Source: Acidimicrobiales bacterium (GTDB lineage Bacteria > Actinomycetota > Acidimicrobiia > Acidimicrobiales > Iamiaceae). Taken from it: a stretch of DNA of 64,000 bases. Shown here piece by piece: positions 1 through 64,000 of the stretch; positions within the stretch are counted from its first letter, which is position 1; every line of letters begins with the position of its first letter. Where the stretch lies: the NCBI GenBank assembly GCA_035547835.1, contig DASZTW010000001.1:124001-188000 (forward strand). Direction: 5' to 3'. The position numbers and the translations under genes were made by a program. Below the pieces are notes generated by a model. It did not search any database and was not told the origin of the DNA. It saw only the letters and a program-made list of their open reading frames with translations.

Positions 1-516
1 CTGCAACCGCGCCGCGGTGTTCACGACGTCGCCCATGGCCGTGTAGTCGCCGCCGGCCTGCAGGGCGCCGACCAGCACTTCACCGGTGTTGACGCCGACG
101 CGCATGCGCACGAGGTGATCGAGGTCGGCCTGGCGGCTGTGGAGCGTCTCCTGCATGCGCAGCGCGGCCCGCACGGCACGCTCGGCATCGTCTTCGTGCG
201 CTTCGGGAGCACCGAACAAGGCGACGATCGCATCGCCGATGATCTTGTCGACCCGGCCGCCGAACCCGACGATCTCCGCCACCATCAGCTGGAAGCAGCG
301 GTCGACGAGGCCTTTGATCTCCTCGGGGTCGCGGGTCTCCGACAGGGACGTGAACCCGACCATGTCGGCGAACAGGACCGTGACGATGCGCCGCTCGTCG
401 GCGCGTCCGTCGACCCGGTGCCCACACGAGGGACAGAACCGGGCGGCTCCCGGGATCTGGGCCCCGCAGGACACGCACAACATGGCTGTCAGCATACGGG
501 TGGTCGTCGGGCGCAC
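1..516 (-). CDS. Class III adenylate/guanylate cyclase with N-terminal zinc ribbon (partial)
   Basis: The gene runs off the left edge; 172 codons are visible. The protein opens with a double-CxxC zinc ribbon (Cys14, Cys17, Cys28, Cys31) followed directly by a class III cyclase catalytic domain. The first metal-binding Asp is Asp51 in VLFADMVGF. The second is Asp95 in DKIIGDAIVALFG, where Lys91 is the residue that usually selects ATP. The later NTGEVLVG and YTAMGDVVNTAARL motifs are also present. Together these predict synthesis of cAMP, or less likely cGMP. I chose the GTG at 516 because a perfect AAAGGAGG lies 4 nt upstream; ATG at 495 and 483 are alternatives with no such site. In many actinobacterial relatives this layout is followed by a large AAA/tetratricopeptide region, but that part lies outside the window. 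Confidence 0.88.
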   Translation of the reverse strand, partial: MRPTTTRMLTAMLCVSCGAQIPGAARFCPSCGHRVDGRADERRIVTVLFADMVGFTSLSETRDPEEIKGLVDRCFQLMVAEIVGFGGRVDKIIGDAIVALFGAPEAHEDDAERAVRAALRMQETLHSRQADLDHLVRMRVGVNTGEVLVGALQAGGDYTAMGDVVNTAARLQ

Positions 517-578
517 CTGTCCTCCTTTCACCGATTTCGGGCAGGTGGAGGGCGCGCCCGCGCCCCCACACGTGCTGG

Positions 579-3500
579 TCAGCGAACCGTGCCACCCCGT
601 GCCCGGAGCACCAGACCCCTGTAGCCGTCGACGAAACCAGCGGCGCGCAACGCGGGCGCGAGGTCGGACTCACGAACGGGCTCGCCGTCGACTCTGCCGA
701 TCTGCAGCGACCGATGGCGGCCGGACACGACGAGCGAGCGGAGCGCCTCCGCCACCCGCTCCGGCGCGTCGAGGCCGGCCGCGAAGCGGATCACGCTGCG
801 GCCGCCCCGTTCGACGTAGGCCAGCGGCATGCCACCCGCCAACATGACGTGGGCCCCGGCGTTGCGGCCGGGTCGGGCGGTGACCGACACGTCGGGCCAC
901 GGGAGGGTGGCGCCATACGGCTGCGCCGGGTCGGCCGCGGCGAGCACAGTGGGCGCCACGCCGGGTTCGCCGGCACCCCCCTCGCCGAACGGATCGGTGG
1001 TGCCGGACGCGGCGCCCGCCGTGCGGGCGGCGCGGAGCCGGTCGACCGCGCCCGGCAGCGCGAACTGCGCGCCACCCAACCCGTCGACGAAGTAGCCGCG
1101 GCGGACCTGCCCCCGCTCCTCCATCGCCTTCAGCACCGGGTACACACCGGCAAAGCCGCCTTCGGTGCCCTCGCCGAGCACCGCCTCGCGAACCAGCACG
1201 CCGTACCGCTCGAGCAGCTGCTGTGCACGCACCGCCGCGGTCACCGTGGCAGCCACCGGTCCCGCGTCGGCCTCATGTTCTGCCACCAGATCGGCCACGA
1301 GGTACCACCGACCCGATCCGGCGGGCGGGCCGAGGCGCGCCAAGCGACCCGGCCGTGGCTGGCGGGCACGGGCGGCGGAACCTCGCGTTGGCCCATCGAG
1401 GAAGGCACGCAGCGGCGCGACGGTGTCGCTGGTGACCAGGCCCGCCCAGACGAGATCCCACAGGGCCGCCAGGACGGTGGCGTCGTCGTAGGCAAGGCCC
1501 GCTTCCGACGACGCCCGCACCAGCTCGGGCCAAAACGACGCGCCCCGGTCGCGGAGGTGCCGCACCAGCGCCTCGTGCACGGGCTCGAGCTCGCCGGGTT
1601 CCGCCACACGGCCGAGCAGCGCAGCAGCCTGGTCGCGGAACAACAACCGAACCCGGCCGTCGCCGGACCCGAGCGCGCCGGCGCCGACCCACACGGTCTC
1701 GCCCGCCGCGCACAATGCGTCGAGGTCGGCCGGCGAGTAGGCGCGCAGCCGTGCGGGGAGCACGTCGGCCTCCAGGACGGACGCAGGGATGCTGGCGCCC
1801 TGCAACGTGCCCAGCACCTCCACCAGCCCGTCGATCCCGCGCCGGGCGGACCCGACTCCTTGCCAGTCGATGAGGAACCGTGCATAGGCCTCGGCTTCGA
1901 CGGGTTCGATCTCGCGCCGCAGCGCGGCGAGCGTGCGACGCCGCAGCTGGCGCAGCACCTCGACGTCGCACCACTCGCGCTCGGTGCCGCCGGGCCGGAA
2001 CTCGCCTCGGACGACCCGACCGGCCTGGTCGAGCTCCGCCAAGACGCTGGCCACCCGCTCAGCCGCGACCCCCAGCCGGCCGGCCACCTCGGCGGTCGTG
2101 AACGGGCCGTGGGTGCGGGCGTGGCGGGCGACGAGATCGACCAGCGGACGTTCGACCGGCTCGGTGTAGGCCGCCGGAAGGCCGAGCGGGATCGCCACTC
2201 CGAGCGCGTCGCGCAGCCGCGCCGCGTCGTCGGCCGACACGACCCGTTCCTCTCCGGCCACCGGCGCCGTGAACACGCGGCGCTCACCCGCGAGTTGGTC
2301 GACCCATGCGGCAACGTCGGCGCCGTCCGCGGCGCGCAAGCCCAAGTCATCGACGGTCAGCGGGCCCAGCACCCGCAACAGATCGTGCAGCTCGTCGGCG
2401 TCGCGGGCCGGATGTCGAGGTCCGGCGAGGCGCTGAAGCTCGCGCTCGAGGGCGGCCAGGACGTCGGCGTCAAGCAGCTCGCGGAGCTCCTCGGCCCCCA
2501 GCAGCTCGCGCAGCAGGTCTCGATCGAGCGACAATGCCGTAGCGCGCCGTTCTGCCAGCGGCGCGTCGCCCTCGTACATGTAGACCGAGATCCACCCGAA
2601 CAGCAGCGACTGCGCCATCGGCGAGGCTTGACGGGTGTCGACCGGCACCAGCCGCACGGTCCTCGACCGGAGATCGCGCAGCAACCCGCGCAGCGCCGGC
2701 AGGTCGAACACGTCCGTCACGCACTCGCGGGTGGTCTCCAACAAGATCGGGAAGTCGGGGTGACCGCCGGCGACCGCCAGCAGATCGGCGGCCTTCTGGC
2801 GCTGCTGCCACAGCGGCGTGCGCCGGTCGGGCCGGCGGCGTGGCAACAACAGCGCCCGGGTTGCGCACTCGCGAAAGCGGGCCGCGAACAGCGCGGTACC
2901 CGGCAGGGCGCTGACCACGAGCTCGTCGATCTCGTCGGGGTCGATCGTGAAGGCATCGAGTGGCAGCTCCTCGACGGCTTCGGGGAGCCGCAACACGATG
3001 CCGTCGTCGCTCCAGATCAGCTCGACGTCGTCGCCCCACCGCTCAGCCAGCCGGGCCTTGATGGCCATCCCCCACGGTGCGTGCACCCGAGCCCCGAACG
3101 GGCTGAGCAGGCAGATCCTCCAGTCACCGACCTCGTCGCGGAACCGCTCGACCACGATGGTGCGGTCGTCGGGCACCACACCGGTGGCGGCGGCCTGCTC
3201 GTCGAGGAACGCCAACAAGTTGGTGGCCGCCAGCTCGTCGAGGTTCCGGTCGTGTCGCAGCTCGTCGAACACCTCGGACCGCGGCGCCGTGCGGGCGTGG
3301 CGGACGAACTCGCCCACGGCCCGGCCCAGCTCGAGGGGCCGGCCTGGGCCGTCGCCGTGCCAGAACGGCATCTTGCCGGGCCGACCCGGCGCTGGGGTGA
3401 CCACCACGCGGTCGTGGGTGATGTCCTCGATCTTCCACGTCGACGCGCCGAGCAGGAACGACTCGCCGGGTCGGCTCTCGTAGACCATCTCCTCGTCGAG

Positions 3501-5195
3501 CTCCCCCACCCGCGTGCCGTCGGGGAGGAACACGCCGTACAAGCCGCGATCGGGGATGGTGCCGCCACTCGTGACCGCGAGCCGCTGTGCCCCTGCCCGG
3601 CCACGGATCTCGCCCCGTTCGCCCGCGGTGCGGTCCCACACGACGCGGGGGCGCAACTCGGCGAACGCGTCGGACGGGTAGCGGCCCGCCAGCAGGTCGA
3701 CCACGTTGGTGAGCACCTCGTCGGACAAGTCGTGAAACGGCGCGGCGCGGCGCACGACCCGGGCCAGGTCGACGACCGGCCAGGTGTCCATCGCGGCCAT
3801 CGCCACGATCTGCTGGGCCAACACGTCGAGCGGGTTGCGCGGGTAGCGGGTGGGCTCGATCAGGCCGTCGCGCATCCGCTGGACGACCACTGCTGCCTCG
3901 AGCAGGTCGTTGCGGTGCTTGGGGAACAGCTTGCCGCGGCTCGGCTCCCCCACTTGGTGGCCCGCACGGCCGATGCGCTGGAGGCCCCGGCTCACCGCGC
4001 CCGGTGACTCGACTTGGATGACCAGGTCGACCGCGCCCATGTCGATGCCGAGCTCCAACGACGAGGTGGCCACGATGGCGCGCAGCTCGCCCGACTTGAG
4101 CCGGTCCTCGATCTCCAGCCGCCGCTCGCGGCTCAACGAGCCGTGGTGGGCCATCACCAGCTCCGGCGCCGCAGGTGGCGCCCCCATGGCCTCGCCGCCG
4201 CTGAACTCCGGCGCGCCACCGCCGTTGCCGGCGCTGGTAGCGGCCAGCTCGTTCAGGCGGGTGGCCAATCGCTCCGACAAGCGGCGGGCGTTGGTGAAGA
4301 TGATCGTGGAGCGGTGCTGCTGGATCAGCTCGAGCAGCCGCGGGTGCACCGACGGCCAGATCGAGCGGCGACCCGCCCCACCGCCCACCACACCGTCCGG
4401 CGCGCCGGGAACCTGCCCCGGCTCCACGATCTCGCCCAGCGCGCCCATGTCGTCGACGGGGACGATGACCTCGAGGTCGAGCTCCTTGCGGACCCCGGCG
4501 TCGACCACCGTGACGGCGCGGGGCGCGCCGTGGTCGTCGAAGCCGCCGAGGAAGCGGGCGATCTCGTCGAGGGGGCGTTGCGTGGCGGACAGGCCGATCC
4601 GCTGGGGTGGCCGGTCGGCCACCTCGTCGAGCCGCTCGAGGGTGAGGGCGAGGTGCGAGCCCCGCTTGGTGGCGGCGACCGCGTGGATCTCGTCGACGAT
4701 CACCGCCTCGACCCCCGCCAAGGTCTCGCGAGCCTGCGACGTGAGCATGAGGTACAGCGACTCGGGTGTGGTGATCAGCAGATCTGGCGGGTTGCGGACC
4801 AGTTTGCGACGCTCGTCGGCCGGGGTGTCGCCGGTCCGCATCCCCACCACCGGGTCGTGCGCGAGCGCGATGCCGAGCCGCTCGGCCGCCAAGCGGATGC
4901 CCATCAGCGGCGCGCGCAGGTTCTTTTCAACGTCGACCGCCAGCGCCCGCAGCGGCGACAGGTAGATCAGGCGGGTGCGGTGCGTGCGCTCGGTGGGGCA
5001 GGGCTCGGTGGCGAGCCGGTCGAGCCCCCACAAGAACGCGGCCAACGTCTTGCCCGAACCGGTGGGGGCGAGCAGCAGCGTGTGATGACCTTGCGCGACG
5101 GCCGGCCAGCCCTCGACCTGGGCCCTGGTGGGCGCAGGAAATGACGCCTCGAACCAGGCGCGGGTGGGTGGGGAGAACGCGGCGAGGGGATCGAT
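579..5195 (-). CDS. lhr: Large ATP-dependent helicase Lhr, apparent ATC start
   Basis: Superfamily 2 DNA helicase of the Lhr (large helicase-related) family; known relatives translocate 3' to 5' on single-stranded DNA and act in DNA repair. Walker A APTGSGKT is at about residues 43-50, the DEIH Walker B box at 168-171 and the QRIGRAGH motif VI near 407. These are followed by the long Lhr-specific winged-helix and C-terminal region ending near RGLVLRARG. The length of 1538 residues fits mycobacterial Lhr (about 1500). The ATG/GTG/TTG codon nearest the N-terminus in this frame is a TTG at 5045, which lies after the Walker Lys and would destroy the ATPase. An in-frame TAG at 5205-5207 limits the start to the codons just before DPLAAFSPPTRAWF, so an ATC at 5193-5195 looks like the initiator. 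A sequencing error or mutated ATG is the alternative. Confidence 0.85.
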   Translation of the reverse strand: MDPLAAFSPPTRAWFEASFPAPTRAQVEGWPAVAQGHHTLLLAPTGSGKTLAAFLWGLDRLATEPCPTERTHRTRLIYLSPLRALAVDVEKNLRAPLMGIRLAAERLGIALAHDPVVGMRTGDTPADERRKLVRNPPDLLITTPESLYLMLTSQARETLAGVEAVIVDEIHAVAATKRGSHLALTLERLDEVADRPPQRIGLSATQRPLDEIARFLGGFDDHGAPRAVTVVDAGVRKELDLEVIVPVDDMGALGEIVEPGQVPGAPDGVVGGGAGRRSIWPSVHPRLLELIQQHRSTIIFTNARRLSERLATRLNELAATSAGNGGGAPEFSGGEAMGAPPAAPELVMAHHGSLSRERRLEIEDRLKSGELRAIVATSSLELGIDMGAVDLVIQVESPGAVSRGLQRIGRAGHQVGEPSRGKLFPKHRNDLLEAAVVVQRMRDGLIEPTRYPRNPLDVLAQQIVAMAAMDTWPVVDLARVVRRAAPFHDLSDEVLTNVVDLLAGRYPSDAFAELRPRVVWDRTAGERGEIRGRAGAQRLAVTSGGTIPDRGLYGVFLPDGTRVGELDEEMVYESRPGESFLLGASTWKIEDITHDRVVVTPAPGRPGKMPFWHGDGPGRPLELGRAVGEFVRHARTAPRSEVFDELRHDRNLDELAATNLLAFLDEQAAATGVVPDDRTIVVERFRDEVGDWRICLLSPFGARVHAPWGMAIKARLAERWGDDVELIWSDDGIVLRLPEAVEELPLDAFTIDPDEIDELVVSALPGTALFAARFRECATRALLLPRRRPDRRTPLWQQRQKAADLLAVAGGHPDFPILLETTRECVTDVFDLPALRGLLRDLRSRTVRLVPVDTRQASPMAQSLLFGWISVYMYEGDAPLAERRATALSLDRDLLRELLGAEELRELLDADVLAALERELQRLAGPRHPARDADELHDLLRVLGPLTVDDLGLRAADGADVAAWVDQLAGERRVFTAPVAGEERVVSADDAARLRDALGVAIPLGLPAAYTEPVERPLVDLVARHARTHGPFTTAEVAGRLGVAAERVASVLAELDQAGRVVRGEFRPGGTEREWCDVEVLRQLRRRTLAALRREIEPVEAEAYARFLIDWQGVGSARRGIDGLVEVLGTLQGASIPASVLEADVLPARLRAYSPADLDALCAAGETVWVGAGALGSGDGRVRLLFRDQAAALLGRVAEPGELEPVHEALVRHLRDRGASFWPELVRASSEAGLAYDDATVLAALWDLVWAGLVTSDTVAPLRAFLDGPTRGSAARARQPRPGRLARLGPPAGSGRWYLVADLVAEHEADAGPVAATVTAAVRAQQLLERYGVLVREAVLGEGTEGGFAGVYPVLKAMEERGQVRRGYFVDGLGGAQFALPGAVDRLRAARTAGAASGTTDPFGEGGAGEPGVAPTVLAAADPAQPYGATLPWPDVSVTARPGRNAGAHVMLAGGMPLAYVERGGRSVIRFAAGLDAPERVAEALRSLVVSGRHRSLQIGRVDGEPVRESDLAPALRAAGFVDGYRGLVLRARGGTVR

Positions 5196-5199
5196 CCCC
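5186..5199. repeat. 14-bp perfect palindrome over the lhr start
   Basis: GGGGATCGATCCCC is a perfect inverted repeat that covers the apparent ATC start codon of lhr and the bases just before it. It could fold in the mRNA or bind a dimeric regulator, but nothing else supports either role. The remaining bases up to the cupredoxin stop at 5254 contain nothing else I recognise. Confidence 0.4.
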
Positions 5200-5253
5200 C
5201 GAGCCTACGAGCGGCCTCCGGCAGTCACGCCGGCGAATGCCCGGCTCGGCGGT

Positions 5254-5679
5254 TCAGCCCGGGATGCTGGAGCCGGTGGTCGCGGACCTGCCGACCTTCA
5301 AGGTGCCGCTCATGTTCGGGTGAACCGTGCACACGTACGTGTAGTCGCCGGCCTTCAACGCCGGGACCTTTGCCGTGGCCTCGTGGCCGCCGGTGATGAT
5401 CTCGGTGCCGACCTTGGAACCCGCGCCCTTGAGCACCCAGTCGTGCGGCGTGCCGGAGTCCTTGTTGTCGAACGTGACCGTGAACGGTTGACCGGCCGCC
5501 ACCGTGAGGCACCGCTGGGTGAACTGGAGGTCCTTGGCGTCGACGGTCACCTTGCCGCCGGTGACCGCCGTGCAGGTGCCGCTCGGGCTCTTCGACGAGC
5601 TTCCGCTGCTGCCGCAAGCGGCGACCACCGCCATCGTCGAGAGCACCAGCACCGCCACCACACCAACACGCCGCATCAT
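5254..5679 (-). CDS. Cupredoxin-domain lipoprotein (plastocyanin/azurin-like)
   Basis: Exported blue-copper-type protein, likely an electron carrier or copper-binding protein on the outer face of the membrane. A hydrophobic signal segment ends in a lipobox-like VVAAC at about residues 17-21, followed by a Ser/Gly-rich tether. The cupredoxin domain carries the expected ligands: a His in GTPHDW, then Cys, His and Met in YVCTVHPNM. I chose the MMRR start at 5679 because it places the signal peptide at the N-terminus; the reading frame stays open further upstream but overlaps the HAD gene. It starts 10 bp after the HAD gene and precedes lhr by 58 bp on the same strand, so these genes may be co-transcribed. 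Confidence 0.85.
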   Translation of the reverse strand: MMRRVGVVAVLVLSTMAVVAACGSSGSSSKSPSGTCTAVTGGKVTVDAKDLQFTQRCLTVAAGQPFTVTFDNKDSGTPHDWVLKGAGSKVGTEIITGGHEATAKVPALKAGDYTYVCTVHPNMSGTLKVGRSATTGSSIPG

Positions 5680-5689
5680 GTTTTCGACG

Positions 5690-6358
5690 CTACCGAGCGA
5701 GGAGGCGGGGCACGACATCGAGGCCGTTGTCGTCGCCGAGCGGCGCGCCCGCCGCCACCAGCCACACCGGCAACCCGGCGCGGGTGGCGCCGCCGTCGGC
5801 CACCGCGTCGTCGCCAACCATCAGCGTGTGGGCCGGTTCCGTGCCGAGCCGGCGGCAGGCCTCGATGAAGATCGCCGTGTCGGGCTTGGCGGCGCCGACC
5901 TCGCATGACAGCACCCACGCGTCGACCAGATGGTCGAGCCCACGGGCGCGGAACGGGCTGCGGATGTCCCACCCGGTGTTGCTGACCACCGCCACCGGCG
6001 TGCCCGCGGCGTGAAGCGCCTCGAGCGTCGGCACGGCGTCGCGGTACGGCACCCAGGTGGCCGGGTCGAGCATCGCGGCATCGAGGGCCGAGCCCAAGCC
6101 GGGAAGGACCCGGTCAGCGAGGCCGTACAGGGCCTTCCAGCGCGCCGCCCACACCGCCGCGTCGAGGTCGCGCCCGCGGGCCACTTCCTCGGGCGCCATC
6201 GCGGCGGTGTGGATCTCGGCCCAGAGCTCCCCGACCTGGTCCGGGGTGAGATCGGCGCCGAGCCGCTCGGCCTCCCGCGCGAGCAGGACGGTCTCGGGCA
6301 CGGAGTCGAACAAGGTGCGCCCGAAGTCGAACAAGACACCGTCGATCTCGGCGGTCAC
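5690..6358 (-). CDS. HAD-superfamily hydrolase
   Basis: Phosphatase-like HAD hydrolase of 222 residues with an alpha-helical cap, class IA layout. Motif I is DFGRTLFD: the nucleophile Asp is present but the usual second Asp of DxD is Gly, a variation seen in many HAD-IA proteins. Motif II is VVSNTG, motif III the Lys of AAKPDTAIF, and motif IV VGDDAVAD. The GTG at 6358 puts motif I right at the N-terminus (TAEIDGVLFDFG), as is normal for the family. It lies 49 bp downstream of the DtxR-type regulator. The substrate cannot be predicted. Confidence 0.82.
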   Translation of the reverse strand: MTAEIDGVLFDFGRTLFDSVPETVLLAREAERLGADLTPDQVGELWAEIHTAAMAPEEVARGRDLDAAVWAARWKALYGLADRVLPGLGSALDAAMLDPATWVPYRDAVPTLEALHAAGTPVAVVSNTGWDIRSPFRARGLDHLVDAWVLSCEVGAAKPDTAIFIEACRRLGTEPAHTLMVGDDAVADGGATRAGLPVWLVAAGAPLGDDNGLDVVPRLLAR

Positions 6359-6407
6359 GATCAAACCTGGACAGCGAGACGAGGCGGCGAGCTCGAGCGG
6401 CCGGCCG

Positions 6408-7079
6408 TCAGTTGCCGGCGGTGACGAGGATCCGGGAGCTGGCGAACGCACCCACCCCGACGTGACGTTCACCGATCTGCACGGTGGTGGTGCCATCGGG
6501 TGACGCGGCGGTGAGCACGCCCCGCTGGCCTGGGAGGATGTCCGCGTCTTCGAGGAAGTCGAGCAGCCCGGGCGCGAACTCGAGCTCCTCGGGGATCCGC
6601 GACACCACGAACGAGTCACCGACGGCCAGGTCGGACAACACGTGCGTGTCGGGCGCCTTGTAGTCGCTGCCCGGGATGGGGTTGCCATGTGGGCAGGTGG
6701 TGGGATCGTTGAGCACCCGCACCAGCGCCTCCTCGACATCCTGGCTGATGATGTGCTCCCACTTGCCGGCCTCGCGGTGGGCTTGGGCCCACGACAGACC
6801 GAGCATGTCGGTGAGGAAACGCTCGGCGAGGCGGTGGCGGCGGACGACCCGTTCGGCCAGGCGAGTGCCGGCGCCGGTCAAGCGGATGTGGCCGTCGACC
6901 GTGACGAGGCCCTCGTCGGCCATGCGGCGGATCATCTCGGACACAGCCGGACGCGACACCTCGAGACGCTCTGCGATGCGCGCCTGGATCACCTCGACAT
7001 CGTCCTCGTGCAGCTCGAAGACGGCTTCGCAGTACTCCTCGAACGCCGGGTGGTACTCGCGGGCCTCGTGGCTGTTCAC
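6408..7079 (-). CDS. DtxR/MntR-family metal-dependent transcriptional regulator
   Basis: Metal-sensing repressor of 223 residues with three regions: an N-terminal winged helix (about 20-75), a central dimerisation and metal-binding region (75-140), and a C-terminal SH3/FeoA-like domain (150-220). Metal-ligand-like residues are visible in RRHRLAERF, AQAHREAGKWEH and CPHGNPIP. The position that is Met10 in DtxR and Asp8 in MntR appears to be Glu here (EEYCEAVFEL). The position that is Cys102 in DtxR and Glu99 in MntR is Gly. This may mean Mn rather than Fe sensing, or an altered site. The GTG at 7079 follows the EEP gene by 10 bp on the same strand, so the two probably share a transcript. Confidence 0.85.
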   Translation of the reverse strand: MNSHEAREYHPAFEEYCEAVFELHEDDVEVIQARIAERLEVSRPAVSEMIRRMADEGLVTVDGHIRLTGAGTRLAERVVRRHRLAERFLTDMLGLSWAQAHREAGKWEHIISQDVEEALVRVLNDPTTCPHGNPIPGSDYKAPDTHVLSDLAVGDSFVVSRIPEELEFAPGLLDFLEDADILPGQRGVLTAASPDGTTTVQIGERHVGVGAFASSRILVTAGN

Positions 7080-7089
7080 GCCGGTCAGT

Positions 7090-7875
7090 CTACGGACCGG
7101 AGCACACGGACGGCGCAGCGGATCGACCAGCGACGCGCACGGTCGCGATGACCGGCCGGTGGTCGCTGACCGGCGGGCGAGGGACGTCGACGGCGAGGAT
7201 CGTGCCGCCCCGCACGGCGATGTGGTCGATGCGATGCCACGGATGGTCGACCCCGGACGAGTTGGCACCACCCGCCAGCTCGAAGCCGCCGGCCGCGACG
7301 ATCGGGGCGACGTCGTCAGGGTGCAAGTTGAAGTCACCGCACAGCAGGACCGGGCCCTGCTCCTCCGCCAGCCGGGCCACGAGGAAGTGCAGCTGCTCGA
7401 TCGCCTCGCTGCGCTTGGTCTGCAAGTGCGTGGACACCACCACGACGCGCTCGCCCGCCACCTCGGCCCGTGCCACGATCGCCAGCCGGGGCTCGCGGCC
7501 GCCGCCGACGGGGAGATGGACGACGTCGACGGCACCGATCGTGCCGCGGCTCACCAGCGCATTGCCGTACTGCCCCCCTGGCCCGAACCAGCGGGCTCGG
7601 GCGAACGTCACGGCGCCGGCCCGTGCCGCCTGGCGCGCAAGCTCCGCCAGATCGACGAACCACGACCGCACCACGCGCCGGTCGACCTCCTGCAAGGCGA
7701 TGAGATCGGCGTCGAGCAGGCGGATCCCGGCGCGCAAGCGCCACGGCAGGCAGGGCCAGTGGGCGCCGACCCGGCCGTGGTGGATGTTGAACGTCGCCAC
7801 CCGCAGGAGCCTCGACTCGTGGGTGACGGGACCCGGCGCGACGGGCTCGGGGACGGGGGCGGAAGGGTCGTCCAC
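7090..7875 (-). CDS. Endonuclease/exonuclease/phosphatase-family hydrolase
   Basis: EEP-fold metal-dependent phosphodiesterase of 261 residues. The family motifs occur in order: the Asn of ATFNIHHG, the Glu of ALQEVDRR, STHLQ, the GDFNLHPDD metal site, HRIDHIAV and the terminal SDHRPV. Members cleave nucleic acids, nucleotides or phosphoinositides, so no specific substrate can be named. I chose the GTG at 7875 because a GAGAGG lies 6 nt upstream. The longer reading frame to 7953 would overlap the divergent gene that starts at 7899. Confidence 0.8.
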   Translation of the reverse strand: MDDPSAPVPEPVAPGPVTHESRLLRVATFNIHHGRVGAHWPCLPWRLRAGIRLLDADLIALQEVDRRVVRSWFVDLAELARQAARAGAVTFARARWFGPGGQYGNALVSRGTIGAVDVVHLPVGGGREPRLAIVARAEVAGERVVVVSTHLQTKRSEAIEQLHFLVARLAEEQGPVLLCGDFNLHPDDVAPIVAAGGFELAGGANSSGVDHPWHRIDHIAVRGGTILAVDVPRPPVSDHRPVIATVRVAGRSAAPSVCSGP

Positions 7876-7898
7876 GGCGCCTCTCTTATCATCAAGCG

Positions 7899-9443
7899 AT
7901 GCCCCGACTCGCCGCGACGCTTGACGCGCCGGATGGCGGATCGGCACCTGCACGCCGCCGGCGCCTCACGGATGCCCGCTGGCTGATCGTCATCTTCGTG
8001 GTGGCCGTCGCCATCGTGCGGCTGCCGAGCTTCGTCCACCAGCTCTACGACCCGGACGAAGCGGCCATCGCCGTGCAAGGCATCGGCCTCGAGCGCGGCG
8101 GGGTCCTGTACGCAGACGTCATCGACCGCAAACCGCCACTCGCTCCCACCTTGTACGCCACCGCGTTCCGCCTCACCGGCACCCACGACCTGCGGCCGCT
8201 GCACGTGCTGGCTGCTCTCGAACTGGTCGGCGCCGCGCTGCTCATCGCCTGGGAGCTCCGTGAACGTGCCGGGCCCGAGGCGGGGCTGTGGGGCGGGTTG
8301 TTGTTGATCGGCGGCGCGCTCGCGCTCGTACCGCAAGACGCGCAAGCCGCCAATTTCAGCCAGCTCGCGCTCTTGCCAGGAGTCGCCGCCATCGTGTTGG
8401 CCCGACGGGACTCGGCGCGCGCGGTGGCGGGCGCGGGCGTGTGCGTCGCGATCGCCACCTTGACACGCCAGACGTGGGCCATCGGCGTCCTACCGGCGGC
8501 GTTCGCGGCGTGGTGGCACGGCGGGCGACGATGGACCCGTCCGGCGCTGGTCGTGGTCGCCACCCTGGCCGGGGTCGCCTCCGTGGGTCTGATGGTGCCG
8601 TTCGGGGCCTTCATCCACTGGACGTTCACCGGCAACGGGTCGCTCCTGTTCGACATCTCCCAGTTCGGTCACGTCTTCGCGTCGGCGTGGGCGAGCATCG
8701 GCCTGTTCGTGGCTGGTCACGCGCTCGCGCTCGCGCTGGTCGGGCTCCGCCGATGGCACCGCGACGAAGCCGACTTGTGGTTGTGGGGATTGTGCGGGTT
8801 GCTGTCGGTGATGGCCGGCGCCCGCTTCTTCGGCCACTACTGGCTCCAGTTCCTCCCTGCACTCGTGCTGCTGGCAGCGCCTGCGGTGCCGGGCCTGACG
8901 CGGCGCTGGAAGTCCGCCGCGGGCGGGCTGCTGGGCATCACGGCCGTCGTCTATTTCGTGCTGGCATGCTTCCCCGACCAGATCCATCGGCTCCCCGACG
9001 CGACGCGCATCGCGGCGGTCGTCCGCGCCCACAGCACCTCACACGACCGGGTGGGCGTGTGGGGCTCGTACCCGGAGGTGTACTGGCTGGCAGACCGGCT
9101 CCCCGCGGCCGGCCTGATCCACACTGATTTCGTGGTCGGGAAGTCCGCCGGTCGCCTGGAGAGCCCAGCGACGTTGCGCGACGCGACGCCCGGGGCGATC
9201 GACAGCTACCTCGACGTCATGACCAACGAGCCCCCGAAGGTGTTCGTCGACACGTCGACCGCCGACTTGCGGGGCTACGGCCACTACCCCATCACCGTGC
9301 TGCCGGGGCTGGCACGCCTGATCCGCACCGAATACCACCACATCGGCGTCGTGAACGGCGTGACGATCTACGAGCGGAACGCGCCGGCCCCCCGCAGGAA
9401 CCCCGACGACAGCCCGTACACCGTCGACACCGGCACGCCCTGA
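7899..9443 (+). CDS. GT-C-fold membrane glycosyltransferase-like protein (PMT_2/ArnT-like)
   Basis: Multi-pass membrane protein of 514 residues with about nine to eleven hydrophobic segments. A first-loop acidic pair, YDPDEAA, sits just after the first membrane helix. That loop is the typical catalytic position in GT-C enzymes, which transfer sugars from polyprenyl-phosphate donors to an exported acceptor. The C-terminal 110 residues form a soluble, probably periplasmic, domain. It is divergent from the EEP gene with only 23 bp between starts, so the two promoters must overlap. The acceptor is unknown. Confidence 0.72.
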   Translation: MPRLAATLDAPDGGSAPARRRRLTDARWLIVIFVVAVAIVRLPSFVHQLYDPDEAAIAVQGIGLERGGVLYADVIDRKPPLAPTLYATAFRLTGTHDLRPLHVLAALELVGAALLIAWELRERAGPEAGLWGGLLLIGGALALVPQDAQAANFSQLALLPGVAAIVLARRDSARAVAGAGVCVAIATLTRQTWAIGVLPAAFAAWWHGGRRWTRPALVVVATLAGVASVGLMVPFGAFIHWTFTGNGSLLFDISQFGHVFASAWASIGLFVAGHALALALVGLRRWHRDEADLWLWGLCGLLSVMAGARFFGHYWLQFLPALVLLAAPAVPGLTRRWKSAAGGLLGITAVVYFVLACFPDQIHRLPDATRIAAVVRAHSTSHDRVGVWGSYPEVYWLADRLPAAGLIHTDFVVGKSAGRLESPATLRDATPGAIDSYLDVMTNEPPKVFVDTSTADLRGYGHYPITVLPGLARLIRTEYHHIGVVNGVTIYERNAPAPRRNPDDSPYTVDTGTP

Positions 9444-9482
9444 GCGCGGCCGCGCCTTCGCGAGGTGACGGGAGAGAGCCGG

Positions 9483-11825
9483 TCAGGTCAGAGCTTCGGG
9501 CAACGGCTCGGCGTGCACGATCGCCAGCCGTTTGGTGGCACGCGTGAGCGCGACGTACAGCGCCCGCATCCCTTGCGCTTCCTCCGACGCGATCCGTGAC
9601 GGCTCCACGACGACGGTGGCGTCGAGCTCCAAGCCCTTCACCAAACCGACCGGCACGACCGTCACTTGGTGGTCGAGGCCTTGGGCGAACGCGTGGCCGT
9701 GATCGATGCCGCGCTCGTCGAGGCCTTCGTCGACCACGTCGACCAACGAACCAGGACAGATCACCGCCACGTTCCCGGCGCCGACCGCCGCGACCTCGTC
9801 GCGGACCGACGCAGCGATCGCGTCGAGCAGGCCTGCGGCGGCGGCGCGCACCACCGTCGGCGGATCACCGTCTTCGCGGACCGCCACCGGGGGTGCCAGC
9901 TCGGGCGCCGCCACCCGCAGCACGCGCGCCGCGAGCTCCATGTTGGGCGCCGGCAACCGGTAACCGACCGTGAGCTCAGCGCGCTGCGACGGCCGCCGTT
10001 GCGGCAAGTAGTCGAGGATCTCTTCCCAGTCGGCGTGCGCCCACGCACCGGTGGCCTGGGCGATGTCACCGACCACGGTCATCGATCCGTTCAAGGACCG
10101 GCGGGCCAGCATCCGCAGCTGCATCGGCGAGAGGTCCTGCGCTTCGTCGACCACGATGTGGCCGTACGTGCGGACCTCGTCACTTCGGTCCTTGGGCCGC
10201 GGACCGAGCACCGCGCGGGCCTCGTCGAGCAGCGGCACGTCGTCGTTGGTCCACACGACCTCGTCGACCGACGCGGCCCGGAGTCGGTACAGGCCGTCGA
10301 TCTGGTCGCCAGAGAGCCGCCGCCCCGCGGCCAGGCGCAGCAACGCCTTGGAGCCGAACAGATCGTGGAGCAGCTGCGCGGGGGTCAGCACCGGCCACAT
10401 CCACTCGAGCGCCTCGCGCACCTCGGTGGTGCGCCGCAGCGCGCGGCGCAGCTCACCTGGGTCAACCGGCGTGCGCGAACGCTCGGCAAGCGCCTCGAAC
10501 AGACGCTGCTCCACGAACTTCCGGCCCGCGTTGTGGGTGCGGAAGCGTCGACGGGCCTCGGCGACGATCGGCTCGGTGGCGTCGGCCGGCAGGCGCAAGA
10601 CCTGCACGCCGTGCGGCACGAGGAGCTGGTGGCGGAGCGGCCGCTGGCGATCGCGCACCGCCTTCGCCAGCACCGGCGCCATGACCTCGTCGCCCTTCAC
10701 ACGGGCGACGTCCTGGCGGTCGTTGCCGCGCACGCGCACATGGTCGATCAAGTCGGGAAGAACCACCAGCTCGACGCCAGCTTCGCCGAGGGACGGCAGC
10801 ACCTGCTCGATGTACGACAAGAACAGGCGGTTCGGGCCGACCACGAGCACGCCTTGGTCCTCGAGCGGAAAGCGGTGCGTGTAGAGCAGGTAGGCCGCGC
10901 GGTGCAACGCCACCACGGTCTTGCCGGTGCCCGGACCACCCTGCACCACCAACACGCCCGGCAGCGACGCGCGGATGATCTCGTCCTGCTCGCCTTGGAT
11001 CGTGGCGACGATGTCGCCGAGCTTGCCGGTCCGGGCGGTCTCCAGCGCCCGCATGAGGGCGCCGTGGCCCTGCACGTCGCCCCGCCCCAGCTCTTGCGCG
11101 AAGCGACCGAACAGCTCGTCGTCGAGGTCGAGCAGCGTACGGCCCCGCGAGGTGAAGTGACGCCGGCGCGCCAGCCCCATCGGGTGCGGGCCGGTGGCCC
11201 GGTAGAACGGCTCGGCCACCGGCGCACGCCAGTCGACCACCACCGGCTCCTGGTGCTCGTCGGCCACCGCGATGCGCCCGATGTAATAGGCGGGTCCGAA
11301 CTCGACCCGCGCGTCGTTCGCCGTGCCGTGCGCGCCGTTGGCGCCCGCACTACCCGGGGCGGTGTCGGCCAGGGCGGTGTCGGCCGGGGCGGCCGGGGCG
11401 ACGCCTTGGCCGTCGGTGCTGGCAGGTGTGCCGGTCGCGGTGCCGATCGTGTGGGCCGACGCGGTGCCGTTGGTGCCGGCCGCGCCGTTTGGTCCTGAAC
11501 CGCTCGCGGCCGCGCCGTTCGGGTCTGCGCCGTTCGACTCGGGCCCGACATAGCGACCTTGGCGGAGGCGGCCGGCGGCCAGCTCGGCGGGGTCCTGGTC
11601 GATCCGTCCGAACACCAGCGACGCGTCGCCGAGTTGGAGGTCGCTCAGCCGGTTGGCGATGGTCTCGTTGATGACCTCGCGCTCGTAGCGAGCTTGGAAC
11701 GTGCCGCCCCTGCCCACTTCGACCATGTCGGAGAGGCGCTTGGCAGATTCCCGTGCCGCGTCGAGGCACTCGTACGCGTGATCGACGTAGGACTGCTCAG
11801 CTGCCAGCTCTGGATGAACCGTCAA
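9483..11825 (-). CDS. HelD-like UvrD/SF1 helicase (RNA polymerase-associated type)
   Basis: SF1 helicase of 780 residues with the HelD layout: an N-terminal coiled-coil arm (about 1-65), Walker A GGPGTGKT at 296-303, VVDEAQDLSPMQ and the C-terminal VALTRATKRL motif. Actinobacterial and Bacillus relatives (HelD, HelR) bind RNA polymerase and free stalled enzyme; some give rifampicin tolerance. An Ala/Gly/Thr/Asn-rich stretch at about residues 96-171 is inserted between RYVGP and RVEFGPAYYIGR. It has no structural motif and looks like low-complexity expansion. The start is a TTG at 11825 with GAGG 7 nt upstream; no better start exists nearby. The DNA-repair helicase IV role is the alternative. 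Confidence 0.82.
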   Translation of the reverse strand: MTVHPELAAEQSYVDHAYECLDAARESAKRLSDMVEVGRGGTFQARYEREVINETIANRLSDLQLGDASLVFGRIDQDPAELAAGRLRQGRYVGPESNGADPNGAAASGSGPNGAAGTNGTASAHTIGTATGTPASTDGQGVAPAAPADTALADTAPGSAGANGAHGTANDARVEFGPAYYIGRIAVADEHQEPVVVDWRAPVAEPFYRATGPHPMGLARRRHFTSRGRTLLDLDDELFGRFAQELGRGDVQGHGALMRALETARTGKLGDIVATIQGEQDEIIRASLPGVLVVQGGPGTGKTVVALHRAAYLLYTHRFPLEDQGVLVVGPNRLFLSYIEQVLPSLGEAGVELVVLPDLIDHVRVRGNDRQDVARVKGDEVMAPVLAKAVRDRQRPLRHQLLVPHGVQVLRLPADATEPIVAEARRRFRTHNAGRKFVEQRLFEALAERSRTPVDPGELRRALRRTTEVREALEWMWPVLTPAQLLHDLFGSKALLRLAAGRRLSGDQIDGLYRLRAASVDEVVWTNDDVPLLDEARAVLGPRPKDRSDEVRTYGHIVVDEAQDLSPMQLRMLARRSLNGSMTVVGDIAQATGAWAHADWEEILDYLPQRRPSQRAELTVGYRLPAPNMELAARVLRVAAPELAPPVAVREDGDPPTVVRAAAAGLLDAIAASVRDEVAAVGAGNVAVICPGSLVDVVDEGLDERGIDHGHAFAQGLDHQVTVVPVGLVKGLELDATVVVEPSRIASEEAQGMRALYVALTRATKRLAIVHAEPLPEALT

Positions 11826-11936
11826 TGCAAGGCCTCAGGTGCAAAGGGTGACCGACCATGTTACTGGCCCGGCCTCGCGTAGCCGCATCCGCGCTCCGCA
11901 CCGCCGTCGGCGCGACGCACCACTAGGTTGGCCGTG

Positions 11937-13025
11937 ATGACCAGCCCCGACCCGCGCCTCGCCGACAGCCCCTTCCTGCGGGCCTGCCGGGGCGAGGCCG
12001 CGGCGCACGTGCCGGTGTGGTTCATGCGCCAGGCAGGTCGGGCACTGCCCGAGTACCGCGCCAAGCGTGGGACGGGCACGATCCTCGACGCCATCCGCCA
12101 ACCCGAGCTCGCCACCGAGCTCACGTTGCAGCCGGTCCGCCGCTACGGCGTCGACGCGGCGATCTTGTTCTCCGACATCGTGGTGCCGGTTGCGGCCATC
12201 GGCTTCGGCGTCGACATCCAGCCGGGCGTCGGGCCGGTGGTCGACCACCCCTTCCGCTCGGCCGCCGATCTGGAACGCCTCCGGCCGCTCGACCCCGACG
12301 CCGACGTCCCGTACGTGCAGGAGACGGTGAAGAACCTGGTCGGCGAGCTGGGCGACACGCCGCTCATCGGGTTCGCCGGGGCGCCGTTCACCGTGGCCAG
12401 CTACCTGGTCGAAGGGCGAACGTCGCGCACGTACCTGCACACCAAGTCGTTGATGTACGGAGAGCCCGCGCTGTGGGCGCAGCTGCTCGATCGGCTCGCC
12501 GACCTCGCACTGGTGGGGCTGCGCGCACAAGTCGAGGCGGGCGCCTCGGCCGTGCAGCTGTTCGACAGCTGGGCGGGCGCGCTCGACCGCGCCGATTACG
12601 AGCGCCACGTCCTGCCCGCCACCCGCAAAGTGCTCGAGGGGATCGCCGACCTCGGCGTGCCCCGGATCCATTTCGGCGTCGGCACGGGCGAGCTGCTCCC
12701 GTCGCTGCGCGACGCCGGCGCCGACGTGGTCGGCATCGACTGGCATGTGCTCCTCGACGACGCCCGCGCGCGCCTCGGGCCCGACGTCTCGCTGCAGGGC
12801 AACCTCGACCCCGCCTGCCTGCTGGCGCCGTGGGACGTCGTGGCCCAGCGGACGCGCGACGTCCTGCGCCGGGCCGGCGGCCACCCCGGTCACGTGTTCA
12901 ACCTGGGCCACGGGGTGCTGCCCGAAGTCGACCCCGAAGTGCTGCACCAAGTGGTGGAGTTGGTGCATGCCGAGGGCCGCACCGACGGCACGGTGTCCGA
13001 AGCCGTGGCTGCCACCGGCGGCTGA
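11937..13025 (+). CDS. hemE: Uroporphyrinogen decarboxylase
   Basis: Converts uroporphyrinogen III to coproporphyrinogen III by removing four acetate carboxyls, in the cytoplasm. The family signature [13 protein letters not shown] is near the N-terminus, followed by the LFSDIVVP loop, the GFAGAPFT motif and the C-terminal [10 protein letters not shown] segment. The length of 362 residues is normal. ATG at 11937 is preferred; GTG at 11934 and TTG at 11928 are in frame just before it. It is the first gene of a heme operon: hemH starts 8 bp after its stop and hemG overlaps hemH. Confidence 0.95.
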
Positions 13026-13033
13026 CGACCACG

Positions 13034-13993
13034 ATGGCGGCCCGCTCCGACCACCGCACCGGTGTGGTGGTGATGGCCTACGGCTCGCCCGCGTCGTCCG
13101 ACGACCTCGAGGCGTACTACACCCACATCCGCCGCGGGCGCGCGCCGACCGACGAGCAACTCGCCAACCTCCGCGCTCGCTACGACGCGCTCGGCGGCGT
13201 GTCGACCCTGGCCGCCCGCACCACGGCCCAGCGCGCCGCGCTCGCGGCGGCGTTGGAACGCCAGGCGCCGGGGAGGTTCGACGTGGTCGCCGGCAACAAG
13301 CACGCGGCGCCGTTCATCGAAGACGGTGTCCGCGAGCTGGCCGGTCGGGGTGTCGGCGACGTCGTCACGGTGGTGCTCGCACCGCACTGGTCGGCCGGCT
13401 CGGTCGGCGAGTACGAGCAGCGGGCCGCCGCAGCGTGTGACGAGCACGGGATCCGCGTCGGCCACGTCCACCAATGGCACCTGTTGCCGGAGCTCATCGA
13501 CTTCCAAGCCCGCGCCGTTCGGGCCACGCTCGACGGGCTCGGAACACCCGAAGCGGCCACGAAAGTGCTGTTCACGGCCCACTCGTTGCCGGAACGGGTG
13601 CTTGTCGGCGACCCGTACCCCGAGCAGCTCCGCGCGTCGGCGTCTGCCGTTGCGGCTTCCGCCGGGCTCCACCCCTGGGCCGGCTGGGCGATCTGCTGGC
13701 AGTCTGCCGGCGCCACCCCCGAGCCGTGGCGCGGGCCCGACGTGCTCCACCTCATCCGCGAGCTGGCCGCCACCGGACGGGCCGAGGGTGTGGTCGTCTG
13801 CCCGCAGGGGTTCACGTCGGACCACCTCGAGGTGGCCTACGACCTCGACATCGAAGCGGCTGCGGTCGCGGCGGAGGTCGAGCTGGCGTTCGGCCGTACC
13901 CCCGTGCTGAACGACGACCCGGTGGTGCTCGGCGCGCTGGCTGCCAAGGTCGCCGCCATCGCCGACGGCCACGACGAGGCGGTGGCCCGATGA
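13034..13993 (+). CDS. hemH: Ferrochelatase (coproporphyrin/protoporphyrin type)
   Basis: Inserts ferrous iron into a porphyrin. In Actinobacteria and Firmicutes the enzyme of this type (CpfC) usually acts on coproporphyrin III. The 319 residues carry the catalytic-His region FTAHSLPERV and the C-terminal CPQGFTSDHLEVAYDLD motif, which holds the conserved Glu. The ATG at 13034 lies 8 bp after hemE, and the TGA overlaps the ATG of hemG by 4 bp (ATGA), which suggests translational coupling. Confidence 0.94.
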   Translation: MAARSDHRTGVVVMAYGSPASSDDLEAYYTHIRRGRAPTDEQLANLRARYDALGGVSTLAARTTAQRAALAAALERQAPGRFDVVAGNKHAAPFIEDGVRELAGRGVGDVVTVVLAPHWSAGSVGEYEQRAAAACDEHGIRVGHVHQWHLLPELIDFQARAVRATLDGLGTPEAATKVLFTAHSLPERVLVGDPYPEQLRASASAVAASAGLHPWAGWAICWQSAGATPEPWRGPDVLHLIRELAATGRAEGVVVCPQGFTSDHLEVAYDLDIEAAAVAAEVELAFGRTPVLNDDPVVLGALAAKVAAIADGHDEAVAR

Positions 13994-15564
13994 GCCCCAC
14001 CATCGCGGTCGTCGGCGGAGGGATCGCCGGGCTGGCGGCCGCCCACCGCCTCGCGCATGCCGGCGCCGACGTCGTGCTGTTCGAGCGAGACCGGCTCGGC
14101 GGCAAGATCCGGACCAGCGAGTTCGCCGGGCGACCGGTCGACGAGGCAGCCGACGCGTTCTTGATCCGGGTGCCGTGGGCGCTCGAGCTGGCCACGCACG
14201 TCGGCCTCGGCGACCGGCTCGTCGCCCCCGCCGCCCGCAACGCGTACGTGGTGGTCGAGGGTCAGCTCCGCCCGTTCCCCGACGCGCAACTGCTCGGTGT
14301 GCCCACCGACCTCGACGCCCTCGCCTCGTCCGGCGTGCTCACTGCGGCGGGCGTCGACGCGGCCCGCCACGACCTCGACCACCCGGCGCCGCCGCCCGAC
14401 GGCGACGTGGCCATCGGGCCGTACTTGCGGCGACGGCTGGGCGACGAAGTGGTCGACCGCCTGGTCGGACCGCTCGTCGGTGGCATCAACGCGGGCGACA
14501 TCGACCAGCTCTCGCTGGCCGCCGTCACCCCCCAGATCGACGCCGCCGTGCGCGATCCCGACGAACGGAGCCTGATCCGCGCCGCGGCAGCGATGCGCGC
14601 CCGGGCCGCCGCCGGCGGGGCTGGCGGCGGTGCGGCCGACCGCGGGACGGGCGAGCCCGCAACGCACGAGGGCGGGAATCCCGCCGCCGACGCGACAGCG
14701 GCCCGGGGTCGAGCCGTCGGCCGGCCGAACGCAGGTGCGGCCACCGGCACGACAGGCGAGCCCGCAACGCACGCGGGCGGGAGTTCGGGAAGCGGCCAGC
14801 CGTCGCCGGTGTTCAACGCACCCGCACGCGGCATGGGCCAGCTCGTCGACGCGCTGGCCAACGAGCTCGCCAGCCTCGGCGTGGCCGTGCGGCTCGGCAC
14901 CGAGGTCGTGGCGATCGAGCCGGGTCCGGGCGCCGGAGGTTGGGCGCTCGCGCTGTCGACCGGACCCTCGATCGACGTCGACGGCGTGGTGGTGGCTACG
15001 CCTGCTCGTGCGGCTGGCGGGCTGCTCGGTGACCTGGCACCGGAGGGCAGCGAGTTCCTGAGCGAGGTCGAGCATGCCTCGGTCGCCTTGGTCACGCTGG
15101 CGTTCCAGCCAGGCGACCTCGGGCCGCTCGATGGCTCGGGCTTCCTCGTCCCGCGATCCGAAGGGTGGCTGGTGACGGCGTGTTCGTGGTCGTCGTCGAA
15201 GTGGGCGCACCTTGCGCCCGAGGCCGGCGACGGCACCGTGATCGTGCGGGCCTCGGTCGGGCGGGCCGGCGACCGCCGCTTCGACAACCTCGATGACGGT
15301 GAGCTGGTCGAACGGGTCGTCGACGACCTCCGCCGGGTCACCGAGGGCCTCGGTCAGCCGGCCGCCCAGCGGGTGAGCCGCTGGCCTCGGTCGTTCCCGC
15401 AATACGCACCCGGCCACCTGGATCGGGTCGACGCGCTCGAGGCCGAGTTGACCGAACGCCACCCGAGCGTGACCGTGGCCGGTGCTGCCCTTCGAGGCGT
15501 CGGGGTGCCCGCCTGCATCCACAGCGGCCAGCAAGCCGCCGACGCCGTCCTCCGCGCCACCTGA
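13990..15564 (+). CDS. hemG: Coproporphyrinogen/protoporphyrinogen oxidase, HemG/HemY (CgoX) type
   Basis: FAD-dependent oxidase that aromatises the porphyrinogen ring. The N-terminal dinucleotide fold is VVGGGIAGLAAAHRLA, followed by RLGGKIRT and the C-terminal FAD motif region IHSGQQAADAV. A GXXG-type ARGMGQLVDALA stretch sits mid-protein. The 524 residues exceed the usual 450-480 because of an Ala/Gly-rich insertion at about residues 200-275. The insertion contains two in-frame copies of GEPATH (DNA repeats at 14650-14667 and 14755-14772). The order hemE-hemH-hemY matches the Bacillus-type heme operon. No hemQ/chdC decarboxylase is in the window. Confidence 0.9.
   Translation: MSPTIAVVGGGIAGLAAAHRLAHAGADVVLFERDRLGGKIRTSEFAGRPVDEAADAFLIRVPWALELATHVGLGDRLVAPAARNAYVVVEGQLRPFPDAQLLGVPTDLDALASSGVLTAAGVDAARHDLDHPAPPPDGDVAIGPYLRRRLGDEVVDRLVGPLVGGINAGDIDQLSLAAVTPQIDAAVRDPDERSLIRAAAAMRARAAAGGAGGGAADRGTGEPATHEGGNPAADATAARGRAVGRPNAGAATGTTGEPATHAGGSSGSGQPSPVFNAPARGMGQLVDALANELASLGVAVRLGTEVVAIEPGPGAGGWALALSTGPSIDVDGVVVATPARAAGGLLGDLAPEGSEFLSEVEHASVALVTLAFQPGDLGPLDGSGFLVPRSEGWLVTACSWSSSKWAHLAPEAGDGTVIVRASVGRAGDRRFDNLDDGELVERVVDDLRRVTEGLGQPAAQRVSRWPRSFPQYAPGHLDRVDALEAELTERHPSVTVAGAALRGVGVPACIHSGQQAADAVLRAT
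14650..14772. repeat. Pair of 18-bp direct repeats in hemG
   Basis: The 18-bp sequence GGCGAGCCCGCAACGCAC occurs at 14650-14667 and again at 14755-14772. The offset of exactly 105 bp (35 codons) keeps the frame, and near-identical bases continue for about 10 bp after each copy. Both copies lie in the Ala/Gly-rich insertion of hemG, which suggests growth by slippage or unequal recombination. Confidence 0.7.
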
Positions 15565-15624
15565 AGGTCAGTCCCCCCGCTCCGACCGCCAGCACCGACT
15601 GGCGCGCGCACCCCCCACCCCTGC

Positions 15625-15665
15625 TGTGAGCACAAACCCACCTCCCAGGTGGCCAAGTGCTCACA
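15625..15665. terminator. Nested hairpin between convergent hemG and dienelactone hydrolase
   Basis: TGTGAGCAC (15625-15633) pairs perfectly with GTGCTCACA (15657-15665). Inside it CCACCT (15638-15643) pairs with AGGTGG (15647-15652) around a 3-nt loop. There is no T-run. The place between two gene ends that face each other (15564 and 15685) suits a bidirectional terminator or insulating hairpin. Confidence 0.5.
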
Positions 15666-15684
15666 ACACGGATGGGTTCGAGGG

Positions 15685-16422
15685 TCAGAGGTGGGTGCGG
15701 AACCAGTCGAGGGTGCGGGGCCAGGCGTCGGCCGCGCTGGCCTGGTGGAAGTGTTGCGGGCGGGCGTCGTTGAAGAACCCGTGACCGGCCTCGGCGTAGC
15801 GCACCACCTCGGCGTCGACACCGGCGGGGGCGTCGGAGGCCAGGCGGGCGCGCAACGTCTCGACATCCTCGGCGGGGATCGACTGGTCCTGGTCGCCGAA
15901 CAGGCCGAGCCACGGCGTGGCCAACTGCCCCACCCGCTCGATCAGCGAGGGGTAGGTGGGCCCGCGACCGGTGACGATCCCTCCGCCGTAGTAACCGACC
16001 GCGGCGCCGAGGCGGCGGGTCGTCGCCACCAGGAACGTCACCCGCCCGCCGAAGCAGTACCCGACGATGGCCGTGTGGTCGGCGGCGACACCCGACGCCA
16101 GGACGTGGCCGAGCGTGGCGTCGACATCCATCAAGATGCGGTCGTCGTCGAGCGCGGCGAAGTGCGGAGCGATGCGGGCGAAGTCGCCCTCGTAGTCCAT
16201 CTCGGGTGAGCCCGTTCGATGGAAGATCGCCGGCGCCACGGCCAAGTAGCCCTCGGCCGCGAACCGGTCGGCGAGGTCGCGGATGTGATCGGTCACGCCA
16301 AATGCCTCTTGGATCACGATCACCGCAGAGCTCACCGAACCTTCCGGAGCGGCTTCGTACACGGGCATGGGTCCGTCGGGGGTGTGGAGCTCGATGGTCC
16401 TGGTAGCTGGGGTGCCGGCCAT
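15685..16422 (-). CDS. Dienelactone hydrolase family protein
   Basis: Alpha/beta hydrolase of 245 residues. The dienelactone-hydrolase triad is visible: the Cys nucleophile in GYCFGGR, the Asp in FGDQDQSIP and the His in EAGHGFFND, plus the early Glu of VIQEAFGV that activates the Cys in this family. Members open lactones in aromatic-ring breakdown, but many have other or unknown substrates. ATG at 16422 gives a family-length N-terminus. The reading frame stays open upstream only because the tandem-repeat block has no stop codons on this strand. It converges on hemG. Confidence 0.88.
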   Translation of the reverse strand: MAGTPATRTIELHTPDGPMPVYEAAPEGSVSSAVIVIQEAFGVTDHIRDLADRFAAEGYLAVAPAIFHRTGSPEMDYEGDFARIAPHFAALDDDRILMDVDATLGHVLASGVAADHTAIVGYCFGGRVTFLVATTRRLGAAVGYYGGGIVTGRGPTYPSLIERVGQLATPWLGLFGDQDQSIPAEDVETLRARLASDAPAGVDAEVVRYAEAGHGFFNDARPQHFHQASAADAWPRTLDWFRTHL

Positions 16423-16858
16423 GCGTCGCACCTTAGGTCCGCGCCGATCGGCAGCGTCGGGCGCCACGACCGCCCGACGGCTGCGATCGCCCGCGGCAAC
16501 CACCGCCACGATGCCCCCGCGCGACCCCACCAACCAAAGGCCCTCCCCACCACCGCGACCGCCCGACCGCCGCGATCGCCCGCGGCAACCATCGCCACGA
16601 CGCCCCCGCGCGACCCCACCAACCGACGGCGCTCCCCACCACCGCGACCGCCGGACCGCCGCGATCGCCCGCGGCAACCACCGCCACGCCCCCGCGCGAC
16701 CCCACCAACCGACGGCGCTCCCCACCACCGCGACCGCCGGACCAAGCAACCAGGGGCCGGACCAAGCAACCAGGGGCCGGCCAGGCAACCAGGGGCCGGC
16801 CAAGTGACGAGCCGTCGACTGCGGGCCGACCGTCGCCAAGTGCCAACATGCACACGCC
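16423..16858. repeat. 436-bp non-coding block with two tandem repeat arrays
   Basis: This is the only gene-free stretch above 300 bp. From 16483 there are three copies of an 89-bp unit beginning GCGATCGCCCGCGGCAACCA (starts at 16483, 16572 and 16661; the third lacks 3 bases). They are followed by three copies of a 20-bp unit, ACCAAGCAACCAGGGGCCGG (16741, 16761, and a variant at 16781). The block separates the divergent dienelactone hydrolase and lnt genes, so it must hold both promoters or sit between them. Reading frames run through it on both strands, but nothing in them looks like protein. Confidence 0.85.
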
Positions 16859-18391
16859 ATGGGTCGCCTTCGCAGGTTCGTGTCGCGCGCTCGGCCGCGC
16901 CGAGTGGCAGCTGCCGTGGCGACCGGACTGGTGCTCGCCGCGTCGCTGCCGCCGTGGGGGTGGTGGCCGCTCGGGTTCGTCGGCATCGCGTTGCTCGACC
17001 GGGTCCTCGCCGATCAGCCCGTCCGCAACCGGTTCTGGCGGGGGTCGGGCGTGGCGTTCGGATTGTTCGTGATCACGCTGTGGTGGATCCACGACCTGAC
17101 GCTCCCGGGCTACTTCATCGCGGTGGCGGTGTTCGCAGCGATGGCGGGTCTGTGCCTGATGCTGGTGCCCCCCGGCCGCGGCCGCTGGGTGGCGCTGCCC
17201 GCCGCATGGACGTTGGCAGAAGTGTGGAAGGGCGCCTTCCCCTTCGGTGGCGTGCCGATCTCGAACCTGGCGATCGGCCAGGCCGGCGGGCCCTTCGCCC
17301 CGACTGTGCGGCTGTTCGGGGCCGCCTCCCTCACGCTGCTCGTGGTGATCGGCGGCGTCGGTCTGTCGGCCCTCGCCGCGCGGCGTTGGCGGGCCGGCGT
17401 GGCCGCGGTGGCCGTGGTCGCGATCGCAACCGGCGCCGCCGCGATCGCGCCGCGGGGCCACGACACCGGTCGTCCGTTGCGGGTCGCGGTCGTGCAAGGC
17501 GGGGGGCCGCAGGGCACCCGCGCGATCAACACCGACGCCCGCAAGGTCTTCGATCGACACCTGGCCGCGAGCAAATCGATCCAGGCCCCGGTCGACCTGG
17601 TCTTGTGGCCCGAAGACGTGGTCGACGTCAACGCGGACGACCCGACCGCCAGCGAGCACCTCGACATCGCCGACGCGCCGGAGGGCGACGACCTGTCGGC
17701 CCTGGCCCGACGCCTCCACGCCACCGTGGTCGCCGGGATCGTGCAGGACGACGGCGCCAAGCACTTCCTCAACTTCTCCGCCGCCTGGGACCCCGACGGC
17801 CGGCTCGTCGATCGCTACGAAAAGGTCCACCGGGTCCCCTTCGGCGAGTACGTCCCGCTTCGGTGGTTGGTGGAGCCGTTCGCAGGACCGTCGCTCACCG
17901 CCCGCGACGCGGTGATCGGGCGCCGGCCGGCCGTCCTGCACACGGCGGTTGGGCCGCTCGGCGTGGCGATCTCGTGGGAGATCTTCTTCAGCCACCGCGC
18001 CCGCAGCGCGATCGGCGATGGTGGCCAGATCCTCCTCAACCCCACCAACGGGTCGACGTACACCGGGACGTTGGTCCAGACGCAGCAAGTCGCGTCGAGC
18101 CGGCTACGAGCGCTGGAGGAAGGGCGATGGGTGCTGCAAGCCGCGCCGACGGGGTTCTCCGCGATCATCGACGCCGACGGCCGGGTGCACGCCCGGACGG
18201 GGATCAGCGAGCAGCGGGTGTTGCAGTCCGACCAGGTCCGGCGCCGCACCGGCCACACCATCTACACACATGTCGGCGAGTGGCCGGTGCTCGCGGCGAT
18301 CGTCGCCCTGCTCGTGGCAGCCTGGACGCTCGACCACCGCGACCGCCGCGACCGCCAAAACCCTGCGATTCGTGCAGAAGTGGCTGAATAA
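16859..18391 (+). CDS. lnt: Apolipoprotein N-acyltransferase with Ser in place of catalytic Cys
   Basis: Membrane enzyme that adds the third acyl chain to the N-terminal Cys of lipoproteins. The N-terminal half has about six membrane segments, a nitrilase-like periplasmic domain spans about 200-460, and a final membrane helix is near 475-495. The triad in E. coli is Glu267, Lys335 and Cys387. Here the Glu is Glu252 (LWPEDVV) and the Lys is Lys322 (YEKVHRVPFGEY), but the nucleophile position is Ser372 (GVAISWEIFF). The last eight residues and the TAA stop fall inside palindromic repeat copy A, so the C-terminus was probably remodelled by that element. The ATG at 16859 follows the tandem repeat block. 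Confidence 0.85.
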   Translation: MGRLRRFVSRARPRRVAAAVATGLVLAASLPPWGWWPLGFVGIALLDRVLADQPVRNRFWRGSGVAFGLFVITLWWIHDLTLPGYFIAVAVFAAMAGLCLMLVPPGRGRWVALPAAWTLAEVWKGAFPFGGVPISNLAIGQAGGPFAPTVRLFGAASLTLLVVIGGVGLSALAARRWRAGVAAVAVVAIATGAAAIAPRGHDTGRPLRVAVVQGGGPQGTRAINTDARKVFDRHLAASKSIQAPVDLVLWPEDVVDVNADDPTASEHLDIADAPEGDDLSALARRLHATVVAGIVQDDGAKHFLNFSAAWDPDGRLVDRYEKVHRVPFGEYVPLRWLVEPFAGPSLTARDAVIGRRPAVLHTAVGPLGVAISWEIFFSHRARSAIGDGGQILLNPTNGSTYTGTLVQTQQVASSRLRALEEGRWVLQAAPTGFSAIIDADGRVHARTGISEQRVLQSDQVRRRTGHTIYTHVGEWPVLAAIVALLVAAWTLDHRDRRDRQNPAIRAEVAE

Positions 18392-18411
18392 TCGCGGCAC
18401 TTCTGCACGAA
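18369..18411. repeat. Palindromic intergenic repeat, copy A
   Basis: TTCGTGCAGAAGTG (18369-18382) pairs perfectly with CACTTCTGCACGAA (18398-18411) around a 15-nt loop. The left arm encodes the end of Lnt (AIRAEVAE) and the loop holds its TAA stop. It lies between the convergent lnt and dtd genes, where it could also act as a terminator. The rest of the gap to 18526 is C-rich with nothing recognisable. Confidence 0.8.
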
Positions 18412-18526
18412 GAGTCGCCGGCCACCGACCCGCCCGGCCCCGGCCAACCGACCCCGACCCCGCTCCCCCCCGCCACCCGCCGCCCGGCCCCGCCCGACCG
18501 CCCGCTCGACGCCCGCCGCCGGTCCG

Positions 18527-18964
18527 TCAGACCTCCAACAGCAACGTCACGGGCCCGTCGTTGACCAGCGCCACCTGCATGTCGGCGCCGAAACGTCCTT
18601 GCGCCACCGTGACGCCGGCGGCCCGCAGGTCGGCCACGAACGCCTCGACGAGGGGCTCGGCGTGCTCGGGGCGAGCGGCGGCCACCCACGACGGCCGACG
18701 CCCACGGGCCGTGTCGCCGTAGAGCGTGAATTGGCTGATGACGAGCGCCGCCGCGCCCGTGTCCGCCAGCGAACGGTTCATGACTCCGGCGACGTCGGCG
18801 AACACCCGGAGGTGGTGCACCTTTTCGGCCAGCCTGGCGGCCGAACGCTCGTCATCGTCGTGCGTGACGCCCACCAGCACGCACAACCCGGCACCGATCT
18901 CGCCGACGACATCGCCGTCGACGGTGACCGACGCCGACGTCACCCGCTGCACCAGCGCTCGCAC
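18527..18964 (-). CDS. dtd: D-aminoacyl-tRNA deacylase
   Basis: Homodimeric enzyme that removes D-amino acids (and Gly from tRNA-Ala) mischarged on tRNA. The 145 residues match the family length. The two active-site motifs are present: SQFTLYGDT and the C-terminal [11 protein letters not shown], which carries the Gly-Pro pair that rejects L-amino acids. The GTG at 18964 gives the typical start [13 protein letters not shown]. The gene converges on lnt and is divergent from the SDR gene, with palindromic repeats on both sides. Confidence 0.93.
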
Positions 18965-19024
18965 CTCCCCAGGTGTAGCCCACCCCTCCGCACGGCCGCC
19001 AAGCGCGACCACCGATCGACCTTC

Positions 19025-19065
19025 TTCGCGCAGAAGTGGCGACATAGCAGCCACTTCTGCACGAA
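19025..19065. repeat. Palindromic intergenic repeat, copy B
   Basis: TTCGCGCAGAAGTGGC (19025-19040) pairs with GCCACTTCTGCACGAA (19050-19065) with one mismatch and a 9-nt loop GACATAGCA. It lies between the divergent dtd and SDR genes, so it cannot be a simple terminator there. The flank after the right arm (TCGCAAGGTTGTGG) resembles the flank of copy D, so the family extends beyond the stem. Confidence 0.8.
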
Positions 19066-19128
19066 TCGCAAGGTTGTGGTGGCGGGCGGCGAGAGTTCGC
19101 CACGGGGCGGCCGGTAGGGTCCCAGGCC

Positions 19129-19935
19129 ATGTCGACGACACCGCCCCGACCCGCCGCGGACTCCCGGCCGGGGACGAGTGGATCGCTGGCAGGCCGGTCG
19201 GTCTTGGTGACTGGTGGCAACGGCGGCATCGGGCTCGGGATGGCCGAAGCGTGTGCAGTTGCCGGCGCCCGGCTGGTGCTGTGGGGGCGGGACTCCGCCA
19301 AGAACGACGTGGCCGTCGCGCAGCTGCGGGAGGCAGGTCACGCGGTCGACGCCTTTGTGTGCGACGTGACCGATCCGGCCGCCGTGACCGACGTGTTCGC
19401 TCGCAGCGTCGACACCGCCGGCGGCCGGATCGACGCGGTGTTCGCCAACGCCGGCACGACGGGTCGCGGCATCCCGTTCGTCGACCTCGACCTCGACGAG
19501 TGGCACCGGGTGCTGCGCACCAACGTCGACGGCGTCTTCCTGACACTGCAGGCGGCCGCCCGGCACATGATCGAGGCCGGCGGCGGGTCGCTGGTGGCGG
19601 TGTCATCCACCTCTTCGATCCACGGCGCGGCCGGCAACGAGGCGTACGGGACCTCGAAGACAGCGGTGCTCGGCCTGGTGCGAGCGCTGGCCGTCGCCCT
19701 CGCCCGCCACCAGATCAGGGTGAACGCCATCGTCCCCGGTTGGACCGTCACGGAGATGGCGGGCCCGCTGTACGCATGGGACAAGTTCCGCGACACCACC
19801 GTGGCCCGCACGCCCGTTCGCCGCTGGGCCGACCCCTCGGAGATGGGACCGGCCGCCGTGTTCCTGGCCGACCCGACCAACACGTTCCACACCGGCGACA
19901 CCGTCGTGGTCGACGGCGGCTACACGGTCTTTTGA
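19129..19935 (+). CDS. Short-chain dehydrogenase/reductase (classical SDR)
   Basis: NAD(P)-dependent oxidoreductase of 268 residues. The cofactor motif is TGGNGGIG, followed by the NAG motif (FANAGTTG), the catalytic Ser region [11 protein letters not shown] and Tyr173-x-x-x-Lys177 (AYGTSK). The C-terminal DTVVVDGGY is the usual SDR ending. Glu or Gln at a beta-strand end could not be used to assign NAD or NADP with confidence. The ATG at 19129 follows repeat copy B by 63 bp. The gene may be transcribed with the D-2-hydroxyacid dehydrogenase downstream, but two palindromic repeats lie between them. Confidence 0.88.
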
Positions 19936-19977
19936 CCACTCGCTCGCACGGATGTCGCCGCAGCCATTTCATTCCGA

Positions 19978-20018
19978 TTCGTGCAAGAGTGGCGACATAG
20001 CAACCACATCTGCACGAA
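19978..20018. repeat. Palindromic intergenic repeat, copy C
   Basis: The left arm TTCGTGCAAGAGTGGC (19978-19993) pairs imperfectly with CCACATCTGCACGAA (20004-20018). The loop GACATAGCA is the same as in copy B. It is preceded by CGA and followed by GAGT like copy A. Together with copy D it fills most of the gap between the SDR stop (19935) and the next gene. Confidence 0.72.
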
Positions 20019-20049
20019 GAGTTGACGCCGTGACCTCCGCCCGACGTTC

Positions 20050-20090
20050 TTCGTGCAGGAGTGGCGACGTACCAACCACATCTGCACGAA
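20050..20090. repeat. Palindromic intergenic repeat, copy D
   Basis: TTCGTGCAGGAGTGG (20050-20064) pairs imperfectly with CCACATCTGCACGAA (20076-20090) around GCGACGTACCA. Copy D lies 31 bp after copy C. Its outer flanks, CTTCGTG on the left and CGAATCGC on the right, are the reverse of those in copies A and C, so it is probably inserted in the opposite orientation. A short half-match, TGCGATTCGTGCC, occurs once more near 21090, after the next gene. Confidence 0.72.
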
Positions 20091-20130
20091 TCGCCTGATT
20101 GTGGCGGGGGACACCAGGACGGCGGGGCGG

Positions 20131-21072
20131 GTGGTGTTGACGGATCGGGGGTGGGACGACGCCTCGATCGAACGTGAGCGCCTCGGGGCCGCCGGCTACG
20201 AACTGGTCGACGCGCAGGAGCTTGACGAGGACCGACTCGTCACCGTCATCGCCGACGCGGACCCCGTGGGCCTGCTGTTCTGTTGGGCCCCGGTGACCGC
20301 CCGCGTGCTCGCCGCCGCGCCCCGGCTGCGGGTCGCCACCCGGCTGGGCGTGGGGATCGACAACATCGACCTGGCCGAAGCCGCCCGCCGCGGCATCACG
20401 GTCACCCGGGTTCCCGACTACTGCGTCGACGAGGTGGCCGACCACGTGGTGGCGCTGGTCCACGACTGGGCGAGGGGCGTGTCGCGCTACGACCGCGAGG
20501 TCCGCTCGGGCCAATGGCGGCCCGGCCACCGGCCGCTGCGCCGGGTGCGCGACCTCACGGTCGGGGTGTGGGGCTTCGGCACCATCGGCCAGCGCACCGC
20601 CGAGCGATTCATCGCCCTCGGCTGCCACGTGATCGGCGACGACCGCCACGCCGATCGGGTCCGGGCGGCTGGCGCAACGCCGCTCCCCGCCGACGACCTC
20701 GTGGCCCGGGCCGACATCGTCACGCTGCACATGCCCGCCGTGGCGGGCGCGCCACCGGCCCTCGACGCCACGACCCTTGCCACGATGCGCCCCGGGTCGT
20801 TGCTGGTGAACACTGCCCGAGGGGCGCTGGTCGACATCGCCGCCCTGGTCGACGGGCTCCGCGCCGGCCGCCCCGGGGCCGCCGCGCTCGACGTACTGCC
20901 GCACGAGCCGAACGTCCCCGCGGAGCTACTCGACCTCCCGGTCACCCTGACGCCGCACGTGGCGTTCTCGTCGACCGCGTCGGTCACCGAGTTGCGCGAA
21001 CGCGCCACCGACGACCTGCTGCGCGTCCTGCGCGGCGAACCTCCGCACGACCCGGTACCGCCCCCCGACTGA
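20131..21072 (+). CDS. D-2-hydroxyacid dehydrogenase (CtBP/phosphoglycerate dehydrogenase-like)
   Basis: NAD-dependent D-isomer 2-hydroxyacid dehydrogenase of 313 residues. The substrate-domain motif LGVGIDNID is near residue 70, YCVDEVADH follows, and the nucleotide fold is VGVWGFGTIGQ. The catalytic triad is Arg230 (TARGALVD), Glu259 (LPHEPN) and His276 (TPHVAF). The YCxDEVADH stretch is typical of the CtBP-like branch. I prefer the GTG at 20131 because the family usually opens with VVLTDRG. The GTG at 20101 is also in frame, but it sits in sequence that resembles the flank of repeat copy B. The substrate is not predictable. Confidence 0.85.
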   Translation: MVLTDRGWDDASIERERLGAAGYELVDAQELDEDRLVTVIADADPVGLLFCWAPVTARVLAAAPRLRVATRLGVGIDNIDLAEAARRGITVTRVPDYCVDEVADHVVALVHDWARGVSRYDREVRSGQWRPGHRPLRRVRDLTVGVWGFGTIGQRTAERFIALGCHVIGDDRHADRVRAAGATPLPADDLVARADIVTLHMPAVAGAPPALDATTLATMRPGSLLVNTARGALVDIAALVDGLRAGRPGAAALDVLPHEPNVPAELLDLPVTLTPHVAFSSTASVTELRERATDDLLRVLRGEPPHDPVPPPD

Positions 21073-21264
21073 CTGTGCCCGGCCGCATTCTTGCGATTCG
21101 TGCCAACCCCACCGCAGGACGCGCCAACCCCGCCGGCAGGTCGCCGGACACCTCGCGAAACACCTCGCGAGACAGCGCGCGGGACAGGCCGACGCGACGG
21201 ACCGTGGCGGGGCAGGCGACCGCGTGGGCGGGGAAGCGGCCGCACCAGCCGGACATCGCCCGGT

Positions 21265-22305
21265 TCACCAGCGGTTGCGGGACTCCTCGGCGAAGCCCTC
21301 GATGCCGTCGAGCTGCAGCGACCGACCGTCCTCGGTGGTCACCGTGCCGCTCCACCTACCGAACACCTGGTGGACCTCCATGCCCATCACCAGTGCCTCT
21401 GTGCGCGAGTGCTTGTCGTACACGGGATCCAGGGTGAGGTCGAGCGACCCGTCCGGCGAGGCGACGTGCCACGGCTTCAGCGGCTCGTCCCAGTCGTAGG
21501 TCCACGTGAGCTCGTCGCCGATCTTCGTGAGGCGCCCGTCGACGATCACGCCGTTCTCGGTGAAGCCCGTGCCGACCGTCCACTTGCCGCCCATCTGCAA
21601 CCCGACGACCGACCCGTCGGCGGCATGGCCGGCGCCACCCGCCCAGTTCCAGTTGACCCGGTACGGCCAACGACCCCGGCCCACGTCGAGCACGCCCCAC
21701 GCGTCGCCTGCGGCGTCGGTACCGCCGCCGAAGCGGCGCTCCTCGTCGCCCACCACCAGCACGCCTTCGGCAGGACGGGCTTGGGCCTTCTCGGTGTACT
21801 GGAACCGTTTGTCGCTCCAGGGGATGACCACGTTGAGCGACTCGAGGTCGGCGGGCTTGGCGACGACCGCGGTCAGGCGGCCAGGCCGGCCGTCCTTCTC
21901 CTTCCACGACGCTTCGAAGTGGGTGCCTTCGGCGTCGTCGGTGAGCGACAGATCGAGGCCGCCGCCCGACCAGCGCAACGGCGCCGAGCCGGGCACCTCG
22001 GGTAGGACGATGCCGGGCGCCGCCGGACGGGCGATGTCGCGACCGCCGGCGCGCCCGGTCGGCAAGTCGCACCACCACACGGTGGCCAGACCGAGGTAGT
22101 CGACGTTGGCGTACGTGACCGCCAACGTGAGGTCACCGGCAAGGATCCCCCAGTAGTCCCACCGCTTGTTGCGCCCCCACACGCCCCGCAGGTTGGCGCG
22201 GTGCACCGGATGGCGCGACCAACCCTTGGCTGCAGGATTGAGGCGCTTGCCGTCGGGTGTGCACAGGTCGACCCGCTCGGTGAGCTCGTTCTCGTGTGTC
22301 GCCAT
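21265..22305 (-). CDS. DUF2804 family protein
   Basis: Cytosolic-looking protein of 346 residues with no signal peptide or membrane segment, rich in Trp, Gly and Asp with alternating beta-strand patterns. I recognise the DUF2804 type (PF10974) from features such as RGVWGRNKRWDYWGI near the N-terminus and the repeated WNWAGG and TWTYDWDEP strands. These are probably lipocalin-like beta barrels, possibly related to AttH/CrtC proteins. No function is established. The ATG at 22305 has GGAGA 4 nt upstream. The 192 bp downstream and the 181 bp towards sucD contain nothing clear; an ACACCTCGCGA pair lies near 21147-21170. Confidence 0.72.
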   Translation of the reverse strand: MATHENELTERVDLCTPDGKRLNPAAKGWSRHPVHRANLRGVWGRNKRWDYWGILAGDLTLAVTYANVDYLGLATVWWCDLPTGRAGGRDIARPAAPGIVLPEVPGSAPLRWSGGGLDLSLTDDAEGTHFEASWKEKDGRPGRLTAVVAKPADLESLNVVIPWSDKRFQYTEKAQARPAEGVLVVGDEERRFGGGTDAAGDAWGVLDVGRGRWPYRVNWNWAGGAGHAADGSVVGLQMGGKWTVGTGFTENGVIVDGRLTKIGDELTWTYDWDEPLKPWHVASPDGSLDLTLDPVYDKHSRTEALVMGMEVHQVFGRWSGTVTTEDGRSLQLDGIEGFAEESRNRW

Positions 22306-22486
22306 CTCGTCTCCGATCCCCCAAGCCGCGACTCGAGCCGAAGCCCGCCCCGCCCCGAGCCACATCTCCGGACTGACCCTCGCCAGCCACACCGCCAGCC
22401 CCGCCGAACGGGGTGGGAAGAGGGCTGCCACCGCGACCACACCCCCACCCGAGTTCGGGAAGTGGGTGGCGACAGGATCGCGGCGG

Positions 22487-23383
22487 CTACAAGGTGGCGA
22501 CGATGCCGGCCATCAGCTCGCCGGCCTCGGTCGGGTTGTGGCCGACCTTCGCGCCCGCGTCACGCAACGCCTCCATCTTGGCGTCGGCCGTCCCCTTGCC
22601 GCCGGAGACGATGGCGCCTGCGTGACCCATCTTCTTGCCGGGCGGCGCGGTGACGCCGGCGATGTACGCCGACACCTGCTTCGACATGTGGTGCTTGATG
22701 AACTCCGCGGCCTCTTCTTCCGCCGAGCCGCCGATCTCGCCGATCATCATCACGGCTGCGGTCTCGGGGTCGGCCTCGAAGCGCTCGAGGCAGTCGATGA
22801 ACGTGGTCCCCGGGACCGGGTCGCCACCGATGCCGACGCACGTCGTGACGCCGATGCCCTTCAGCTTGAGCTCGTACAGCGCCTGGTACGTGAGCGTGCC
22901 GGAGCGGCTCACGATCCCGACGTTCGGCTTGCCGGCCACCGGCGCTTCGGCGATGTGGCCGGCGGTGATGCCGATGTTGCACTTGCCGGGGCTGATGATG
23001 CCGGGGCAGTTCGGGCCCAGCAGCTGCACGCTCGGGAAGTCGCGCCGCAGCCTGTTGTAGAACCACGCCTCGTCGTGCGCCGGGACGCCTTCGGTGATCG
23101 CCACGATGAACTCGACGCCACCCTCGGCTGCCTCGATCACCGCGTCCCTCACGCCCGGTGCCGGGATGAAGATGCACGACGCGGTCGCGCCGGTCTCGGC
23201 GACCGCGTCGCCCACCGACGCGAACACCGGGATGCCCTCGACGTCGGTCCCCGCCTTCTTGGGGTTGGTGCCGGCCACCACTTGGGTGCCGTACTCGCGG
23301 TTCAACAAGCCGTAGAAGCGGCCTTGTGAGCCGGTCAGGCCCTGGTACACGACCTTGGTGTGCTCATCGACGAAGATGGCCAT
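22487..23383 (-). CDS. sucD: Succinyl-CoA synthetase, alpha subunit
   Basis: Alpha subunit of the TCA-cycle enzyme that makes ATP or GTP from succinyl-CoA. The CoA-binding N-terminus begins MAIFVDEHTKVVYQGLTGSQG, and the active-site phosphohistidine is His254 in MGHAGAIVSGG. The length of 298 residues is standard. It starts 7 bp after the sucC stop, so the two are co-transcribed and probably translationally coupled. Confidence 0.96.
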   Translation of the reverse strand: MAIFVDEHTKVVYQGLTGSQGRFYGLLNREYGTQVVAGTNPKKAGTDVEGIPVFASVGDAVAETGATASCIFIPAPGVRDAVIEAAEGGVEFIVAITEGVPAHDEAWFYNRLRRDFPSVQLLGPNCPGIISPGKCNIGITAGHIAEAPVAGKPNVGIVSRSGTLTYQALYELKLKGIGVTTCVGIGGDPVPGTTFIDCLERFEADPETAAVMMIGEIGGSAEEEAAEFIKHHMSKQVSAYIAGVTAPPGKKMGHAGAIVSGGKGTADAKMEALRDAGAKVGHNPTEAGELMAGIVATL

Positions 23384-23390
23384 CAGTCCC

Positions 23391-24542
23391 TCACTTACCG
23401 CCGGACCCTGCCAGCTCGACGACCTTCTGGGCCGCTTCGAGCATGGTGGGCTGCATCTGCAACTTGTCGGACAAGTGCCCCTTCAAGATCTCCCGGCCCT
23501 CGTCGGCGTTGGTGCCGTCGAGCCGCACCACGATCGGCGAGTCGATCTGCACCCGCCCGAGCGCGGCGACGATCCCGTTGGCGACTTCTTCGCCCTTGGT
23601 GATCCCACCGAAGATGTTGATGAAGATCGACCGCACGTTGGGGTCGTTGTTGATGACCTCGAGCGCGCCGGCCATCACGTCGGCGTTGGCGCCGCCGCCG
23701 ATGTCGAGGAAGTTGGCGGGGCTGCCGCCCACCTGGTTGACGATGTCGACCGTGCTCATCGCGAGCCCCGCGCCGTTGGCGATCACGCCGACGTAACCGT
23801 CGAGGCCGACGTACTGCAGGCCCTTCTCATGCGCCGCCGCCTCGCGCTCGTCGCGGTTCTGCGTGGCGTCGTACTGCTCGTAGTCGGGGTGGCGGAACAC
23901 CGCGTTGCCGTCGAGCGTGACCTTGGCGTCGAGGCAGTGGACCTTGCCCTCGGGGGTGACGATCAGCGGGTTGATCTCGGCGAGGTCGGCGTCGCCCTCG
24001 TCGTACGCCGTCCACAGCTGCAACAGCAGCTGCACCGCGCCGTCGGTGATGTCGGGGTTCAACTTGGCGGCCAGCACCCACTCGCGTGCCTGCGCCTCGG
24101 TGAGCCCGTCGACGGGGTCGACCCAGATCTTGGCGATGGCGTCGGGGTTCTCCTCGGCCACCTTCTCGATCTCGACGCCGCCCTCGGCGCTCAACATGCC
24201 GAGGTGCTGCTTCGCCGAGCGGTCGAGCGTGAAGCTGACGTAGTACTCCTCGGCGATGTCGGATGCCTTCTCGATCCAGAGGCGCTGCACGACGTGGCCC
24301 TTGATGTCGAGGCCGAGGATGTTGCCGGCGTGCTCGCGGGCCTCTTGCGCGTTACTGGCGAGCTTCACGCCGCCGGCCTTGCCGCGCCCACCGACGTGGA
24401 CCTGTGCTTTCACCACCACGGGGTAGCCGAGCCGGTCGGCGGCCGCCACCGCATCGTCGACCGTGTCGACGGCTTCGCCTTCGGAGATCGGGATCCCATA
24501 GCTCGCGAAGAACTGCTTGCCTTGATACTCGAACAGGTCCAC
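23391..24542 (-). CDS. sucC: Succinyl-CoA synthetase, ADP/GDP-forming beta subunit
   Basis: Beta subunit with the ATP-grasp nucleotide domain; it binds succinate and pairs with SucD. The protein begins VDLFEYQGKQFFASYGIPI, the normal N-terminus, and carries VVKAQVHVGGRGKAGGV, the EINPLIVTPEG metal site and the IFGGITKGEEVANGI loop near the C-terminus. The 383 residues are typical. The GTG at 24542 has GGAGG 11 nt upstream; the longer frame to 24599 adds an unrelated tail. It leads the sucC-sucD operon and is divergent from a small membrane protein across 109 bp. Confidence 0.95.
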   Translation of the reverse strand: MDLFEYQGKQFFASYGIPISEGEAVDTVDDAVAAADRLGYPVVVKAQVHVGGRGKAGGVKLASNAQEAREHAGNILGLDIKGHVVQRLWIEKASDIAEEYYVSFTLDRSAKQHLGMLSAEGGVEIEKVAEENPDAIAKIWVDPVDGLTEAQAREWVLAAKLNPDITDGAVQLLLQLWTAYDEGDADLAEINPLIVTPEGKVHCLDAKVTLDGNAVFRHPDYEQYDATQNRDEREAAAHEKGLQYVGLDGYVGVIANGAGLAMSTVDIVNQVGGSPANFLDIGGGANADVMAGALEVINNDPNVRSIFINIFGGITKGEEVANGIVAALGRVQIDSPIVVRLDGTNADEGREILKGHLSDKLQMQPTMLEAAQKVVELAGSGGK

Positions 24543-24651
24543 CTGCGGTGTCGCCTCCGATCCCGGATGGTGCGCGGGCCGGGCTTTTCGGCCGCACACG
24601 AAACGGCAGCGATACTACGCAGGTGCCCCAACCACATCCCCAATCGCGGCC

Positions 24652-25179
24652 GTGAGCCCGGTCCAGCCCAGCTCGGGTCACGCCACCCGGGCCCTGCTCT
24701 TGGCGTTCGCAGCGGTGGCCGTGGCGGTCGGCGGGCTGTGGGCCGCCAGCGCGGTCATCACGAGCCAGCACAACAGCCGCACCCCCAAAGGTGACGTCGG
24801 CGGCGTGGTGACGCTCGGGAAGACCAAGCAGCTCGCCAAGCACATCAACGGCGACAACCAGCCGACGTTCTTCCCGGACACATCGGGCAACCACTTGCGA
24901 GACCTGTACGTGCAACACGTCGGCACCGACCTCGACCACGGTTGGGTGGTCTTCGCCGCGCAGGTGCCCGATGAGGGCGACGGCTGCGTCTGGCAGTGGC
25001 AGCGCGACCAGAGCCGCTTCCGCTCGTCGTGCGACCACGCCCGCACCCTCGCCGCAGACGCACCGGGCCTGTACCACTACCCCGTCACGGTGAAGAGCGG
25101 GAAGGTGAAAGTCGACTTGCGGGCCGCGCCGGGCGCGGAGCCGGCCACGACCTCGACCACCACTGCCGGCGGCGGCTGA
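24652..25179 (+). CDS. Membrane-anchored small protein, degenerate Rieske-like domain
   Basis: Protein of 175 residues with one N-terminal membrane helix (about 13-34, LLLAFAAVAVAVGGLWAAS) and an outer domain. The second half, CVWQWQRDQSRFRSSCDHAR followed by YPVTVKSGKVKVDL, has the spacing of the C-terminal part of a Rieske domain. However, neither CxH pair that binds the 2Fe-2S cluster is intact. The protein could be a cluster-less Rieske-like fold or unrelated. The C-terminus is a Thr/Ala tail. The GTG at 24652 is used. Confidence 0.5.
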   Translation: MSPVQPSSGHATRALLLAFAAVAVAVGGLWAASAVITSQHNSRTPKGDVGGVVTLGKTKQLAKHINGDNQPTFFPDTSGNHLRDLYVQHVGTDLDHGWVVFAAQVPDEGDGCVWQWQRDQSRFRSSCDHARTLAADAPGLYHYPVTVKSGKVKVDLRAAPGAEPATTSTTTAGGG

Positions 25180-25183
25180 GGCA

Positions 25184-25208
25184 GGCGGGCGGGCGGGCGG
25201 GCGGGCGG
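25184..25208. repeat. GGGC tandem run (possible G-quadruplex)
   Basis: Five GGG runs separated by single C bases lie at 25187-25205, in the 36-bp gap between the small membrane protein stop and the end of the convergent spermidine-synthase-like gene. The spacing fits a G-quadruplex with one-base loops on the + strand; it may also be simple slippage. Confidence 0.5.
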
Positions 25209-25215
25209 CAGACGG

Positions 25216-27687
25216 CTACGAGCCCCGGACGGCGCGGTCGCCCCAACCCAGCGCGCCGAGGGCGGCCAGCGCGACCGCGTACACGATCACGGCCAGCACC
25301 AGCACCGCGTTCAGCCCGAACGTCATCGCCAAGATCGTGGTGAGCACCGACCCGACAACCGACGCGAACCCGTTCACCGCCCAACCCCACGCCACGTACT
25401 CGCGGCCGTGCTCGGTCATACCGGCCACCGCCCGCAGACCGAACGGCATGAAGCAGCCGAGCACCACGCCGAGCGGCGCCAGCACGGCGACGGTGACGAT
25501 CACGCGCAGCGCGAGGGCCGCGTCCTGCATGGCGCTGGTGAGGGCGGGCAGCCCGAACAAGTACGCGGCGGTGAGCGCCACGAGGGCGCCGTACAGCACC
25601 GGGAAGCTTCGCCGGGGTCGCTCGGTGAGCCGGTTGCTCAGCAGCGCGCCGACGCCCGTGAACGTGAGCAGCGACGCGAGCGTGACCGTGAGCGAGTACG
25701 TCGGGTATCCGAGGAACAACGTCAGCCGTTGGATCAACGAGATCTCGAAGAACATGAAGCCCAGCCCGAGCGCGGAGAAGTAGAGAGCGGACCGACCCTT
25801 GCGCGGCAGCTCCCGCCAGCGTCTGCGCACCACCAGGAACGGCAACAGCAGGAACACCGCGGCGAACACGACGCTCACCGCGAGCAGCAACAGCAGCACC
25901 CGCTCGCCGGTGGCGTTCTCGGGATCCTGGCGGTCGAGCGGCGAGCCGAAGTGCTTGATCACGTCGGTGAAGCGGCTGAAGTGCCAGAAGTACGGGTGGT
26001 TGTCGGTGACGGCCGCAACGTCGTACGCGTAGCCGTCCTCGACCTTCTTCAAGTCGGCGGCGGGGGCGGTCGCGAGGCGGCTCACGATCGACGGCCGGTA
26101 CGCCGCGCCCGGCGCGTACGCGATCTGCGAATCGGGCACGCGGGGAACTTGTGCCACCAACCGCCGGATGGCCGCCGCCGTGAACGGCTTCTTGCCCACC
26201 AGGATCGTCGACACCTTGGTGGCACCCAGCGCCGTGGGCGACACGACCACCGCGATGTGGCGGTCGGGGTCGTGGATCCCTTCGTGGGCCAGTGCGGCCC
26301 GCGCCGTGGTCACGTACCGCGAGGTGCGGTTCGGCTTGTTGTCGTAGTTCACTTCGCCGAACTGGGCAGCGACGATGCCGTCGGGTGTCGTGTGGCGGAG
26401 GCTCTCGACGATGGCCTGCTCGGTGTACAGGTAGCTCTCCGACAGCACGAACGCGCCGGACGTGCTCGCGTTGGTGGCCGCATAGCTGTCCGGCGCCGGG
26501 TACCACACGAGGTCGAATTGGTGGTGTGACCGAGCGAGGTAGGAGCGACCGTCGGCGTTGACGTACTTCACGCCCGGTTGCTCGGCCAAGTGGCCGTCGA
26601 ACGACGCGTATCGACCCTTCACCAGCGAGTACGTGACCGGGTTGAGCTCGACGGCCTCGATGTGGGGGACCTTGTAGTACAGCGACGTGAGGACCTCGTT
26701 GCCTCCGGCTGCGCCGATGATCAGCACGCGGTCGGGCGCCTTGCCCATGGCGGCGAACGGGAACGAGCGCGGATCGCGGTCGTAGCGGCCCAAGCTCGCG
26801 GGGTTGTCGTCGTACTGGTAGATCGCCGAGCCGATCATGCCGTCGTGGTACAGCAGGATCCGTGTGACCTCGCCGGGTGGGGTGATCTCCGCCGCGTCGA
26901 TCCGGAAGATCGAGTTCCACTTGCGGTAGTCGACGTGGAGCGCGAACTCCTTGATGGCATCCGGTCGCAGGTCAGGGATGACGCTCGGGGCGACCACCGG
27001 CACGAGCAGCAGGCCGGCCAGCACCACACCGACGGGGATCGACCGCTTCGACACCCGCCGCACGGCGAGTTGGAGCCCGGCCACCACCAACACCAGGCCC
27101 GCCAGCAGCACCACCGACGGTGCACCGAGATGGTCGACGAGAGGCACCGCCAGGGCACAGCCCACGCCGGCCCCGAGCAGGTCGGCGAAGTACAACGCAC
27201 CGATCCCGCGGGTGCGCCGACCGAACAAGGTGGCGACCATCACCCCGACCGGCACGAACGTGACGAAGACGGCGAAGCACACCAGCAGCAGCCGGGCGAT
27301 GTTGGTGAACGACGCGCCGGTGCCGTAACGCCACATCGCGAACGTGTCGACCTTGACGAACGCGACGACCAGGTAGCCAACGGCGACGATCACCCCACCG
27401 ATGAACGAACCCCACTTCAAGATGGTGTCGGTCGACGCGCGCCGCAGCCGACCCGACAGCGACACCACCACGGCGCCCGACCCGATGCCCAACAGCGCCA
27501 GACCGATGACGAGGTAGACGTAGTAGTAGAAGAGCTTGAACGAGACGAGCCGCGTGTAGCCGATCTCGATCAGCAGCGACGCCAGGCTGAGGAGCAGGAT
27601 CTCGAGGTGGTAGCCACCACCTGCGGCCGGGTCCCCGGCGGATGTCCCGTGCTCGTGCGTGGACTCCGCCCCGAGGACGTCGACCAT
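25216..27687 (-). CDS. Membrane-embedded spermidine synthase-like protein
   Basis: Large protein of 823 residues: about seven membrane segments (30-245), a Rossmann methyltransferase/aminopropyltransferase-like domain (about 270-530) and another six or so membrane segments to the end. The SpeE-like domain shows IIGAAGGNEVLTSLYY, an acidic strand end (VELNPVTYS), NADGRSYL and DLVWYPAPD. The family is widespread, but its substrate is unproven; polyamine or lipid modification are guesses. ATG at 27687 is chosen because GGAGG lies 5 nt upstream, inside the four extra codons of a possible ATG at 27699. Confidence 0.78.
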   Translation of the reverse strand: MVDVLGAESTHEHGTSAGDPAAGGGYHLEILLLSLASLLIEIGYTRLVSFKLFYYYVYLVIGLALLGIGSGAVVVSLSGRLRRASTDTILKWGSFIGGVIVAVGYLVVAFVKVDTFAMWRYGTGASFTNIARLLLVCFAVFVTFVPVGVMVATLFGRRTRGIGALYFADLLGAGVGCALAVPLVDHLGAPSVVLLAGLVLVVAGLQLAVRRVSKRSIPVGVVLAGLLLVPVVAPSVIPDLRPDAIKEFALHVDYRKWNSIFRIDAAEITPPGEVTRILLYHDGMIGSAIYQYDDNPASLGRYDRDPRSFPFAAMGKAPDRVLIIGAAGGNEVLTSLYYKVPHIEAVELNPVTYSLVKGRYASFDGHLAEQPGVKYVNADGRSYLARSHHQFDLVWYPAPDSYAATNASTSGAFVLSESYLYTEQAIVESLRHTTPDGIVAAQFGEVNYDNKPNRTSRYVTTARAALAHEGIHDPDRHIAVVVSPTALGATKVSTILVGKKPFTAAAIRRLVAQVPRVPDSQIAYAPGAAYRPSIVSRLATAPAADLKKVEDGYAYDVAAVTDNHPYFWHFSRFTDVIKHFGSPLDRQDPENATGERVLLLLLAVSVVFAAVFLLLPFLVVRRRWRELPRKGRSALYFSALGLGFMFFEISLIQRLTLFLGYPTYSLTVTLASLLTFTGVGALLSNRLTERPRRSFPVLYGALVALTAAYLFGLPALTSAMQDAALALRVIVTVAVLAPLGVVLGCFMPFGLRAVAGMTEHGREYVAWGWAVNGFASVVGSVLTTILAMTFGLNAVLVLAVIVYAVALAALGALGWGDRAVRGS

Positions 27688-27830
27688 TGGCACCTCCATG
27701 AAGGTGTCGCTCTGACTGCGGCACAGCGAGCGTAGCGGCCTCGTCGAATCGCCCCGGTGCAGGGATCGCGGCGCCCGTTGAGCCTCGTGGATACGCCTGC
27801 AGACCTGCCCGAATTCGCCCGATTCGTGGC

Positions 27831-27859
27831 TTGCATCGGTCCGAGCATTTTAGGATACT
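27831..27859 (+). promoter_or_regulatory. Candidate sigma-70-type promoter for the first Liv operon
   Basis: TTGCAT, 17 bp, then GATACT, set in an AT-rich island (ATTTTAGGATACTGATTTCC) within very GC-rich DNA. It lies about 95 bp before the substrate-binding protein start. The remainder of the 265-bp gap 27688-27952 holds no other feature I can name. Confidence 0.4.
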
Positions 27860-27952
27860 GATTTCCACGCAGTCGTCGCCTCGCGGAGAGGCAGGGGGAT
27901 CGAACGGCATGGGGGTCATCCGCTCCGGCGCTTCCGACGAGAGGCGAACGCG

Positions 27953-29455
27953 GTGAGGTCGCTGACCGCGCGCGGGCCGGCCTTCTTCCTCGCCATGGGG
28001 ATCGCGGTCGGGGCGATCCTGACCGGCTTGGTGGTGCCCTACGTCCGCACGGAGAAGGTGGCCACGACCCCCGCTGCCGCGACCGGCACCCTGGGCCAGA
28101 CCGGCGGCGCCACCGGCGACACGATCGCGGGGGTCGCAGGCACGGGCACGACGACCGCTGGCGGTGGCACGGGACCAGCCGCAGGCGGCGGCAGCAGTGG
28201 TGGTGGCGCGGCCGGCGGCGGCGCCGCAGCCACGGGCGGGGGCGGCCCGGGCGGGTCGAACTCGAACGGCGCGGGCGGGACGGCCCGCGGTGTCACGAAG
28301 GACACGATCAAGCTCGGCATCGCGATCATCGACGTCGGTGCCGCCAAGAGCCTCGGCTACTCGTTCGATCTCGGCGACCAGCGCGCCCGCTACGACGCCC
28401 TGATCGCCGACGTCAACCGCCGGGGTGGCATCAACGGCCGCAAGCTCGTGGCCGACTACCGCACGGTCGACGCGGCTGCGCGCCCCGTGGAGAGCGAGCA
28501 GGCCGCGTGCGTCGCATGGACGCAGGACGTGAAGGTGTTCGCCGTCTTGGCGGAGTCGCAGTGGGGCGCACCGGCCAACGTCTGCGTGACCGGCCAAGGT
28601 CACACGTTGCTGTTCTCGACCGACGGCGTCGACCAGTCGTACTACGCGAACGGGCTGTTCTTTTCGACCCAGGCGAGCGACAACCGGATCCTGCTCGACC
28701 ACGCCCATTACCTGCAGTCGAAAGGCAAGCTCGAGGGCAAGACGATCGGGGTGCTCGTCGGCGACGGATCCGAGCGGCTGTCCATCGACGACACGCTCGT
28801 GCCCACACTCAAACAGATGGGCTACTCCGTGAAGGACGTCGAGGTCGTGCCGCAGTCGATCGCCGGCACCCAGAAGATCCCGATCGCGGTGTCGAACTTC
28901 AAGGCGGCGGGCGTCGACCTGATCATCATGGCGGCGAACGTCATCCTCGACGGCCCGTTCGCCCAGGCCGCGCACCGCGCGGGCTACGACCCCGAGTACG
29001 CGCTGTCCGACTTCAACAACGAGATCAACGACCAAGTGGCCTCGTACTACCCCGATGCGTTCGACGGGACGGTGGCGCTCAGCACGCACCGCTTCCCCGA
29101 GTACCGCGCCGGGATGCCGGTGCCGCCGGCCGACAAGCACTGCTTCGACCGCGTCGGCAAAGCCGACCCGAAAGTCATCCCGTTCATCAACTCGGCGCAC
29201 GAGGTGGGCCTCGGTGAGTGCGCGATCTTCGACGCGTTCGTCAACGCCGCCACCAAGGCCGGGCCCGACCTGACGCAGGCCAGCTTCATCCAAGGGGCCA
29301 ACTCGCTCGGCACGTTCGCCATCCCCTCGACCCAGGACGGCTCGTTCGCACCGGGGAAGCACGACGCGGTCGACTACGAGCGCGAGGTCGCGTGGCACAA
29401 GTCGTGCAAGTGCTGGGAGCTCGTGCCGGGTTCCGGGCTCCGGAAGATGGGCTGA
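27953..29455 (+). CDS. Branched-chain amino acid-type ABC transporter substrate-binding protein
   Basis: Periplasmic-binding-protein type I (LivJ-like) receptor of 500 residues. It has an N-terminal membrane anchor (about 10-30) without a clear lipobox, then a 75-residue Gly/Thr/Ala-rich linker and the two-lobe binding domain, which starts at TIKLGIAIIDVG. Such receptors bring amino acids, or in Actinobacteria often amides, aromatic acids or sterol-derived acids, to a Liv permease. The C-terminus has a Cys pair (SCKCW). A GTG start is used with GAGAGG about 10 nt upstream. It leads an operon with the ATPase and the fused permease. Confidence 0.85.
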   Translation: MRSLTARGPAFFLAMGIAVGAILTGLVVPYVRTEKVATTPAAATGTLGQTGGATGDTIAGVAGTGTTTAGGGTGPAAGGGSSGGGAAGGGAAATGGGGPGGSNSNGAGGTARGVTKDTIKLGIAIIDVGAAKSLGYSFDLGDQRARYDALIADVNRRGGINGRKLVADYRTVDAAARPVESEQAACVAWTQDVKVFAVLAESQWGAPANVCVTGQGHTLLFSTDGVDQSYYANGLFFSTQASDNRILLDHAHYLQSKGKLEGKTIGVLVGDGSERLSIDDTLVPTLKQMGYSVKDVEVVPQSIAGTQKIPIAVSNFKAAGVDLIIMAANVILDGPFAQAAHRAGYDPEYALSDFNNEINDQVASYYPDAFDGTVALSTHRFPEYRAGMPVPPADKHCFDRVGKADPKVIPFINSAHEVGLGECAIFDAFVNAATKAGPDLTQASFIQGANSLGTFAIPSTQDGSFAPGKHDAVDYEREVAWHKSCKCWELVPGSGLRKMG

Positions 29456-29461
29456 CCGAAC

Positions 29462-30187
29462 GTGGCGCCACTTCTCGATGTCAGCCACATCGACGCCGGC
29501 TACGGGACCGTCCAGATCCTGTTCGACGTGTCGCTCCACGTCGACGACGGCGAAGTGCTCGCACTGCTCGGCACCAACGGGGCCGGCAAGTCGACCTTGT
29601 TGCGCGTGGTCTCCGGGCTCCTGAAGCCCACGGGTGGCTCGGTGAGCTTCGACGGCCGAGACATCACCCGCACACCCGCGCACGCCAGAGTCGAGGCCGG
29701 CATCGTCCAGCTCGTCGGCGGCAACGCCGTGTTCCCGACGATGACCGTGCGCGACAACCTGCGCGCCGCCGCGTTCACGATCCTGCGCGATCACCGGCGC
29801 GTCGAACGGCGCATCATCTCGGTGCTCGACCTCGTCCCCGCGGTGCGCGCCCGACTCGACCAGACCGCCGGCACCCTGTCGGGCGGCGAGCAACAGATGG
29901 TGGCCGTGGCCATGGCGCTGCTCACCGAGCCGCGCTTGTTGATCATCGACGAGCTCTCGCTCGGCCTCGCGCCGGTCGTGGTGGGCCATCTGATCGACGT
30001 GATCTCCGGCCTCAAGGAGCGCCACGTCAGCATGCTGATCGTCGAGCAGTCCCTCAACGTCGCGGCCGCGTTCGCGGACCGCGCGGTGTTCATGGAACGC
30101 GGCGAGGTGCGCTTCACCGGCGACGTCGGCGAGCTGATCGACAACGGCGACCTGGCCCGGGCCGTGTTCCTCGGGGCAACGAGCTGA
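29462..30187 (+). CDS. livF: LivF-type ABC transporter ATP-binding protein
   Basis: ATPase of 241 residues. Walker A is GTNGAGKST, the signature LSGGEQQM and Walker B LLIIDELSLGLAP, the usual LivF form. It would pair with the LivG-like ATPase domain fused to the permease encoded next. It starts 6 bp after the receptor stop (GTG), and its TGA overlaps the next ATG (TGATG). Confidence 0.9.
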   Translation: MAPLLDVSHIDAGYGTVQILFDVSLHVDDGEVLALLGTNGAGKSTLLRVVSGLLKPTGGSVSFDGRDITRTPAHARVEAGIVQLVGGNAVFPTMTVRDNLRAAAFTILRDHRRVERRIISVLDLVPAVRARLDQTAGTLSGGEQQMVAVAMALLTEPRLLIIDELSLGLAPVVVGHLIDVISGLKERHVSMLIVEQSLNVAAAFADRAVFMERGEVRFTGDVGELIDNGDLARAVFLGATS

Positions 30188-33186
30188 TGGTCGCGTTCGC
30201 CGGCCTGGCGATCCGCTTCGACGTGGTGGCGATCGGGGCGATGGCGGGCCTCGGCTACGCCATCCTCGCCGCCGGCCTGTTGCTCGTGTACAAGGCCGGG
30301 CGGGTCATCAACCTCGCCCACGGCCAGATCGGCGCGTTCAGCGCCATCATGCTCGTCGAGCTCCACCACTGGGGCGTCCCTTACGCCATCGCGCTGCCGC
30401 TCGCCATCCTCATCGGCGCCGCGATCGGGGTGATCGTGGAACGCACGCTGGTGGAACCGCTCTCGCGCCGGTCGGTGCTCGCCGTGTTGGTGGCCACGAT
30501 CGGTGTCACCCAAGTGCTCCTCGTCGCGCAAGCGCTGCTACCCGATGTGATCGGCGCCCAGTTCCCGACACCGATCAACTGGACGTACACGATCGACGGG
30601 CTCGTACTCCACGGCGAGCACGCCGCCTTGCTCGTGTTCGGGCCGATCGCGCTTTTCGCCTTCCTGCGCTTCCTGCAACGGTCGCGCTACGGGCTGGCGA
30701 TCCGCTCGGTGGCCGACAACCGCCAAGCCGCCCGTCTCGCCGGCATCGACCCCAACCGGGTCGGCATCGTGGTCTGGGCGCTGGCCGGTGGGCTCGCCGC
30801 GCTCGCCGCCATCCTCACGCTGCCGCTGACCGGCATCCAGGTCGGCACCGGCGCCGCACCCACGCTCGGGCCGGGGCTCTTGCTCCGTGCCCTCGCCGCC
30901 GGTCTCGCCGGCCGGCTCACCAGCCTGCCGCGCACGATCCTGGCCGGCATCGCGATCGGCATCGTCGAGGCGGTGCTCTACGCCACGTACCCGACCCAGC
31001 TCGGTGTGGTCGACATGGTCCTGTTCGTCGCGATCCTCGTGATGCTGTTCGTGCAGCGCAACGCAGGCGACGAGGAATCCGCCGCGCTGGCGTTCGGTGC
31101 CGACACCGAGCCACTGCCCCGGGCGATCCGCACGCTGCCGGCCGTCCGTCGCGCCCGGTGGGGGCTCGCCACCGCGGCGGTCGCGGCCGCCGTGCTCGCG
31201 CCGTTGATCTGGTCGACCTCGTCGAACTTGTTCCTGCTTTCGCGCATCCCGATCTTCGCCATCGTCGGGATCTCGCTCGTGATCCTCACCGGGTGGGCGG
31301 GGCAGCTCACGCTCGGCCACATGGCGTTCGTCGGTCTCGGCGCGTGCGGGGTGGCGGCGTTGGCAAGCCGCGGGGTGCCCTACGGCGCGGCCATCGGGTA
31401 CATCTCGTGCGCGGGCATCGTGATCGCGCTGATCGTGGGCGCACCCGCGCTCCGGTTGCGCGGCTTGTTCCTGACGGTCGCCACGCTCGGCCTGGCGGTG
31501 GCCGCGAGCAGTTACTTCCTCACCCAAGACCTGTTCCGCAGCGGCACGGTCGACGTGGACATCATCTCGCCCGGCAAGGTCGGCTTCATCGACGCCGGGT
31601 CGTACCGGACCGACTACTACCTGTGTGTCGTCGCGCTGGTGGCCGTGGTGGCGCTGGCACGGCGCCTGCACCGCTCGGGCATCGGCCGCACGATCATCGC
31701 CGTCGAAGGCAACGACCGCTCGGCCGCCGCGATGACCGTGTCGCCCGCGGCCACGAAGCTCATCTCCTTCGCCATCGCAGGCGGGCTCGCGACCTTCGCC
31801 GGTGCGCTGCTCGCCGGGGTGATGCGCACGTTCCAAGTCGACTCGTTCAGCCCTGATCAGTCACTCCAAGTCCTCGCCATGACCGTGGTCGGTGGCATCG
31901 GCTCGGTCGGTGGGGCCATCGCGGGCGCGATCTACCTGATCGGCGTACCGACGATGTTCGGCGACTCGTCCACCGCGCGCATCGCCACCAGCGGCGTCGG
32001 CCTTCTCGTGCTGTTGCGCTTCGAGCCGTCCGGGCTCGCCGCCATCGCTGCACGCCTGCGCGACCGGGCCGTGCAGCACTTGCTGCGAGCCACGGGAGCG
32101 GCCGCGGTCGGGCTCGACCCGGGCGCGGTGACCGACGAGGGCGACACGACCCTGGTCGACCGGGCAGCGGGCGAGGTCGGCGCCCACGAAGCCGGCCAGC
32201 CGGCCGGCGAGCCGCACGTACCGACCGCCGCCACGGACGCTGCGGCACGCGGCGCCGACACGTTGCACGGCCCGGCATTCGCCGGCCGGGCCGCGGCCCC
32301 CTCCACGAACGGTGCGGGCACCGCCCCGCCGCTGCGCGTCGAAGGGGTCTCGGTGAGCCTCGGCGGCCGCACGATCATCGAGCGCGTCGACCTGGAGGTG
32401 CACCAGCACGAGATCGTGGGGCTCATCGGCGCGAACGGTGCGGGCAAGACCACGCTGATGAACGCCATCAGCGGGTTCGTGGCGAGCACGGGCAAGGTCG
32501 AGTTGCTCGGCAACGACATCACCGGCTTGGCGCCGCACCTGCGCGCGAGGGCCGGGCTCGGGCGTGCCTTCCAGACGGCCCAGCTGTTCCCACGGCTCAC
32601 GGCCCGCGACTGTGTGCTGGTCGCGCTCGAGGCACAAGAACGGTCCGAGGTCCTGCCGTCACTGCTCGGCCTGCCACCGGCGATCCGCGCCGAGCGGCGC
32701 AGCCGCGCCGCGGGGGACGAGCTCCTCGAGCTGCTCGGCCTCCAGCGCTACGCCGAGACCCGAGTCGGCGGGCTGTCCACGGGCACCCGTCGCATCGTCG
32801 AGCTGGCGTGCCTGCTGGCCACACGGCCGTCGGTGATCCTGCTCGATGAACCGATGGCCGGGATCGCGCAGCGCGAGACCGAAGCGTTCGTGCCGCTCAT
32901 CGAGGACGTCCGCCGCGAGCTCGGCGCCTCGATGCTCGTGATCGAGCATGACTTGCCGCTGATCTGCGCGATCAGCGACCGCTTGTACTGCATGGAGACC
33001 GGCAGCGTCATCGCCGACGGCCTCCCCGACGACGTGCGGAACGATCCACGCGTCGTCGCGAGCTACCTCGGCACCGACGAGCGGGCGATCGCCCGCAGCG
33101 ATGCCGCCCGGGACGGCGCCGTGACCGGCCCGGCCGGGGGCGATGAGGAACCCGAGACCGTCGGAGCCACCGGGAGGGAAGGATGA
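30187..33186 (+). CDS. Fused LivH-LivM-LivG ABC transporter (two permeases plus ATPase)
   Basis: One chain of 999 residues joins three subunits that are normally separate. A LivH-like permease (about 1-285) carries AGRVINLAHGQIGAFSA. A LivM-like permease (about 315-635) carries GWAGQLTLGHMAFVGLGA. An Ala/Gly/Asp-rich linker (640-710) leads to a LivG-like ATPase with Walker A GANGAGKTT (about 748-756), signature LSTGTRR and Walker B VILLDEPMAGI. It would form the transporter with the LivF before it and the upstream receptor. The long open frame before 30187 is out-of-frame sequence of the preceding genes. A similar fusion is encoded at 43.7-46.5 kb on the other strand. Confidence 0.9.
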   Translation: MVAFAGLAIRFDVVAIGAMAGLGYAILAAGLLLVYKAGRVINLAHGQIGAFSAIMLVELHHWGVPYAIALPLAILIGAAIGVIVERTLVEPLSRRSVLAVLVATIGVTQVLLVAQALLPDVIGAQFPTPINWTYTIDGLVLHGEHAALLVFGPIALFAFLRFLQRSRYGLAIRSVADNRQAARLAGIDPNRVGIVVWALAGGLAALAAILTLPLTGIQVGTGAAPTLGPGLLLRALAAGLAGRLTSLPRTILAGIAIGIVEAVLYATYPTQLGVVDMVLFVAILVMLFVQRNAGDEESAALAFGADTEPLPRAIRTLPAVRRARWGLATAAVAAAVLAPLIWSTSSNLFLLSRIPIFAIVGISLVILTGWAGQLTLGHMAFVGLGACGVAALASRGVPYGAAIGYISCAGIVIALIVGAPALRLRGLFLTVATLGLAVAASSYFLTQDLFRSGTVDVDIISPGKVGFIDAGSYRTDYYLCVVALVAVVALARRLHRSGIGRTIIAVEGNDRSAAAMTVSPAATKLISFAIAGGLATFAGALLAGVMRTFQVDSFSPDQSLQVLAMTVVGGIGSVGGAIAGAIYLIGVPTMFGDSSTARIATSGVGLLVLLRFEPSGLAAIAARLRDRAVQHLLRATGAAAVGLDPGAVTDEGDTTLVDRAAGEVGAHEAGQPAGEPHVPTAATDAAARGADTLHGPAFAGRAAAPSTNGAGTAPPLRVEGVSVSLGGRTIIERVDLEVHQHEIVGLIGANGAGKTTLMNAISGFVASTGKVELLGNDITGLAPHLRARAGLGRAFQTAQLFPRLTARDCVLVALEAQERSEVLPSLLGLPPAIRAERRSRAAGDELLELLGLQRYAETRVGGLSTGTRRIVELACLLATRPSVILLDEPMAGIAQRETEAFVPLIEDVRRELGASMLVIEHDLPLICAISDRLYCMETGSVIADGLPDDVRNDPRVVASYLGTDERAIARSDAARDGAVTGPAGGDEEPETVGATGREG

Positions 33187-33578
33187 GTACGAGCACGCCC
33201 CGAGGCGGGCCCGCGCCCGACGCCGAGCACGCCCTCCGCGAGGAGCCACCGGCCGACGGGCGTCAACCCCGCGCCTCGACGCGGACCGGCGGCGAAAAGG
33301 TCACCAGCGCGGGCAGCCCTCCGGTCATGGCGATCCTGGCCAAGCGGCTCCGCATGACCGAGGGCCAGCTCTACACCGCGATCGTGGTGCTGCTGCTGGC
33401 CGCGATCCTCACGACCACCGGCCTACCGACAGCCCACAAGCCCAACTCGAACACCATCACCGACACGCCCGTCACGGCCCCGGCTGCCACGGCCCCGGCC
33501 ACGACGACGTCCGACACCAAGCCGGCGGGTGCATCGACCACTACGACACCGCCCAGCACCAAGGGGACGACGAGATGA
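33183..33578 (+). CDS. Small single-pass membrane protein of unknown function
   Basis: Protein of 131 residues: a charged, Pro-rich N-terminus, one membrane helix at about 63-82 (LYTAIVVLLLAAILTTTGL) and a Thr/Ala/Pro-rich tail of about 45 residues, probably outside. I recognise no family. It overlaps the Liv fusion by 4 bp (ATGA) with a strong GGGAGGGAAGG before its start, and overlaps the next gene the same way. It is therefore translated as part of the transport operon and may help anchor or assemble that system. Confidence 0.7.
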   Translation: MSTSTPRGGPAPDAEHALREEPPADGRQPRASTRTGGEKVTSAGSPPVMAILAKRLRMTEGQLYTAIVVLLLAAILTTTGLPTAHKPNSNTITDTPVTAPAATAPATTTSDTKPAGASTTTTPPSTKGTTR

Positions 33579-34426
33579 CGACCTTGTGGCGCGGATGCCG
33601 GGTGGGTTCCGCACTGACGGCGCTCTTCATCGTGGCCGCGTCGTTCATCACCACCGGGCACGCCTCGGTGGCACAGACCAAACAGCCGGACCCCACCACT
33701 GAAGTGCTGGCCGTGGTGTCGCCGATCGCCTCGCCGGTCTGCAGCACGTCGGGAACCGCGACGTTGCTCGTCCCCATCGTCGGCGGTCTGGTGAACCAGA
33801 ACCTCCCCAAGAGCGTGCCCTCGATCGCCGACCTGATCTTGAACGCGCTCGGCCCCGTCTACATCGCGTGTGGGCGGCTCCCCGCGGCGCCGGGCACGCG
33901 GTGCCAGCTCGACGACCAGATCGCCGGCCTCGTGCCGGAGCAACTGTCGTCGACCACAGGACCGACACCTGGTCTGCTCGGCGACCTGTTGGATTCGCTC
34001 GACGCGGGACTGAAGCTCCTTGGCGTCGCGCCCTCGGCGGCGCTCCAAAAGGCGCTCGTGTGTGAAGTGCCTGCGGGCGCCGCCGTGGTCACCGCGCCGG
34101 CGGCCCCGCCCGCCGCGGCGCCGGCGGCCGAGACGCCGGCGACACCCGACACAGCAATGGCCGCCCTGCCCGCCGACGCCGGCGGCGGCTACACGCCCAC
34201 CCCCACTGCCGACGCCAGCACCCCCATCGCTGCACCCGCGCCGAACAGTGCGGCCGCCGCGCAACAGACCACCGCCGCGCCGACCCTCATCGACCAGATC
34301 GCGCATCGGGTGCCGGGAGGCGTACGAACGCTGCAAGGCATGCTGGGCATCGCGCTTGCGCTGTTCCTCGCGTCGAGCTGGACGTCGAGCTGGCAGGAGT
34401 TGCGCCGAGGACGCTCGGGCACCTGA
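33575..34426 (+). CDS. Exported protein with C-terminal membrane helix, unknown function
   Basis: Protein of 283 residues with a signal-like segment (about 12-30), an outer domain of about 150 residues containing four Cys (SPVCST, YIACGR, TRCQLD, ALVCEV), a Pro/Ala/Thr-rich linker and a C-terminal hydrophobic helix (about 250-270) with a short basic tail. I recognise no known family. The four Cys could form two disulphides. It closes the Liv operon, overlapping the small membrane protein by 4 bp, so it is a candidate accessory component of this uptake system. Confidence 0.68.
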   Translation: MTTLWRGCRVGSALTALFIVAASFITTGHASVAQTKQPDPTTEVLAVVSPIASPVCSTSGTATLLVPIVGGLVNQNLPKSVPSIADLILNALGPVYIACGRLPAAPGTRCQLDDQIAGLVPEQLSSTTGPTPGLLGDLLDSLDAGLKLLGVAPSAALQKALVCEVPAGAAVVTAPAAPPAAAPAAETPATPDTAMAALPADAGGGYTPTPTADASTPIAAPAPNSAAAAQQTTAAPTLIDQIAHRVPGGVRTLQGMLGIALALFLASSWTSSWQELRRGRSGT

Positions 34427-34506
34427 CGACCGCGATGCCACGCGTGCCCGACTCGCCGCCGCCCGTCCGTCAGCCCCCGAGAGGACCGACAGTACCCTGG
34501 CACGTC

Positions 34507-35934
34507 ATGGCGACAGCTGGCCCGGCGAGGGACCGTAACGATGCGTTGCGCACCCCCGTCGCTGCCGACGCCAAACGCTCGGCACAGGTCGCCGACCAGA
34601 TCATCGAAGACGTCATGGCGCTCGGCTGGCCGGTGGGGACGTTCCTCGGGACCGAAGCCGAACTGCTCGAGCGCTACTCGGTGAGCCGAGCGGTGTTCCG
34701 CGAAGCCGTGCGCCTGATCGAACACCAACAAGTCGCCCGCACGCGTCGCGGTCCCGGCGGCGGCCTGCGGATCACGGAGCCCACCACCGACGCCGTGGTC
34801 GAAGCAGTCGTCCTCTACCTGCACCGCGTCGATGCCCGACTCGACGAGGTGGTCGAGGCCCGTCTCGTGCTCGAAGAGCTCGCCACCCGCCTCGCGTGCG
34901 AGCGGGCTGACGAACCGGAGCGCGCCGCGCTGCGCGACATCGCGCGCCACACCCAGACCGACCTGTCGGACGCCCGGGGACTTCACCTCCTCCTCGCCCG
35001 GGCCAGCAAGAACTTGGCGCTGGAGCTGTTCGTCGGGGTCCTCGACGAGACCGCGAACTTGTACTCCACGAACTGGAAGGCGGTCGGGAAGGGCGTCACC
35101 ACCGACACCGCGCACGCGCACGCCCGCATCGCCGAAGCGGTTCTCGCCGGTGAACCCGACCTGGCCAGCCGCCGCATGCGCAAGCACCTCGAGGCCGAGG
35201 CGGCGTACCTCCGCCGCCGTCGCTCGACCCGCCAGCAGCTTCCGACAGCCGCCGTATTGTCGGAGATGACCAACGGCAAGCGCGCCGAGGCCACCGCGCG
35301 GCGCATCACCCACGAGCTGGTCACCGCCAAGCTGCAGCCGGGCGAGCTGGTGGGCGCGGAGAGCGACCTGATGGTGCGCACAGGCGTCAGCCGCGCGGTG
35401 TTGCGCGAGGCAGTGCGACTGCTCGAGCACCACGGCGTCGCTCGAATGCGCCGCGGCCCGGGCGGCGGGCTGTTCGTGGCGGAACCCAACCCGTTCGCGG
35501 TCACCGACGTTGCCGCCATCTACCTCGCGCGCCACGGGATGCAGCTCGACGACCTCTCCGAGCTCCGCACGGCCGTCGAGGCCTCGCTCGCCGAGATGGC
35601 AGCCACGCGCGCTGGCGACGGCAAGGTCGAAGCGCTCGAAGAGGCCCTGCACCGGGAGACCGGTGGCAACCCCGACGACGTGCACGATGTCCACACCGTC
35701 GTCGCCTCCATGGCCGGCAACCGGGCGCTCGAGCTCGTGGCGTTGGTCCTGATCCGCCTCAGCCGGATCCGCCAGATCGAACGGGTGCCTGCCGCTCGCC
35801 GCCGTCAGATGGCGGCAGAAGTACACCGCGCCCACACCGCCATCGCACACGCTGTCACCCGCGGCGACGCGCAGGTGGCCCGTCATCGCATGCAACGCCA
35901 CCTCGACGCACTTGGAGCCGTGACCCGTGGCTGA
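34507..35934 (+). CDS. Tandem-duplicated GntR/FadR-type regulator (HTH-FCD-HTH-FCD)
   Basis: A 475-residue protein that contains two complete GntR regulators of the FadR/FCD class in one chain. The first winged helix includes YSVSRAVFREAVRLIEHQQ (near residues 57-75), the second GVSRAVLREAVRLLEHHG (near 296-313). Each is followed by RGPGGGL and a helical FCD effector domain. The two halves align clearly, so the gene arose by duplication and fusion, and one chain may bind an operator that normally takes a dimer. ATG at 34507 is preferred to ATG at 34435. It sits between the Liv operon and catabolic genes that it may control. Confidence 0.85.
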   Translation: MATAGPARDRNDALRTPVAADAKRSAQVADQIIEDVMALGWPVGTFLGTEAELLERYSVSRAVFREAVRLIEHQQVARTRRGPGGGLRITEPTTDAVVEAVVLYLHRVDARLDEVVEARLVLEELATRLACERADEPERAALRDIARHTQTDLSDARGLHLLLARASKNLALELFVGVLDETANLYSTNWKAVGKGVTTDTAHAHARIAEAVLAGEPDLASRRMRKHLEAEAAYLRRRRSTRQQLPTAAVLSEMTNGKRAEATARRITHELVTAKLQPGELVGAESDLMVRTGVSRAVLREAVRLLEHHGVARMRRGPGGGLFVAEPNPFAVTDVAAIYLARHGMQLDDLSELRTAVEASLAEMAATRAGDGKVEALEEALHRETGGNPDDVHDVHTVVASMAGNRALELVALVLIRLSRIRQIERVPAARRRQMAAEVHRAHTAIAHAVTRGDAQVARHRMQRHLDALGAVTRG

Positions 35935-36922
35935 TGACCTCTTCTATCCTCCGCTGACCGCCGCCGACGACGCCTTTCACGAAGCGTCCGACCACTGGTG
36001 GGAGACGGAGACCGCCTGGTTCTCCTTCAGCGTGCCGGACCGCAAGATCAGCGGCTGGTTCTACAACCAGGTGCTCGCCACGCAGCGCGTGTGCAACGGC
36101 GGCGCGTGGGTGTGGGACGACTCGCCCGCCGGCGCGATCTACGAGCAGCAGGTGAGCAACGTGCCGCTCGTGGACTTCGAGCAACTCGACTTGCGCGACG
36201 TCGAGTTGCCCACCGGCTGCCACATCACGATGCTCGAACCGCTGCAGCGCTACCGGGTGCGCTACGCCGATGCGCCGGGTTTCGAGGCCGACCTGGTGTT
36301 CGACGGGGTCATGGCGCCGAACTCGCATCCGCTCGGCGTGGCGCCGTTCTGGCGTGGACGGCACTTCGACCAACCCATGCACGTCACGGGCACGATCACG
36401 TTGCAGGGGGAGCAGATCGGAGTCGACTGCCTGGCCGGGCGCGACCGCTCGTGGGGACCTCGACCCATGGGTCCCGACCCCCGCAAGCCGCCAGCGGAGC
36501 GCAAGCCCCGGTCGACCACCCGTGCCCCCGAGGGCGTGGGCTACCCGTTCGCGGCCGCGTCGCCCGACGACGCCTGGCTCCTCTACACGCGGCCCACGGT
36601 CGTCGACGGTGTGCCGTCCGACGAGCTCGCCACCGGCTACCTGCTGCGCGGCGGCGAGTACGCGCATCTGGTGAGCGGCCGCCGCCGCACGTGGCTCGAC
36701 CCGCAGATGAAGTGGATCAAGCGAGTCGAGGTCGAGGCCGTCGACGACCTCGGTCGCGAGTTGTCCGCGAGCGGCGAGTTGGTGGCGCGCCATGGCGCGG
36801 AGGCCACCGCGTCGGGAACCGGCCTGTTCCGGTGGGAGTGGGACGGGCTGGTCGGCTGGGGTGAAGACCAGACGTACGCCCCCGCCGGCGTGCTCGAAGC
36901 AGTAGCCGAACCACGCCGCTGA
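35927..36922 (+). CDS. Uncharacterised beta-rich protein, possibly lipocalin/CrtC-like
   Basis: Protein of 331 residues with no signal peptide or membrane segment, rich in Trp, Asp and Arg with alternating strand patterns (WFSFSVPDRKISGWFYNQV, YRVRYADAPGFEADLVFDG, CLAGRDRSWGPR). The pattern recalls the hydroxyneurosporene-synthase/AttH-like beta-barrel superfamily, but no function is assigned. It starts at a GTG that overlaps the regulator stop by 8 bp, so it is coupled to the regulator. Its place among lipid-type catabolic genes would suit binding or hydration of a hydrophobic molecule (inference). Confidence 0.65.
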   Translation: MADDLFYPPLTAADDAFHEASDHWWETETAWFSFSVPDRKISGWFYNQVLATQRVCNGGAWVWDDSPAGAIYEQQVSNVPLVDFEQLDLRDVELPTGCHITMLEPLQRYRVRYADAPGFEADLVFDGVMAPNSHPLGVAPFWRGRHFDQPMHVTGTITLQGEQIGVDCLAGRDRSWGPRPMGPDPRKPPAERKPRSTTRAPEGVGYPFAAASPDDAWLLYTRPTVVDGVPSDELATGYLLRGGEYAHLVSGRRRTWLDPQMKWIKRVEVEAVDDLGRELSASGELVARHGAEATASGTGLFRWEWDGLVGWGEDQTYAPAGVLEAVAEPRR

Positions 36923-37025
36923 CGACCTGCCTGGCCATGCGTCCCGCACGCCGGGCGGCTGGACAGAGTGCACTTAATTCTGCGACGCTTTCCGTCGACC
37001 GACCGCGAAGACCGGGGGACATTCG

Positions 37026-38546
37026 ATGAGCGCGCCGTGGAACTTCGAGTTGTACATCGATGGCACGTGGACCGGTGGTGAGGGCGGCGAGATCGAGGTG
37101 ATCGACCCCGCCACGGAAGACGTGATCGGCACGGTGCCGGAAGCGTCGACGAAGGACGCCATGCGGGCCGTCGAGGCGGCGCGGCGTGCGTTCGACGAGG
37201 GCACGTGGGCGTGGACCAAGCCGTCGGAGCGGGCGGCCGCGCTGGTGCGGATGGCCGAGTCGCTCGAATCCAAGGCGGCGGAGCTGCGCGAGCTCATCGT
37301 GGCCCAGACGGGGTCGGCGGGCTTCATCACCGACTTCATCCAGGCCAGCGGTTCGATCGGCATGTTCCGTTCCAACGCCGCACTGACCGAACACGTCGTG
37401 CAGTGGGTCGAGTCCGGCGCCCCGTCGGGCGGTCTCACCGGCATGAGCGGCAGCGCAGTCGTGCGCGAGCCCGTGGGCGTGGTGGCCGCCATCACCCCGT
37501 TCAACTTCCCGTTCATGCTCAACGTGGTCAAAGTCGCCCCCGCGTTGGCGGCAGGCTGCACCGTGGTGCTCAAGCCGCACCCGTGGACGCCGCTCGACGC
37601 GTTCCTCATCGCGCAGGCGGCCGAGGAGGCAGGGCTCCCCAAAGGTGTGGTCAACGTCATCACCGGCCACGGTGACGTCGGCGACGAGCTGACCTCCACG
37701 CCCCTCGTCGACATGGTTGCGTTCACCGGTTCGACCGCGACCGGCCGTCGCATCATGGCCAACGGCGCCCCGACCATGAAGCGCCTGCAGCTCGAGCTCG
37801 GTGGCAAGAGCGCCCAAGTGCTGCTCGACGACGTGGGTGAGGACTTCGCCCGTTCGGTCGGGTTCGGCCAAGTGACCACCCACTGCGGGCAGGGCTGCGT
37901 GCTCCAGACCCGCCTGCTGCTCCCCGAGCACCTCCTCGACGCGTACCGCGAGGGCGTCGCCGCCGCCGTTCCGATGATCAAGGTCGGCGACCCGAGGGAC
38001 CCCTCGACCGTGATGGGCCCGCTCATCCGCGAGCAGCAGCGGGCTCGGGTCGAGGGCTACGTGCAGTCCGGCCATGAGCAGGGCGCCGAGCTGGTCGCCG
38101 GCGGGAAACGTCCCGACGGATTCGACAAGGGGTTCTTCTACGAGCCCACCGTGTTCATCGGCAGCAACGAGATGCGCATCGCCCAAGAGGAGATCTTCGG
38201 GCCGGTGCTCACGGTGATCCCGTACTCGGGCAAAGACGAGGACGCGATCCGGCTCGCCAACGACTCGGTGTACGGCCTCGGCGGTGCCGTACACGCCGAG
38301 AACACCTCACGGGCGTTCAACGTGGCCCGCCAGATCCGGGCCGGGTCGATGATGGCGATCGGCACGGGCGGCACCGCCCACGGTTCCGGCAAGGGCGCCG
38401 GCCAGGGTCCGGGCTGGGGCAACATCATGCGCGGCATCGGTCAAGAAGGCGCGTTCGGTGGCTACAAGCAGAGCGGACTCGGGCGCGAGTGGGGCCACCA
38501 CGGCATCGAAGAGTTCACAGAGATCAAGTCGATCAACTGGATGTGA
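37026..38546 (+). CDS. Aldehyde dehydrogenase family protein
   Basis: NAD(P)-dependent oxidation of an aldehyde to a carboxylic acid. The 506 residues carry the Asn motif ITPFNFPFM, the general-base Glu257 in LELGGKSAQ, the catalytic Cys291 in THCGQGCVLQTR and EEIFGPVLTV. A Gly-rich TGGTAHGSGKGAG stretch near residue 450 looks like a small insertion. ATG at 37026 has GGGGGA about 7 nt upstream. The 103-bp gap before it shows one AT-rich patch (CACTTAATTCTG) that might be a promoter. It converges on the thiolase-like gene. Confidence 0.92.
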   Translation: MSAPWNFELYIDGTWTGGEGGEIEVIDPATEDVIGTVPEASTKDAMRAVEAARRAFDEGTWAWTKPSERAAALVRMAESLESKAAELRELIVAQTGSAGFITDFIQASGSIGMFRSNAALTEHVVQWVESGAPSGGLTGMSGSAVVREPVGVVAAITPFNFPFMLNVVKVAPALAAGCTVVLKPHPWTPLDAFLIAQAAEEAGLPKGVVNVITGHGDVGDELTSTPLVDMVAFTGSTATGRRIMANGAPTMKRLQLELGGKSAQVLLDDVGEDFARSVGFGQVTTHCGQGCVLQTRLLLPEHLLDAYREGVAAAVPMIKVGDPRDPSTVMGPLIREQQRARVEGYVQSGHEQGAELVAGGKRPDGFDKGFFYEPTVFIGSNEMRIAQEEIFGPVLTVIPYSGKDEDAIRLANDSVYGLGGAVHAENTSRAFNVARQIRAGSMMAIGTGGTAHGSGKGAGQGPGWGNIMRGIGQEGAFGGYKQSGLGREWGHHGIEEFTEIKSINWM

Positions 38547-38578
38547 ACCACATGGCGACGGCGCGAGCCGCCCTCGCC

Positions 38579-38593
38579 CGACCTGCAAGGTCG
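38579..38593. terminator. Short hairpin between convergent aldehyde dehydrogenase and thiolase-like genes
   Basis: CGACCT, loop GCA, AGGTCG forms a perfect 6-bp stem in the 51-bp gap between two facing genes. There is no T-run, so it is only a candidate bidirectional terminator. Confidence 0.35.
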
Positions 38594-38597
38594 ACCT

Positions 38598-39812
38598 TCA
38601 CCGGGTGACCAGCAGGCACCCCGCGATCGGGCCACCGCCGTTGGCCACCACTGCCACTTCGGGCGTGCCGCCGCGCGTCCGGACCTGGCGCTCCCCCGCG
38701 TCGCCGCGCAACTGCACGCACGCCTCGTGCATCACCCAGTAGCCGTGCATCCGGCCCGCCGAGAGCTGGCCGCCGTACGTGTTGAGCGGCAACTCGCCAT
38801 CGAGCGCGATCCGCGTGGCGCCTTCGACGAACGGCCCGGACTCGCCCTCGCCGCACAAGCCGAGGGCTTCGAGCCACGCAAGCGTGATGAACGTGAAGCC
38901 GTCGTAGAGCTCCGCGATGTCGACGTCGGCTGGGCGCAAGTCGGTGCGGCTCCACATCTCGGCTGCCGCGTCGACCGACCCCATCTTCGGGTAGTCGGGT
39001 CGGTGGATCCATCCACCACCCGCGGAAGAACCGCCGAGCGCCTGCACGCGGATCGCCGGATGCGGCGTGTCGTCGGCGTGCTCGACCCCTGACACCACGA
39101 ACGCGATCGACCCGTCGATCGGTACGTCGCAGTCGTACAGCCCGAACGGCGTGGACACCACCCGCGCACCGAGATAATCGTCCATGGTCATCGGGTCGCG
39201 GTAGACCGCCAACGGGTTCAGCCCCGCGTTGCGACGGCTGTTGATGGCCAACCAGCCGAGCTGCTCCTTGGTGGTGCCGTACAGGTACATGTGGCGCTGG
39301 CAGTGCATGGCCAGCCAGTTGGCCGCCGAGTACGCGTGGTACGTGAGCAGCGTGGCCATGTCACCCATGACGCTCACCAGCCGCGCCTCGTCGGGGGTCG
39401 GCCCACCCCTCGGTGGCGACGAGGCGCCCCCGCCGCCTCTGCCGCCGCCACCCGACGACGAGGGTGCGATCGAGCCGCCCATCATCTGCACCGTGCGGTA
39501 CACGAGCACGTGGCGCGCACGACCCTCGCCGACGGCGACGCAGGCAGACATCAGCGGCGACAGCAACCCGCCCGTGTCGAACCCGCCGCCGGTGTACTGC
39601 GGCTCGATGCCGAGCGCGGCAGCAGCCTCGACGAGCGGCGTGTCGCCCATGGTGGCGATGCCGTCGATGTCGCCAGGCGTGAGGCCGGCGTCGGTGATGG
39701 CAGCCGTCGAGGCCGACACGGTGAGGTCGATGCCCGCGCGGCCGGTGCGGCGCCCGATTGGCGAGATGCCGATCCCGCTGATGATCGACTGCTGTTCGGG
39801 TCGGTCGTTCAT
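38598..39812 (-). CDS. Thiolase-fold protein, lipid-transfer/Ltp2-like, noncanonical active site
   Basis: Thiolase-superfamily protein of 404 residues: SGIGISPIGRRTGR at the N-terminus, ELYDGFTFITLAWLEALG in the C-terminal half and NTYGGQLSAGRMHG near the end. The position of the nucleophilic Cys in true thiolases is not Cys (GGGFDTGGLLSPLMSA), and the final VVANGGGPIAG lacks the usual CGGG Cys. This is the pattern of SCP2-thiolase-like proteins such as Ltp2, which do retro-aldol cleavage of steroid side chains using Tyr residues together with a DUF35 partner. A DUF35 gene lies divergently 23 bp away. A Gly/Ser-rich insert is at about residues 115-135. Start ATG at 39812. Confidence 0.75.
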   Translation of the reverse strand: MNDRPEQQSIISGIGISPIGRRTGRAGIDLTVSASTAAITDAGLTPGDIDGIATMGDTPLVEAAAALGIEPQYTGGGFDTGGLLSPLMSACVAVGEGRARHVLVYRTVQMMGGSIAPSSSGGGGRGGGGASSPPRGGPTPDEARLVSVMGDMATLLTYHAYSAANWLAMHCQRHMYLYGTTKEQLGWLAINSRRNAGLNPLAVYRDPMTMDDYLGARVVSTPFGLYDCDVPIDGSIAFVVSGVEHADDTPHPAIRVQALGGSSAGGGWIHRPDYPKMGSVDAAAEMWSRTDLRPADVDIAELYDGFTFITLAWLEALGLCGEGESGPFVEGATRIALDGELPLNTYGGQLSAGRMHGYWVMHEACVQLRGDAGERQVRTRGGTPEVAVVANGGGPIAGCLLVTR

Positions 39813-39835
39813 TCCGTAACCTCTATTCTCTCGGT

Positions 39836-40261
39836 GTGAACCAACCAGCCGCGCCAGGACCTGCCGCACCTCGGATGTTGCCACCGCTCACCGACGCGAA
39901 CCGGGCGTTTTGGACGGGGGGCGCCAACGGCGAGCTCCTCATCCAGAAGTGCCGGAGCTGCGATCGCTGGGTGCACCCGCCGGTCGACGCATGCCCGGCG
40001 TGCGGAGGCGGGCTGCACGCCGAGCCGGTGGCCGGCACGGGAACGATCTACACGTTCACGGTGAACGAGCAGCAGTACCACCCGGACGTGCCGCCGCCGT
40101 ACGTCATCGCGGTCGTCACGCTCGACGAGGACGGCGACCTGCGCCTCCCCACCAACATCGTGAACGCCGAGCCTGAAACGCTCGCGATCGACCAGCGGGT
40201 ACGGGTGGTGTTCGAGGCCCACGACGACGTGTACGTGCCGGTGTTCGAACCGATCGGTTGA
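39836..40261 (+). CDS. DUF35 OB-fold/zinc-ribbon protein (thiolase partner)
   Basis: Protein of 141 residues with a rubredoxin-like zinc ribbon (CRSC and CPAC at about 37-57) and an OB-fold acyl-CoA-binding domain. DUF35 proteins form complexes with thiolase-fold enzymes, for instance ChsH2-type proteins with Ltp2 in sterol side-chain breakdown. The GTG start is divergent from the thiolase-like gene with 23 bp between the starts, so the two share a control region. It ends 17 bp from the convergent P450 gene. Confidence 0.88.
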   Translation: MNQPAAPGPAAPRMLPPLTDANRAFWTGGANGELLIQKCRSCDRWVHPPVDACPACGGGLHAEPVAGTGTIYTFTVNEQQYHPDVPPPYVIAVVTLDEDGDLRLPTNIVNAEPETLAIDQRVRVVFEAHDDVYVPVFEPIG

Positions 40262-40278
40262 CGCTGCGGGCCAGCCGG

Positions 40279-41511
40279 TCAGCTCAACCGCAGCGGCAGC
40301 TCGGCGAGCCCACGCAGCGACTGGGTGGGCTTCCACCTCAACTGCTCCTTGGGAACCGCGAGCTCGATGTGCTCGAAGCGTTCGAGCAGCCCGCGGATGG
40401 CCATCCGGCCTTCCATACGCGCGAGTTGGTTGCCGAGGCAGAAGTGGCCCCCGAACGCGAACGCGAGGTGCCGGTTCGGTTGGCGCCCCAGGTCGAGTTG
40501 GTCCGCGGCGGGGAAGATGTCCTCGTCGCGGTTGGCGCTGATCAGCATGCCGAGCACCTGGCTGCCGCGCGGCAGGGTCTGACCGGCCATCTCGACGTCC
40601 TCGAGCAGGAAGCGGGTGGCGCCACACGGCACCGGCGAGGTGAAGCGCAGCAGCTCCTCCACCGCGGTGTCGATCAGCGACGGGTCGTCCCGCAGGCGTT
40701 GCATCTGCTCGGGGTTGTCGAGCAGCGTGACCACGGAGTTGCCGATCAAGTTCGACGTCGTGTCGTGACCTGCGAGCAGCAGCAGGAAGATCATGGCGAT
40801 GATCTCGTGGTCGCTGAGGACGTCGTCGTCCTCGTTGGCCTCCACCAGCGCAGTGATCAGACGGTCGTCGGGCGCCAAGCGTCGTTGCTCGGCCATACGC
40901 TCGAACAGGCGGATCATCCGCCGCCCCGCGGGGAGCATCTTGATCATCGCCGACACGTTGCCGGCCCCCGCGACGTCGGTCATCTGGTGGACCGACCGCT
41001 GGAACTCCTCGCGGTCACGATCGTCGACCCCGAGCATGTTGGAGATGACCGACAGCGGCAGCGGCACGGCCAGCGCGGACACCAAGTCGACTTCGCCCGC
41101 CCCGACCAGATCGTCGAGGAGTTGGTCGGCGAGCACCTGCACGTGGTCGGCCATCTGCTGGACCATCTTCGGCGTGAACGCCTTGTTCACCAGGCCGCGC
41201 AGCCGCTTGTGCTCCGGGTCGTCCTTGAACACCATCGTGTCGATCAGCAAGCGGAACATGCGGGGCATCAGCTTGGTCAGCGGGCTGCCACGCTGCTTGA
41301 ACGGATCACTCGAAAAACGCGGGTCGGTGTGGAGCGTCATCACGTCGGCGTACCGGGTGAGCATGTAGCCCTCGCGGCGACGTGTCTCGTTGTAGAGCAC
41401 CCTCGACACCGGCGCCGTCCGCCGGAGCTCCGCGTAGCGCGGGAACGGGTCGGTGAACATGATCGACTCCGCGAGATCCGTCACCGGCAACTCGGTCATC
41501 GTCGAGCTCAT
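40279..41511 (-). CDS. Cytochrome P450
   Basis: Soluble bacterial P450 of 410 residues. The I-helix oxygen-binding motif is LLAGHDTTSN, the ExxR follows in the K-helix, and the heme-ligating Cys is Cys358 in FAFGGHFCLGNQLAR. It needs ferredoxin and reductase partners not present here. Given the neighbours (thiolase/DUF35, CoA-transferase, Liv uptake), hydroxylation of a lipid, terpene or steroid-like acid is plausible but not shown. ATG at 41511; it follows the second Liv receptor by 64 bp on the same strand. Confidence 0.93.
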   Translation of the reverse strand: MSSTMTELPVTDLAESIMFTDPFPRYAELRRTAPVSRVLYNETRRREGYMLTRYADVMTLHTDPRFSSDPFKQRGSPLTKLMPRMFRLLIDTMVFKDDPEHKRLRGLVNKAFTPKMVQQMADHVQVLADQLLDDLVGAGEVDLVSALAVPLPLSVISNMLGVDDRDREEFQRSVHQMTDVAGAGNVSAMIKMLPAGRRMIRLFERMAEQRRLAPDDRLITALVEANEDDDVLSDHEIIAMIFLLLLAGHDTTSNLIGNSVVTLLDNPEQMQRLRDDPSLIDTAVEELLRFTSPVPCGATRFLLEDVEMAGQTLPRGSQVLGMLISANRDEDIFPAADQLDLGRQPNRHLAFAFGGHFCLGNQLARMEGRMAIRGLLERFEHIELAVPKEQLRWKPTQSLRGLAELPLRLS

Positions 41512-41575
41512 CGGCGGGCACCCCTTCGTTCGATCGCGCGCACGCGTGGAGCTTCCGGCGGACGAAACGCCATCG

Positions 41576-42859
41576 TCAGCCGGCCTTGTACATCGACGAG
41601 GCGTCGATCTTCTCGGCGGACTTGATCGTGCCGTCTGCGTTCAGCACCGTCATCTGGAACGCCGACGAGCAGATGTTCTTCAGCAGCGGGATGGCGGTGC
41701 CGTCGCACTTGAAGTCCAGGCCGCCCGACAAGAAGATCTTGCCGGTCACCTTCTTGAACTGTGCGGTGATGGCGGCCGGCGTCACCTCACCGGTGAACGT
41801 CGTCATGCCCGCCGCGAGGTCCATGACCGACGAGACGCCCGACGAGACGCCCGAGCTGACGAGCGGGTCCGTGTCGACGTTGCCGCCGCCGTACTTGGTG
41901 ACCATCGCGGCATACAGCTGGTCATCGGGGCCCTGGCCGTTGAGGGACGGCTCCCGCGCGCCTTCGAGTGCGTTCGGCAGCGCCTTCACGACGGACTGGT
42001 CGTTGCAAGTGCCGATCACGTACTTCGTGGCCTTCAAGCCGAGCGTCTGATACGCCTGCAGGAACGACGTGCAGAACGTGACGTCACCGGTCACGCCGAG
42101 TGCGTCGGCACCGTCGGACACGGCCTGCTGGAGCTGCGGGGTGAGGTCGGCAGTGCCGGGCGCCGCCGGGATCACCGTGAACTTCACGCCGGCGTTCTTG
42201 AACACGATGCTGCCGAGCGTCTGGGCGGCCTGGGTGGCGGCGGGCACGTCGGTGACGATCATGGCGAACTTCTTGATGCCCTGCTGCTTCGCGTCGAGCG
42301 CGAACGCGCCCAGCGTGCCGGGGTAGCCGCCGGTGATGATGAACTCACCCGAGGTGGTGAGCTCCTCTTGTGACGAGCCGGACACGGCCACGATTGGGAT
42401 CCCCGCGCCGGTGATGATCGGCACACCGGCACCCTGGCCGGTGAACGGCCAGACGACCGCCACGACCTTCTGTTCCACGAACTGGTTGGCGCAGTCCTGC
42501 GCGCCGGCCGGCGTGGCCTTGTTGCCGCAGACGAACAGCTCGACCTTGTGGCCGGCGATGCCGCCCGTGTAGTCGTTCAAGTAGCTGACGCCGATCTTGG
42601 CGCCCTTTTCGGCGAGGCCGGACTGCGCGTCGAGCGCGCCAGCGCCGCCCGCGTCGGTCATCAGTCCGATCTTGATCGGCGTGCCGGTGGCTGCCTTGGG
42701 CGTGCCCAACGCCGCGAGGTTCGCCTTGGGTTGCGTCGACGAGCTCTTGGTCGACCCACTGCTGCTGCACGCAGCTGCCGCGACGAGCAGGAACACGGCA
42801 GCGAACACCGCACCTGTCCAACGAGCGCGGCCGCCCGCGCGAGCTGAGCTCCAGTTCAT
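41576..42859 (-). CDS. Branched-chain amino acid-type ABC substrate-binding lipoprotein
   Basis: LivJ-type receptor of 427 residues. The signal peptide ends in a lipobox VAAAAC (about 26-31), followed by a Ser/Thr-rich tether and a type I periplasmic-binding fold starting at PIKIGLMTDAGG. An SSGVSSGVSS repeat occurs near residue 333. GGAGGAAGCA precedes the ATG at 42859. It is the last of three leftward Liv genes and has its own candidate promoter, so the receptor may be made in excess of the permease. Confidence 0.9.
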   Translation of the reverse strand: MNWSSARAGGRARWTGAVFAAVFLLVAAAACSSSGSTKSSSTQPKANLAALGTPKAATGTPIKIGLMTDAGGAGALDAQSGLAEKGAKIGVSYLNDYTGGIAGHKVELFVCGNKATPAGAQDCANQFVEQKVVAVVWPFTGQGAGVPIITGAGIPIVAVSGSSQEELTTSGEFIITGGYPGTLGAFALDAKQQGIKKFAMIVTDVPAATQAAQTLGSIVFKNAGVKFTVIPAAPGTADLTPQLQQAVSDGADALGVTGDVTFCTSFLQAYQTLGLKATKYVIGTCNDQSVVKALPNALEGAREPSLNGQGPDDQLYAAMVTKYGGGNVDTDPLVSSGVSSGVSSVMDLAAGMTTFTGEVTPAAITAQFKKVTGKIFLSGGLDFKCDGTAIPLLKNICSSAFQMTVLNADGTIKSAEKIDASSMYKAG

Positions 42860-42925
42860 TGCTTCCTCCTGCCGCAGCCGGTCATGTCTGCCCGGTCCCC
42901 CGAGCCTTCCCCGTGTAGGAAAATA

Positions 42926-42954
42926 AGGATACCCTTTTCTCGGACACCGGGCAA
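42926..42954 (-). promoter_or_regulatory. Candidate sigma-70-type promoter for the second Liv receptor
   Basis: On the minus strand TTGCCC is followed after 17 bp by TATCCT, within an AT-rich patch unlike its surroundings. It lies about 65 bp upstream of the receptor ATG in the 111-bp gap after livF. Similar AT islands containing GGATAC mark the front of both Liv receptor genes. Confidence 0.4.
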
Positions 42955-42970
42955 CGGCCTGATTCGGCCG

Positions 42971-43750
42971 TCAGCCAGCACCGAGGTACGCCTGCTCGAG
43001 GCGATCGCGGTCCTGCAGCAGCTGCGCGGCCGGGGCACGGAGCGAGACCTCGCCGTGCACGAGCACGAGCGCCTGATCAGCCACTTCGAGCGCGAGCTGC
43101 GCGTGCTGCTCGACCAGCACGACCGCTGCGCCGGTGGTGTCGGCGATCGTTCGCACGAGCGGCATCAGCCCCTCGACGATGACGGGCGCGAGGCCCATGC
43201 TCATCTCGTCGACCAGCAGCACCCGCGGTGCCTGCACCAGGGCGCGCCCGAGCGCCAGCATCTGTTGCTCGCCGCCCGACAACATCCCGGCCTTCAAGTT
43301 CGCCCGCTTGCGCAGCACGGGGAACAGGTCGAGCACGTCATCGACCGTCCGTCCCCTGCGTGGGCTGGCGCGCTTGGCCACACGCAGGTTCTCGAGCGTG
43401 GTGAGCTGCGTGAACAGGGCGCGATTGTCGGGCACGAGCACCACACCGAGCTGGTTCATCCGTCGGGCGGAACCGGCGCGGACTCTGGAGCCGTCGACTT
43501 CGATCTGGCCGGAGATCGGAGGCAGCAATCCCGACAGCGTCAGCAACAACGTGGTCTTGCCGGCGCCGTTGGGTCCCAGCACCGCCAGGATCTCGCCGTG
43601 GCCGACCGTCACCGAGAGGTCGCGGGCCACCGCCACGCCGTCGTAGCCGACCGTGACGTCGCACGCGAGCGCCGGACCCGTCGCGCCGTTGTCCCCACGG
43701 CCGTTCCTTGTGCCGTTCGCGGGCCCATCGGCCGAGCCGTCGGCCTTCAC
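42971..43750 (-). CDS. livF: LivF-type ABC transporter ATP-binding protein (second system)
   Basis: ATPase of 259 residues with Walker A GPNGAGKTT, signature LSGGEQQM and Walker B VLLVDEMSMGLAP. A 25-residue Gly/Asn/Asp-rich N-terminal tail is not part of the family. The GTG at 43750 overlaps the stop of the fused permease by 4 bp (GTGA), so the two are translationally coupled. It would work with the LivG-like domain of that fusion and with the receptor that follows. Confidence 0.9.
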   Translation of the reverse strand: MKADGSADGPANGTRNGRGDNGATGPALACDVTVGYDGVAVARDLSVTVGHGEILAVLGPNGAGKTTLLLTLSGLLPPISGQIEVDGSRVRAGSARRMNQLGVVLVPDNRALFTQLTTLENLRVAKRASPRRGRTVDDVLDLFPVLRKRANLKAGMLSGGEQQMLALGRALVQAPRVLLVDEMSMGLAPVIVEGLMPLVRTIADTTGAAVVLVEQHAQLALEVADQALVLVHGEVSLRAPAAQLLQDRDRLEQAYLGAG

Positions 43751-46545
43751 GTCGACACTTCTTCAGACCGTGCGGCGCCGAGATAGGCCTCAGCCACCCG
43801 GGCGCTGGCGCGCACCTCCGACGGTGTGCCCGAGGCGATCAGCTCGCCGAAGTCGACGACGTAGATCAGGTCGCACAAGTTCAACACCAGACCCATGTCG
43901 TGGTCGATCAACAAGATCGTGGTGCCGGCGGCCCGCACGTCGCGGAGGCGACCGGCGAGCCACTGGCTCTCCCGCGTGTCGAGACCGCCAGCCGGTTCGT
44001 CGAGCAACAACAACTGGGGACGGCTCACGAGCGCACGGGCCACGGACACCAGCTGGCGTTGACCTTGCGACAAGTCGCGCACGGGATCGTCGCGCCGGTC
44101 CTGCAGGCCCAGGTCGCCGAGCACGCGATCGACTTGCGCGTAGTCGTGGCCGCGCAGCACGCGCAGCGCCTTGCGGGTGCCGGCGAACTGGCCGACCACG
44201 ACGTTCTCCGCGACGGACAGATCGTCGTAGAGGTCGATGCCCTGGAAGGTTCGACCGAGCCCCATCCGCGCACGCTGGTGCGGTTTGAGGCCGTGCAAGC
44301 GACGGCCGCCGAGCGACACCGTGCCCGTGCTCTTGGCAAAACCGCACAGCGCGTCCATGGCGGTGGTCTTGCCGGCGCCGTTCGGCCCGATGAGGCCGAC
44401 GATGGCACCTTCGGGAACCTCGAACGACAGCTGATCGACAGCCTTCACGCCGCCGTACGTCACCGAGACCTCGTTGACCGCGAGCAGCGCCGGGCCGAGA
44501 CCGCCGGGCGGCGCTGGGCCAGCCGCCGCCACGACCGGCGGCTCGCCACCAGGCTCGCCGGCCGCGGCCGACGCAGCTGGCGACTCCTCCGGGTCGCCAG
44601 TGTGCGACACGGCGCGGGCGCGGCGGCGCTTGTCGATGAGCAGGTGGAGGGGGCCGACCAGCCCCTCGGGGTTCTTCATCACCGTGACGATCAGGCCGAT
44701 GCCCGAGATGATCGAGAACCACTGCCCGAAGTCGATCGCCCGATCGACGAGGGTGAAGACCAGGCCGCTCGCGGCGATGATGCCCGCCACCACACCGCCG
44801 GCCACCGAGGTGATGCCCGCAAGGTACGTGGTGGTGAACAAGTCGAGGCCGCCCAAAGCGCTGTAGCTCTGGAACGTGACCGTCGTCTGTTGGTACGCGA
44901 TGAGGCACCCGCCGATGCCGGCGATGAACGCGGCGATCCCGAAGGCCAGGAGCTTCACTCGGACGACGCTGATACCCGTGGCCGCGGCAGACCGCTCGTC
45001 GGCGCGGACGGCGAGCATGGCGGAGCCCAAGCTGCTCTTGCGGAGCTTGGCCACCCCGACCGCGACTGCGACGAGCACGGCCAGGCAGAGGAACCCGAAC
45101 GCCCGCCGCGGGTACGCGACGCCGGACCCGACGCTGAAGTCGATGCCGAACAGCTTGGGCGACACGACTCGGGCGCCGTTCGCTCCCCCGCTGAAGTCGG
45201 AGTTCCGGAACCAGACCGCTTCGAGCGCGACCGCGAGCGTGAGCGTCACGATCGCCACGAGCAAGCCCCGTATGCGCAGTGCAGGGAGGCCCACCACCAC
45301 ACCGATCGCGGTGGCAACCACGGCGGCGAGGAGCGGGGCGATCGGGAAGGGGATCCCCCAGGACGTGGTCATGCCCGTCAAGGAGAACCCGGCGACTCCT
45401 GCCAGCGTGAGCTGCGCAAGGGAGATCTGGCCCGCGTAACCGGTGACCACCACGAGGGAGAGCGCGATGACAGCCGAGATGAACGTGTAGATCAGCGCGC
45501 CGCGGATGCTGCCCTCGAGCGTCAAGAGGCCGATCGTGCCCGCCGCGGCACCGCCCAGGGCCGGCAGCCACACGCTGCGAGGTCGCGGTGCCCGGCCGAG
45601 CGTCGCCTGCACGAGCATCCCGCGGGTCGGCAGCGGCCGGCCGCTGACGACGAGGACCAACAAGACCAGCACCAGCGGCACGAGCTCCTCGGCGCCGGCC
45701 CTCGGCATGAAGGAGTACGTGCCCCGCAAGTGCACGACCTCGGCGCGCAGCATGCCGATCGCCAGGCCACCGAGTACGGCCGGGGTCAACGCCGACATGC
45801 GGCCGAGCACGGCGGCGGCGAGCGCCGGGACGATGAACAACGTGTACGTACCGGGCACCAGCGGGGTGAGGGGCGCGATCAACACTCCGGCGAGACCCGC
45901 GACCATCGCGCTCAACGCCCAGTTGACGAGCGCCACCCGATCGGGCGACACGCCGGACACGAGGGCGCCGACTTCTGACTCCGACGCGGCGCGCGTGGCG
46001 AGACCGAACGGCGTGAAGCGATAGAGCGCCGCGAACCCGAGGGCGACCGCCACCACCGTCACGGCGATCCACAACCGGTTGGCCGCCACGTGGATCGAGC
46101 CGATCGAGTAGATCGTGGTGGGGAAGATCTGCCCGACCAGAACCTGGTTGGAGCCCGCTTGCTGGGTGATCATGGCGGTCAGCACCGCCGCGAGCCCCAG
46201 CGACGCCACGGCCTTGGCCGCCGGGACCGCGTTGCGCAACGGTCTGAACACGACCGCGTAGAGCAAGACACCGACCAACCCCTCGATGAGCAGCGTGAGC
46301 ACCAGCGCGGGCAGCATCGAGAGCGAGCCGCCGATACCGATGGTCGAAGCGAAGGGCGGGATGGGGTTCAGCAGTTGGCCTTGACGCAAGAAGGCGTACG
46401 TGTACGCCGCGTGCAGCGCGAGCGCGCCGGTTGCGAAGTTGAGGACTCCCGAGCTCCGGTACGTGACCACCAGCGCCAGCGCCAGCGCCGCGAACACGGC
46501 ACCGTTGCCGATGCCGAGCAAGAGGAAGCTGACGTGTTCGGTCAC
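43747..46545 (-). CDS. Fused LivH-LivM-LivG ABC transporter (second system)
   Basis: One 932-residue chain with a LivH-like permease (about 1-290, SSGVLNFATGALALHAAY), a LivM-like permease (about 310-590, GYAGQISLAQLTLAG), a Pro/Ala/Gly linker and a LivG-like ATPase. The ATPase carries Walker A GPNGAGKTT with Lys726, signature LSQGQRQ and Walker B LLLLDEPAGGL. The same fused design is seen at 30.2-33.2 kb, but the sequences are clearly different, so this is a second system rather than a recent copy. The GTG at 46545 is chosen because it begins the first membrane segment after a GGGGGA site; the frame stays open upstream. The 110 bp before it contain CAGTACCCTGAATATGG, possibly part of a promoter. 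Confidence 0.88.
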   Translation of the reverse strand: MTEHVSFLLLGIGNGAVFAALALALVVTYRSSGVLNFATGALALHAAYTYAFLRQGQLLNPIPPFASTIGIGGSLSMLPALVLTLLIEGLVGVLLYAVVFRPLRNAVPAAKAVASLGLAAVLTAMITQQAGSNQVLVGQIFPTTIYSIGSIHVAANRLWIAVTVVAVALGFAALYRFTPFGLATRAASESEVGALVSGVSPDRVALVNWALSAMVAGLAGVLIAPLTPLVPGTYTLFIVPALAAAVLGRMSALTPAVLGGLAIGMLRAEVVHLRGTYSFMPRAGAEELVPLVLVLLVLVVSGRPLPTRGMLVQATLGRAPRPRSVWLPALGGAAAGTIGLLTLEGSIRGALIYTFISAVIALSLVVVTGYAGQISLAQLTLAGVAGFSLTGMTTSWGIPFPIAPLLAAVVATAIGVVVGLPALRIRGLLVAIVTLTLAVALEAVWFRNSDFSGGANGARVVSPKLFGIDFSVGSGVAYPRRAFGFLCLAVLVAVAVGVAKLRKSSLGSAMLAVRADERSAAATGISVVRVKLLAFGIAAFIAGIGGCLIAYQQTTVTFQSYSALGGLDLFTTTYLAGITSVAGGVVAGIIAASGLVFTLVDRAIDFGQWFSIISGIGLIVTVMKNPEGLVGPLHLLIDKRRRARAVSHTGDPEESPAASAAAGEPGGEPPVVAAAGPAPPGGLGPALLAVNEVSVTYGGVKAVDQLSFEVPEGAIVGLIGPNGAGKTTAMDALCGFAKSTGTVSLGGRRLHGLKPHQRARMGLGRTFQGIDLYDDLSVAENVVVGQFAGTRKALRVLRGHDYAQVDRVLGDLGLQDRRDDPVRDLSQGQRQLVSVARALVSRPQLLLLDEPAGGLDTRESQWLAGRLRDVRAAGTTILLIDHDMGLVLNLCDLIYVVDFGELIASGTPSEVRASARVAEAYLGAARSEEVST

Positions 46546-46655
46546 GAAGAACCGATCCCCCGAGTCTGTCGTGCGATGCGATGGTTCGGAGGCGCCGCAG
46601 CCCTCCGCAGCGCCTCTCGAAACAGTACCCTGAATATGGAGGCGCTGCCGCGACC

Positions 46656-48095
46656 TCAGCGCAACGGGGGCCAGTGCCGATCGGCCAACGCACCCGACGC
46701 GGAGCGCAGCAGCTCCTCGTCGCGCGCAACCCGCCGCCACAGCACCTGCAAGTACGCCGCGTCCGACACCTTCCCGCCGCGCGCCGCCACGCGGAGCGCC
46801 TCGCGTCCCGACGCCACGTCGGCGGGGGGCGCGCCCAACGCACCGGCGAGGTCGTCCAGCTCGCCTTGCTCGTAGAACTGGCCGTGCAGGTTCACCTCGC
46901 GCAAGTGCTTGACGATGCGGGCCAAGCCTTTGGCACGCTGCTGGGCCAGCGGGTCGGCGATCTTCGGCACCACCACCTCACGGAGCTGGTGCAGCAAGGC
47001 CTGGTACAGCCAGTCGTGGTCGTCGTCGACGTCGGGGGCGAGCGGCGGCGCGTCGAGATCGAGGCCCAGGAGCGCCGCGATCGCCTCGAACCAGAGCCGC
47101 CGGTGGAGGACGCCGTAAATGAGGCCGTTGCCCACATCCATGCCTCCGCCCTCGACCTCCACGTAACGGTTGGCCCGCCGGGGCGAGTGCCCCATCACGA
47201 GGAGCTTCGTCTCGGCGACGACCTGGTAGTAGCGCACCCGCTCGTCGTCGACTTCCCATCCCACCAACGCTTCGTACTCGCGCAGCCGCGCCGGGAAGTC
47301 GGGGAACGGGTCCTGCGTGCTGCGCAGCGCCAACCAGGCAATGTCGTCCATGGGGTCGCCGAGATGGGCGAGCTCCCAATCGACCACGGCCACCACCCGG
47401 CCGTCCCGGTACATGAAGTTGCCGGGGCCGGTGTCGCCTTGCACCAGCACCACCGGCCCGTCGACATCAGGGATGTTGGCGCGCAGCCAGCGCATGGCGA
47501 ACTCGAGCTGCGGGTCGGGGTCGCCACCGCGGGCGTCGATGATGCGTTCCCACTCGTCGAGCTCCCAGCGGACCATGGCGGGGATGGTGGTGGGCGCCGG
47601 GAAGCCCGGTAGCGACAAGCGGCGTACATCGGTGCGGTGCAGTGCAGCGAGCTGCTCCATGAAGTGCTGCGCCGTGCGGAGCGCGACGTCGGGATCCGCG
47701 ATGCGCGAGAACCAGTTGCCGTCGGACTCGAGGCGCTCCGAGAGCATGGCCTGGTGCTCCCCGTGCACGCCGAGCACCGGCGGCACGATCACCTCGGTGT
47801 CCTGCAGCGCCAGGTACACCTCACTCTCGCGATGCAGCGTCCACGGGTCGGCGTGCGGGTTCGGCGCGCTGCGGTCGTAGCGGAGGAAGAGCTCGCGCCG
47901 CTCCCCCGTCGGTGCTTCGAAATCGACGAACCACGCTTCTTTGCGCGCGCCGCCGGGCTGGCGCCGGCTGTCGACCAGCGCACCCCCTGCGAGGTCTTCC
48001 ATCCAGCTCACGAGATCCGCGGGGAGCGAGGCCATCTGCGACAGTCTGCCGACCGAAAAGGGAACACTCAATTCGACCATCTCGGCGGTCGTCAT
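46656..48095 (-). CDS. Aminoglycoside phosphotransferase (APH)-family kinase-like protein
   Basis: Protein of 479 residues with the APH/choline-kinase fold at about 60-330: the catalytic loop VQGDTGPGNFMYRDG and the metal-binding VVDWELAHLGDP motif. The C-terminal 140 residues are helical and unassigned. In Actinobacteria and in eukaryotic ACAD10/11, such kinase-like domains sit beside acyl-CoA dehydrogenases and CoA-transferases and can phosphorylate hydroxyacyl-CoAs. Drug resistance is therefore not the likely role. ATG at 48095 has GAGGA just upstream; it is divergent from the CaiB gene with 84 bp between starts. Confidence 0.82.
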   Translation of the reverse strand: MTTAEMVELSVPFSVGRLSQMASLPADLVSWMEDLAGGALVDSRRQPGGARKEAWFVDFEAPTGERRELFLRYDRSAPNPHADPWTLHRESEVYLALQDTEVIVPPVLGVHGEHQAMLSERLESDGNWFSRIADPDVALRTAQHFMEQLAALHRTDVRRLSLPGFPAPTTIPAMVRWELDEWERIIDARGGDPDPQLEFAMRWLRANIPDVDGPVVLVQGDTGPGNFMYRDGRVVAVVDWELAHLGDPMDDIAWLALRSTQDPFPDFPARLREYEALVGWEVDDERVRYYQVVAETKLLVMGHSPRRANRYVEVEGGGMDVGNGLIYGVLHRRLWFEAIAALLGLDLDAPPLAPDVDDDHDWLYQALLHQLREVVVPKIADPLAQQRAKGLARIVKHLREVNLHGQFYEQGELDDLAGALGAPPADVASGREALRVAARGGKVSDAAYLQVLWRRVARDEELLRSASGALADRHWPPLR

Positions 48096-48179
48096 TAGAG
48101 TGTCCTCAATACCACGGCGAAGATCTCCGCAGCTATCGAGCCCCACCACGTGCCCCTCACCGACCAGGAGCCAACGACC

Positions 48180-49385
48180 ATGACCCAGCCACTCGAAGGC
48201 ATCCGGATCGTCGAAGTCGCCGCGTGGACCTTCGTGCCGGGCGCGGGCGCGGTCCTCGCCGACCTCGGGGCCGACGTCATCAAAGTGGAACCACCCACCG
48301 GCGATCCCCAGCGCGGCTTGATGAACTTGTTGGCGCGCCCCGACGCCCCGCGCGCGAACCCGTTCGTCGAGATACCCAACCGCGGCAAGCGAAGCGTCAC
48401 GATCGACCTGGCGTCGGAGGCCGGCCACACGTTGCTGCTCGAGCTGGTGGCCACTGCCGACGTCTTCCTCACCAGCTACCTGCCCAAAGTGCGCACCAAG
48501 CTCCAGCTCGACCTCGCCGACATCCGCGCGGCCAACCCCGACGTGATCTACGCGGCAGGGAGCGGTTGGGGCGCCCGCGGGCCCATGGCAGACACCGGCG
48601 GTTTCGACCTCGCTGCGGCATGGGCCTCGGCGTCGATGGCTTACAAGATGAGCCGCGACGGCGGCGAGCCGATGTACCAGCCGGCCGCGTTCTTCGACCT
48701 CCAAGGTTCCAACACGATCGCCGGCGCGATCGGTACCGCGCTGTTCCACCGCGAGCGCACCGGCGAGGCCACCGAGATCGACGTGGCGCTGTTGCACGTG
48801 GGCATGTGGGCGCTCAGTCCCGACATCATGTCGGGCCCGATCGTCGGATCGATCCCCGTGCCACCGCGGACGATGTCACCGAACCCGCTCGTCAACTCCT
48901 ACCGGACCAAGGACGAGCGCTGGCTGTACCTCGTGTGCCTCCAAGCCGACCGGCACTGGCAGGAGCTGTGCACGGTGCTCGAGCGACCCGACCTCGCCGC
49001 CGACGAGCGCTTCGCCGACCTGGCCACGCGGGCCGCCAACTCCACCGCGTGCATCGCCGCGCTCGATGAGATCTTCGCCGGTCACACGCTGGCCGAGTGG
49101 CAAGCGCGCCTCGCCGGCTTCACTGGCGTGTGGGCGGCGGCCTTGTCGCCCGCCGAAGTGCACGACCACGTGCAGGTGGGGCTCAACGGCTTCCTCCCCG
49201 AGGTGGCAGCGAGCGACGGCAGCACGTACCGCCTTCCCGCGCCGCCTGCGCAGTTCGGCGGCGAGGCGGCTGTCCCGCGCGGTCCGGCACCGGAGCTCGG
49301 CCAGCACACTGAGGAGCTGTTGCTCGAGCTCGGGCGCAGCTGGGAAGACATCGCCGAGCTGCGGGATTCCGGCGCGCTCGGCTGA
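48180..49385 (+). CDS. CaiB/BaiF family CoA-transferase
   Basis: Class III CoA-transferase of 401 residues that moves CoA between carboxylic acids. The N-terminus is the classic LEGIRIVEVAAWTFVPGAGAVLADLGADVIKVE pattern in part, and the probable catalytic Asp is Asp143 in GGFDLAAAW. ATG at 48180 has AGGAG 9 nt upstream; GTG at 48150 is an alternative. With the kinase-like gene opposite and the thiolase, P450 and Liv transporters nearby, it likely activates an imported acid (inference). Confidence 0.9.
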   Translation: MTQPLEGIRIVEVAAWTFVPGAGAVLADLGADVIKVEPPTGDPQRGLMNLLARPDAPRANPFVEIPNRGKRSVTIDLASEAGHTLLLELVATADVFLTSYLPKVRTKLQLDLADIRAANPDVIYAAGSGWGARGPMADTGGFDLAAAWASASMAYKMSRDGGEPMYQPAAFFDLQGSNTIAGAIGTALFHRERTGEATEIDVALLHVGMWALSPDIMSGPIVGSIPVPPRTMSPNPLVNSYRTKDERWLYLVCLQADRHWQELCTVLERPDLAADERFADLATRAANSTACIAALDEIFAGHTLAEWQARLAGFTGVWAAALSPAEVHDHVQVGLNGFLPEVAASDGSTYRLPAPPAQFGGEAAVPRGPAPELGQHTEELLLELGRSWEDIAELRDSGALG

Positions 49386-49439
49386 CCGTCTGGTCGCGGG
49401 CCGCGGCGCCGGCCGCCCCAGTTGCCGACCAGGGTCGGA

Positions 49440-52400
49440 TCAGCGCTTCTCGACCGGGGCCCAGGCCAGCAAGAGGACTTTCTCACCCACCTCGGGAAAG
49501 CGGATCGTGGCCTCGGCTTGATCGCCGTGGCCGCGGACGTCGAGCACCACACCGTCGCCCCAAGTGGCGTGGTGGACGTCGTCGCCTGGCTCGAGATCGG
49601 CACCGCCCCCGGCTCCGTGGCGCGGGTCGGGGCGCGACGACCCGGCCTCGATGGCCGCGTCGACGATCCGCTCGCGGGCGCCGTAGATCCGCCCGCCCGG
49701 CTCCTCGCCTCGGCGCTCCGCCCGGATCCGCTCCAAGCGCGCTTTGCGCCGGTCGCGGCCCGCGTCGGCGTCACCGCGACCGAAGGTGGTCCCGGTGGGT
49801 GCGCCGGAACCGGAGTCGTCGCCCCCGCCGTGACGGTCGATGCCACGACCCGTGCGCCACCCCTGCTGCTCCGACCACGAGCCGCCCCGTGCCTGGGCCG
49901 GGCTCCGAGCGCCGTAGGAGCCTCCCCCTCGCGAGGGGCGGCGGTTGCCTTCGACGTGGTAGACGAGGTTGTCGGGGATCTCATCGAGGAAGCGGCTGGG
50001 TGGGTTGTACTGGGTGGACCCGTACAACGTGCGGCACCACGCGTGCGACAAGTGGAGCCACATCTGCGCGCGGGTGATGCCGACGTAGGCCAAGCGGCGC
50101 TCTTCTTCGAGCTCGTCGGGTTCGGTGATCGCCCGCAGATGCGGGAACACCCCTTCTTCCATGCCGATCACGAAGGTGGCCGGGAACTCCAGGCCCTTGG
50201 CGGCGTGCATGGTCATGAGGACCGTGTTGGTGGTGTCGCCGCCGACATCGGAGGCTTCGGGAAGCTGGTCGGTGTCGGCTACCAGGCTCACCTGCTCGAG
50301 GAACTCGTCGACCGTGTCGAACTCCTGCGCCACGCCGATCAGCTCGGCCAGGTTCTCGAGGCGGCTGTCCGCCTCCACCGAGTGCTCGGCCTGCAGTTCC
50401 GCCACGTACCCGGAGCGGTCGAGGATCGCCTGCAGCAGCGCGCCCGGCCCGTTGCCGACCACCTCACGCAGACCGTCGACGAGCGACAAGAACTCCTCGA
50501 TCCCTCGCACGGCGCGGCCGGTGACGCCCGCTCCCTCGGCATTGCGAAGGGCCTCGAAGAAAGTGTGGCCGTGCGCCCGCGCCCAGGCGTCGAGGCGACC
50601 CACGGTGGTGTCGCCCACCCCCCGCTTCGGCACGTTGAGCACGCGCTTGACCGACACCTCGTCGGCGGGATTCACGACGGCATGGACGTACGCGATCGCG
50701 TCCTTCACCTCGCGCCGGTCATAGAACCGGGTACCACCGATCACCTTGTACGGCACACCGGCGCGAAACAGCGCTTCTTCCAGCACACGGCTCTGCGCGT
50801 TGGTGCGGTAGAAGATCGCGATGTCGCCCCAGCGCAACCCCTCCTCGTCGTGGAGGTGGTTGATGCGGTTCGCCACCCACTGAGCTTCGTCGGACTCGTC
50901 GTCCGCGTGGAAGCGAACGATCGCGTTGCCCTCACCCCGGTCGCTCCACAGCTCCTTCGGCTTGCGCGAGGCGTTGTTGGCGATCACGGCGTTGGCGGCG
51001 TCGAGGATGTTCTGCGTCGACCGGTAGTTCTGGTCGAGCACGATCACCGTGGTGTCGGGGAACGCTTCCTCGAACTCCGTGATGTTGCGGATGTCGGCAC
51101 CCCTGAACCGATAAATGCTGTTGTGGACCAGCAGATCGTTCGCGAAGTAACTGTGGGTCGGCTCGACTTCGAGGTCGTAGACCGGACCGTCGTACGACCC
51201 GAAGTCGATCTCATCCACGGCGACCTCGACCATCCGGTCGCCCTCGCATGCGAGCAGCCGCATCCCCGGCCGCAACTGCGACAACGGCATGTCGTCGTAC
51301 ACCACACCGTCGACGCGGGTGCGCCGCGTGACGCCATCGCCTGACTGAGGGTCGAGTTGACGGGCGAAGGCGCGGGCCTCGCCGTAGTCCGCAAACAGGT
51401 CCAGCGTCGACTCGGCGGCACCACCGGAGACCCCTCGTTCGAGCACCACAGACCCACGCCCGGAACAGGCGCCAAGCGGACGCCGCAGCGAGGCCCCTGA
51501 TCGCCCGGGACCTCGTACGGTGTGCATCCCGTCGGTGTCGCCGAACATGGTCAGCTCCACGGGCGCGCCGGCGCGGGTCAGATCGTCTTGCTCAGAACTG
51601 GTGCCCGCATCGGCCCGAGCGGGCACCACGTGCTCCGATGTTCCGACCAGTGTGTGCCCGCCCACGCGGACCCGGAACAACCGGCCCACGTGGTGGCTGC
51701 GCTTCACGTAGGTGACGACGCCCCGGGAGACACGAGCGCCGCCGGCAGCTCCGAGCACGACATCTCCCACGCGGATCTCGGCGATCGGTTTTTCGCCGGC
51801 CGTGGTCGAGATGCGAGTTTCCGGCGGGAGGCACTGGTCTGCGTCGCCGACCACGAAGACGTTGTGGTGCTGGGCGCCGAGCTGGAGGACGAGCTCGTTC
51901 TGGACGCGGTTGGTGTCCTGGTACTCGTCGACGAGCACGTGCCGAAAGCGTTCCTGGTAGTGGCCGAGCACATCGGGGTGCTGGCGGAACAGCTCGACCG
52001 TGTTGAGGAGCAGGTCGTCGAAGTCCATGGCGCCGGCGCGCAACAGGCGAGCCTGGTACTCGCGGTACACCTCACCGATGCGCCGCTCGAACACGTGGGT
52101 GGCCCGCTCGAGGAACTGCTCGACGGTGACGTGGTCGTTCTTGGCGGCGGAGATCGTGCTGTGGACCGACCGCGCCGGGAAGCGTTTGGTGTCGACGTTG
52201 AGGTCGCGCAGCACATAGCCGACGAGGCGCTGAGCGTCAGCCTGGTCGTAGATCGTGAACGATTTCGGGAAGCCGAGCCGGTCGGCGTCGCGCCGCAGGA
52301 TCCGGACGCACGCCGAATGGAAGGTCGAGACCCACATCTTGTTGGCGACCGGGCCGATCAGCTTGCCGACCCGCTCCTTCATCTCGCCGGCCGCCTTGTT

Positions 52401-52634
52401 GGTGAACGTGATGGCGAGGATCTCGAACGGCGACACGTGTTGGGTCTGGATCAACCACGCGATGCGGTTGGTGAGCACCCGCGTCTTGCCCGACCCCGCG
52501 CCGGCCACGACCAGCACCGGCCCGGATGGGTGGGTGACGGCGTCGAGCTGGCTCGGGTTGAGACCCTCGAGCAGGTCCGACCCCGGCTCCGCCGGGGGAA
52601 CCGACGCGGCCGGAACGTCGCCAGGGGAAGCCAT
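49440..52634 (-). CDS. pcrA: UvrD1/PcrA-type DNA helicase interrupted by an intein
   Basis: SF1A 3'-5' helicase for nucleotide excision repair and replication-fork upkeep. The precursor is 1064 residues; removal of a 238-residue intein leaves about 826, a normal UvrD1 length. Extein motifs: Walker A VVAGAGSGKT near residue 45, VDEYQDTNRVQ near 245, motif III VVGDADQ/SIYRFRGA split after Gln267, and VYVGITRAQ-type RRLAYVGITRA. The C-terminus (DVHHATWGDGVVLDVRGHG) is the Tudor-like tail that binds RNA polymerase in PcrA and UvrD1. ATG at 52634 is preferred; a GTG at 52664 is in frame. It converges on the CaiB gene. Confidence 0.93.
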   Translation of the reverse strand: MASPGDVPAASVPPAEPGSDLLEGLNPSQLDAVTHPSGPVLVVAGAGSGKTRVLTNRIAWLIQTQHVSPFEILAITFTNKAAGEMKERVGKLIGPVANKMWVSTFHSACVRILRRDADRLGFPKSFTIYDQADAQRLVGYVLRDLNVDTKRFPARSVHSTISAAKNDHVTVEQFLERATHVFERRIGEVYREYQARLLRAGAMDFDDLLLNTVELFRQHPDVLGHYQERFRHVLVDEYQDTNRVQNELVLQLGAQHHNVFVVGDADQCLPPETRISTTAGEKPIAEIRVGDVVLGAAGGARVSRGVVTYVKRSHHVGRLFRVRVGGHTLVGTSEHVVPARADAGTSSEQDDLTRAGAPVELTMFGDTDGMHTVRGPGRSGASLRRPLGACSGRGSVVLERGVSGGAAESTLDLFADYGEARAFARQLDPQSGDGVTRRTRVDGVVYDDMPLSQLRPGMRLLACEGDRMVEVAVDEIDFGSYDGPVYDLEVEPTHSYFANDLLVHNSIYRFRGADIRNITEFEEAFPDTTVIVLDQNYRSTQNILDAANAVIANNASRKPKELWSDRGEGNAIVRFHADDESDEAQWVANRINHLHDEEGLRWGDIAIFYRTNAQSRVLEEALFRAGVPYKVIGGTRFYDRREVKDAIAYVHAVVNPADEVSVKRVLNVPKRGVGDTTVGRLDAWARAHGHTFFEALRNAEGAGVTGRAVRGIEEFLSLVDGLREVVGNGPGALLQAILDRSGYVAELQAEHSVEADSRLENLAELIGVAQEFDTVDEFLEQVSLVADTDQLPEASDVGGDTTNTVLMTMHAAKGLEFPATFVIGMEEGVFPHLRAITEPDELEEERRLAYVGITRAQMWLHLSHAWCRTLYGSTQYNPPSRFLDEIPDNLVYHVEGNRRPSRGGGSYGARSPAQARGGSWSEQQGWRTGRGIDRHGGGDDSGSGAPTGTTFGRGDADAGRDRRKARLERIRAERRGEEPGGRIYGARERIVDAAIEAGSSRPDPRHGAGGGADLEPGDDVHHATWGDGVVLDVRGHGDQAEATIRFPEVGEKVLLLAWAPVEKR
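51120..51833 (-). other. Intein in helicase motif III of the UvrD1/PcrA gene
   Basis: 238-residue in-frame insertion (protein residues 268-505) with splicing hallmarks. Residue 1 is Cys (CLPPETRIST), block B has TSEH (GTSEHVVPAR), and block F reads VYDLEVEPTHSYFANDLLVHN in part. The last two residues are His-Asn and the +1 extein residue is Ser. Removing it restores GDADQSIYRFRGA exactly. I see no LAGLIDADG or HNH endonuclease motif; the middle hundred residues are Gly/Arg-rich, so it is probably a splicing-only intein that has lost its endonuclease. Confidence 0.93.
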
Positions 52635-52706
52635 CCCGCTCACCCTACCGGCGCCCTCCGACACCCTGGATCGCTGCCGAACGGCCGATCCGAGACGGCC
52701 GACCGC

Positions 52707-54290
52707 TCACCCGATGTCGCGCCGTGCAAGGCCCACCGCGCCGGCTGCGAGGCCCACCACCGCCACCACGCACAGCACGATCGCAGCCCCGTAGGGCATG
52801 GCGGCCGATGGGACGTGGGAGGTGGGCGCGAACGGCGAGACATCGCGCAGGAGTTGGGGTAAGCGCAGCATGTCGCCGAACACCCCGATGACGATCAGCA
52901 CCGCCAGCACACCCCAGACGGCGTTGACCGCCCGGGGGAGCCAACCGATCAGCAACGCGGCTACGGCGGCCAAGACCCACAGCGCCGGGATCTGCGCGGC
53001 CGCGGCCGCCGTGAGGCGGGGCACTTGGCCCAGATCGTGGATCGACAAGCCGTACGCGAGTCCCGCACCGAGGCCAGTGGCCACCGCGACGAGCGCAGAA
53101 CCGACCAGTGCGACCACCACGTGGCTCGCCAGCCACTGGCGTCGAGTCACCTCGGTGGCAAGGGTGAGCTCGCCGCGGTTCGACGTCTCCTCGTTGCGGA
53201 TGCGCAACATGGCCTGCAGCGTGAACCCGGCGGCCACCAAGGCCAGCATCCCGAGCGTGGTGGCGAAGTAGAGGTCGACCAGCTTGCCGGCGCCGCCCTG
53301 CTCGAAGAACCGCCTGAGCTGCGGGTTGTCGCCGACGTACTTGCCGATGTCCTTGCCAACCGAGCCGTACGTGACGCCGCCGACGAACAACCCGACCGTC
53401 CAACCGGCCACGGTCGCCCGATCGAGCCGCACGGCCAGCCCGAGCGGGCGGAGCAACGAGCGCGCTGCCCGCTGCCGCCCGGGCCGCACCGACCACATCC
53501 CGGCGCCCACGTCGCGGCGACCGGCCAGCGCGATCGCCCCGGCGAAGAGCATGACCGTGACGCCGACGGGCAGGGCCAACGTCCACCACACGTCACCGGC
53601 GTAAGCCCGGGTGTACTGGCCCCAGCCGATCGGCGACGCCCACGACAGCGCACCACTTCCGACGTCGCCCACGGCGCGCAACACATACGCGAGCACCAGC
53701 ACGGCGGCCGCGACGGCCCCGGCTGCACGAGCGTGCTCCGTCACCTGCGCGGCCACCGCCGCCACGGCAGCGAACACCAGCCCGACGGCGGCAAGCGCCA
53801 AGCTGAACGTGACCGACCCCACGACCGGAAGCCCCACTGCGATCAACAACAACGCGTTGAGGGCGGCGAAGGCGAGGTCGGCGCCGAGTGCAACCACGAG
53901 TGACGCGGCCAGCGCTGCGTCACGACCGACCGCTGCGGACCGGATCAGCTCAGCCCGGCCCTGCTCTTCCTCGCCTCGGGTGTGGCGCACCACCAACAAG
54001 ATGTTCATGAGCGCCACGGTGATGAATCCGAAGGCGCCGAGTTCGAACACGGTGCGACCGCCGAGCGTGTCGATGCCGTGGGCCGGCGCTTGCAGCGCGA
54101 TCGCCGCGGTGCTCCCATTGGCAGCGTCCGCGGCCTGCCGCAGCGAAGCGGCGTCGGGATACAACCCCTTGACGCTGACCGCGGTCACCAACGTCATCGC
54201 CGCCAGTCCGACCACCCAGATCGTGAGTCGCACCCGATCGCGACGCGCCATGAAGACCGCCAGGCGTTCGACGCCGGCCGCCTGGATCAT
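52707..54290 (-). CDS. ABC exporter permease
   Basis: Membrane protein of 527 residues with about twelve hydrophobic segments, resembling the large permeases of actinobacterial antibiotic-type exporters (tetronasin/polyketide export class). The ATG at 54290 overlaps the stop of the ATPase gene by 4 bp, so both are made together as one export system. The substrate is unknown. It ends 72 bp before the helicase start. Confidence 0.85.
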
Positions 54291-55234
54291 GGGCGTTCGC
54301 CGACCAGATCGTCCGCGGTTCGCGGGTCAGCCCCGGCCCTGTCGCCGGCGTGAGCCGTGCCGCCGTAGTGGCGGAGGAACAGCTCCTCGAGCGTCGGGGG
54401 GTGGCTGGTGAGCGAACGGACGCCGAGCGAGGCCACCGACCGGACGACCTCGTCGAGCCGACTGCTGTCGGCTTGGAACGTGGCCGTCGTGCCGTCGACT
54501 CGCAGGTTGTGGACACCCTCGAGATCACCGAGTCGCGACGGGTCGCCGGTGACGTCCACCACGATCTCGGTCCGCGTCAGGTGCCGCAGCTCGGCCAGCG
54601 TCCCGGAATCGACCGTGCGACCGTCGCGGATGATCGTGACCCGGTGACAGAGCGCCTCGACCTCGGCGAGGATGTGGCTCGACAGCAGCACGGTGCGTCC
54701 GGCGTCGGCCAACTTGCGGACTTCGCTCTGGAAGGTGGCCTCCATGAGGGGATCGAGCCCGGACGTCGGTTCGTCGAGCAGGTACAACTCGACTTGCGAC
54801 GCCAGCGCGGCCACCAGCGCGACCTTCTGCCGGTTGCCTTTCGAGTACGTGCGGCACTTCTTGGTGGGGTCGAGGGCGAACGAGTCGAGCAGCTCGGCGC
54901 GTCGCTGCTCGTCGAGCCCTCCCCGCAGCGAACCGAGCAGGTCGATCACCTCACCGCCGCTCAAGTTCGGCCACAGCTCGACTTCACCTGGCACGTAAGC
55001 CAGCCGGCGGTGGAGCGCCACAGCGTCACGCCACGGGTCACCCTCGAGGAGGTGCACGTCACCGCCGTCATGGCGCAACAAGCCCAGCAGCACCCGAATC
55101 GTGGTCGACTTCCCGGAGCCGTTGGGACCCAGGAACCCGTGCACCTCGCCGCGGCGCACTTGCAGGTCGAGCCCATCGAGGGCGGTCACGCGCCCGAATC
55201 GCTTGACGAGCCCGCGCACCGCGATCGCGTCCAT
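54287..55234 (-). CDS. ABC exporter ATP-binding protein
   Basis: ATPase of 315 residues with Walker [10 protein letters not shown], the signature-like [17 protein letters not shown], Walker [14 protein letters not shown] and a C-terminal domain of about 90 residues typical of DrrA-type exporters. It is the first gene of a two-gene leftward operon with the permease. The region before it, 55235-55436, holds the guaA 3'-end duplication. Confidence 0.9.
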
Positions 55235-55274
55235 GTCCTCAGGCTACGGCGCTGCTTCCCCGCGCGCCGCGGAG

Positions 55275-55340
55275 GTCCGCTCCGCCCACCGATCACCGCG
55301 AAGCGGTCACTCCCACTCGATGGTGCCCGGCGGTTTGGAC
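55275..55340. repeat. Second copy of the guaA 3' end (66-bp exact direct repeat)
   Basis: These 66 bp are identical to 55405-55470, which contain the last codons of guaA (SKPPGTIEW and stop) plus 32 bp beyond. The copies are offset by 130 bp and separated by 64 bp that hold a GGCGGC-GGA-GCCGCC hairpin (55359-55373) and the palindrome GACACGTGTC. The duplication could be an attachment-site footprint or a simple local duplication. Confidence 0.9.
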
Positions 55341-55404
55341 CAAGGGCCCGAGCGGCCCGGCGGCGGAGCCGCCAAGAGCGGGAGACACGTGTCGGAGACG
55401 TGAC

Positions 55405-55470
55405 GTCCGCTCCGCCCACCGATCACCGCGAAGCGGTCACTCCCACTCGATGGTGCCCGGCGGTTTGGAC
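55405..55470. repeat. guaA-end copy of the 66-bp direct repeat
   Basis: Partner of 55275-55340. The repeat spans from inside the last dozen guaA codons through the stop at 55437 into the downstream region. Positions just outside (GTCAC versus CAAGG) differ, so the identity ends sharply on both sides. Confidence 0.9.
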
Positions 55471-56999
55471 GTCACGTCGTATGCCACCCGGTTGACGCCG
55501 TCGACCTCGTTGATGATGCGGCTCGACATGCGCTCGAGCAGCTCGTAGGGCAGGCGTGCCCAATCGGCGGTCATGGCGTCCTCGGACGTGACGGCCCGGA
55601 TGATGATCGGATACGCGTACGTCCGCTCGTCGCCCATCACGCCCACCGAGCGGATGTCGGGCAACACGGCGAACGCCTGCCAGATCTCCCGTTCGAGGCC
55701 GGCGCGGTGGATCTCCTCGCGCACGATCGCGTCGGCGTGCTGCAACAGCGCCACCCGCTCCCGGGTGACCTCACCGATGATCCGCACGCCGAGGCCGGGT
55801 CCGGGGAACGGCTGGCGCCACACGATCTCGTCGGGCAGCCCGAGCTCGGTGCCGACCTTGCGCACTTCGTCTTTGAACAAGCTGCGCAACGGCTCGACCA
55901 GCTCGAACTCCATGTCGTCGGGGAGCCCGCCGACGTTGTGGTGGCTCTTGATGGTCGAGGAGCCTTCGCTGCCACCGGACTCGATCACGTCGGGATACAG
56001 CGTGCCTTGCACCAGGAACCGCGCGTCGGTGACGCCCCCAGCCGCATCCTCGAAGACCCTGATGAACGTCTCGCCGATCGCCTTGCGCTTCTCTTCGGGG
56101 TCGCTGATCCCCTCGAGCCGCTCGAAGAAGCGGTCGGCGGCCCGCTCGTGGATCAGCTCGATGCCTTGGTGGCGGCGGAACGTGTCGACCACTTGGTCGC
56201 CTTCGTCCCTGCGCATCAGACCGGTGTCGACGAACACGCAGGTGAGCTGCGCGCCGATGGCCTTGTGCACCAGGGCTGCGGCCACGGCGGAGTCGACCCC
56301 GCCCGACAGGCCGCAGATGGCGCGACCGTCGCCCACCTGGGCCCGGATCGCGTCGACCGACGACTCGATGACCGATGACATCGTCCAGCTCGGATCGCAG
56401 TCGCAGACCGCGAACAAGAAGTGCTCGAGCACTTCTTGGCCATGGGGTGTGTGCACCACTTCGGGGTGGTACTGCACGGCGTGGATGCGCCGCTCGACTT
56501 GCTGCATGGCCGCGACCGGCGCGTCGGCCGAGGTGGCGGTGACCTCGAAGCCGTCGGGTGCGGTGACGATCGCGTCGAAGTGGCTCATCCACACCGGTTG
56601 GGTGACGGGCTGGTCACCTCCGAAGAGCAGCGCGTCGGGCTCGGTGAGGGTGACCTCGGTCCGCCCGTACTCTCCACGCCCGGTGCGGGCCACTTCGCCG
56701 CCGAGCTGCAACGCGATCAGCTGCGCGCCGTAGCAGATGCCGAGGATCGGCACGTCGAGGTCGTACACGCCGGCGTCGATCAGGGGTGCTCCCTCGACGT
56801 GCACCGAAGCCGGGCCGCCCGAGAAGATCACGCCAGCGGGGTTGCGCGCCGCCAACTCGGCGGCGGTGATCGAGGCCGGGACGATCTCGGAGTACACCCG
56901 CGCCTCACGGACACGGCGGGCGATGAGCTGCGCGTACTGGGCGCCGAAGTCGACGACGAGGACGGGACGGTCCTGGAGGTCGTCCGGGGCAGCGGTCAT
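55437..56999 (-). CDS. guaA: GMP synthase (glutamine-hydrolysing)
   Basis: Converts XMP to GMP. The N-terminal class I glutamine amidotransferase domain has its catalytic Cys89 in GICYGAQ and the His-Glu pair in VQYHPEV. The ATP-pyrophosphatase domain carries the P-loop GLSGGVDS, and the C-terminal dimerisation domain ends [18 protein letters not shown], the usual terminus. 520 residues, ATG at 56999. A 66-bp copy of its 3' end lies just downstream. guaB3 follows upstream on the same strand and guaB lies about 6 kb away, so purine genes are loosely grouped. Confidence 0.96.
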
Positions 57000-57101
57000 A
57001 CCAAAAGCTAGCCCCGCGCCCACCCGGCCCACGACACCCGCTCCCCGACTTTCGCAACGTTGTGGGGCCGGTGACCCCGCAAGTCTCCGAAGTTCACCAG
57101 G

Positions 57102-58208
57102 TCAGGCGCGGACGACCAGCTCGGCCTTTTGGAGCTGCTTGAGCGACTCGAAGCCCGACATCGCCATCGCCGCCCGCAACGCCCCCATGATGTTGGTGCG
57201 GCCTTCGCCTTCGGTCCCAGGACCGACCAGCACCTGCTCCAACGTCCCGGCCGGCTCGCGGCGGTGCAGGGTGCCCCGTGGCAGGTGGCCGTGCCAGGCG
57301 GTCTGGGGCCACAGCGTGCCGCGGCCCGGCGTGTCCGACGCGGCGAGCGGCGGCCCGAGCATCACGCCGTCGGCGCCCACCGCGACGGCTTTGGCGATGT
57401 CGCCACCGGTCTCCATCGGTCCGGCCGCGATCACTTGCACGTACACGCCGGTCTCGTCGAGGTGGCGCATCCGTGCGGCGCGGACATCGGCGATGGCCGT
57501 GGCCTGTGGCACGCCGATGCCGAGCGTCGCCGCGGTGTGGGCGTCGTTGGCGCCGGCCGATCCCACCAACACGCCGGCCGCGCCGGTGCGCATCAGGTGC
57601 AGCGCCCCCTGGTAGCTCGTGGCGCCGCCCACGACGACCGGGATGTCGAGGCGTCGCACGAACGTCTTCAGGTTCAGCGGCTCGTCGTCGGGGGCTGTCA
57701 CGTGCTCCGCGGACACGACGGTGCCGTGGATGATCACCAGGTCGAGTTCGGCCTTGACGATCACATCGGCGAGATCGACCGTGCGCTGCGGGGTGACCGC
57801 GCCACAGGAGACCACACCCGCCTTGCGGATCTCCTTGATCCGGTCACGCACCAGGCCCGGCTTGATCGGCTCGGCGTACAACTCCTGGAGGCGGGCGGTG
57901 GCCTGACCCTCCGGCAGCTCGAGCAGCTGGTCGATGAGCGGCTGCGGGTCGTCGTGGCGTGTCCACAACCCCTCGAGGTCGAGTACGCCCACGCCGCCGA
58001 GCTCGCCGATCGCGACCGCGGTCGCCGGGCTGACGATCCCGTCGAGTGGCGTGGTCAGCAGCGGGAGGTCGAACCGGAACGCGTCGAGCTCCCAGGTGAG
58101 GTCGACGATGTCGGTGTCGCGGGTGCGGCGGCCCGGGACGATCGCCACGTCGGCCAAGTCGTAGCCCTGGCGCGCGTCTTTCCCCAGTCCGATCTCCACT
58201 TCAGGCAC
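57102..58208 (-). CDS. guaB3: GuaB3 family IMP dehydrogenase-related protein
   Basis: TIM-barrel protein of 368 residues related to IMP dehydrogenase and GMP reductase but without the CBS domains. The N-terminus VEIGLGKDARQGYDLADVAIVPGRRTRD and the GVGVLDLEGLWTR stretch are typical of actinobacterial GuaB3. A Cys is present in VVSCGAVTPQ, and phosphate-binding loops GGATSYQG and VAVGADGVMLGPP are visible. The function of GuaB3 is not firmly established; GMP reductase-like activity has been proposed. GTG start at 58208. It is separate from the true guaB at 63.1 kb. Confidence 0.9.
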   Translation of the reverse strand: MPEVEIGLGKDARQGYDLADVAIVPGRRTRDTDIVDLTWELDAFRFDLPLLTTPLDGIVSPATAVAIGELGGVGVLDLEGLWTRHDDPQPLIDQLLELPEGQATARLQELYAEPIKPGLVRDRIKEIRKAGVVSCGAVTPQRTVDLADVIVKAELDLVIIHGTVVSAEHVTAPDDEPLNLKTFVRRLDIPVVVGGATSYQGALHLMRTGAAGVLVGSAGANDAHTAATLGIGVPQATAIADVRAARMRHLDETGVYVQVIAAGPMETGGDIAKAVAVGADGVMLGPPLAASDTPGRGTLWPQTAWHGHLPRGTLHRREPAGTLEQVLVGPGTEGEGRTNIMGALRAAMAMSGFESLKQLQKAELVVRA

Positions 58209-58276
58209 CGGACGAGGCTAGTGCTCGGCCCAGGGACGCAGGCACTGGTTACACCGTGCCGGGGTGTGCCAAGAGC

Positions 58277-58651
58277 TCACAGCCCGGCGAGCGCGATGCC
58301 GGCCGCGGCAGCCGCCAGGCCGACGACGAAGCTGGCGGCCGCGTTGGTGACCGCCTCGATCGCCGCGCCCTCTTCAGCGAGGCGCACCGTCTCGAACGTG
58401 AACGTGGAGAACGTGGTGTACGCCCCGATGCCGCCAGTGCCGAGCATCGTCTTCCACGAGGCGCTCAAGCCGTGGTACATCGCGAGCCCGGTCAGCAGCC
58501 CGAGCACGAAGCAACCCGACACGTTCACCACGAACGTCCCCCACGGGAACCCGCCGGACGAGCGCCCCTGCACCCAGCCGTCGAGCACGTAGCGGGCGGG
58601 CGCGCCGAGTCCCGCCGCGATCAGGAATCCGACCCAGGCCCCACCGGTCAC
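58277..58651 (-). CDS. crcB: Fluoride channel subunit CrcB/FluC (second of pair)
   Basis: Four-helix protein of 124 residues, half of a dual-topology fluoride channel. It has the conserved GLGAPARY motif, the Asn of FVVNVSGCF and the full Phe-box-type [12 protein letters not shown]. The GTG at 58651 overlaps the DUF190 stop by 4 bp. It is the last gene of the crcB-DUF190-crcB set. Confidence 0.92.
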
Positions 58652-58992
58652 TCCTCCATCCCTCGCCCGACGTATCTCGAGACGTGGACGTCTTCCACGG
58701 TCACGAGGCCTTCGGTGATCAGCTCGTTGAGCTGCGGCAAGAACGCGTCGATGGCCTCGGGCCGGTCGACGATGACCACGGCGATGGGCAGGTCGTCGGA
58801 CAGGGACAAGATGCGCGTGGTGTGGATGTGGTTCGACGCGCCGTAGCCCTCCACACCGCGGAACACCGACGCGCCGGCGAGCCCCGCGGCGTGGGCGCGC
58901 TGCACGATCTCGGTGGCCAGCGGCGTGTGGCCATGGCGGTCCGACTCACCGAGGTAGATGGTGAGCCGTTGCTGTCGCCCTTCGAGTTTCAT
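58648..58992 (-). CDS. DUF190 family protein
   Basis: Small cytoplasmic protein of 114 residues with a ferredoxin-like, PII-like fold pattern ([35 protein letters not shown]). DUF190 genes are often found with crcB, as here, where it lies between two crcB genes with 4-bp overlaps on both sides. A regulatory, ligand-sensing role for the channel is a reasonable guess. ATG at 58992. Confidence 0.9.
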
Positions 58993-59420
58993 GGGGCCTC
59001 CCGATGGTGGGCGGGGTACAGACGGCCGGCAGCGACGCCGGCATACGCGAGGACGAGTCCCGCGGCGAGCGAGCCCAGGCCGTACAGCAACCCGGTGGCC
59101 AGGTGGCCGTCCTCGAGCAGCAGCGCGGTCTCGACTTCGTACGTGGACATGGTGGTGAACGCGCCGATGATGCCGGTGGCCACGAACGGTCGCAGGTAGC
59201 GCGACGGCGGGAACCGCTCGAGCACCAACACGAGGAACAACCCGAGCGCGAAGCTGCCCGACAGGTTCGTCCAGAACGTGGCCCAGGGGAAGGCGTCGTG
59301 TGCGGTGGGGAGCCACCGGGCAATCCCGTAACGGGCCGACGCTCCGAGCATGCCGCCGGCGCTGATGACCGCGAGCACGTCGGGTTGCAGGCGCGCTCGG
59401 CGCCGCGACGGTGTCGACAC
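58989..59420 (-). CDS. crcB: Fluoride channel subunit CrcB/FluC (first of pair)
   Basis: Four-helix membrane protein of 143 residues. [15 protein letters not shown] and [13 protein letters not shown] are the conserved CrcB motifs. The Phe-box region reads [12 protein letters not shown], with Met and Tyr where the partner has Phe, as happens when two paired subunits specialise to form a heterodimer. It starts 9 bp after the decarboxylase, so no fluoride riboswitch can fit in front of it. Confidence 0.92.
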
Positions 59421-59429
59421 GCGCCCGTC

Positions 59430-60899
59430 TTATCCCTCGGCCGGAGGCGCAAGCGAGTCGAGCAGGTCCCACAGCGCGTCGACGTGGCGGGCCTCGGTGT
59501 GGGTCTGGCCGATCGAGGCCCGGATCACGTACCGGCCGTCGAGGCGGGTGTGGGTGAGCAGCACCCGGCCAGTGGCGTTCGCGTCGGCGAGCAGCCGCGC
59601 CGTGACCTCGTCGCCGGCCACGTGGCGCAGGCAGACGAGACTCAGCGCGGGTGGTGCGGCCAGCTCGAAGCGTGGGTCGTCGAGCACCCGCGCCGCGAAG
59701 CCCTTGGTCAGCTCGACGTGGCGCCGCACGTGATACCGCAGCCCTTCCAACCCATAGGACCGCAGCACGAACCACAGCTTCAGCGAACGGAACCGACGCC
59801 CGAGGGGGATCTGCCAGTCGCGGTAGTCGATCACCTCGCCACCGCTGGTCGCGTCGTTGCGGAGGTATTCGGGAGTGACCGACAGCGCGTCGATCAGGGC
59901 GTTGCGGTCGGCCACCCAGAAGCAGTCGCAGTCGAAGTTGGTGAACAACCACTTGTGCGGGTTGAACGCGTAGCTGTCGGCGGCCTCCACACCGTCGTTG
60001 ACCCAGCGGAGCTCCGGTGCGACGGCAGCCGAGCCGGCCATGGCGGCGTCGACATGGAGCCACATGCCGTGCCGCGCGGCGACGTCACCGATGGCGCCGA
60101 CCGGGTCGAACGCGAGCGAGGACGTGGTGCCCGCGGTGGCCATCACGAAGCACGGCACCCGCCCCGCGCGCGCCGAGGCGACCACCATCTCGTCGAGGGC
60201 GTCGGCCGACATCGCGTGCGCGTCGACCGCCGACGACGGCACCAAGTGGATCTGCGAGGGCCGGAAGCCGGCGATGCGCGCGCCTTTGTAGAACGACGAG
60301 TGCGCCTGGTCGGACGCGAACACGTCGAGCTCCGCGATCGTCGCCCGGTCGTGGCGCGCCAACGCCCGCTCGCGAGCGGCGACGACGGCGCACAACGTGG
60401 CCGACGACGCCGAGTCCTGGATCACGCCGCCGCCGGCGCCCGGCCCACCGTCGGGGGCGGTCGACCGGAACCGGTCGGGCAGGGCGAGCGCGTCGACCAG
60501 CCAGTCGAGCACCAGCGTCTCGAGCTCCGTGCACGCCGGGCTGGTGGCCCACAACATCCCGTTGACGCCGAGCGCGCTCGACACGAGGTCGCCCAACACG
60601 CCGGGACCTGACGAGTTCGCGGGGAAGTACCCGAAGAAGTTGGGCGATTGCCAGTGGGTGAGACCCGGCACGATCACCCGGTCGAGGTCGGCGAGCACCT
60701 CGTCGAAGGGTTCGGGGTGCTCGGGGGCGTGCGCCGGCAACGCGGCGCGCACGTCGCCCGGCGCCACACGCGAGCCGACCGGCAGATCCTCGACCTGCTC
60801 CAGGTACCGCACGATCCACTCGAGGGTGGCCTGCCCCCGATCGTGGAGCTCGGCGGGCGTGAGGTGGTAGCCGCCGGTCGCTGTAGGCCCGTCCTCCAT
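59430..60899 (-). CDS. Pyridoxal-phosphate-dependent amino acid decarboxylase (group II, AADC-like)
   Basis: 489-residue PLP enzyme of the aromatic-L-amino-acid/tyrosine/glutamate decarboxylase group. It has the N-terminal [13 protein letters not shown] substrate motif, the cofactor-ring His region SDQAHSS, the [10 protein letters not shown] Asp site and Lys316 in the [13 protein letters not shown] motif that binds PLP. The HWQSPxFF pattern fits aromatic amino acids best. ATG at 60899. It is the first gene of a leftward operon with the fluoride channel genes and is divergent from the esterase across 100 bp. Confidence 0.92.
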
Positions 60900-60999
60900 C
60901 CCCGCAGCCTCCCACCCCGGCCGCCAGGTGAGAAGCTGACCACCCGCTCGTAGTCCACCGCGCCGCCCACCGGCCCTGCCACCCAACGGGAGCCAGCCC

Positions 61000-61953
61000 A
61001 TGCCACTCGACCCACGAGTTCGCCCCATCGTGAAGTTGCTCAACACGGTCGACCGATCCGAGCGCGACCACGGGCAGACGATGACCCAGCAGCGCATCGA
61101 GTCGGCGGGCGTCGCCCGCCGGTTCCACGGCATCGTGATGCGCCTCGGCGACCGGTCGGTCACCTCGCAGGATCAGATGGTCCCCGTGGCCGGCGGCCAG
61201 ATCACCGTCCGCATCCACCGGCCCCCCGCGCCGGGCCCGCTCCCCTTGCACGTGTTCTTCCACGGCGGCGGCTGGTGCGCCGGCACCCTCGAGGAACGCG
61301 ACCCGCGCTGCCGGGCGATCGCGTCGGGTGCGACCTGCGCGGTGGCGTCGGTCGACTACCGGATGGCGCCCGAGAACCAATACCCCACGCCGCCGGAGGA
61401 CTGCTACGCCGCGCTCACGTGGCTCGTCGACCACGCCGGCGAGCTCGGCGTCGACCCGGCGCGGGTGTCGGTGGGCGGCGAGTCGGCGGGCGCCAACCTG
61501 GCGGCCGTCGTGTGCCTCATGGCTCGCGACCGCTCCGGGCCCGCGCTGTGCCACCAGTGGCTCGACGTGCCGGCCACCGACCTCACGATGGAGCAGCCGT
61601 CGGTGCGGTCGACCCCGGCGGGCTACCTGCTCGACTACGAAGCCATGCTGCGCTACCGCGATGCGTACCTGCCGGACCCCGAAGCGCAGATGCGTGAGCC
61701 GTACGCGTCGCCGTTCCACGCCCCCGACCTGTCCGGCCTGGCGCCCGCGTGGATCCTCACGTGCGGCTACGACCCGCTGCGCGACGACGGCCGCGTGTAC
61801 GCGGAACGGCTGCGCGCCGCCGGCGTGCCGGTCGAGCACACCCACCTCGAAGGGCACGTCCATCCCTCGTTCGCGTTCACGCGGCTGGTGCCATCTGCGC
61901 GCGAGTACGAGGCCGCGGCCATCGCCGCGCTCGCCGCTGCCTACGCCCGCTGA
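61000..61953 (+). CDS. Alpha/beta hydrolase, hormone-sensitive-lipase (HSL) family esterase
   Basis: Serine esterase of 317 residues with the HSL oxyanion motif HVFFHGGGW, the nucleophile Ser162 in GGESAGAN, the Asp in GYDPLRDDG and the His in EGHVHPSF. Such enzymes hydrolyse short-chain acyl esters in the cytoplasm. ATG at 61000 is preceded by GGGAG. It converges on yqgE with 15 bp between gene ends. Confidence 0.92.
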   Translation: MPLDPRVRPIVKLLNTVDRSERDHGQTMTQQRIESAGVARRFHGIVMRLGDRSVTSQDQMVPVAGGQITVRIHRPPAPGPLPLHVFFHGGGWCAGTLEERDPRCRAIASGATCAVASVDYRMAPENQYPTPPEDCYAALTWLVDHAGELGVDPARVSVGGESAGANLAAVVCLMARDRSGPALCHQWLDVPATDLTMEQPSVRSTPAGYLLDYEAMLRYRDAYLPDPEAQMREPYASPFHAPDLSGLAPAWILTCGYDPLRDDGRVYAERLRAAGVPVEHTHLEGHVHPSFAFTRLVPSAREYEAAAIAALAAAYAR

Positions 61954-61968
61954 GCGACCCGGCCGAAG

Positions 61969-62535
61969 TCAGTTGAACCGCGGGTCGCCTTCGGCGTTGG
62001 CGTACCAGGCCATCGGTCCGGGCTGGCGCCGCAGGACCGTTCGCCACAAGTCGCCGGGCTCGTCGGTGAACACGTCACCTTCCTCGGCGTCGACCACGAA
62101 CCAGGACCCGAACTCGATCTCGTCCTCGAGCTGACCCGCGCCCCAGCCCGCCGAACCGGCGAAGAGCCGTACGCCGTCGAGCGCCACGCCGATCTCCTCC
62201 GGCGCCCGGTGCAGGTCGAGAGTGCCGACCGAACCCAGCAGCGGGGTGAACGGACCGTCGTCATCGGGAGGGACCGGTGTCGCCGATCTCCCCAACCCGA
62301 TGACGGAGCTCATGCCGACTGGCCCGCCGAAGAACATGCGCGCCGGCGTCGACGCGACCTGCCCCCAAGCCGGCACGAACTCCTCGACATCGCCGTGGCT
62401 CGGCCGGTTGAGCACGAGTCCCAGCGCGCCCGCCGGGCTGTGAGCCAACAACAAGACGATGGTGCGATGGAAGTTCGGGTCCTCGAGCGCCGGGGTCGCG
62501 ACGAGCAGCCGTCCGGTGAGAGTGGGATTGGGCAT
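61969..62535 (-). CDS. YqgE/AlgH family protein
   Basis: Protein of 188 residues with the family hallmarks GRLLVATPALEDPNFHRTIVLL at the start in part, GLVLNRPS and FAGSAGWGAGQLEDEI. The biological role is unclear; AlgH was named for alginate regulation in Pseudomonas, and the fold is known but not the activity. ATG at 62535. It follows the small 129-residue gene by 59 bp on the same strand. Confidence 0.93.
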   Translation of the reverse strand: MPNPTLTGRLLVATPALEDPNFHRTIVLLLAHSPAGALGLVLNRPSHGDVEEFVPAWGQVASTPARMFFGGPVGMSSVIGLGRSATPVPPDDDGPFTPLLGSVGTLDLHRAPEEIGVALDGVRLFAGSAGWGAGQLEDEIEFGSWFVVDAEEGDVFTDEPGDLWRTVLRRQPGPMAWYANAEGDPRFN

Positions 62536-62594
62536 GCGGCGCCGCGCTCAGGTCTCGCGCGGACAATCGACCATGGCGAAACCCGCTCGAGCCC

Positions 62595-62984
62595 TTACCC
62601 GCGCAACGCTCGCAGGACCTGCTTCGCGATGGCCGAGTTCATCTGGTACATCGCGGACCGCCGCGCGTCGCGGGCCATCTTCAACACGCTGCCGCCGGTG
62701 AGCTCCTCGACGCTGTCAAGGCTGTCGACCAACGCGTCCTTGGCGGTGTCGGTCACCTTGTAGCCGGCGCTGGTCAGCGCTTTGACGACTTCGTTCTGCG
62801 CGATCGGCTCGGGTGCGGCCGCGGCGATCACGCGCAACGCTTCCTTGGTGAGCTCCGCGCCTTGGACCACGGCTTCGGTCGGCGTGAGCGAACCGGCCTT
62901 TTGACCTTCGACCGAAGCGAGCCAGCGGCGGACCTTCACGACCAGCTCGCCGTGGGTCTCACCTTCGAACGAGAGCGTCGCCAT
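62595..62984 (-). CDS. Small helical protein of unknown function
   Basis: Protein of 129 residues, acidic to neutral and probably all-helical, with no signal or membrane segment. It begins MATLSFEGETHGELVVKVRRW and ends in a basic helix AIAKQVLRALRG. I do not recognise a family. ATG at 62984 is chosen because the extra 15 residues of the longer frame are unlike the rest. It is divergent from guaB across 122 bp that contain no clear promoter. Confidence 0.7.
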   Translation of the reverse strand: MATLSFEGETHGELVVKVRRWLASVEGQKAGSLTPTEAVVQGAELTKEALRVIAAAAPEPIAQNEVVKALTSAGYKVTDTAKDALVDSLDSVEELTGGSVLKMARDARRSAMYQMNSAIAKQVLRALRG

Positions 62985-63106
62985 GCCTGCAGAGGCTAGT
63001 TCCGGGCGCTGCCACGCACCGGGAAGCACACCGGCGCAGCACGCGACCGGTGACGAGCTGCGCGCGATGCCACCTGGAGTCGAGGCGGCGCCCGACTAGG
63101 ATCCAC

Positions 63107-64000
63107 CCATGGAGGCGTCAACCGGTCCGTTCCCCGAGCCACTCGACGACGGTGGCTACCCCGAGAAGTTCGCCAAGGTGGGTCTCACCTTCGATGACGT
63201 GCTGCTCGTCCCGGCGGCCTCCAGCGTGTTGCCGGCCCACGTCGACACGCGCACGCGCCTCACGCCCAACATCGAGCTCGCGATCCCCATCGTGTCGGCG
63301 GCGATGGACACCGTCACCGAGTCGCGCCTCGCGATCGCCATGGCCCGCGCCGGCGGCATCGGCATCGTGCACCGCAACTTGTCGATCCCCGACCAGGTGG
63401 CGGAAGTCGACCGGGTGAAGCGCAGCCAGTCCGGCATGATCACCGACCCCGTCACGTTGCCGCCCACCGCGCTGGTGCGCGACTGCCTGGCGATCATGGC
63501 CCGCTATCACATCTCGGGCGTGCCGATCACCGACGAAGGTGGCCGGCTGGTCGGTCTGCTCACCAACCGCGACCTGCGCTGGATCGAAGACGACAGCCAG
63601 GTCGTGGCCGACGTGATGCGACCGCTGCCGCTGCACACCGCCAAGCTCGGCACCACGCTCGAAGAGGCCAAAGCGGTGCTGCGCGAGCACCGCATCGAGA
63701 AGCTCCCGATCGTCGACGACGGCGGCGTGCTCCGCGGCCTGATCACCATCAAGGACATCACCAAGTCCACCGACTACCCGCTCGCCACGCTCGACGAGCG
63801 CGGCCGCCTCCGAGTGGGCGCCGCCGTCGGCGTCGGCCCCGACGCGATCGAGCGGGCCGAGGCACTGGTGGCCGCCGGCGCCGACGTGCTGGTGGTCGAC
63901 ACGGCGCACGGCCACAGCCAAGGCGTGCTCGACGTGGTCAAGGAAGTGAAGAACCACGTGGCGGTCGACGTGGTGGCCGGAAACGTCGCCACCGGCGACG
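63107..64000 (+). CDS. guaB: IMP dehydrogenase (partial)
   Basis: First 298 codons of IMP dehydrogenase, the rate-limiting step to GMP; the gene runs off the right edge just before the catalytic-Cys loop. It begins with [16 protein letters not shown] and [13 protein letters not shown], followed by two CBS domains (about 115-230, [15 protein letters not shown] and [13 protein letters not shown]). It then returns to the barrel ([33 protein letters not shown]). AGGA lies 7 nt before the ATG at 63107. This is the full two-domain enzyme, unlike the guaB3 product. Confidence 0.95.

Follow-up and report, generated by a model that had tools for sequence, protein, structure and literature searches.

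We propose that the apolipoprotein N-acyltransferase (Lnt) encoded in this 64,000-nucleotide stretch of DNA (the window) is probably a working enzyme that has a serine, Ser372, as its nucleophile and that N-acylates lipoproteins through an acyl-serine ester. Lnt attaches the third fatty acid to bacterial lipoproteins, normally via a reactive cysteine. Lnt, which has been discussed as a target for antibacterials, is regarded as unable to work without this cysteine (Cys387). By comparison of homologs, serine is the normal state at this site across the bacterium's order and much of its class, and is no peculiarity of one gene. Given how strictly Ser372 is conserved, it very likely acts as the nucleophile in an acyl transfer of some kind. 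We favor N-acylation of lipoproteins as that reaction because the other active-site residues are conserved alongside the fixed serine, because this is the sole Lnt that we found in the genome, and because genes for Lgt and signal peptidase II are present as well.

The protein and its active site

The gene product is Lnt by sequence and by predicted fold. Its features are listed here, with residue counts from the alignment of homologs that is described in the next section (each row is one protein):

16859..18391, + strand: lnt gene (Ser-type apolipoprotein N-acyltransferase), 510 amino acids (open reading frame; TIGR00546; AlphaFold2 model)
16925..17353, + strand: LNT_N membrane domain, residues 23-165 (PF20154, E = 3.2e-18)
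17480..18232, + strand: CN_hydrolase (nitrilase-like) domain, residues 208-458 (PF00795, E = 3.7e-28)
17612..17614, + strand: Glu252, general base (E. coli E267); Glu in 159/160 Ser rows and 66/66 Cys rows
17822..17824, + strand: Lys322 (E. coli K335); Lys in 226/226 rows
17846..17848, + strand: Glu330 (E. coli E343); Glu in 226/226 rows
17972..17974, + strand: Ser372, aligned with the catalytic cysteine C387 of E. coli Lnt; codon TCG
17978..17980, + strand: Glu374 (E. coli E389); Glu in 222/226 rows and Asp in 4
18050..18052, + strand: Gly398 (E. coli D413); Cys enzymes have Asn or Asp here, Ser enzymes have other residues

The protein scores 212 bits against the TIGR00546 (lnt) model, compared to a curated cut-off of 132.9. 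The LNT_N membrane domain is followed by the nitrilase domain, as in the Lnt family, and the nearest sequences with solved structures are all apolipoprotein N-acyltransferases. An AlphaFold2 model (51 sequences; mean pLDDT 94.7, pTM 0.94) leads to the same assignment: the top 24 rows from Foldseek are all Lnt, and VIA-align gives Z scores of 38-40 against Lnt entries across about 460-480 residues, with values around 39-40 for E. coli Lnt. These include two structures of the C387S mutant of E. coli Lnt, which have a serine in the same pocket (8b0m: Z 39.4, 476 aligned residues, rmsd 3.1; 5vrh: Z 38.8). Single-domain nitrilases rank after Lnt, with Z of 27 or lower.

An earlier note on this DNA had reported that the nucleophile of the Cys-Glu-Lys triad was replaced by serine, in the motif GVAISWEIFF, with the other two residues intact. 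This reading holds up. Positions 17969-17986 encode I-S-W-E-I-F, and the alignment places Ser372 on C387 of E. coli Lnt, Glu252 on E267, and Lys322 on K335; the glutamate and the lysine of the canonical triad are present and the cysteine is absent. Overall, the protein resembles E. coli Lnt in its domain order, its fold, and its equivalents of Glu267, Lys335, E343, and Glu389, but besides the serine nucleophile it has Trp373 in place of Tyr388 and Gly398 in place of Asp413, and Trp237 is not conserved in it.

The DNA around lnt has two kinds of repeats. A palindrome of about 41-43 bp occurs at 18369-18411, 19025-19065, 19978-20018, and 20050-20090, at or between gene ends, and it looks like a REP-type element or a terminator. 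Its arms (TTCGTGCAGAAGTGGC) have 8 matches, versus 0.66 expected by chance, and the strict pattern has two further sites elsewhere in the genome. The final residues of Lnt are encoded within the first copy, whose folding is strong (z = -6.3). Directly upstream of lnt, at 16467-16804, are tandem repeats (an 89-bp unit in 3.1 copies with 93% matches, and a 20-bp unit in 3.5 copies), which overlap the upstream part of a dienelactone hydrolase frame on the opposite strand.

Distribution and history of the two nucleophiles

The earlier note had suggested asking how widespread the serine is in Lnt homologs from Acidimicrobiia. We sampled homologs from the order, the class, and the phylum (regions from among the matches listed) and built an alignment of 227 Lnt proteins, E. 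coli Lnt among them, each 380 amino acids or longer. (Five short proteins were removed before this count, and 8 of 259 loci had no Lnt match.) The sampled rows are well-scoring homologs, and decayed copies may be under-represented; some pairs of rows, such as L005/L066 and L007/L084, share one genome. Among these matches, the nucleophile is Ser in 160 rows and Cys in 66, with one row truncated ahead of the site, and no readable row has any other residue. Among the matches listed, the bacterium itself, its family, and its order together give 106 Ser and 1 Cys besides the truncated row; the other orders of the class give 50 Ser and 32 Cys; and the phylum beyond the class gives 4 Ser and 32 Cys. 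(The remaining Cys row is E. coli.) None of the 217 sampled genomes has both types together, but most contributed a single locus.

We also scanned loci with organism names. The best 80 of 573 relatives are all readable at the site, with 28 Ser and 52 Cys. Going by the titles of the records, the Ser rows among these 80 are from Candidatus Microthrix, Ilumatobacteraceae, Acidimicrobiaceae, Acidimicrobiales, other actinobacterial records, and one record titled Acidobacteria; the Cys rows are from Streptomyces, Kribbella, Microbacterium, Agromyces, other actinobacteria, proteobacteria, and one Nitrospirae. These names agree with the group that the earlier note had pointed to, Acidimicrobiia. Another 20 loci from the phylum comprise 19 Cys and 1 Ser.

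To place the changes, we built a tree of 185 rows without the catalytic columns. The Ser/Cys label requires five changes on this tree, four of which are forced by well-supported branches. A careful tree of 74 rows also gives five changes, across the 5-95% range of its bootstrap trees, with four forced, and a third tree gives five changes with three forced. The five changes comprise two large Ser clades, two small independent gains, and one apparent reversion to Cys. Clade A is the bacterium's own order plus a few outsiders (83 rows, Ser throughout). Clade B consists of other families in the class, whose motifs include ISFEGAF and ISYEGAY, and in the 185-row tree it has 36 Ser rows and one Cys row, L040, which is nested inside it and shares a genus code with L044. 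The small gains are in two rows from the phylum (family code f80) and in L055, which is from the bacterium's order but belongs to a divergent subfamily. One row, L253, is unstable: it lies at the base of clade A in the 185-row tree and beside clade B in the third tree. Taking E. coli as the outgroup makes Cys ancestral, so the gains run from Cys to Ser; we infer from the trees that Cys changed to Ser about four times and that Ser changed to Cys about once.

Family code f48 holds both Cys-type Lnt (L040 and L044) and Ser-type Lnt (L140), which makes it a natural pair for residue swaps. L180 (genome G050, family code f44) is a gene of the type found in the bacterium's own order, with the motif ISWEVFF, and the genus-mate G087 has a Cys-type Lnt (L034); L180 may be due to assembly contamination or gene transfer.

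Conservation of Ser372 and the number of Lnt genes

Our case for Ser372 as the nucleophile rests mainly on its constancy: if the residue had no function, Ala, Gly, or Thr should have appeared at the site in some lineage, and in clade A it is Ser in every row. In this clade (83 rows, L253 included), where the tree length is 35.6 changes per column, just 20 out of 445 columns never vary; Glu252, Lys322, Glu330, Ser372, and Glu374 are all among these 20. Within the part of clade A from the bacterium's own order (77 rows), there are 35 invariant columns out of 444, again including Ser372. Across the 160 Ser rows of the full alignment, all six serine codons occur at the site: TCG (57), TCC (49), AGC (27), TCT (12), TCA (9), and AGT (6). 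A single base substitution cannot convert a TCN codon to AGY or back, and there were five such switches between codon sets within clade A (L253 included).

We searched the bacterium's genome (a 22-contig draft that is rated 96.7% complete) with TIGR00546, and besides lnt, which was over the cut-off, we found a weak match in a frame (L002) that we consider to be NAD synthetase-like from its translation, by eye. A search for CN_hydrolase with E up to 1 returned these same two genes and no others. We did not find a Cys-type Lnt in this genome by either search. More broadly, each of 17 finished or nearly finished genomes has a single Lnt over the cut-off. (Fifteen of these are from the bacterium's own order, one is from another family with Ser-type relatives, and one is from a Cys-type family.)

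The remainder of the lipoprotein pathway is also present. The bacterium's genome encodes Lgt and LspA (signal peptidase II), and the window has two open reading frames with a lipobox:

5254-5679, - strand: likely lipoprotein, cupredoxin-like
41576-42859, - strand: likely lipoprotein, substrate-binding protein

All 17 of the nearly finished genomes have a match to Lgt, which is over the cut-off in 15 of them. Separately, a search across the class gave no Lnt match for 14 of 296 genomes, and family codes f5 and f3 account for 10 of the 14; these bacteria may have lost Lnt or the assemblies may be incomplete.

A proposed mechanism and its alternatives

Lnt is known to follow a ping-pong mechanism in which Cys387 carries the thioester, E267 serves as the base, and K335 is part of the oxyanion hole (PMC5500890). 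By analogy, Glu252 would activate Ser372, which would attack the acyl ester of a phospholipid to form an acyl-serine oxyester that is held by Lys322. Glu252 would then activate the alpha-amine of the S-diacylglyceryl-cysteine of the apolipoprotein, and this amine would accept the acyl chain as an amide.

Two precedents weaken the proposal that this is a working Lnt. In E. coli, the C387S mutant forms the oxygen-ester acyl-enzyme, which speaks for the proposal, but does not go on to acylate apolipoprotein (PMC6828757), and it has been described as having low activity (PMC10313180). BCG_2279c from M. bovis BCG (Rv2262c/Rv2261c in M. tuberculosis) is a natural Lnt homolog with serine at the position of Cys387, and it failed to substitute for BCG_2070c, which is the Cys-type Lnt; the authors prefer a contributive role and leave a special activity possible (PMC3850990). 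However, BCG_2279c is a second copy beside a Cys-type enzyme and is split into two ORFs in M. tuberculosis, while here the Ser-type is the only Lnt that we found. Similarly, C387S stalls at transfer, but the natural Ser enzymes differ from E. coli Lnt at many other positions too, and no other Lnt was found beside them in their genomes. A Ser-type enzyme that is the sole Lnt found and is spread across a lineage is what is new relative to BCG_2279c, as judged from these genomes. In open-licence papers, including those on serine replacements in the nitrilase superfamily, we found no natural Ser-type Lnt beyond PMC3850990.

Because C387S completes the first half-reaction and not the second, the Ser enzymes would need further changes that allow the transfer half-reaction. 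A candidate is cavity position 398 (E. coli D413). The stretch from D413 to F416 lines the cavity next to C387 in E. coli Lnt (PMC5500890). Asn or Asp occupies position 398 in 62 of the 66 Cys rows but in just 3 of the 160 Ser rows; among the best 80 of 573 named relatives, the figures are 50 of 52 Cys rows and 1 of 28 Ser rows, one of the latter being gapped here. The coupling to the Ser/Cys state is suggestive only: on average 2.6 of 4 independent pairs change in the same direction and 0.1 in the opposite direction (median p = 0.25, not significant, and four pairs cannot give significance). In L040 and L044, the Cys enzymes within Ser clade B, residue 398 is still Glu, so the reversion to Cys did not need a reversion at 398. 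We also considered position 431, which is Thr in the Ser clades, but the coupling is seen in raw counts only (of four independent pairs, about one changes in the same direction and one in the opposite) and we rejected it. As for the neighbor of the nucleophile, Y388W is one of the inactive variants of E. coli Lnt (PMC5500890), yet Trp is the commonest residue at this position in the Ser rows (100/160, compared to 6/66 Cys rows), so results from single substitutions in E. coli are not simply transferable.

The nitrilase domain of the Ser enzymes has no cysteines in 105 of 160 rows and two in the other 55, and never an odd number. Besides the nucleophile, Cys enzymes have none in 63 of 66 rows, one in a single row, and two in L040 and L044. 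In the clade B rows inspected, the cysteine pair is in the loop that follows the first strand, and it is kept in the nested Cys sequences. These enzymes likely have a disulfide near the pocket. An exported domain that is free of thiols or bears a disulfide may favor Ser. We rejected a disulfide as the general cause of the serine, as most Ser enzymes lack the pair.

The earlier note had left three outcomes for the serine: an oxyester intermediate, an inactive protein, or another role. From the sequences, the oxyester is the best supported of these. If the protein is an active acyl-serine enzyme, its acceptor might be a hydroxyl or water instead of the amine, and the lipoproteins would be diacylated or differently modified. 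We consider this possible but doubtful. C387S does give an acyl-enzyme without acylating an amine, and the Ser enzymes do differ at the cavity position, but the gene is single-copy and replaces Lnt one-for-one in genomes that keep Lgt, its fold and pocket residues are those of Lnt, and the apparent return to Cys in clade B is simplest if the reaction is unchanged. A catalytically dead homolog that acts as a scaffold or chaperone in lipoprotein maturation is improbable. It would fit with the failure of BCG_2279c to replace the Cys-type enzyme and the contributive role favored for it. However, every readable sequence has Ser or Cys at the site and the other active-site residues are kept across a long tree, and repeated switches between serine codon sets would not be expected; nor did we find a Cys-type partner for it to assist, in this genome or in the 17 nearly finished ones.

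Nothing that we found speaks for a sequencing error, a pseudogene, or an accessory paralog beside a canonical Lnt, and we give such explanations almost no weight. In a draft assembly a second lnt could in principle have been missed, and we have no positive support for this. The earlier note had named an error as one way out, and it is excluded: 21 of 24 genomes from the family have an Lnt match, the site is readable in 20 (in G021 the gene is cut at the nucleophile site), and it is Ser in all 20. The note's other way out, a second canonical Lnt, runs against the finding of just two CN_hydrolase genes in the whole genome and of one Lnt in each of the nearly finished genomes, most of them from the same order.

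We therefore return to a working Lnt that N-acylates lipoproteins from an acyl-serine. With some hesitation, we lean towards a broader version of this proposal: that these proteins are a natural Ser-Glu-Lys branch of the nitrilases that is fully active, arose from Cys at least three times with at least one return, serves as the sole Lnt of most of the class, has second-shell changes (at E. coli position 413, for example) that restore transfer, and has an exported domain without a free thiol. If so, a natural Ser-type Lnt across a whole lineage would reveal what the transfer half-reaction truly needs, and the chemistry could be tested by small residue swaps between natural Ser and Cys enzymes. 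The Ser-type enzymes would be expected to resist thiol reagents. It would also bear on whether Acidimicrobiia make triacylated lipoproteins, which is not addressed in the titles and opening lines of abstracts that we consulted on Lnt in this group.
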